IMG/VR virus record: IMGVR_UViG_3300006805_000145
Location: 1-25,166 of that record
Strand: one strand, 5' to 3'
Origin: a virus
Length of the DNA: 25,166 nt
Shown: piece by piece, positions 1-25,166 of the stretch
Layout of the letters: each line of letters opens with the position of its first letter
Numbering within the stretch: position 1 is the first letter of the stretch
The notes under the pieces: model-generated
Database searches by the model: none
The model's input: the letters and a program-made list of their open reading frames with translations, nothing else
What the model was told of the DNA's origin: nothing
Program-made: the position numbers and the translations under genes

Positions 1-32
1 AATATATATATTATAAAAAATAACAAAATATA

Positions 33-443
33 ATGATCCACACTGAAAAATTAACAACCGAAGAAAAAGACATTGTTTTACCGGTCTTATTAAAAGCTTT
101 AAAGAGAGGTACAGAAGAACAACCATTAGTTAGTGATAAAATAGTTAAATGGTTTAATAACAACAAAGATAGAATAGGAATGAAGAGTTCATTCACATCA
201 ACAAGATTAAGAAAACTAACTAACTATTGCAGAACAAACGCAATAGCACCTATTATAGCAAATAGTAAAGGTTATTATATAAGCAATAAGAAAAAAGATT
301 TAGTAGAATTAAAGATGAGTTTAATAAGTAGAATAGAAAGTTTACAAGCAGTAGTAAAAGGAATAGATGATATGATGACAGAATTAAATTTAGTTGAAAC
401 AGAAGTAGATTGTCTTGGTTTTACCTGGGAAATAAAAAAATAA
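33..443 (+). CDS. Winged-helix DNA-binding protein, putative phage regulator
   Basis: A 136-residue protein. The N-terminal 80 residues look like a winged helix-turn-helix: helices through residues 8-26, the segment FTSTRLRKLTNYCR (about 54-67) as the likely recognition region, and SKGYYIS (about 78-84) as the wing. The last 50 residues (from about KKKDLVELK) are probably a helical or coiled-coil segment for dimerisation. I recall small proteins of this build, with a start like MIHTE and an S-KGYY wing, in phages and prophages of Bacteroidota; their role is unproven. It lies before a 190-bp gap with an inverted repeat, a possible operator for this protein. The start at 33 follows an A-rich leader and no earlier start is in view. 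DNA binding is inferred from the fold pattern only. Confidence 0.7.
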   Translation: MIHTEKLTTEEKDIVLPVLLKALKRGTEEQPLVSDKIVKWFNNNKDRIGMKSSFTSTRLRKLTNYCRTNAIAPIIANSKGYYISNKKKDLVELKMSLISRIESLQAVVKGIDDMMTELNLVETEVDCLGFTWEIKK

Positions 444-550
444 TTAAAAATAATTAAAAAAAGTTTAGAAAATCAACTTTTCCGTATTTTTAACTTAATA
501 TATACTATAAGTGTAAATACTAACAGAGTTTTACTATTATAAACAAAAAA

Positions 551-603
551 TAAGTTATACTAAAAGTTATTTATTAAAAATAAAATACTATCTTTATAAC
601 TTA
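551..603. promoter_or_regulatory. Inverted repeat in the intergenic gap (possible operator or 5' leader hairpin)
   Basis: The 190-bp gap 444-633 has no gene. It contains a perfect 9-bp inverted repeat, TAAGTTATA at 551-559 and TATAACTTA at 595-603, with a further direct half-copy AAGTTAT at 564-570. Inside it, TATCTTTA (589-596) is one mismatch from the Bacteroidota -7 element TAnnTTTG, but I see no clear TTG at the -33 position. It could be an operator-promoter for the operon starting at 634 or a leader hairpin. In DNA this AT-rich, chance matches are common. Confidence 0.3.
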
Positions 604-633
604 ATAAAAAAAAAATAAAAATAAAAATAAAAA

Positions 634-786
634 ATGAAAACAAAAGAACAAATTAAAGAAACTATTATAGAATTAAACTATGATATTTTAAACCACTTTG
701 AAGACAAAGAAAAGGTTAGAGTTACAAGAGACAAGATTAACGCATTATTAAACGAGTATTTAGAATTAACACAAAAAAACAAATAA
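634..786 (+). CDS. Small hypothetical protein, 50 residues
   Basis: An ORF of 50 codons opening behind a long A-rich leader (about 604-633), the ribosome-binding context expected in Bacteroidota. The product is highly charged and probably all-helical, with Lys/Glu-rich ends and Leu/Ile spacing suggesting two helices (about residues 4-20 and 30-46). It has no recognisable motif. The stop lies 5 bp before the lipoprotein start at 792, so the two are probably co-transcribed. The function is unknown. Confidence 0.65.
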   Translation: MKTKEQIKETIIELNYDILNHFEDKEKVRVTRDKINALLNEYLELTQKNK

Positions 787-791
787 ACAAA

Positions 792-1130
792 ATGAAAACA
801 GTAAAAAGAATATTATTAGGATTAACATTAGGATTATTATTAGTTAGTTGTTCAACAGATCCTATTACAGAAGACCAACCACAAACAACACCAATAGTTG
901 AACAACCTATACCAGATGTTATAATAAATTGCACATTTACAGAAGAGATACCATTTTATATAGAATATAATGGATTTCAAGTAGATTGTCAATGTGATAT
1001 AGTTCAATATAAAAGAATATTTAGAAGAACTAATTTAACAACAGGAGTTGTAGATATTATTAAAGTAGAGAAATTTATATTAACAACAGAATTACCAACA
1101 AACCAATTAAACATTTGGATATGTGACTAA
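792..1130 (+). CDS. Small phage-encoded lipoprotein
   Basis: 112 residues. The N-terminus is a textbook lipoprotein signal: MKTVKR, a hydrophobic core at about 7-18, and lipobox LVSC with the acylated Cys at residue 20. The mature protein starts CSTDPITED; acidic and Ser residues just after Cys resemble the surface-export signal known for Flavobacterium and Capnocytophaga lipoproteins. The mature part is Pro/Thr/Gln-rich at first (about 21-45) and then a small domain containing a CQC motif and further Cys residues, including one next to the last residue. It probably sits in the outer membrane of the infected host. Phage lipoproteins often alter the cell surface or block superinfection (known for other phages; inference here). 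It forms a tight group with the 50-residue gene upstream. Confidence 0.75.
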   Translation: MKTVKRILLGLTLGLLLVSCSTDPITEDQPQTTPIVEQPIPDVIINCTFTEEIPFYIEYNGFQVDCQCDIVQYKRIFRRTNLTTGVVDIIKVEKFILTTELPTNQLNIWICD

Positions 1131-1147
1131 AAATAAAAAATAAAGTA

Positions 1148-1540
1148 ATGAAAATAGAATGTCAAAATTGTAAATTATCTAAAACAGAATATGACTTTAG
1201 ATATACAGAAAAGAATAACACTATATATTTCAACATAGGAAAATGTAAAAAGTGTTTAAGTGAAGGTAAGAATAAATATAATAAAAAAGTAAAAGAATTA
1301 GATTTAAATAATAAAGTAATAAAATTCTTCGGATATACACAAGAAGAAAGACAAGAATTAAAAAGAGATATACATTTATTATTAAAAAGAATAGATAGTA
1401 ATAATGGATATGCTACAGAAATAGATTGTTGTAGATTATTAACATTATATACTGAAAAGTATGGTGAAAAGATTACCAATTTAGATAGAGAATATGAAAT
1501 GATATATTATCACGAAAAATTAAAAGAATTAAATGTATAA
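1148..1540 (+). CDS. Zinc-ribbon protein A (paralog of the gene at 1791)
   Basis: 130 residues. Two CxxC pairs (Cys5/Cys8 and Cys33/Cys36) form a probable zinc ribbon, similar in layout to the N-terminal zinc-binding part of phage recombination endonucleases of the endonuclease VII/HNH type, but no nuclease motif follows. The C-terminal half (about 65-130) is helical and matches the protein at 1791: both have a helix with LKRI or LKRR, then NGYA or KGYI, a Leu-rich segment around DxxRxL, and YGxxxTxLDxE. The two are therefore paralogs. The end overlaps the start of the 68-residue gene by 8 bp, suggesting translational coupling. It may bind nucleic acid or protein through the ribbon; the function is unknown. 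Confidence 0.7.
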   Translation: MKIECQNCKLSKTEYDFRYTEKNNTIYFNIGKCKKCLSEGKNKYNKKVKELDLNNKVIKFFGYTQEERQELKRDIHLLLKRIDSNNGYATEIDCCRLLTLYTEKYGEKITNLDREYEMIYYHEKLKELNV

Positions 1541-1739
1541 AGAATTAGGTTGGAGTTATCAGAGTGTATATATGTTTAGATATGACACAGCTTATATGAG
1601 ATTAAACATATATTTTAAAAAGAAACTAATACACACAGAAGATATATTCGGAGTTGATATGTATTATTTAGAACAAGTCTTTAATAGATATTGTAGATTA
1701 AATCAAAGAGACCAAAAATTAAACCAGTTATTTGAATAA
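1533..1739 (+). CDS. Hypothetical 68-residue protein ending in an RDxKLxQL tail
   Basis: The start at 1533 overlaps the upstream zinc-ribbon gene by 8 bp. The product is rich in Tyr, Arg and Leu and probably forms one small alpha/beta domain with no motif I recognise. Its C-terminus, RDQKLNQLFE, resembles the tails of the proteins at 2185 (RDIKLSELGI) and 3824 (RDEKLSQLGI). The last codons and the stop lie inside the stem of a strong intrinsic terminator (1721-1750), so the gene closes the first transcription unit. Neither homology nor function can be assigned. Confidence 0.65.
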   Translation: MYKELGWSYQSVYMFRYDTAYMRLNIYFKKKLIHTEDIFGVDMYYLEQVFNRYCRLNQRDQKLNQLFE

Positions 1740-1750
1740 CTGGTTTTTTT
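1721..1750 (+). terminator. Intrinsic terminator overlapping the end of the 1533 gene
   Basis: A perfect stem pairs AACCAGTTAT (1722-1731) with ATAACTGGTT (1736-1745) around the loop TTGA; A1721 with T1746 adds one pair. A T run follows to 1750. The stop codon (1737-1739) is inside the right arm. This is the best terminator in the left half and probably ends transcription of 33-1739 or part of it. Confidence 0.85.
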
Positions 1751-1790
1751 ATTTATGAAACCATAAGTATAACTTTATTATATATAATTT

Positions 1791-2192
1791 ATGTTAAGAT
1801 GTTTAAACTGTGGAGAAAATAGAGAAGAGAATTATTTCTCAAAGACTAAAAATAAAAGTAAGACAGTTGATGTTTTACCTTATCACTTTTGGTTAAAAAA
1901 ATGTAAGATATGTCAAGGAGTAAAAACATTAAAGGGTAGTTATAATAAACCTAATTTAAACGATAAATTAGAACAAAAATTAAAAAAACAATATCAACTA
2001 TCAAAAGAATGTTTAAGTTTCTTAGAAGAGCTTAAAAGAAGAAAGGGATATATAGATTACGTAGATAGTTTTAGAATGTTACTATACTTTGATGAAACAT
2101 TCGGATATATATCAACAGAATTAGATGATATGAAAGTAGAAGAACAATTAGTATTTATGTATAATAAACTTCTTGAAAAAATAAATGAATAA
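1791..2192 (+). CDS. Zinc-ribbon protein B (paralog of the gene at 1148)
   Basis: 133 residues with the same layout as the gene at 1148: Cys4/Cys7 and Cys38/Cys41 as a zinc ribbon, a Lys-rich linker (about 42-68), and a helical C-terminal domain containing LKRRKGY, DSFRMLLYF, FGYISTELDDM and EEQLVFMYNKLLE. I recall similar C-terminal segments in small proteins of Bacteroidota phages, without known function. It begins 41 bp after the terminator, so it may have its own promoter; TAACTTTA at 1770-1777 is one mismatch from the -7 consensus TAnnTTTG, a weak candidate. It overlaps the next gene by 8 bp. Confidence 0.7.
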   Translation: MLRCLNCGENREENYFSKTKNKSKTVDVLPYHFWLKKCKICQGVKTLKGSYNKPNLNDKLEQKLKKQYQLSKECLSFLEELKRRKGYIDYVDSFRMLLYFDETFGYISTELDDMKVEEQLVFMYNKLLEKINE

Positions 2193-2445
2193 AATGAAAA
2201 AACTACACGAAATGTTTCCAATAATTTTTAAAAAACCTGAAAAAGTAAGTAAAGAACTTCTATCATTTGAAGAATGGTGTGATGAATATTTTTCAAAAGT
2301 AGGTGAAGAAGACGCTAAAAATTTGCTGAACATTGCCACTATCACAAATGATTTAGATAGATATGAAGTAGTTTGTATAAGAAGAAGATTGGCAGAACTA
2401 CAACAACTTGAAAGAGATATAAAATTATCTGAACTGGGAATATAA
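2185..2445 (+). CDS. Hypothetical 86-residue protein, first member of the cassette array
   Basis: The start at 2185 overlaps the upstream gene by 8 bp (ATGAATAA); a second in-frame ATG at 2194 has the better A-rich leader, so the true product may be 83 residues. It is an acidic helical protein with FEEWCDEYFSKVGEEDA in the middle and a Leu/Arg-rich helix (IRRRLAELQQLERD) near the end. The last ten residues, RDIKLSELGI, recur with small changes at the ends of other genes here. Directly after the stop comes spacer copy A. No family is recognised. Confidence 0.6.
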   Translation: MNKMKKLHEMFPIIFKKPEKVSKELLSFEEWCDEYFSKVGEEDAKNLLNIATITNDLDRYEVVCIRRRLAELQQLERDIKLSELGI

Positions 2446-2490
2446 ATCTGACTAAGCAGAACAACTTAGACTAAGAAAGAATAAAAATAA
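2446..2490 (+). repeat. Cassette spacer repeat, copy A
   Basis: The spacer from the stop of the 2185 gene to the start of the 2491 gene. It begins ATCTGACTAAGCAG, with arms CTAAG (2452-2456) and CTTAG (2465-2469) around the loop CAGAACAA, then a second ACTAAG and the A-rich leader AAAGAATAAAAA before the ATG. It is almost identical to copies C and F over about 40 bp. Confidence 0.9.
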
Positions 2491-2751
2491 ATGAAAAATG
2501 AAATATTAGAAGTTAAAAAACAATGGGATTGTGAATCTTTATCAAAACCATTTAAAAAAGATATTAATCCTTATAAAAATAATTGGACTATTGAAAATAG
2601 TATTGAATTTAAGGATGAAAATTGTGATATTATAAATGGTTATTGTCTAACTTTATATAAAAATGATGAATATTTTACATCACTATTTGATCAAAAACAA
2701 TATCCAAGTGATTCATTGTTTAGAAAAATAATAGAATTAGATAGAAAGTAA
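2491..2751 (+). CDS. Hypothetical 86-residue protein in the cassette array
   Basis: An acidic protein with about equal helix and strand tendency and aromatic residues in the middle (Trp, Tyr and Phe around NNWTIENSIEF and DEYFTSLFDQ). It has no motif or family I recognise, and no signal peptide or membrane segment. It starts directly after spacer copy A, and its stop codon supplies the first A of spacer copy B. It is therefore one unit of the modular array. Confidence 0.6.
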   Translation: MKNEILEVKKQWDCESLSKPFKKDINPYKNNWTIENSIEFKDENCDIINGYCLTLYKNDEYFTSLFDQKQYPSDSLFRKIIELDRK

Positions 2752-2784
2752 TCTGACTAAGCAGAATAAAACTAAATTAATAAA
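2751..2784 (+). repeat. Cassette spacer repeat, copy B (degenerate)
   Basis: It begins ATCTGACTAAGCAGAATAAA at the stop codon of the 2491 gene. The left arm CTAAG (2757-2761) is intact, but the expected right arm CTTAG is replaced by ACTAAATT, so the hairpin is lost. The loop variant CAGAATAAA is shared with copy E. Confidence 0.8.
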
Positions 2785-3054
2785 ATGAATAAAGAAGAAA
2801 TAATTAATTTATTGATGGGAAATATAGAATCTATTACAAATAACTATAATAACCCAATTGGTACATATTATCCAGAAAGAAGAATAGCATTTAAAGGTAA
2901 TACATATTTAATATTTGATGCTGAATATATGAGTAATGAAGAGTGGATAGAAGATATGTATGATAATAACCACCCATATTTAGAAGAAATAATAAAAGGA
3001 ATTGAGTATTACTATGAACAAGTTAAATCTTATGGTGGTGAATTAAAAAAATAA
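2785..3054 (+). CDS. Hypothetical 89-residue acidic protein in the cassette array
   Basis: An acidic soluble protein, with an N-terminal helix (NKEEIINLLMGNIESI), a short beta-like segment (RRIAFKGNTYLIFDAEYM) and a C-terminal helix (about residues 64-85). Size and charge would fit an anti-host or inhibitor protein, as many small acidic early phage proteins are, but nothing specific supports that. It is flanked by spacer copies B and C, the latter starting at the final A of its stop codon. Confidence 0.6.
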   Translation: MNKEEIINLLMGNIESITNNYNNPIGTYYPERRIAFKGNTYLIFDAEYMSNEEWIEDMYDNNHPYLEEIIKGIEYYYEQVKSYGGELKK

Positions 3055-3103
3055 TCTGACTAAGCAGAACAACTTAGACTAAGAAATAATAAAAAAGAAA
3101 CAA
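3054..3103 (+). repeat. Cassette spacer repeat, copy C
   Basis: It begins ATCTGACTAAGCAG at the stop codon of the 2785 gene. Arms CTAAG (3060-3064) and CTTAG (3073-3077) flank the loop CAGAACAA; ACTAAG (3078-3083) and an A-rich leader lead to the ATG at 3104. It matches copies A and F closely. Confidence 0.9.
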
Positions 3104-3262
3104 ATGGAATTATTTGCAAGAATACCAAGTGGATATAAATCAAAAATTGTAGCAAGTAATGAAGCACAATTTTATATCTACAAGGGATGGACAATATTAG
3201 AAATAAGAAACAGCTTCTTCATAGACTATGTTACGTTAATAAAAAAGAAGAAGAAAAAATAA
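3104..3262 (+). CDS. Small 52-residue basic protein in the cassette array
   Basis: A 52-codon ORF between spacer copies C and D, whose position and exact fit support it as a real gene. The product has a beta-like body (MELFARIPSGYKSKIVASN, then FYIYKGWTILEIRN) and ends in a run of seven lysines. The basic tail could contact nucleic acid or the membrane surface (inference). It has no known family. Its stop at 3260-3262 provides the first base of spacer copy D, as in the neighbouring units. Confidence 0.6.
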   Translation: MELFARIPSGYKSKIVASNEAQFYIYKGWTILEIRNSFFIDYVTLIKKKKKK

Positions 3263-3334
3263 TCTGACTAAGCAGAACAACTTAGTATAACTCTTTGTGA
3301 AAACAAAGTAGACCAATAAAGAATAAAAAATGAA
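3262..3334 (+). repeat. Cassette spacer repeat, copy D, with an extra GAAA-loop hairpin
   Basis: Arms CTAAG (3268-3272) and CTTAG (3281-3285) flank CAGAACAA as in the other copies. An additional segment of about 23 bp then interrupts the spacer and forms a second hairpin, CTTTGT (3293-3298), loop GAAA, ACAAAG (3303-3308). After it the spacer resumes with AGACCAATAAAGAATAAAAA, comparable to the end of copy A. Confidence 0.85.
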
Positions 3335-3658
3335 ATGAAAGTATTAAGAAAACTATTAGGAATCGATGAGATATTAGAGTTCCTAAAAAAAGGACAAATT
3401 ATAAATGAAGGGGAACGAAGATATTATATTAAAGAATTTCCATTTACATTACACGATGACTTTTGTTGTAAAAATTTTGCTACAATGAATAACCCAGTGA
3501 CAAGACCCGATAGTTTTTTATCAGTGGTAATGGCAAGAGAAACAGCAATGAGTGATAGAATTAAAGAACTTGAAAAACAATTAGAAGAAGTGAGTATTAA
3601 AGAATATGTAGAAGTAGCATCTGATGTTACACCAACACAATCTGACCAAGCAGAATAA
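3335..3658 (+). CDS. Hypothetical 107-residue protein whose end is encoded by a spacer repeat
   Basis: The start at 3335 is the only usable one; an ATG at 3330 is followed at once by TGA. The N-terminus has a helix (VLRKLLGIDEILEFLKK), the middle a small domain with adjacent cysteines (DDFCCKNF), and residues about 73-90 are a probable coiled coil (SDRIKELEKQLEEVSIKEY). The last residues, QSDQAE, are translated from spacer copy E, so the gene has read into the repeat. This suggests that an earlier stop was lost or that the gene was fused to the spacer. The family is unknown. Confidence 0.6.
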   Translation: MKVLRKLLGIDEILEFLKKGQIINEGERRYYIKEFPFTLHDDFCCKNFATMNNPVTRPDSFLSVVMARETAMSDRIKELEKQLEEVSIKEYVEVASDVTPTQSDQAE

Positions 3659-3664
3659 ACTTGG
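3640..3664 (+). repeat. Cassette spacer repeat, copy E (covarying variant)
   Basis: A variant ATCTGACCAAGCAGAATAAA in which both arms have changed together: CCAAG (3646-3650) pairs with CTTGG (3660-3664) in place of CTAAG with CTTAG. Its first part is translated as the C-terminus of the 3335 gene. Confidence 0.8.
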
Positions 3665-3704
3665 AACATAAAACAATAAAAATGTAGTGAATGAATTTAA
3701 ATTA

Positions 3705-3776
3705 ATGTTAGGTGATAATATGGAATCAATACAAGAATTTGAATTATTAGAAAAATTATCACAATTTGGAATATAA
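3705..3776 (+). pseudogene. Very short ORF or remnant keeping only the KLSQFGI tail
   Basis: A frame opens at GTG 3687 (29 residues) or ATG 3705 (23 residues) and ends EKLSQFGI, followed directly by spacer copy F. The ATG in the usual leader position (3682) is followed at once by TAG, and the ATG at 3691 reaches a stop after four codons. The simplest reading is a decayed cassette that retains the 3' end of a larger gene. Alternatively it is a genuine micro-protein starting at 3705. The shared tail links it to the proteins at 2185 and 3824. Confidence 0.45.
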
Positions 3777-3823
3777 ATCTGACTAAGCAGAACAACTTAG
3801 ACTAAGAAAGAATAAAAAAAGAA
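3776..3823 (+). repeat. Cassette spacer repeat, copy F
   Basis: It runs from the stop of the short ORF to the ATG at 3824. Arms CTAAG (3783-3787) and CTTAG (3796-3800) flank CAGAACAA, followed by ACTAAGAAAGAATAAAAA as in copy A. It is the last copy in the array. Confidence 0.9.
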
Positions 3824-4075
3824 ATGATGATTGAAATTTATGGTGATATAAAAGACACTAATAAAACATATGTTTATGTTGTTGGCTCAACTCCAGTTAT
3901 TAATAGAGAATTGATTTTGGTAAATTATAACTCTATTGATTTAATGATACCAAAGGAAAATATAATTTATGTTAGAGGTATAGAAATTAAAACCGATACT
4001 AAAGAATTTCAACGTATAAAAGGAATTATAAATTCACAAGAAAGAGATGAAAAACTATCACAATTAGGAATATAA
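3824..4075 (+). CDS. Hypothetical 83-residue protein with RDEKLSQLGI tail, last array member
   Basis: A mostly beta protein by pattern (alternating hydrophobics in TYVYVVGSTPVI, RELILVNY, ENIIYVRGIEI) followed by a C-terminal helix and the tail RDEKLSQLGI. Either ATG 3824 or ATG 3827 could be used. Unlike the other tail-bearing genes it is not followed by the spacer repeat, only by 23 bp of A-rich leader, so the array ends here. No family is recognised; the segment YVVGSTPVINREL hints at an RNA-binding-like small barrel, but this is a guess. Confidence 0.6.
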   Translation: MMIEIYGDIKDTNKTYVYVVGSTPVINRELILVNYNSIDLMIPKENIIYVRGIEIKTDTKEFQRIKGIINSQERDEKLSQLGI

Positions 4076-4098
4076 AATTAGAAAAAATAATAATAACA

Positions 4099-4461
4099 AT
4101 GACTATTTCACAATTTAAAAGAGAAATGATTAACAAATCATCATTTATACCAGACTTTATACAAACAACAAGTTCATTAGATCATGCAGTATGGAACAAT
4201 ATGAGATATATTAGTGACCTATTAACAGAATTAGTAACAGATAAAGTAATTAAAGAAAACTCTATTAATGTTTTAATACTAAAATTCGATATAGAATTAG
4301 AAATGATAGGTGATGTAAGTGATAAAGTATTTACTATACAAGAATATTATGAAGAATTCTTAGATTATATGTTAGAAAGATGTTTAGAAGAAGAAATGTA
4401 TGAATCTGCTGCTAATATAAGAAACTTTATTACAACCTATAAAAATAAGTATGACTTTTAA
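4099..4461 (+). CDS. UVR-motif-like helical protein, 120 residues
   Basis: An acidic, mainly helical protein. Residues about 92-111 contain LERCLEEEMYESAANIRNFI, which fits the UVR motif (a coiled-coil hairpin in UvrB, UvrC and McsA with the core YE-AA-IR). In those proteins the motif mediates protein-protein contact, so the same is likely here; the partner is unknown. I recall similar tails in small proteins of Bacteroidota phages. The stop overlaps the sigma-factor start by one base (TAATG), so the two are probably translationally coupled and may act together. Confidence 0.65.
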   Translation: MTISQFKREMINKSSFIPDFIQTTSSLDHAVWNNMRYISDLLTELVTDKVIKENSINVLILKFDIELEMIGDVSDKVFTIQEYYEEFLDYMLERCLEEEMYESAANIRNFITTYKNKYDF

Positions 4462-5048
4462 TGATAACAGAAAAAGATTATAATAAATTAAACGATTGGT
4501 GTTTATATAATAGATTTAAATTAAGTATAAAATATGATGAATATCAAGATATAATACATAATTTTATATTAGAAAGATATAACTTAGTATTTAATAGATT
4601 TAATAAAATTAAACAAAAGAAGAAATGGGATGAGTATTTATTTATTAGTTTTAGATTTTTCTGTATAGATAGTATTAAAAAAGAAAACAAAAATATTAAT
4701 ATAAGTTTTGATATAGAAAACCAATTATACTTATCAGAAATAGATGATGATTTCTCATTAGAAGAAACAATAAAAATTGATAATATAAGACAAAATAAAA
4801 TAGAATGTATTACAAATATAGTAATGACATTAAATAAAAGTGAACAAAAACTATACTACATATACTTTGTGAAAAATCTTTCAATTAGAAAGATAGCTAA
4901 CATATTCCAAATACATTATACTACGATATTTAAAAAGATTAAACAAATAAAAAACAAAATAGAAATAGAATATGAAAATCAATGTATATCTAATAAGAGA
5001 AATGATATTATAGAAATTATTTTAAAAAGTAAAAAAATAAATGAGTAA
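4461..5048 (+). CDS. Sigma-70-family-like transcription factor
   Basis: 195 residues, the length of a small (ECF-type) sigma factor. The N-terminal half has the character of region 2: DEYQDIIHNFILERYN (about 26-41) followed by an aromatic-rich segment WDEYLFISFRFFCIDSIKKE (about 56-75) where the -10 recognition helix would be. The C-terminal part has region 4: LNKSEQKLYYIYFV, then the helix-turn-helix LSIRKIANIFQIHYTTIFKK (about 140-159). It is very basic and AT-rich. It lies just upstream of the terminase and structural genes, so it probably directs host RNA polymerase to late promoters (inference). It starts by TAATG overlap with the preceding gene and overlaps the next mini-gene by 8 bp. 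Confidence 0.7.
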   Translation: MITEKDYNKLNDWCLYNRFKLSIKYDEYQDIIHNFILERYNLVFNRFNKIKQKKKWDEYLFISFRFFCIDSIKKENKNINISFDIENQLYLSEIDDDFSLEETIKIDNIRQNKIECITNIVMTLNKSEQKLYYIYFVKNLSIRKIANIFQIHYTTIFKKIKQIKNKIEIEYENQCISNKRNDIIEIILKSKKINE

Positions 5049-5124
5049 AGAAGATAAAGAAGATTTATTATTACTTCTATTCTTAGGTGTTATAGTTTTA
5101 ATAATTTTGTTAAATAAAAAATAA
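5041..5124 (+). CDS. 27-residue single-span membrane mini-protein
   Basis: The start at 5041 overlaps the sigma-like gene by 8 bp. The product has a charged N-terminus (MSKEDKED), one uninterrupted hydrophobic segment (residues 9-24, LLLLLFLGVIVLIILL) and a basic end (NKK), the pattern of a small single-pass membrane protein. It is too short for homology-based naming. It might be a holin-like or membrane-signalling peptide, but a single span without further evidence cannot decide this. The A-rich leader of the next gene follows directly. Confidence 0.5.
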   Translation: MSKEDKEDLLLLLFLGVIVLIILLNKK

Positions 5125-5133
5125 AAAATAAAT

Positions 5134-5796
5134 ATGATTAACATATTCAAAAAAGAAGTTAATAATGTATTAGTTGTAGGTGACATGCATGAACCATTTT
5201 GTAAAGAAGGTTACTTAGAATTTTGTAAAGAGCAATATAAAAAGTATAAATGTAATAAAGTAATATTTATTGGAGATGAAATAGACTATCATGCAGCATC
5301 ATTTCATATTTCAGATCCTGATGGGATGAGTTCTGGTGATGAATTTAAGAAAGCATTAGTTGGAATATCAAAATGGTATAAAGCCTTCCCAAATGCAACC
5401 GTAATCATCGGTAACCATACAAGGATGATAATGAGAAAAGCACAAGCAGGTGGAATACCATCAACATGGATTAAAACATATAATGATGCTTTATCAGTTC
5501 CTGGGTGGAACTTTGTTATAGAATATGAATTAGATAATGTTTTGTATTTTCATGGAGAAGCAGGTGGTGCAGTTGCAAAAGCAAAACAAGAATGTAAGTC
5601 TGTTATACAAGGTCATAGACATTCAGAAGGATATATACAATATATAAATAATGATGTATTTGGAGCACAAGTAGGATGTGGGGTTGATAGAGATAGTTAT
5701 GCTATGGCATATGGATTTGCTGGTAAAAAACCAATTATAAGTTGTATGGTTGTATTAGATGGAACACCACTTCTATTAAAAATGAATAATAAATAA
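5134..5796 (+). CDS. Calcineurin-like metallophosphoesterase
   Basis: 220 residues with the ordered metal-binding motifs of the superfamily: GDMHEPF (about 16-22), GDEIDYHAASF (about 48-58), GNHTR (about 93-97, the family's GNH[DE] with Thr in the last place), HGE (about 141) and GHRH (about 160-163). Such enzymes bind two metal ions and cleave phosphomonoesters or phosphodiesters; the substrate here is unknown. Nucleic-acid ends or nucleotides are the usual guess for phage members. The protein is cytoplasmic, with no signal. The stop overlaps the ATG of the GIY-YIG remnant (TAATG). The family call is secure. Confidence 0.85.
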   Translation: MINIFKKEVNNVLVVGDMHEPFCKEGYLEFCKEQYKKYKCNKVIFIGDEIDYHAASFHISDPDGMSSGDEFKKALVGISKWYKAFPNATVIIGNHTRMIMRKAQAGGIPSTWIKTYNDALSVPGWNFVIEYELDNVLYFHGEAGGAVAKAKQECKSVIQGHRHSEGYIQYINNDVFGAQVGCGVDRDSYAMAYGFAGKKPIISCMVVLDGTPLLLKMNNK

Positions 5797-5909
5797 TGGC
5801 TGTAGTTTATAGACATAGAAGATTAGATAATAATAAAGTATTCTATATTGGTATAGGTAATAAAGAGTATAGAGCATAGAGTGCCAATAAATATAATAAT
5901 GGATTAGAT
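5796..5909 (+). pseudogene. Remnant of a GIY-YIG endonuclease (N-terminus only)
   Basis: An ORF of 27 codons starts at 5796 and ends at TAG 5877-5879. Its translation, VVYRHRRLDNNKVFYIGIG, then KEYRA, matches the first strands of phage GIY-YIG nucleases (VYRH-RLD-N-VFYIGIG). In full enzymes an Arg- and Asn-rich catalytic helix and about 100 further residues follow. Here the frame stops, though the next in-frame codons (SANKYNNGLD) still look like the RNK-W segment and run, without another stop, into the ATG of the methyltransferase-like gene at 5910. I read it as a decayed homing endonuclease. Confidence 0.6.
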
Positions 5910-6428
5910 ATGAGTTTATTAGAACAAAAAAAAGATTATATAAAAAGAGGTGCATTTGATGAACTATATACACCAATTGAAGCAGTTGAAATGATTATAG
6001 ATTATATACCCAAAGATGTTAAAATAATATGGGAGCCAACTGCTATAAAAGAAAGTAAAATAGTATCTGTTTTAGAAAGTAAAGGTTACATTGTTATATC
6101 ATCACATATTGATGATGATAAAGACTTTTTAAAATATGAACCTGATGAATATGATATGATAATAACAAATCCACCATATTCAAAAAAAGATAAGTTTTTA
6201 CAAAGAGGATTTGATTTAAAGAAACCTTTTATGATGTTATTACCAATTACAACATTAGAAGGAAAATTAAGAAGTAGTATGTTTAGTGATAATAAAATAC
6301 AACTACTTATACCAAATAAAAGATTTAACTTTAAACCTGATAAAAAAGGAGCATGGTTTCAAACAAGTTGGTTTTGTTATAATGTAAACCTTATAGATGA
6401 TATAAACTTTATAAAATTAAAAAATTAA
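5910..6428 (+). CDS. Methyltransferase-like protein with NPPY motif
   Basis: 172 residues. MIITNPPYSKKDKFLQRG (about 85-102) is motif IV of N6-adenine (or N4-cytosine) methyltransferases, preceded by DFLKYEPDEYD as in such enzymes. The start region has YTPIEAVEMIIDYIP and IWEPTA, corresponding to the region around motif I, but the glycines that usually bind S-adenosylmethionine are missing (EPTAIKES), so the cofactor site is weak or divergent. There is no target-recognition domain. It could methylate phage DNA against restriction or be a related RNA enzyme or an inactive relative. The frame is open upstream to the TAG of the GIY-YIG remnant, with ATG 5910 as the only good start. Confidence 0.7.
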   Translation: MSLLEQKKDYIKRGAFDELYTPIEAVEMIIDYIPKDVKIIWEPTAIKESKIVSVLESKGYIVISSHIDDDKDFLKYEPDEYDMIITNPPYSKKDKFLQRGFDLKKPFMMLLPITTLEGKLRSSMFSDNKIQLLIPNKRFNFKPDKKGAWFQTSWFCYNVNLIDDINFIKLKN

Positions 6429-6436
6429 AAAAAAAT

Positions 6437-6802
6437 ATGGCTAAGAAGAAAAAAGAAACAGAACAAGATTTAGGTATAGGAGGGTTAGGCGATTTAATTG
6501 CAAAGGTAACAGATACCCTTAACATAACTAAGTGTCAAAAATGTGAAGAAAGGCAACTAAAACTAAATAAAATGTTTAACTGGCTACAATCAAAAAGAGA
6601 AATGACAAAAGAAGAAGTAGAATTTATTTTAAGAATGATTGATATAATGAATAATGAATTGATAATAACTAATGAGGAAAGAGAAAGAATATTTATAATA
6701 TATAATGACGTAACTAATAGTAGAGTTAAGTCTTGTGTTTGTCCAGGTGTATGTAAAACTTTACTACAAAGATTAAATGGATTTTTTGAAGATGAAAAAT
6801 AA
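6437..6802 (+). CDS. Cysteine-motif protein, copy 1 of a tandem pair
   Basis: 121 residues. After a basic start (MAKKKKETEQDLGIG) come GDLIAKVTDTLNITKCQKCEER (read in two parts: GDLIAKVTDTL at about 19-29 and CQKCEER at about 34-40) and a C-terminal pair of cysteines in CVCPGVC (about 100-106). CxxC plus a second Cys group suggests a small zinc-binding domain. I recall short proteins with GDxI-xVT followed by CxxCxxR just upstream of terminase genes in Bacteroidota phages, with no function known. Its N-terminal half is nearly identical to the next gene, so the two arose by duplication. It overlaps that gene by 11 bp. Confidence 0.65.
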   Translation: MAKKKKETEQDLGIGGLGDLIAKVTDTLNITKCQKCEERQLKLNKMFNWLQSKREMTKEEVEFILRMIDIMNNELIITNEERERIFIIYNDVTNSRVKSCVCPGVCKTLLQRLNGFFEDEK

Positions 6803-7124
6803 GAAAGAACAAGATTTAGGTATTACAGGTATGGGTGATCTAATTGCAAAAGTAACAGATACTCTTGGAATTAATAAGTGTCAAAAATGTGAAGAAAGAC
6901 AATCAAGATTAAATAGATTATTCCCATGGACAAAAACAAGTAGAGATATTACACAAGAAGAAAAAGAATTAATGATTAGAATAAATAACAATAGTTTAAT
7001 TGATAATGATATGAATAACTTATTTAATTTATATAATGAATTATTTAATTCGGAATTATCAGTATGTATTGATTGTACAGGTTTAATAAAGAAGATGATT
7101 GAAAGAATAAATGTATTCATATAA
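6792..7124 (+). CDS. Cysteine-motif protein, copy 2 of a tandem pair
   Basis: 110 residues from ATG 6792; a start at 6777 would add five residues, but 6792 aligns with the start of copy 1 (both continue K-EQDLGI). It shows the same GDLIAKVTDTL and CQKCEER as copy 1, then LNRLFPWTKTSRDIT, and a second pair of cysteines in CIDC near the end. The N-terminal 40 residues are almost unchanged between copies even at DNA level, while the C-terminal parts have diverged, so the copies may bind the same partner or metal but act on different targets. It lies 36 bp upstream of the small terminase. Confidence 0.65.
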   Translation: MKNKKEQDLGITGMGDLIAKVTDTLGINKCQKCEERQSRLNRLFPWTKTSRDITQEEKELMIRINNNSLIDNDMNNLFNLYNELFNSELSVCIDCTGLIKKMIERINVFI

Positions 7125-7160
7125 ATACTTGTTTAGGCAAGAAAAAAACAAATAATTAAA

Positions 7161-7460
7161 ATGGAACAAGAAAAACCAAAGTCTAATTGGGGTGGTAGAA
7201 GACCTAACCAAACTGGAAGACCTAAAAAAGATGAAGAGTTAATGGTTATTAATCTATTAGATAAATATATTGATAGAGACGTAGTTGTAATAGAATTATT
7301 TAAAAAGATTAAAGAAGGTGATATGAAAGCTATTACCTTATATCTTAATTATGTTTATGGTAAACCATTACAAACTATTAATCAGAACACAACATTGAAT
7401 GTAAATGATATTGAATTAAAAGATTTAATTGATTTTAAACCAACAAAAGATAGTGAGTAA
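7161..7460 (+). CDS. Terminase small subunit (putative)
   Basis: 99 residues, short for a small terminase. The N-terminus is basic, with an AT-hook-like GRPKKDEE (about 19-26) following GGRRPNQTG; the middle helices (KYIDRDVVVIELFKKIKEG) and DMKAITLYLNYVYGKPLQ (about 54-71) resemble the small-terminase pattern in which such a segment ends in YGKP. The small subunit recognises phage DNA and hands it to the large subunit. Position immediately upstream of the large terminase (53-bp gap) supports the call. The C-terminal 25 residues are acidic and probably contact the large subunit. Confidence 0.7.
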   Translation: MEQEKPKSNWGGRRPNQTGRPKKDEELMVINLLDKYIDRDVVVIELFKKIKEGDMKAITLYLNYVYGKPLQTINQNTTLNVNDIELKDLIDFKPTKDSE

Positions 7461-7513
7461 TATATTCTATCAAATATAAAAAGATGATGTCTTAAAACGA
7501 CTTAAAATAACTT

Positions 7514-8728
7514 ATGAGTAAAGTAATATTAAATGATAAATATAAGAGATTATTCACATCACCTACAAGGTTCTATGTATTAACAGGAGGAAGAGGTTCA
7601 TCAAAATCTTTTTCTGTTGCTTATTGGTGTGCACTGACATTATTATTTGAAAGTGGACATACCATTCTATTTACAAGATATACTATGAAATCTGCAAATA
7701 TATCTATTATACCAGAGATTACTTCTAAGATAGAACTTATGGGTCATTTAGATAAATTTGATATAACAAAAGATAGTATTACTTCAAAGACTACTGGTTC
7801 AACCATTTTATTTAGAGGTATTAGAACTTCAAGTGGTGATCAGTCAGCAAACCTAAAATCTTTACAAGGTGTAACTACTTGGATATTAGATGAGGCTGAA
7901 GAATTAATGAGTGAAGAAACATTTGATAAGATAAACTTATCAGTAAGACAAAAAGGAAAACAAAATAGAGTTATACTTTTATTAAACCCATCAACAAAGG
8001 CACATTGGATATATAATAGATTTTTTCAGAATAAAGGTGTTGAACCAGGTTCTAATATAATAAAAGATGATACTACATATATACACACAACATACTTAGA
8101 TAATAAAGATAACTTAGATATATCATTCTTAAAAGAGTTAGAGAATACTAAGTTGAATAATACACCTAAGTATAATCATATTATAATGGGTGGTTGGTTA
8201 GATAAAGCAGAAGGTGTTATATTTGATAACTGGGAGATAGGTGAATTTAATGAAGATAGTGATTGGGAAGCAGGTGCTGACTTTGGTTGGTCACAAGATC
8301 CATCAACCTTAATAAAAGTTAGTATAGATAATAAGAATAAGACTATATGGTTAAAAGAAGAATTATATAAAACAGGTTTAACTACAACCGAATTATCAAA
8401 TATCTTTAAAGATATTGTTGGTAATAGATTAATAATTGCAGATTCAGCAGAAGGTAGATTAATTGAAGAAGTTAAAAGAACAGGTGTTAATATAAAACCA
8501 TGTGTGAAAGGTGCAGGTTCTGTTAAAGAAGGTGTATTATTAATGAAAGATTATAAAATGATAATAGATCCTAATAGTATTAATCTAATAAAAGAAGTTA
8601 ATAATTATATATGGGCTGAGAAAGGTGAAAAACCTATTGATATGTATAATCACTTAATAGATGCCGCAAGATATATTATTAGTCATAGACTGAAGACACC
8701 AAAATTTACAAAGTTAAGAGTTGGATAA
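7514..8728 (+). CDS. terL: Terminase large subunit
   Basis: 404 residues, the usual length. N-terminal ATPase: Walker A GGRGSSKS (about 25-32), Walker B TTWILDEAEEL (about 120-130), and the coupling region RVILLLNPS (about 155-163). C-terminal RNase H-like nuclease with three acidic sites: GADFGWSQD (about 253-261), IIADSAEGR (about 307-315) and HLIDAARYI (about 377-385). This is the PBSX-like group of terminases. It pumps DNA into the prohead through the portal (22456) and cuts the concatemer. The start gives the standard N-terminus about 24 residues before Walker A. A 10-bp inverted repeat follows the stop immediately. Confidence 0.93.
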   Translation: MSKVILNDKYKRLFTSPTRFYVLTGGRGSSKSFSVAYWCALTLLFESGHTILFTRYTMKSANISIIPEITSKIELMGHLDKFDITKDSITSKTTGSTILFRGIRTSSGDQSANLKSLQGVTTWILDEAEELMSEETFDKINLSVRQKGKQNRVILLLNPSTKAHWIYNRFFQNKGVEPGSNIIKDDTTYIHTTYLDNKDNLDISFLKELENTKLNNTPKYNHIIMGGWLDKAEGVIFDNWEIGEFNEDSDWEAGADFGWSQDPSTLIKVSIDNKNKTIWLKEELYKTGLTTTELSNIFKDIVGNRLIIADSAEGRLIEEVKRTGVNIKPCVKGAGSVKEGVLLMKDYKMIIDPNSINLIKEVNNYIWAEKGEKPIDMYNHLIDAARYIISHRLKTPKFTKLRVG

Positions 8729-8766
8729 TACTTAAAAACAATATACTAAAAATAAGTTTTAAGTAT
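8728..8766 (+). repeat. Inverted repeat just after the large terminase stop
   Basis: ATACTTAAAA (8728-8737) pairs perfectly with TTTTAAGTAT (8757-8766) across a 19-nt loop. The first base is the last base of the terminase stop codon. No T run follows, so it is not an ordinary terminator; it may shape translation of, or stability around, the start-less ORF at 8777. Confidence 0.5.
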
Positions 8767-8776
8767 ATAAAAAGTA

Positions 8777-8938
8777 ATAATAGAAATCATCGGAGCATAT
8801 AAAGACGATTATATAACAAGATTAAATATAAGACCTAAAGATGAAGTTAATAGGTTGAGTAAACTAATAAATATATTAAAAGAAGAGATAAGAGAATTAA
8901 AATTAGAATTATTACTAAACAATAAACAAAAAGAATAA
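8777..8938 (+). CDS. Small ORF with no standard start codon (53 residues)
   Basis: The frame 8774-8938 reads like a real gene: IIGAYKDDYITRLN, then RPKDEVNRLSKLINILKEEI, then a Leu/Lys/Glu helix ending NNKQKE. The C-terminal 30 residues should form a coiled coil. It fills the gap between terminase and neck genes and ends 4 bp before the next start. Yet the frame opens after a TAA at 8768-8770 and has no ATG, GTG or TTG before TTG 8846. The natural start would be where ATA ATA GAA stands (8777-8785). Either an AUA or AUC codon is used, or the start has been lost by mutation and this is a recent pseudogene. Confidence 0.5.
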   Translation: MIEIIGAYKDDYITRLNIRPKDEVNRLSKLINILKEEIRELKLELLLNNKQKE

Positions 8939-8942
8939 ATAT

Positions 8943-9398
8943 ATGAATAAATTTTATTTAGTGGTAGATTTACTTTACCAAAGATTATCAAATAATGAAA
9001 ATGTTAATACAACTATAGTTGCTAAGAAAGGTGATGAAGATTTATATAAGAAAAATATATATCCACTCGCAGTTATAAACCCAGTATCAGCAGATCATTC
9101 AAGTAGTAAGGTGACATATTTTTCATTTGAAATTGGTGTTTTAGACCAAAGAGATATATCAAAGTCTGTTGCAACAGATAAGTTTGATGGTAATGATGAT
9201 TATATTGATAACCTAAATATTACTGATACTATTATAGATGATTTAGTTGGTTATTTAAGAACACAGAATAATGATTTCTTAATTGAATTAGACTCTGTAA
9301 GTGATACTTCTAAAATAGAAATGGAAGGATTTAATTTATTAGATGGTTGGTATATTAAATTAAAGTTATCTATACCAAACACACAAAATTATTGTTAA
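8943..9398 (+). CDS. Neck or tail-terminator-like protein (putative)
   Basis: 151 residues, mixed alpha/beta. Features: an N-terminal helix (FYLVVDLLYQRLSNNENV), YPLAVINPVSAD, a strand VTYFSFEIGVLDQRD, then DKFDGNDDYIDNL, and a final WYIKLKLSIPN ending in Cys. I recall proteins with LDQxD, DKxxGNDxxIDxLN and a C-terminal strand ending in PN before Cys in Bacteroidota phage structural modules, placed as tail-completion or terminator proteins; the exact role is not known to me. Position between the terminase and an HK97 gp10-like protein agrees with a head-tail joining function. Confidence 0.55.
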   Translation: MNKFYLVVDLLYQRLSNNENVNTTIVAKKGDEDLYKKNIYPLAVINPVSADHSSSKVTYFSFEIGVLDQRDISKSVATDKFDGNDDYIDNLNITDTIIDDLVGYLRTQNNDFLIELDSVSDTSKIEMEGFNLLDGWYIKLKLSIPNTQNYC

Positions 9399-9402
9399 TT
9401 AA

Positions 9403-9885
9403 ATGTTTACAATTTCAAGTAGTATTCAGTCTTATATAGACGCAATGGTTGAAGAGATTAAAGCAGATGCACCAGTTAGTTCAGGTGATTTAAGAAACTC
9501 TATTCAAAGTGATATTGTATTAGATGAGAATGGTTATATAGTAAACATATTAATGAATGAATATGGTGAGTTTCAAGATAAAGGTGTTAATGGAACAGAG
9601 ATTAGTTGGGGTTCACCTTTTAGTTTTAAGAAAATGATGTCACCTTCATTATTAGATAAATGGATAGTTAAGAAAGGTATTGCACCAAGAGGTAGTGGTG
9701 GTGAGTTTTTAAGTAGAAGTGGATTGAAATTCGCGATAGCAAGAAGTATAATGATAAAAGGTATAAGACCTAAAAACTTTATAGAACCAAATATAGATCC
9801 GAAATTAGAAGGATTAGCTAATTTAACAGCAGAAGAGATTTGGGATAATTTCGTTGAACAAGAAAATAAAAAAGATAATAAGTAA
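9403..9885 (+). CDS. HK97 gp10-like head-tail joining protein
   Basis: 160 residues. The pattern APVSSGDLRNSIQSD (about 24-38), EYGEFQDKGVNGTE (about 53-66), SPFSFKKMMSP, then a C-terminal helix ARSIMIKGIRPKNFIEP (about 125-141) is that of the gp10 family of neck/tail-completion proteins (AP-xTGxLRxSI, YxxxxxxG, and a C-terminal RPF-like segment). It is expected in the connector between portal and tail tube. Its stop overlaps the start of the next gene by one base (TAATG), so the two are coupled. Confidence 0.75.
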   Translation: MFTISSSIQSYIDAMVEEIKADAPVSSGDLRNSIQSDIVLDENGYIVNILMNEYGEFQDKGVNGTEISWGSPFSFKKMMSPSLLDKWIVKKGIAPRGSGGEFLSRSGLKFAIARSIMIKGIRPKNFIEPNIDPKLEGLANLTAEEIWDNFVEQENKKDNK

Positions 9886-12800
9886 TGAGTAAAAAATTAA
9901 CATTAGATATAAACTTTATTGATACACCAAGAGATGGTGATAAATTTGGATACCAAATTAGTAATAATGGAGTTCCATTGTCATTTAATGGATTTGATGG
10001 TTGGGATAAAACATTTAAAGGTGCTTCTGATTATTCAATAGCTGCTGGTAGTATAATGGCATTTGAAGCTGATTTAACACCTTCTGTCTCTGATAACTCT
10101 GACATAGGAGCTGGTTTTGATTCATATGTTAATGTAATTAAAACTCAAAGTAATGGTAAATATATTTGTGTAGGTGGTTTTACTTCTTACCAAGGAACTT
10201 CATTATCATCAAGAAGAATATGTAGATTAAATACAGACTTTACATTAGATACTACTTTTACACCACCAGATTTTCCAGTATATGTTGAATGTATGGAAAT
10301 AGATTCTAATGATAAAATATATGTTGGTAGTAATAATGTTATTAGTGGTAAAGGTAGATTAGTTAGATTAAATGCTAATGGAACAATTGATACTGCTTAT
10401 ATGCCTGGTATTGGTTTTGATAGACCAGTAACAGCCATTAAGTTACAACCAGATGGTAAGTTAATTGTAGCTGGTTTATTTACAACATTTAATTCAACAC
10501 CAAGAAAAGGAATAGTTAGATTAACAACTGGTGGTATATTCGATACAACATTCAATGGTGTTACAACTGGGTTTGCAACCGTTCAAGATTATCCAAGAAG
10601 TATAGCAGTTCAATCAACTGGTAGAATTATAGTTGGTGGTGACTTCTATTCATATAATGGAACACCTTGTCGTAATACAATTATAATAAATGCAAATGGT
10701 TCTGCATTTTCTGGACCAGCATTCTTAGATAATTCACCAAGTGGAACTTATGGTGCTAATGTATTAAAAGTTCTTGTAGATTCATTAGATAGAATATATG
10801 TTTGTGGTAAGTTTACAAGAATAGCTAATAGTTCTACTGTTCAAAGAATAATAAGACTAACATCATTAGGTATTGAAGATACTGGTTTCAATGTTTCTGC
10901 AAGTGGTTTAACTAATGGTACAACTTCATTAACATTAGGTGGTTTTGATATGATTATAAATTCTAATGATAACTTAGTTGTTGTTGGTAACTTTACAAAT
11001 GCTGCTGGTCAACCATTTACAAATATAGCGGTATATAGTGATACTGGTGCGATTTCACCCGATAGTGAGTTTGGTACTGGAACATTTACTGCAACAGGAG
11101 CTCCTGTTATTTATTCATTGGTACAAGTTGGTACTAAATATATTGTTGGTGGTACTTTTAATAGTTATTCAACAACAGATGTTGCACCTGTATCATCACA
11201 ATTTGTTATACCACTTGAACCTAATTTAAATATTGATTTTGGTGATGGTTTAGATAATACACCTGTTACTATGTCAATTAGAAATAATAAAATATTAGTA
11301 GCGGGTGATTTTACTACATATGATACAATTAATAGTGTTGGTAAAGTTGTTAGATTAGAATCCGATGGCACTATTGATAGTACCTTTGACACAACTGGAG
11401 GTGTTCAATCTGGACCTGGTGCAGTTGTAAGTTCTTCTATAGATATTAACAATAAAGTTTATTTAGGTGGTGATATTACAAGTTATAATGGAACATCAAC
11501 ATCAGGAATTGTTAGAATTAATGATGATGGTACATTTGATACAACATTTAATACAGGTAGTGGAGTTAATAATGCTATAGTAAGTTTTATACCAGATGAT
11601 TTAACAGAAGGTGTTTTATTGTTAGGTGCATTTGATAACTATAATTCAACGTCTGTTGGTTATATAGTTAAACTTACTGCAACCGGTTCTATTGATTCAA
11701 ATTTCAATACCGCAACCGGTTTTAATAATGCAACTATTTGTGGTGTAGAAGATAATGGTTCATATATAATTGGTGGTGTATTTAATCAATTTAATGGACT
11801 TACTTCATCAGTAGGTTTAATTAAACTTACTGCAACCGGTTCAAAAGATAACACATTTACGTCTAAAGCAACCAGTGGTATTTATGGATTAGCCAAACAA
11901 AGTAATGGTAAAATAATTTGTATGTCCCCTGATGTTAATAATGTATATAATGGTATAACAATAACAGGTGCTTTATTTAGAATAGATAATAATGGTTCAT
12001 ATGATGGTTCATTTAATAGTTCAACATATATACCTGGATTGGGTGGTGTAAGACAGAATTTAATTTGTATAGATGGTCAAGATAGAATCTATGTATTTTC
12101 AGTAGGAGATCAAAAGATAATAAGATTTACAAAAGATGGTACATTAGACACTTCATTCAATACAACTGAATTAACAAGTGCATCAACAAATTATATTTGG
12201 TCAATGAAGGTTTATTTTAATAATATTATTGTAGTTGGTACATTTGAGGTAAATGGTATAACAAAAAATATATGTATGTTGGATTTTAATGGTGATGTTG
12301 TTACTACAGATATTGATAATTATCAAAATATAATAAATACATATGATAACCTAACAACATTTAATACAGGTTATGGTGTTATATATTCATTATATAGTGA
12401 TAAGGTAAGAATGTTATATGAATTTGATAATGATGAAATAGTTTTAAATAATGTATTTGATACACCAGATTATGTTGAGATAACTTATACTAATGAATCA
12501 CTTACAATAGCTGATTTAATACAAGAAGTTGTAGTAAGAAGTCCTTACTTAATTATCACAAACTCTGCTTCATTTAGTTCAGTTAATTATAAGATAAGAG
12601 TATATGAAGGAAGTATATTTACAGGACCTTCTCAATCAGTATCATATGATATTGATAAAGATAAATTATTTACTGGTCAATCTAACATATATATTAATAT
12701 TAATAATTTAGTTAGAGAAAGATTAGAAGCTAATATATCTACATTTAATGATGAAACATTTTTAGATTCACAATTCTTACCAGAAAATATGAGTAAGTGG

Positions 12801-13658
12801 GTATTAGTTGATGAAACTATATTTGATGGTAGTGCAACTCAATCTTTGAATAAGTATTACTTACATGCATTAGATGGTTATCTATATAACTATGAAGAAC
12901 AAGGTTCACCTAATATATTTATTAATGGTGATAAAAGATATATTCATAGAGACCAACCACAAAGAATTTACTTTCAAACTAACTTCTTATTAGATGTTAC
13001 TGTTATGGATGAGTTTGGTAATACATACAATCCTAATTGGGAATCATTTGATATTTTAGGTGATAATAAGAAGTATATTCAAAGTTTCCAAGTAGATACA
13101 TATTTTAGTGGTTATACTGGTGCGAGACCACCTTATTTAACAACATATATTGATTATATATTCACTTATAAAAGTGATAATAATGGTGATGAGTTAACTG
13201 GTAGAACATATGATGTTACACAAAGATTCTATATTTATGATGATTGTAAATATGATTTATATACTATTGTTTATAAGAATAAGTTTGGTGTATTAGAGAG
13301 TATTCCATTTTCAAGAAAGACTATGAAATCGGTAGAATCAAAAGGAGTTGATTATGAAAGAAGTATATTAGACTATAATGGTAATTATGATATTACAAGA
13401 CATACAAGTAAAGAGTATAATGTAAATGGTTATGAAAGTTGGACTTTAAATACTAACTGGTTACCCGAATATATGAATGATGCTTTTGAAGAATTAAATT
13501 TATCAGAAGAGGTTTGGATTATAATGGGTGATGATAGTATTATACCTGTTATTAAAGAAGATAAAAAGATTGATTTTAAGACAGTATTAAATGATAAGTT
13601 AATACAATATACCTTAAAGGTAAAAATGAGCCACCAGGTGATTAAAAACATACTATAA
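9885..13658 (+). CDS. Large tail protein with about 14 delta-60 beta-propeller repeats
   Basis: 1257 residues. A short N-terminal part (to about 60) is followed by a long array (about 60-810) of repeats with the delta-60 pattern: GK-x-V-GGxF, then SYNGT, then RLxxDGTxDTTFN. I count about 14 repeats, each near 50-55 residues, enough for two seven-bladed propellers. Clear blades include PDGKLIVAGLFTTF, TGRIIVGGDFYSYNGT, NNKVYLGGDITSYNGT and DDGTFDTTFNTGSG. Blades around 11668 and 11821 share a 22-bp identical stretch 153 bp apart, a trace of recent duplication. Residues about 810-1257 form a separate domain I recall from Bacteroidota phage tail proteins (for example RVYEGS, NINNLVRERLE, YNVNGYESWTLNTNWL). 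Probable location: tail tip or side fibre, with the propellers binding the host surface (inference). Confidence 0.7.
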   Translation: MSKKLTLDINFIDTPRDGDKFGYQISNNGVPLSFNGFDGWDKTFKGASDYSIAAGSIMAFEADLTPSVSDNSDIGAGFDSYVNVIKTQSNGKYICVGGFTSYQGTSLSSRRICRLNTDFTLDTTFTPPDFPVYVECMEIDSNDKIYVGSNNVISGKGRLVRLNANGTIDTAYMPGIGFDRPVTAIKLQPDGKLIVAGLFTTFNSTPRKGIVRLTTGGIFDTTFNGVTTGFATVQDYPRSIAVQSTGRIIVGGDFYSYNGTPCRNTIIINANGSAFSGPAFLDNSPSGTYGANVLKVLVDSLDRIYVCGKFTRIANSSTVQRIIRLTSLGIEDTGFNVSASGLTNGTTSLTLGGFDMIINSNDNLVVVGNFTNAAGQPFTNIAVYSDTGAISPDSEFGTGTFTATGAPVIYSLVQVGTKYIVGGTFNSYSTTDVAPVSSQFVIPLEPNLNIDFGDGLDNTPVTMSIRNNKILVAGDFTTYDTINSVGKVVRLESDGTIDSTFDTTGGVQSGPGAVVSSSIDINNKVYLGGDITSYNGTSTSGIVRINDDGTFDTTFNTGSGVNNAIVSFIPDDLTEGVLLLGAFDNYNSTSVGYIVKLTATGSIDSNFNTATGFNNATICGVEDNGSYIIGGVFNQFNGLTSSVGLIKLTATGSKDNTFTSKATSGIYGLAKQSNGKIICMSPDVNNVYNGITITGALFRIDNNGSYDGSFNSSTYIPGLGGVRQNLICIDGQDRIYVFSVGDQKIIRFTKDGTLDTSFNTTELTSASTNYIWSMKVYFNNIIVVGTFEVNGITKNICMLDFNGDVVTTDIDNYQNIINTYDNLTTFNTGYGVIYSLYSDKVRMLYEFDNDEIVLNNVFDTPDYVEITYTNESLTIADLIQEVVVRSPYLIITNSASFSSVNYKIRVYEGSIFTGPSQSVSYDIDKDKLFTGQSNIYININNLVRERLEANISTFNDETFLDSQFLPENMSKWVLVDETIFDGSATQSLNKYYLHALDGYLYNYEEQGSPNIFINGDKRYIHRDQPQRIYFQTNFLLDVTVMDEFGNTYNPNWESFDILGDNKKYIQSFQVDTYFSGYTGARPPYLTTYIDYIFTYKSDNNGDELTGRTYDVTQRFYIYDDCKYDLYTIVYKNKFGVLESIPFSRKTMKSVESKGVDYERSILDYNGNYDITRHTSKEYNVNGYESWTLNTNWLPEYMNDAFEELNLSEEVWIIMGDDSIIPVIKEDKKIDFKTVLNDKLIQYTLKVKMSHQVIKNIL

Positions 13659-13662
13659 TTAG

Positions 13663-15852
13663 ATGAAGGTAAGTGTTTATATAGGAGAAGATAAAGTAGA
13701 TTTGTTTGATGATGAGAAAATCTCTATCACACAAAAGTTAAATGATATAGAAAAGTTAAGTAATGTATTTACCGACTTTACTAATAGTTTTACTGTACCT
13801 GCTACACAAACTAATAATAGAATATTTAAACACTATTATGATGTTGATGTTGCAGGTAATTTTAATGCTAATATTAGAGTAGATGGATTTATAGAGATAG
13901 ATACTTTACCATTTAAGTCTGGTCAATTTCAATTAGAAGGTGTCAGTGTTAAACAACATGTTCCTGATAATTATAAGATAACATTTTATAGTAAGACATC
14001 ACAATTAACTGAATTGTTTGGTGATGATTTTATAAGTAAATTAGATTATAATAAAAGTGGTATAAAAACTTGGAATACTTTATCACAATTTGATTATGAT
14101 TATAATGAAACTAATTTAGTAAAAACTTTACAAGATATTACATTTTTAAATGGTGATATAATAACTCCTTTAATTTCTTATACAGATAGAGATTGGAATT
14201 ATGGTGGTGGTCCTGTTGGATCTGATATATCATCAAATACGTATCCAATAAAAAATAGTGAACTTAATTCTGCATTAAGAATAATTAGAATTATAGAAGG
14301 TATAGAAACTAAATATAATATAACTATATCAAGAGGTTTTTTTGGAACACCTATGTTTAATCAACTATATATGTGGTGTAACTCAATTGCTAAAGAAACA
14401 ACAACTGATATAGAGTTGGATTTTTCACAAGGTATTACAATAACTAATCCTGGTGGTGGTTCACCATTAACTGGTTTAACTGCATCTGTGGATATAGTAA
14501 ATAATATATTTACTGCAGGTAAAGTAAATGGTACACCAATTTCACCACCCAACTCACCACCTTATTTAAGAGTTACTATTAAAAATTTAAGAGATATAAA
14601 GACTAATGATATACAAGTAGGTAAACAATGTAATATAAGAGTTTTTGATGTAGATACAAATACAGACTTTTATATAGGTTCATCTAATACAAATAGTTCA
14701 GGGGATGTTTTATTTAATATACCAATGTCTAATACAGGTCCTTATACAAGTAGATATAAAATATATTTTAAGAATTTTAGTAGTTTATCTTTTACAAGTT
14801 TTGATTGTGAATTTGGATATATTAGATTTTTTGGAACAAAGGGTGCTGTTTATTATCTATGGACTGCATATGGTAGTTATAATAATTTGGTTACTAATAA
14901 TTTATATAAAATAGAAAATTATCTACCAAATATGAAAGTAATAGATTTCTTACAAGGTATTATGAAAATGTTTAAGTTAGTTATAAGACCGATTACAACA
15001 ACATCATTTTATATTGATACATTAGATAATTTTTATTCGGATGGTACTATATTAGATATAACAAAATATATTGATCAAAGTACAATACAAGTAGATAGAC
15101 CAATAGTTTATAATAAAATAGAATTTAAATACCAATTAACAGATAATGTTAATGGTAAGAACTTTAGATTATTTAATGATCCAGTTAATAAAAAAATTGG
15201 TTATGGTGATTATCAATATACCATACCATTAGTTGCTAATAAAGAAACATTATCTGTTGAATTACCATTTGAAAATATGTTGTTTGAAAGATTACCACTT
15301 ATATCAACAACACAAAGTATTTATACTAATGTTTTGATTGGGCAGTCTTGTAAATTAAATGATGACCAAACACTTTCCCCAAATGATAGTAAACCTATTT
15401 TGTTTTTTAATAATGGTTTAATTGATTATCAATTAGTTGTTGATGATACTATATTGGATTATTATCCAATAAAATTTAAGTTTCAAGCTAATACGGTTTT
15501 AACATTTACATATTCATATTTAGTTGGAACATCTAATAATAAAGATATAAATTTAGTAACAGATACATTGAACTTTGATAGTAAAATAGATCCTTGGTTT
15601 TTAGAAGAATTACCACAATCATTATTTTCAAATTATTGGAATAATTGGTTAGAAACAATATATGATACGAGACAAAGAAAGTTTAAGTTTGAAGGTTATT
15701 TACCTCCAAGATATATTCAAGAGTTATCATTAAATGATGCTTTAATAATAGGACAGAATAGATATAATATAAGTGATTACACAATAGATTTAGTAACAGG
15801 TAAGACTACGTTTAATCTATTCAATGATATAAAAAAACAACAAATAATTTAA
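13663..15852 (+). CDS. Large tail structural protein (baseplate or tail-hub-like)
   Basis: 729 residues. The N-terminus, MKVSVYIGEDKVDLFDDE, followed by VFTDFTNSFTVPAT (about 36-49) and IFKHYYDVDV, is a signature I recall in large tail proteins of Bacteroidota phages and prophages; VDGFIEIDTLPFKSGQFQLE continues it. The C-terminus (PPRYIQELSLNDALII, then YNISDYTIDLVTGKTTFNLF) also fits. No enzymatic motif is seen. Place in the tail, between the propeller protein and the chaperone/tape-measure genes, suggests a hub or distal-tail component. The last residues, FNDIKKQQII, are encoded by a 26-bp sequence repeated at the end of the next gene. Confidence 0.65.
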   Translation: MKVSVYIGEDKVDLFDDEKISITQKLNDIEKLSNVFTDFTNSFTVPATQTNNRIFKHYYDVDVAGNFNANIRVDGFIEIDTLPFKSGQFQLEGVSVKQHVPDNYKITFYSKTSQLTELFGDDFISKLDYNKSGIKTWNTLSQFDYDYNETNLVKTLQDITFLNGDIITPLISYTDRDWNYGGGPVGSDISSNTYPIKNSELNSALRIIRIIEGIETKYNITISRGFFGTPMFNQLYMWCNSIAKETTTDIELDFSQGITITNPGGGSPLTGLTASVDIVNNIFTAGKVNGTPISPPNSPPYLRVTIKNLRDIKTNDIQVGKQCNIRVFDVDTNTDFYIGSSNTNSSGDVLFNIPMSNTGPYTSRYKIYFKNFSSLSFTSFDCEFGYIRFFGTKGAVYYLWTAYGSYNNLVTNNLYKIENYLPNMKVIDFLQGIMKMFKLVIRPITTTSFYIDTLDNFYSDGTILDITKYIDQSTIQVDRPIVYNKIEFKYQLTDNVNGKNFRLFNDPVNKKIGYGDYQYTIPLVANKETLSVELPFENMLFERLPLISTTQSIYTNVLIGQSCKLNDDQTLSPNDSKPILFFNNGLIDYQLVVDDTILDYYPIKFKFQANTVLTFTYSYLVGTSNNKDINLVTDTLNFDSKIDPWFLEELPQSLFSNYWNNWLETIYDTRQRKFKFEGYLPPRYIQELSLNDALIIGQNRYNISDYTIDLVTGKTTFNLFNDIKKQQII
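15819..15844 (+). repeat. 26-bp direct repeat, left copy (flanks the SET gene)
   Basis: A perfect 26-bp copy, starting ATTCAATGATAT and ending AACAACAAA, at the 3' end of the tail gene. The second copy is at 16225-16250, 406 bp downstream. Both are read in the same frame as FNDIKKQQ. Confidence 0.95.
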
Positions 15853-15853
15853 G

Positions 15854-16255
15854 ATGGATATATTTTTATCAAATAAGTTATATTGTAAAAAGTCCAATAT
15901 ACCAGGTGCTGGTTATGGAGTATTTACAAAAGAAGATATTAAAAAAGGAGAAGTAATAGAAGTTTCAAGATTTATAAAAATAGATTTAGATTTATATGAC
16001 TATCTAAATAAAGATATAATTAATATATTATATAATTTTCCGAAAAAAATGCCTAAATTTTTTAGTATAGTTTTTGGTTATGGTTCATTATATAATTCAT
16101 CATTAGATAATATAACAAATAATGTTGATTGGATTACAGATGAAGAAAATGATGTTTTTATCTATTCAAGTGTTGTTGATATAAAAAAAGATAGTGAATT
16201 ATATATATATTATAATAACCAAGAATTCAATGATATAAAAAAACAACAAACATAA
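15854..16255 (+). CDS. SET-domain protein (putative lysine methyltransferase)
   Basis: 133 residues, about the size of a minimal SET domain. IPGAGYGVFTKEDIKKGEVI (about 16-35) is the N-terminal SET motif (GxGxGVFA--I--GE-I); FGYGSLYNSSLDNITNNVDW (about 72-91) corresponds to the NHS-xPN motif that forms the cofactor and substrate site, and DSELYIYYNN (about 112-121) to the C-terminal EL-xDY motif with the catalytic Tyr region. The usual His of NHS is Ser here, so activity is uncertain. SET proteins methylate lysines using S-adenosylmethionine; the target is unknown. It sits inside the tail operon, with a stop overlapping the chaperone start (TAATG), between 26-bp direct repeats: cargo rather than a structural gene. 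Confidence 0.75.
   Translation: MDIFLSNKLYCKKSNIPGAGYGVFTKEDIKKGEVIEVSRFIKIDLDLYDYLNKDIINILYNFPKKMPKFFSIVFGYGSLYNSSLDNITNNVDWITDEENDVFIYSSVVDIKKDSELYIYYNNQEFNDIKKQQT
16225..16250 (+). repeat. 26-bp direct repeat, right copy (end of the SET gene)
   Basis: Identical to 15819-15844 over 26 bp, including a run of seven A. It encodes the last residues of the SET protein (FNDIKKQQ, then T) and lies 4 bp before the chaperone start codon. Confidence 0.95.
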
Positions 16256-16854
16256 TGAAGATAGAAAGTTTAATGGATTTAACAATAGAGGATTATTTAA
16301 TGATTATATCATTAAGTGGTAAAGAAGAAAGTTTTATTACAAAAGAATTAGTAAGATATTTTAATTTAGGTCATTTAAGTATAACAGAGGTTGATTTATT
16401 TATGAATAATTTAACAGAGATATTAAAAACAGATGCTAAATTTATTCAAAGATTTGAGTTAGATGGTGTTGAATATGGATTTATTCCTAATTTAGATACT
16501 ATAACAGCTGCTGAATGGATAGATATTGATAATTATCAGAAGGATGAAAAAGATATTCATAGACTATTATCTATATTATATAGACCAATAGTTAAAAAGT
16601 TTAACTTTTTTGGTTTATTTAAGGATAGTTTATATAGTATTAAACCATATAACGGAACAACAGAGAAGTTGAGAAAGGCACCACTTGAAGTTTATTTAGG
16701 AGCTATGGTTTTTTTTTATCTTTTAAGCAAGAAGTTATTAGTAGGTTCACATATTTATACCCAGAACAAAACGATTCAGATGATAGTAGAGGACAAAACA
16801 TTAACTATTCCGCAGAAAATCAGTTCGCTGAAGAGTTTGGATGGTATAATTTAG
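16255..16854 (+). CDS. Tail assembly chaperone, unshifted product (G-like)
   Basis: 199 residues in the zero frame. Features: TIEDYLMIISLSGKEESFI (about 9-27), VEYGFIPNLDTITAAEWIDI (about 73-92), a helical middle with LLSILYRPI, then APLEVYLGAMVFF (about 142-154). The pattern FIP-LD-ITxxEWIDID and LYRPI is one I recall in proteins located before the tape measure in Bacteroidota phages; the position supports a tail assembly chaperone that coats the tape measure during tail building. After residue 154 the zero frame continues for 45 residues of poorly protein-like sequence, while the -1 frame gives a convincing domain (see the frameshift product). The start overlaps the SET stop (TAATG). Confidence 0.6.
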   Translation: MKIESLMDLTIEDYLMIISLSGKEESFITKELVRYFNLGHLSITEVDLFMNNLTEILKTDAKFIQRFELDGVEYGFIPNLDTITAAEWIDIDNYQKDEKDIHRLLSILYRPIVKKFNFFGLFKDSLYSIKPYNGTTEKLRKAPLEVYLGAMVFFYLLSKKLLVGSHIYTQNKTIQMIVEDKTLTIPQKISSLKSLDGII

Positions 16855-16985
16855 TATTTAGAGCAGCTAATGAAGATTATTTAAATATGAATAAGGTTTT
16901 AGAATCAAATGTAATAGAGTTTTTAATGTATATAAACTTCTATATAAAAAAACAAGAATTAGAAAGAAGGAGATTAAAGATATGA
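16255..16985 (+). CDS. Tail assembly chaperone, -1 frameshift product (GT-like, 243 residues)
   Basis: If the ribosome slips back one base at 16709-16717, 154 residues are followed by 89 more from frame -1 (codons from 16716 to the TGA at 16983-16985). This extension reads LSFKQEVISRFTYLYPEQ, then an acidic linker (NDSDDSRG), then AENQFAEEFGWYNLVFRAAN, NKVLESNVIEFLMYINFYIK and an Arg/Lys-rich end (ELERRRLKI). It is far more protein-like than the zero-frame tail. In lambda and many other long-tailed phages the chaperone gene before the tape measure makes such a shifted GT product. A one-base sequencing error in the T9 run, hiding a single continuous gene, is the alternative. Confidence 0.6.
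16709..16717 (+). promoter_or_regulatory. Slippery T9 run for -1 ribosomal frameshifting
   Basis: Zero-frame codons GTT TTT TTT TAT contain the heptamer T TTT TTT, which lets both ribosomal tRNAs re-pair one base back. The -1 frame is closed by TGA at 16686-16688, so the shift must occur after 16688; among candidate sites before the zero-frame stop this is the only canonical slippery heptamer I see. Confidence 0.6.
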
Positions 16986-17128
16986 TAAGTGAAACAATAA
17001 AATTATTACAGATTTATGATTATCATAAACAAGGTAAAATAGTAGAAATAGCTAAAGGTAGATATGAGATAATAACCTTTAGAAATATATTTAGAAAAAT
17101 TAAAAGAAAAATTAAGAACATATTATGA
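16982..17128 (+). CDS. 48-residue basic protein between chaperone and tape measure
   Basis: The ATG at 16982 overlaps the TGA of the frameshift product (ATGA), and its own TGA overlaps the ATG of the tape measure (ATGA at 17125-17128). Double overlap argues strongly for a translated, coupled gene. The product has an N-terminal helix (ETIKLLQIYDYHKQGKIVEI) and a basic C-terminus (RKIKRKIKNIL). It has no known motif. It could be a separate small chaperone component or just a coupling ORF. Its existence also supports the -1 frame stop at 16985 as a genuine gene end. Confidence 0.65.
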   Translation: MISETIKLLQIYDYHKQGKIVEIAKGRYEIITFRNIFRKIKRKIKNIL

Positions 17129-19005
17129 GTGATTTAAAGAAGGTTATATCAATTGATTTGAGTGATAATACCAAACAAGGTTTCGATAATATAGAACAAA
17201 CATTTAAAGATGTTGATAACTCTATTAAAAAAGCCGAAGGTACAACAAACAATTTAAGAACAGAACTTAAACAATTACAAAAGGATTTATTATCAGGTAA
17301 ATTTACTGGTGAAGAATTTGTTCAAGCAACAAACAGAGCAGGTGAATTGAGAGATAGTATTGGAGATTTGAATGCAAGAATTAAAGTATTAGGTTCTGAT
17401 ACAAGAACTCTTGATGGTTTAATTGGTGCTGCTGAAGGTATTGCTGGTGGATTTGCATTAGCACAAGGTGCTGCAGGTCTATTCGGATCTGAAAATGATG
17501 CCTTAGAGAAAAGTTTATTAAAGGTACAATCTTCTATGGCGGTATTACAAGGTCTACAGGCAGTTGCTAATACTTTACAAAAAGAAAGTGCTGCTCGTAT
17601 AGCAGTAACAACCGCTGCTCAAAATCTATATACATTTGCAGTAGGTGGTTCATCAGGTGCTTTAAAAGTATTTAGATTAGCATTAGCTGGTACCGGTATT
17701 GGTTTAATTGTAATAGCTTTAGTTGAATTATATCAAAACTTTGATAAAGTTAAAGCAGCTGTATTAAATTTAGTTCCTGGTCTTTCTTTAGTAGGTGATT
17801 TCTTAGGTGGTATTATTGATCAGGTTACTGACTTTGTTGGTATAACTTCTGATGCAACAAGAGAAATTGATGGTTTAGTTAAAGCCGCTGAGAAGTCTGC
17901 TGAATCATCACAAAGATTTTTAGATACACAAGGTTATAAATATGATGAATATACAAAGAGAAAAATACAAGCTAATTTAGATTACGCTGCTAATATTAAA
18001 AAGACCAATGAAGATGAGAAATTATCTGAACAACAAAAGTTAATTGATATTAAAGCTTATAGAGATAAAGCAGACTTTGAGATAGCACAAGCAGATAAAG
18101 ATAGAGCTACTGAGAGACAAAAGAAAAGAGATGATGAAGTAGCTAAAGAAAAGGAAAAAGCTGACAAAATTGAAAAAGATAGGGTAACTAAATTTGAAAA
18201 GGAAAAAGCGGATACTATTGCTAATGGTGATGCTATACAAGCAAGTCTTAATGCTATTGCACAAAAAAGATTAGATAAAGAAGCAGAGAATAAAGCTAAG
18301 GCTGATGCTATACAACAAGGTCTTTTAGAAGATGGTGAATCTCCTTTAGATAAATTACAAAGACAATATGATGAAGAGAGAGCTATTTTAGAAGCAGCTC
18401 ATCAAAATACTTTATTATTAGATGCTAAATTTGTTACAGATAAAAAAGCATTAGAAGATCAAGATACTCTTAATAAACAAGAGAATGCCGCAGCACAAGA
18501 AGAGATCGAAGCTAAGAAAGCTGCAGCACGTGAACAATGGTTAGCTGCTGGTGCAAACACATTAAATCAAGCATCTGAATTATTAGGAAGAAGTACAGAT
18601 GCAGGTAAGGCAGCAGCAATAGCAGCAGCAACTATTGAGACATATCAAAGTGCTGTGTCATCTTATAACTCATTATCTGGAATACCAGTTGTTGGTCCTG
18701 CATTAGGAGCAGTTGCTGCGGGTGTTGCGGTTGCATCTGGTATTGCTAATGTTAAAAAGATATTATCTGTTAAAACACCAAAAGGTGGTGGGGGTGGTGG
18801 AGTTCCAGGTGGTGGATCACCAGTTGCTACACCTGCTTCACCACAAGCACAATTTAATATAGTTGGTCAATCATCTAATAATCAATTAGCACAAACAATT
18901 GCTGGTGCTCAACAACAACCAGTTCAAGCATTTGTAGTTGCAGGTGAAGTATCAACACAACAAGCATTAGATAGAAATAAAATACAGAATAGTACTTTTC
19001 TATAA
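17125..19005 (+). CDS. Tape measure protein
   Basis: 626 residues. Layout: N-terminal helix-rich part with heptads (residues about 1-95), Gly/Ala-rich hydrophobic segments GLIGAAEGIAGGFALAQGAA (about 96-115), GTGIGLIVIALVELY (about 190-204) and LVGDFLGGIIDQV (about 218-230), a long charged coiled coil (about 265-480), a further hydrophobic stretch (VVGPALGAVAAGVAVASGI, about 520-538), then a Gly-rich linker and a Gln/Ala-rich end. This is the standard form of tape measure proteins of long-tailed phages; length sets the tail length, roughly 90-95 nm if the usual 1.5 angstrom per residue holds. Hydrophobic segments may help DNA cross the host membrane. The start overlaps the preceding stop (ATGA). 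Confidence 0.85.
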   Translation: MSDLKKVISIDLSDNTKQGFDNIEQTFKDVDNSIKKAEGTTNNLRTELKQLQKDLLSGKFTGEEFVQATNRAGELRDSIGDLNARIKVLGSDTRTLDGLIGAAEGIAGGFALAQGAAGLFGSENDALEKSLLKVQSSMAVLQGLQAVANTLQKESAARIAVTTAAQNLYTFAVGGSSGALKVFRLALAGTGIGLIVIALVELYQNFDKVKAAVLNLVPGLSLVGDFLGGIIDQVTDFVGITSDATREIDGLVKAAEKSAESSQRFLDTQGYKYDEYTKRKIQANLDYAANIKKTNEDEKLSEQQKLIDIKAYRDKADFEIAQADKDRATERQKKRDDEVAKEKEKADKIEKDRVTKFEKEKADTIANGDAIQASLNAIAQKRLDKEAENKAKADAIQQGLLEDGESPLDKLQRQYDEERAILEAAHQNTLLLDAKFVTDKKALEDQDTLNKQENAAAQEEIEAKKAAAREQWLAAGANTLNQASELLGRSTDAGKAAAIAAATIETYQSAVSSYNSLSGIPVVGPALGAVAAGVAVASGIANVKKILSVKTPKGGGGGGVPGGGSPVATPASPQAQFNIVGQSSNNQLAQTIAGAQQQPVQAFVVAGEVSTQQALDRNKIQNSTFL

Positions 19006-19053
19006 TTTCTTTAAGAAAAACTAACAAAATGAAAAAATAAAGTCTTAATAGAT

Positions 19054-20370
19054 ATGGATTTATATGATGTTAAATATGATGAGAATGTAAATAGTGGTGA
19101 GATATATGCTATTTCATTAGTAGGTGATGACGAAGAACCTGCAAATACATTTGATATTGTTACAATGAGTGATAATCAAAAGGATTTAATTGAAGTTAAA
19201 TTTGCTGCTGATGATAAGGAATTAAGAATGGTATATGCTATTGTATTAAGAGCAGAACAAAAGGTTACAAGAAAGAAAGATAATCAATTAATTGCTATGA
19301 AATTTAGTAAAGATGCTATTAGAGGTTTCTCTCAAGAGTTTTTAGCTAAAGGATATCAATTAAATAGTTCTTGGAATCATGATTATAATCAATGGTTAAA
19401 AGGATTATCTGTAACAGAGTCTTGGTTAGTTGCTGATGGTAACAATGACAAAGGTAATGCTATTGGTTTGAAAGTAGAAACAGATGATTGGTGTGTTGGT
19501 ATTAAACTATCACAAGAATTATGGGATGAATATGTAGTTACTAAGAGAATAAAGGGTGTAAGTATAGACGCTTTTATTAGTATGAATAAAGTATCGATGT
19601 CTAAAATTATCGAAACAGAGAATAAAGAAATAAGTGATAATTCACTTAAATTAAAAAAAATAAACAAAGACAAAATGAGTAAGAAAAATTTTATGAGATC
19701 ATTTATCAAATTATTTGAAAATGTTAAGTTCGCTTCTATTACTGTTGATGGTGTTGATTTGACAGCGGATGCATTTGAATTAGATGAGGTAGTTACAATG
19801 GAAGATGAGAATGGGGATATGATACCAGTTGGTGTTAAAGTATTTCAAGATGGTGGTTTTGAATATGAAACTGATGCTGATGGTAAAATCGTTAGAAAAG
19901 ATGAGGTTAAACAAGATGAAGAAACACCTGCACCTGATTCTAACTTAGAACAAACAACAGCTAAAAAAGAAAAACAAACTCTTTCAGGAGAACTTGGTGC
20001 TTATATTGAGTTACCAGTTGGTGTTAATACTTTAGCTGATGGAACAGTAGTTACTGTTGAAGAAGTTACAGAAGGTGAAGGAGATACTGCATTTACATAT
20101 AATTCAATTGTATCTTATGTACCTGCTGAAACATCAGCACCAGAAACTACACCATCTAATGATGCAGTTCAGATGAGTTTATTGTTAGCTAAACTTCAAG
20201 AAGATTTAGAAAAACTAACAAAAAATCAAAATGAAGTCTTAATAGAGAACGAAAAATTGAAATCATTACCAACTGATGTTAAGATGAAATCAATTTCAGG
20301 TTACAATAAAGTAGAAACTAAAACATTGACTTCAAGAGAGAAAATGGTAATGGCATTACTACAAAAATAA
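19054..20370 (+). CDS. Prohead protease (XkdF-like) fused to a scaffold domain
   Basis: 438 residues. Residues about 55-185 match the PBSX XkdF-type prohead protease: IAMKFSKDAIRGFSQEFL, a conserved His in NSSWNHDY (His109), LSVTESWLVADG, DDWCVGIKL, and RIKGVSIDAF with the candidate nucleophile Ser170. After a Lys/Ser-rich linker the C-terminal half (about 208-438) is acidic, with a coiled coil near residues 370-405 (SLLLAKLQEDLEKL, then ENEKLKSL), as expected of a scaffold. The protease cleaves scaffold and capsid protein during head maturation. The major capsid gene follows after 24 bp. An internal ATG at 19675 with an A-rich leader probably also yields the scaffold alone. Confidence 0.75.
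   Translation: MDLYDVKYDENVNSGEIYAISLVGDDEEPANTFDIVTMSDNQKDLIEVKFAADDKELRMVYAIVLRAEQKVTRKKDNQLIAMKFSKDAIRGFSQEFLAKGYQLNSSWNHDYNQWLKGLSVTESWLVADGNNDKGNAIGLKVETDDWCVGIKLSQELWDEYVVTKRIKGVSIDAFISMNKVSMSKIIETENKEISDNSLKLKKINKDKMSKKNFMRSFIKLFENVKFASITVDGVDLTADAFELDEVVTMEDENGDMIPVGVKVFQDGGFEYETDADGKIVRKDEVKQDEETPAPDSNLEQTTAKKEKQTLSGELGAYIELPVGVNTLADGTVVTVEEVTEGEGDTAFTYNSIVSYVPAETSAPETTPSNDAVQMSLLLAKLQEDLEKLTKNQNEVLIENEKLKSLPTDVKMKSISGYNKVETKTLTSREKMVMALLQK
19675..20370 (+). CDS. Nested scaffold protein from an internal start (putative)
   Basis: Codon 208 of the protease-scaffold gene is an ATG (19675) preceded by an A-rich stretch (about 19645-19674) just like the leaders of independent genes in this window. 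It lies exactly between the protease domain and the acidic coiled-coil domain. Initiation here would give a 231-residue scaffold in excess over the fused protease, the same arrangement as lambda C and Nu3. The A-rich stretch also encodes an ordinary Lys/Asn-rich linker, so it might be coincidence. Confidence 0.45.
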   Translation: MSKKNFMRSFIKLFENVKFASITVDGVDLTADAFELDEVVTMEDENGDMIPVGVKVFQDGGFEYETDADGKIVRKDEVKQDEETPAPDSNLEQTTAKKEKQTLSGELGAYIELPVGVNTLADGTVVTVEEVTEGEGDTAFTYNSIVSYVPAETSAPETTPSNDAVQMSLLLAKLQEDLEKLTKNQNEVLIENEKLKSLPTDVKMKSISGYNKVETKTLTSREKMVMALLQK

Positions 20371-20394
20371 AACAAAAAAAAATTATAACAAAAA

Positions 20395-21309
20395 ATGGCA
20401 ACAACTTTAACTATTAACTCTAATTATATTGGAGAAGAAGCAGGACAAATTTTTGGTAAAGCATTTAGAGAAGCTAATACTATCTCAAGAGGTTTAGTAA
20501 ATGTTATTCCTAATATAAATAAGATAGCTTATTTAAGAAAAATCGACTACACAGCAGGTAGACAAGACTTCGCTTGTGGATGGAACCCAATTGGTACAGT
20601 AGCTTTTAACGAAGTTTCATTAGAGCCAAAGGTTATTGAAATTCCTTTAGAATTGTGTAAACAAGACTTTAGAGATGTATTTGATCAAGCTAAAATGGGA
20701 TTCTCTTCTTGGAACAAAAACTTCGAAGGATTGGATGAAGCAACTGCAATCACTGCAGAAATCCTTTTAGACACAGCAGTAGCAACTGATAATGATATGT
20801 GGGTTGGACCAACATCATCTGCAACTGGTAGATTTACAGGATTTATTCCTCAATTACAAGAAGTTAGTTCAGGTGCTATCAAAGTAACTGCAACAGCTTC
20901 TGTAACATCAACAAACGTTGCTGGAGAATTAGCAAGAATGTTAGTAGCAATACCAACTTCTATTAAAACTGCACCAGATGCTGTATTTGCTATCTCAACA
21001 AACGTTGCTGATGCACTTTCAAATGCACAAAATATCGGTCAAATAACTTACGGTACTGTATTAAACGAAAATCAATTAAGATGGGGTAGATATACATTAG
21101 AAGTTATTGATGCATTACCAGATGATACAATGGTTTTCTACCAAAGAAAGAATTTAGTATTCGGTACTGGTCTTTTATCTGACCACAATGAAATCTATAT
21201 TGATTCTACTTCACCAGAGAGAATTAAAGAAGGAAATGTAGTTATTAAAATGGTTTACTCTGCAGGTACTGCAATCGTTAGACCATCAGAAGTAGTTCTT
21301 TATAACTAA
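20395..21309 (+). CDS. Major capsid protein (HK97-fold type, putative)
   Basis: 304 residues. Position right after the protease-scaffold gene, its length and its composition support the major capsid protein. Segments such as YLRKIDYTAGRQDFACGWNP, LEPKVIEIPLELCKQDF and FIPQLQ are of the kind found in HK97-fold capsid proteins of Bacteroidota phages; the C-terminal half has the repeating domain pattern (VVIKMVYSAGTAIVRPSEVV). The codon choice differs from the neighbours: many C-ending codons (TTC, AAC, GAC, ATC), as expected of a very highly expressed gene. There is no extended N-terminal delta domain, consistent with a separate scaffold. A strong inverted repeat follows the stop. Confidence 0.75.
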   Translation: MATTLTINSNYIGEEAGQIFGKAFREANTISRGLVNVIPNINKIAYLRKIDYTAGRQDFACGWNPIGTVAFNEVSLEPKVIEIPLELCKQDFRDVFDQAKMGFSSWNKNFEGLDEATAITAEILLDTAVATDNDMWVGPTSSATGRFTGFIPQLQEVSSGAIKVTATASVTSTNVAGELARMLVAIPTSIKTAPDAVFAISTNVADALSNAQNIGQITYGTVLNENQLRWGRYTLEVIDALPDDTMVFYQRKNLVFGTGLLSDHNEIYIDSTSPERIKEGNVVIKMVYSAGTAIVRPSEVVLYN

Positions 21310-21324
21310 TAATAAAATATAATT

Positions 21325-21376
21325 TAATATAAGGGTCTGTAAAGAACTCAAGGTTAGAATAAGGGCCCTTATATTA
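21325..21376 (+). promoter_or_regulatory. Stem structure between capsid and tail-tube genes
   Basis: TAATATAAGGG (21325-21335) pairs perfectly with CCCTTATATTA (21366-21376). The right side also forms the 14-bp palindrome ATAAGGGCCCTTAT (21359-21372), so the left arm and the palindrome's left half compete for the same partner. No T run follows. It may protect the 3' end of the capsid message or set the ratio between capsid and the next gene. Confidence 0.6.
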
Positions 21377-21402
21377 CATTAGAAAAAATAATAAAAGAAA
21401 AT

Positions 21403-21945
21403 ATGGCATGTGATATTACAAAAGGTAAAGGTCTATTAGCTTGTAAAGATGCAGTATCAGGATTAAAAGCAATTTATGTTGCTAATTTTGATGAATATAC
21501 ATTCGTAACATCTTCAACAGACGCAGGACATTTACTTACAAGTGTAGGTGATTTAGATACTGTTTATAAGTTCGAGTTAAAGAATTCAGGAAATACATTC
21601 ACACAAGATATAACATCATCAAGAGATAACGGTACTACATTTTTTAACCAAACATTAAACTTTGTATTAACTAAATTATCAGCTGAGATGGAGTTTCAAA
21701 TCAAAATGTTAGCTTGGGGAAGACCTCAAATCTTCGTTGAAGCTAATTCAGGAGACTTCTTTTTAATGGGTAAAAATCATGGTTGTGAGATTTCAGGTAA
21801 ATCTGAAGTTCAAGGAACAATGGATTCATTAAATGGTTATACTTTAACTGCAGTAGGAATGGAAAAAGATCCAATTTGGTATCTTACAGGTTCTGCATCA
21901 AACGCATTGAAAGCATTAACTTCAACTGCATCAGTAGCAGGATAA
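21403..21945 (+). CDS. Major tail (tube) protein, putative
   Basis: 180 residues, typical of tail tube proteins. It starts MACDITKGKGLLACKDAVSG, then LKAIYVANF; the middle has VYKFELKNSGNTFTQDI followed by SSRDNGTTFFNQTLNFVLTK and a pattern of long beta strands; the end is Ala/Ser/Thr-rich. I recall proteins with TKG--xxCKD-xGGLKA-Y and SSRDNGTTFFxQ in structural modules of Bacteroidota phages, abundant and tail-tube-like. Like the capsid gene it is enriched in C-ending codons, which fits an abundant virion protein. An intrinsic terminator follows. Capsid decoration is the main alternative role. Confidence 0.55.
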   Translation: MACDITKGKGLLACKDAVSGLKAIYVANFDEYTFVTSSTDAGHLLTSVGDLDTVYKFELKNSGNTFTQDITSSRDNGTTFFNQTLNFVLTKLSAEMEFQIKMLAWGRPQIFVEANSGDFFLMGKNHGCEISGKSEVQGTMDSLNGYTLTAVGMEKDPIWYLTGSASNALKALTSTASVAG

Positions 21946-21975
21946 TTTACAAGATAATTAGTAAATTAAATTTAT

Positions 21976-22009
21976 AAAAAGAGAGAATCAAAAAGTTCTC
22001 TCTTTTTTT
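21976..22009 (+). terminator. Intrinsic terminator after the tail-tube gene
   Basis: A 12-bp stem, AAAAAGAGAGAA (21976-21987) with TTCTCTCTTTTT (21996-22007), loop TCAAAAAG, followed by further T. It ends the highly expressed capsid/tail-tube unit; the A-rich left arm makes it potentially bidirectional. Confidence 0.85.
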
Positions 22010-22060
22010 ATAATAAACAAAACCACTTTTTTAAGTTTTAATAGTAAATAAAAATACGAT

Positions 22061-22456
22061 ATGTTAAAAGTAATAAAAATAAGTGGTGGTATTGGTAATT
22101 TAACTGTAGATACTACACTTATAACAGCAGATACTACACTTATAACAGCAGATGCGACAGAATTCTATACATCATATGAGTTAAAAATACCATATAGATT
22201 TTTTAATAGTGATGTAAATTTATATCTATTTAATGAATTTACAGAGGAAGAGAATAATATTCAAATAACTGCAGTTGAAAGTGATGGTTATATGATACTT
22301 ACATTCAATTATCTTTTTAAAGATGGTGAAACATTTGAAGCTAAGGTTACTAATGATGATAAACTTATATGGAGAGGTAAAATATTTGCAACAACACAAG
22401 ATAACCTACAAGACTTTTCTTTAACAAGAAAGGATAATAATATAATATATGTATAA
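22061..22456 (+). CDS. Hypothetical 131-residue protein upstream of the portal
   Basis: A beta-rich protein with no recognised family. Near the N-terminus the seven residues DTTLITA occur twice in a row, encoded by a perfect 21-bp tandem duplication (22109-22150). The body has alternating strands (YELKIPYRFF, VNLYLFNEF, GYMILTFNYLFKDGETFEAK, KLIWRGKIFAT), like an immunoglobulin-type or small jelly-roll domain; it may decorate the virion (inference). The stop overlaps the portal start by one base (TAATG), so it belongs to the portal transcription unit, which starts after the terminator. Confidence 0.65.
   Translation: MLKVIKISGGIGNLTVDTTLITADTTLITADATEFYTSYELKIPYRFFNSDVNLYLFNEFTEEENNIQITAVESDGYMILTFNYLFKDGETFEAKVTNDDKLIWRGKIFATTQDNLQDFSLTRKDNNIIYV
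22109..22150 (+). repeat. Perfect 21-bp tandem duplication
   Basis: Two identical 21-bp units, 22109-22129 and 22130-22150, each encoding DTTLITA in frame. The absence of any difference suggests a recent slippage event. Confidence 0.95.
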
Positions 22457-23610
22457 TGAAGAGATTACATTCAATTAAAATGAATAATTATGAGGCAATA
22501 GATGCTTATGTTAGATTAAATAGTACATTCGAAAACTATTATTTAAATGGACATTTAAATAGTCAATTTTATAAATATGATGCCGCTTATAGAGCATCAT
22601 CAACAAATAGATCCATAATAGATAAGTATGTAAAATTTATTGTTGGTAAAGGATTGGTAGATGAGAATGGATATGATATATCTAAAATATTTGGTTTTGA
22701 TGATTTAGAATTATTTGTATTAGACTATGTTAAATCTGCTAATACCGCATTACAAACTATTTATAATTTTAAAGGTGAGATTTCTAATTTATATCACCTA
22801 CCAATTAGATGTATTGGAGTTAATAAAGAAGAAGATATTATGGATGATGTTTCTGCTTATTGGTATTGTTTTGATTGGAGACAAAGATCTGTTTATCAAC
22901 CAGAACAATTTCCTGGATTTGCTAAAGGTGAACCAATAATAGTAAATGATATACCTGTTAAACCAACAGAGATATTCTTTTTAAGAGGTTTAGATGATTC
23001 ACCTTTATTTTCAGAACCTTCTTATTTACCTTGTTTACAATATTGTTTTACTGATGAACAAGTAAGTAATTTTATTAATAAACATATTAGAAAATCATTC
23101 TCTGTTAAAACAATTATAAATGTTAATAATGGTGATAAATATTCTGATGACCAAATAGATGAGTTGATTAGAACTTATAAATCAGAATTAACAGGAACAG
23201 ATGGTGAAGAAATGTTAGTATCTATTAATAATGGTATTGAAACTGCTACAACAGTAGAGACTATTGATATACCTGATGCTTATCAACAATATCAATTTGT
23301 TGTACAACAATGTAAAAATGAAATAATGCAAGCTCATGGTGTTACTAACCCAGCTTTATTTGGTGTAATTGCACCATCAGGATTCTCTTCACAAGCAGAA
23401 GATAAACAAGTTTCTAAATTAGATTTATTTGATGAGGTTATACAACCTATGAGAAATAGAATTGTATATGCTTTAAATAAACTATTATCAGTTAATAGTC
23501 CTAATATATCACTTAAATTTATTGATCAATTAGATGAAGTTACAAAGGTTGATAATGGTGGTAATGTTACAACACAAGTAATAGATGAAAAAAATAATAA
23601 TATACAATAA
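22456..23610 (+). CDS. Portal protein
   Basis: 384 residues, somewhat short for a portal. Diagnostic segments: AAYRASSTNRSIIDKYVKFI (about 44-63) with VGKGL, typical of the N-terminal region where portals read NxxxxxIxxxxxFIVGxGL; HLPIRCIGVN and DDVSAYWYCFDWR; and in the C-terminal half NEIMQAHGVTNPALFGV (about 290-306) followed by SGFSSQAEDKQVSKLDLF, the clip/stem helix region where portals have HGVxxPxLFG and SS-AE. It forms the dodecameric DNA channel at one capsid vertex and binds the terminase. The connector gene overlaps its stop by one base (TAATG). Confidence 0.8.
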   Translation: MKRLHSIKMNNYEAIDAYVRLNSTFENYYLNGHLNSQFYKYDAAYRASSTNRSIIDKYVKFIVGKGLVDENGYDISKIFGFDDLELFVLDYVKSANTALQTIYNFKGEISNLYHLPIRCIGVNKEEDIMDDVSAYWYCFDWRQRSVYQPEQFPGFAKGEPIIVNDIPVKPTEIFFLRGLDDSPLFSEPSYLPCLQYCFTDEQVSNFINKHIRKSFSVKTIINVNNGDKYSDDQIDELIRTYKSELTGTDGEEMLVSINNGIETATTVETIDIPDAYQQYQFVVQQCKNEIMQAHGVTNPALFGVIAPSGFSSQAEDKQVSKLDLFDEVIQPMRNRIVYALNKLLSVNSPNISLKFIDQLDEVTKVDNGGNVTTQVIDEKNNNIQ

Positions 23611-24158
23611 TGGCAACAGCATCAACACCTCTATTATTATCAGATGAAGACTTAACAAGAAATACTATTTTAGGTGGTAATATTGATAAAGATAGATATA
23701 GATATAAGATAAAGACAGCACAAAAAAGATTTATTAAAAAAGATTTAGGTAAAGAATTATATGATGCTTTATTATCTGCATATGTTAGTGGTAATGGAGT
23801 ATTAACAGGTAGATTATCAGAACTTTATGAAGACTCTGTTAAAGATATGTTGATACATAAGTCTGCTGAACTATATTTATTTGATGGCGCTTATATGGTT
23901 TCTGATAATGGTATATCAAAAATACAATCTGATAATTCTGTAAGTATTGAACAAAAAGAAACTAATCTATTAGTTATACAATATAGAACAATTTATGATG
24001 ATTATAAACAAGATATGATTAAATTTCTAAATGATAATAAAGATATATATCCTGAATGGAATTCACATTGTAATTGTAATACAAGAAGATATACTGGTGG
24101 TTGGATAATAGATAAAAATAAAAATGTTAATGATTCATGGAACAGAAATCTAAGGTAG
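23610..24158 (+). CDS. Head-tail connector (gp6-like)
   Basis: 182 residues, mainly helical. DKDRYRYKIKTAQKRFIKKD (about 26-45) followed by LGKELYDALL, then YEDSVKDMLIHKSAELYLFD (about 73-92) and a C-terminal NKDIYPEW, then GGWII, are the pattern of connector proteins next to the portal in Bacteroidota phages (KI-xAQ--xI---LG-xLY, IH-SAELY, YPEW). It docks on the portal to bridge to the tail. It overlaps the following 49-residue gene by 22 bp. The gene ends in TAG, showing that TAG is a real stop codon here. Confidence 0.7.
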   Translation: MATASTPLLLSDEDLTRNTILGGNIDKDRYRYKIKTAQKRFIKKDLGKELYDALLSAYVSGNGVLTGRLSELYEDSVKDMLIHKSAELYLFDGAYMVSDNGISKIQSDNSVSIEQKETNLLVIQYRTIYDDYKQDMIKFLNDNKDIYPEWNSHCNCNTRRYTGGWIIDKNKNVNDSWNRNLR

Positions 24159-24286
24159 GTGGTAGAAAATTATTAGAAGAAGATGAAAAGTACTTAGTAA
24201 AGTTAAATAAACTTTATGAGGAATTAAAAAAGAAAGATAAAGAAGAAAATGATAAACTTAATAAACACAGGAGCGACAGCAAATGA
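24137..24286 (+). CDS. Small 49-residue charged helical protein
   Basis: It starts inside the last codons of the connector gene (22-bp overlap) and overlaps the fibre-like gene at 24249 by 38 bp. The product is almost entirely Lys/Glu/Asp/Leu (for example LLEEDEKYLVKLNKLYEELK), a single long amphipathic helix or coiled coil. Such short coiled-coil proteins between connector and next gene are often virion assembly factors; here that is inference. The two overlaps point to translational coupling but also constrain how much of it can be read as independent evidence. Confidence 0.5.
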   Translation: MEQKSKVGGRKLLEEDEKYLVKLNKLYEELKKKDKEENDKLNKHRSDSK

Positions 24287-25166
24287 TGGAACTGGGGATG
24301 TTTTAAGAGATGCTTTTATAATTGTTAATGAGAATTTTTCTGATATACAATCTATATTAGATAATGTATTAACAGGAACTTCTTCTATATCTATTAGTCA
24401 AATTAGTGGTTTACAATCTATATTAGATGATTTAACCTATAATGTTGGTTTGATACCTGGTTTACAATCAGATATTAACTCAATTAATACTACTATATCT
24501 ACTATTAATAATACATTAAACTCACAAAACTTTTCTATTAATGATCTATATTTTATAGTTGATGATTTACAAACAGAAATATACACAAAGATTGGTGAGG
24601 CTCCTATTGATGGACAACAATATGTTAGAAAAGATGCTGGTTGGGTTGTTTCAACAGGAGTAACATTTTCACAATTATTAGAAAATGTAACACCTGATGG
24701 TTATTTAGGTTTAAGATTACAACCTGCAAGTGCTTCTAATAATGGATTCTACATAAATAAATCTACAAATCAATCAGTTGGTTACTATGCAAGAAATACT
24801 GATAATGTAGGTGATGGTGCAGTGTCTGCACTTTATCTTGGTGGTTCAGGAGGTTTATATGATAACTATGTGAGTTTATTTCATGCAAATGCTGGTTACT
24901 CTATACCATATTTAAGAAACAAGAATGGTTTAATTTCAAATAATGATTTATTCTTTATTGGATGGCAAGGAGCATCATTTGATTTTGTAACAAGCACAGG
25001 CACATTTGGTAGTGAAACAAGTAAGTTTAGAATTACAAATAGTGGTACAGTTAGTATAGGAGTTACACCAAGTTTAGATAACACAACAACTGATATATTA
25101 GGTAGAAAAGCAGATGGAACAATTGTTAGAATTGATAAATCTTCTATTGTAGGAACAGGTATTACA
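24249..25166 (+). CDS. Tail-fibre or virion surface protein (partial, runs off the right edge)
   Basis: An open frame of 306 codons reaches the window end without a stop. The N-terminus, NTGATANDGTGDVLRDAF followed by IIVNENF, is the motif (NDGTGDxLRxAFxKxNxNF) often seen at the start of phage fibre and adhesin proteins. A segment with repeated LQSILDD/INTTIST heptads (about 40-100) looks like a trimeric coiled coil. The region from about 135 on is rich in Gly/Asn/Ser, with GLRLQPASASNNGFYI, YLGGSGGLYDN and KFRITNSGTVSIG, typical of beta-rich fibre shafts. The C-terminus is missing, so the receptor-binding tip is unseen. Confidence 0.7.
   Translation, partial: MINLINTGATANDGTGDVLRDAFIIVNENFSDIQSILDNVLTGTSSISISQISGLQSILDDLTYNVGLIPGLQSDINSINTTISTINNTLNSQNFSINDLYFIVDDLQTEIYTKIGEAPIDGQQYVRKDAGWVVSTGVTFSQLLENVTPDGYLGLRLQPASASNNGFYINKSTNQSVGYYARNTDNVGDGAVSALYLGGSGGLYDNYVSLFHANAGYSIPYLRNKNGLISNNDLFFIGWQGASFDFVTSTGTFGSETSKFRITNSGTVSIGVTPSLDNTTTDILGRKADGTIVRIDKSSIVGTGIT

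Follow-up and report, generated by a model that had tools for sequence, protein, structure and literature searches.

In a 25,166-nucleotide stretch of DNA from a virus of marine-type bacteria (IMG/VR record IMGVR_UViG_3300006805_000145; hereafter the window), seven tiny genes of unknown function are joined by six copies of one spacer. Read as RNA, this spacer is able to fold into a compact knot with a loose, A-rich start region after it, and the genes are therefore probably under a common mRNA control element, copied from gene to gene. The proposed element is composite and intercistronic, and the operon to which it would belong consists of tiny accessory genes of a flavobacterial phage. The reading as a whole, in which a pseudoknot gates translation of these genes as a group and the element has been spread by recombination, is one that we hold tentatively, at a little short of even chances.

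Results

A repeated spacer at the junctions of small genes

The 25 kb record contains exactly six copies (c1 to c6) of ATCTGACYAAGCAGAA, far more than chance would give, and all of them lie at the boundaries of seven small co-directional ORFs (g1 to g7, 2194-4075). This agrees with the first-pass annotation, which had described six spacers with one common sequence: the copies are exact and are found at junctions only. A search for scattered, non-intergenic copies returned none, every copy sitting at an ORF boundary, with c5 overlapping the end of g5. The core, ATCTGACYAAGCAGA, starts at 2446, 2751, 3054, 3262, 3640 and 3777, on the plus strand only and nowhere else, and a relaxed search allowing three mismatches added one site, against a chance level of 1.1. 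With their flanks up to the next gene, the copies span 2446-2490 (c1), 2751-2784 (c2), 3054-3103 (c3), 3262-3334 (c4), 3640-3686 (c5) and 3777-3823 (c6); unit starts are 137-378 nt apart with genes in between, and there is no spacer before g1 or after g7, the last gene. The sequence by which further copies may be recognised is TCTGACYAAGCAGAAYAA.

The invariant part of the spacer adjoins the upstream stop codon and lies ~18-60 nt before the next start. Three copies (c2, c3 and c4), and not four as originally stated, start on the final base of the TAA that precedes them. A start at the base right after the stop, also claimed, was found for c1 and c6, whereas c5 instead begins inside a reading frame: the ORF at 3335-3658 terminates within this copy (...CAA TCT GAC CAA GCA GAA TAA, or QSDQAE*), and the first 19 nt of c5 are in-frame coding sequence of that gene, g5. 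Only c1, c3 and c6 retain the 42-nt spacer in full. Conservation had been said to run up to the A-rich leader of the next gene, and this holds for c1 and c6, the only copies with an exact 3' half (ACTAAGAAAGAATAAAAA), and with one mismatch in that half for c3, but the 3' half is pushed away in c4 by an inserted GAAA-loop hairpin (CTTTGT GAAA ACAAAG, 3293-3308) and is absent from c2 and c5. Copies c1 and c6 are identical over 42 nt, with a similarity that continues into the coding tail of the upstream gene (98 nt, 83%) and ends at the start of the next gene.

The array ORFs, all on the plus strand, have phage-typical codon usage in frame 0. Searches for relatives of five of them, g1 (2194-2445, 83 aa), g2 (2491-2751, 86 aa), g3 (2785-3054, 89 aa), g5 (3335-3658, 107 aa, its last codons, QSDQAE, made of c5) and g7 (3824-4075, 83 aa), found none. 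A further orphan, g4 (3104-3262, 52 aa), has a lysine-rich end, and g6 (3687-3776, 29 aa, GTG start) is possibly a remnant gene. Comparison of the array proteins with family profiles gave no match to SSB or any other family, and the predicted structures of g3 (AF2 pLDDT 61) and g7 (pLDDT 47) were too poor for a structure search. That the genes are mutually unrelated, as initially proposed, is borne out by BLASTP except for a C-terminal peptide common to g1 (ERDIKLSELGI), g6 (EKLSQFGI) and g7 (QERDEKLSQLGI), which g7 carries without a following spacer.

An intrinsic terminator-like hairpin with a T run (1721-1746, plus strand) lies upstream of the gene block that holds the array. Within the spacers, pattern searches detected no TAnnTTTG promoter on the forward strand, a pattern that promoters of a phage sigma factor could escape, as well as no good sigma-70-type site alongside and no T-run terminator signal.

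A predicted H-type pseudoknot in the spacer

The short hairpin noted earlier in the spacer does have its pairing, which is better read, on the basis of pairing potential, as an H-type RNA pseudoknot. The predicted fold, 23-24 nt long, consists of S1 UCUG/CAGA (4 bp), L1 A, S2 CUAAG/CUUAG (5 bp) and L3 ACAA, and begins 0-2 nt past the stop or, in c5, inside the ORF end. Five of the six copies have this pairing potential (c1, 2447-2469; c3, 3055-3077; c4, 3263-3285; c5, 3641-3664; c6, 3778-3800). The shortened c2 retains an exact UCUG/CAGA palindrome, and hence a hairpin (2752-2765), but its second stem is gone, and the pseudoknot is thus not required at every junction.

Scanning both strands of the window for compact H-type pseudoknots yielded exactly five, all in spacers, against ~0.1 expected per Markov-shuffled window. 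Shuffled spacers gave a pseudoknot in 0 of 20,000 cases, and the rate in related phage loci (32 per 2.02 million strand-positions) corresponds to ~3e-4 for one spacer. The loop lengths (L1 of 1 nt, L3 of 4-5 nt) fit plus-strand RNA only, and the minus strand gave no pseudoknot. By an estimate that leaves out loop entropy, the coaxial helix sums to -11.8 kcal/mol, compared with -2.5 to -2.8 for either single c1 hairpin; nested folds of single copies are modestly better than those of shuffles (z -0.4 to -4.6).

S1 is invariant in all six copies, and S2 pairs in five, with one two-sided change, from U-A to C-G, in c5. The core of c5 keeps all 9 pairs despite 3 substitutions (p ~0.014-0.05 if substitutions are random), a retention that is weaker (p 0.03-0.27) under a transitions-only model. 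Since the copies are near-identical, the covariation amounts to one event only, and a covariation shuffle control gave 96/500. An A-rich unstructured stretch lies between the pseudoknot and the next start codon: in MFE folds of c1, c3, c5 and c6 this leader is unpaired except for three outer pairs of the nested alternative, and in c4 it has an additional hairpin.

Several other readings of the spacer were rejected. An alternative code with TAA and TAG as glutamine, prompted by the CAA of c5 where other copies have TAA, was discarded because TAA closes 32 of 37 genes, while TAG (16854, 24158) and TGA serve as gene ends too. Pseudoknot-stimulated stop-codon readthrough fails because the spacer has stops in all three frames. 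Integron attC sites place a GTTRRRY core after each gene and are accompanied by an integrase; the spacers contain no GTT triplet and no attC core site, and no integrase was recognised among the window proteins scanned, a subset of the ORFs of a record that is itself a fragment. Searches of the spacer as a tRNA or against Rfam gave no match to either.

Discussion

A candidate mRNA control element

The earlier suggestion of a shared mRNA element is supported by these observations, in a refined form as an H-type pseudoknot plus A-rich leader. Each unit would then have three successive pieces: the final stretch of the upstream gene's frame, a minimal H-type pseudoknot and an unstructured A-rich leader where translation of the next gene would initiate. 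If it forms as the sequence predicts, the pseudoknot may gate translation initiation of g2-g7 as a group, or may mark or stabilise cistron ends. A phage protein would probably bind it beside the unstructured leader, by analogy with gp32 on T4 gene 32 mRNA, in which an unstructured A+U-rich leader comes after a pseudoknot (PMC3014915, PMC535899). A ribosome completing the upstream gene would melt the pseudoknot, thereby coupling neighbouring genes. The element itself may have been multiplied by recombination at gene ends, at times together with the terminal codons of the preceding gene, which encode the KLSxLGI tail, so that gene order could change while stop, control element and start region are kept.

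Like the array spacer, the gene 32 operator of T4, T2 and RB69 combines an intercistronic compact H-type pseudoknot with an unstructured A/U-rich stretch that extends to the start codon, and the pseudoknot begins at a similar distance upstream of the AUG (67 nt in T4, ~33-72 nt in the array). The two differ in that the T4 operator serves one gene and the array five to six unrelated genes, in sequence (UUAA(A) repeats in T4, AAGAAAGAATAAAAA in the array), and in that the controlled T4 gene encodes the cognate single-strand binding protein, whereas no array gene matches SSB. That one pseudoknot translational operator, copied before five or six unrelated tiny genes, controls them jointly at the mRNA level and travels with new genes is a more specific proposal, which we consider possible though rather doubtful. 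The SAS/ESAS of Cluster K mycobacteriophages likewise recur, directly before the start codons, upstream of many small genes of different families, some with an inverted repeat. Their sequence, however, is unrelated, and SAS abuts the start codon, whereas the conserved part in the array, a single cluster, abuts the upstream stop and its start side is merely A-rich.

Alternative explanations

The spacer might instead be kept mainly as a homology patch for the exchange of gene-plus-spacer cassettes, with any RNA role secondary, an alternative that we regard as unlikely overall yet the most serious. Near-identical spacers enclosing unrelated genes are what it would lead one to expect, as are the c1/c6 homology that enters the coding tail, the spacerless tail of g7 and the fusion of g5 into a spacer, whereas homology patches alone predict neither a pseudoknot nor a compensated pair, and at 16-42 nt the repeats are short by the standards of general recombination. 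A precedent is offered by the PeSLs (promoter early plus stem-loop) of T4-type phages (cited in PMC4503421), repeated short composite elements that lie between small hypervariable accessory genes and are thought to mediate modular shuffling. They consist of a promoter and a stem-loop terminator, where the spacer has no promoter pattern and a predicted pseudoknot instead. A second precedent is provided by the short 17-bp dyad repeats of Cluster O mycobacteriophages, many of them intergenic, for which the gain and loss of genes has been attributed to recombination between repeats (PMC4351075); these are perfect, orientation-free palindromes found genome-wide and also within genes, in contrast to the oriented, junction-only spacer with its predicted pseudoknot.

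Exchange of this kind would be expected to leave relatives with different gene sets between the same spacers, and none was found: among searchable relatives this record alone carries the spacer. In IMG/VR, a 16-mer match and looser matches each occur as one copy, nearly always within an unrelated ORF. The same holds for 14 looser matches in GTDB, against an estimated ~7-8 by chance; one conserved Bacteroidales coding context makes up roughly half of the 14. Neither 80 related loci nor the Nonlabens phages P12024L/S showed other repeated-spacer arrays. That the spacer has been copied without the genes is supported by identical spacers between unrelated genes and by a c1/c6 homology that stops at the next gene's start. 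Cassette exchange between phages by recombination between spacers is a stronger claim, plausible as a hypothesis. Tandem duplication and within-genome gene conversion would account equally for the observed picture.

We think it improbable that the palindrome TCTG-N6-CAGA is a DNA operator bound by a phage or host regulator, by analogy with SPBRE and MrpR in Bacillus phage SPbeta. Across all six copies, c2 included, the arms and centre of the palindrome are invariant but for a single centre base, and SPBRE too was first found in silico and long regarded as just an intergenic repeat before it turned out to be a repressor site (PMC10516654). SPBRE, however, is a proven operator upstream of promoters of a master repressor regulon, whereas the spacers have neither a forward TAnnTTTG nor a good sigma-70-type site beside them; moreover, all six sites share one orientation, five are fixed at a stop codon, and the 6-nt centre is conserved as well, unlike a typical operator centre, with its one change compensated ~15 nt away.

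Slightly less probable still is tandem duplication of an ancestral gene and spacer, the genes having then diverged beyond recognition. The C-terminal peptide of g1, g6 and g7 would fit such an origin, as would tandem paralogues nearby (p1/p2 at 6437-7124, 50% identity; orfD/orfF), but there is no similarity beyond the tails, and a spacer identical at 42/42 positions beside coding regions of no similarity needs a separate reason, such as selection or recent copying. Finally, several small A-rich pseudoknots in one phage, with a compensated U-A to C-G change as in the PhiTE pseudo-ToxI repeats (PMC3475682), might by analogy be processed from mRNA as decoys that titrate a host type III toxin of the ToxN/CptN/TenpN type, but this is very unlikely, as ToxI arrays are direct pseudoknot repeats beside a toxin gene, whereas the copies here are dispersed between genes, match no Rfam family, measure 23-24 nt against 36 nt for ToxI, and lie in a window where no toxin was recognised.

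Implications

According to a 2010 review (PMC3014915), use of a pseudoknot in translational autoregulation may have only one viral example, that of T4-type gene 32. If the mRNA control element proposed here is real, the array would extend this to several genes, with a pseudoknot repeated between unrelated accessory genes, in a phage whose hosts, the Bacteroidota, are not known to make much use of Shine-Dalgarno signals. An acquired gene would enter the regulon simply through its placement between two spacers, and the array would show how new genes can be plugged into a phage operon without a promoter.

A repeated spacer separates seven tiny genes

The core repeat ATCTGACYAAGCAGA occurs in six exact copies (c1 to c6, 5' to 3', at 2446, 2751, 3054, 3262, 3640 and 3777), all on a single strand, and these separate seven co-directional ORFs (g1 to g7, 2194-4075, + strand) that encode 29-107 aa and, in the called frame, show phage-like codon usage, bearing out the six shared spacers among consecutive small genes proposed in the first-pass annotation. 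The junctions proposed there need some correction. Three copies (c2, c3 and c4), rather than four, have the final base of the upstream TAA as their first; the copy described as starting one base further (c1) indeed does so, directly after that base, as does c6, whereas c5 starts within g5 (3335-3658), whose frame terminates inside the spacer as QSDQAE*. In all, 42 nt are identical between c1 and c6, from which c3 differs once; c2 is shortened and c5 diverges beyond the core. A GAAA-loop hairpin (CTTTGT/ACAAAG; 3293-3308, + strand) is an insertion found in c4 only.

None of the seven products matched PHROGs or Pfam; a search of 50,697 phage records found no relative of g1, g2, g3, g5 or g7, and one of IMG/VR none of g2, g3 or g5. 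BLASTP among all nearby products upheld the proposal that the array genes are mutually unrelated, except for the last 8-12 residues of g1 (RDIKLSELGI), g6 (LEKLSQFGI) and g7 (RDEKLSQLGI).

Genomic setting

The record, a complete IMG/VR entry of 25,166 bases and 27% G+C, carries no end repeats. Its terminase large subunit and the 20395-21309 product are 54% and 38% identical to the terminase and gene 2 product of Nonlabens phage P12024L, and many IMG/VR contigs (~50% identity) share its gene order of metallophosphoesterase, p1-type gene and terminase. These similarities make a tailed phage of Flavobacteriia the most likely source of the window, which would be a fragment of its genome. Also on the + strand are a small SET-domain, lysine-methyltransferase-like protein (15854-16255; PF00856, E 5.7e-8, above gathering score) flanked by structural genes, and a probable tail or fibre protein of 1257 aa (9885-13658), in which DUF5122 beta-propeller repeats occur nine times (PF17164, E 2.6e-59). 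A 27-aa ORF (MAVVYRHRRLDNNKVFYIGIGNKEYRA, 5796-5879, +) ends at TAG in frame with the next methyltransferase-like gene; it has no Pfam match at such length, is similar to GIY-YIG type endonucleases at their N-terminus, and is perhaps a remnant.

The spacer RNA is predicted to form a pseudoknot

The short hairpin claimed earlier for the spacer can be drawn in all six copies (UCUG-ACYAAG-CAGA), and a second stem (CYAAG-...-CUURG), drawable in five, would turn it into a pseudoknot; c2 keeps the first stem (S1) and has lost the second (S2). Because the second hairpin pairs through the loop of the first, the two jointly would make a textbook H-type pseudoknot, with S1 of 4 bp, a single A as L1, S2 of 5 bp, no L2, and ACAA or AUAAA as L3.

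Scanning both strands of the window for compact pseudoknots (S1 at least 4, S2 at least 5, at least two G-C each) returned exactly five sites, every one in the spacers; a Markov-shuffled window is expected to hold 0.1, and 20,000 spacer shuffles gave none. Real related phage DNA yielded 32 per 2.02 million strand-positions, hence a chance probability of ~3e-4 for one given spacer, and the five count as about one independent event since the copies are nearly identical. In c5, C-G replaces U-A at columns 8/24, the remaining core changes being located in L3. When three substitutions were placed at random, between 1.4% of trials (counting Watson-Crick pairs only) and 5% (with G-U pairs too) left all nine pairs intact, or 3-27% if the substitutions were limited to transitions; the covariation statistic alone, with one event, was not significant (96/500).

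In established pseudoknot geometry, one nucleotide can span the S2 deep groove and four the S1 shallow groove; the opposite strand would have the two loop lengths exchanged, an unfavourable arrangement. The loop lengths thus suit the sense strand and the same scan found no compact pseudoknot on the opposite strand of the window, an indication that it is the sense mRNA that functions.

Origin of the array

Nothing comparable to the spacer was found in IMG/VR scans, among 84,980 genomes, in the phage collection, or, allowing up to two mismatches, in 39 related virus records; exact matches elsewhere were scattered, single and almost all within long ORFs, and 80 related loci held no comparable spacer array, whatever its sequence. 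The searched sets may omit the closest kin, whose absence there is not evidence of nonexistence.

Identical spacers between unrelated orphan genes, the fusion of g5 into a spacer, and g6 (29 aa, 3687-3776), a probable remnant, fit repeated recombination at the junctions, as in a cassette system. There are precedents in the PeSLs of phages, as cited in PMC4503421, and in the Cluster O mycobacteriophage repeats, between whose copies genes are gained or lost (PMC4351075). Exchange between phages is nevertheless hypothetical, since no second genome with a different gene set between the spacers was found. Alternatively, the array may have arisen by duplication within the genome, as the same window holds two sets of tandem paralogues: the adjacent p1/p2 (6437-7124, +; 50% identity, CxxC motifs), which precede the terminase genes, and the distantly related orfD (1148-1540) and orfF (1791-2192). 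Tandem duplication appears active in their region.

In DNA sequence, the flanks preceding c1 and c6 and the end of g7 resemble one another more closely than the ends of other genes (empirical p 0.000-0.008); the starts of the genes after c1 and c6 show no such excess. Some spacer copies thus seem to have moved along with a gene's last codons. Tail and spacer are separable, since g7 has the tail and lacks the spacer. The terminal peptide, KLSxLGI, closes g1 (2445), g6 (3776) and g7 (4075) and no other ORF of the fetched loci; it could be a functional tail (an interaction or degradation signal) and not merely a trace of recombination.

A candidate translational operator

Between pseudoknot and next start codon lies an A-rich unstructured stretch, the usual initiation region in A+T-rich phages of Bacteroidota. 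The array contains neither a forward TAnnTTTG promoter motif nor a terminator, and its simplest reading is a single polycistronic transcript; a strong intrinsic terminator lies upstream (1721-1746) and a sigma-like gene downstream (4461-5048).

By analogy, the element would probably work most like the operator of T4 gene 32. There, a leader pseudoknot is the nucleation site for gp32, which then spreads over an unstructured A+U-rich stretch and covers the ribosome-binding site (PMC3014915, PMC535899). In the array, a layout with these two parts recurs ahead of g2-g7. In most copies only 0-2 nt lie between the stop codon and the pseudoknot; a ribosome terminating on the upstream gene would therefore melt it, and its structure and binding would then depend on translation of that gene. 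A pseudoknot that protects or processes mRNA ends would give the same anatomy, and sequence cannot separate it from an operator.

The repeated spacer is a real feature, unusual for its group, of a kind already known, namely a repeated composite junction element among phage accessory genes; what is new relative to known junction elements is the predicted pseudoknot.
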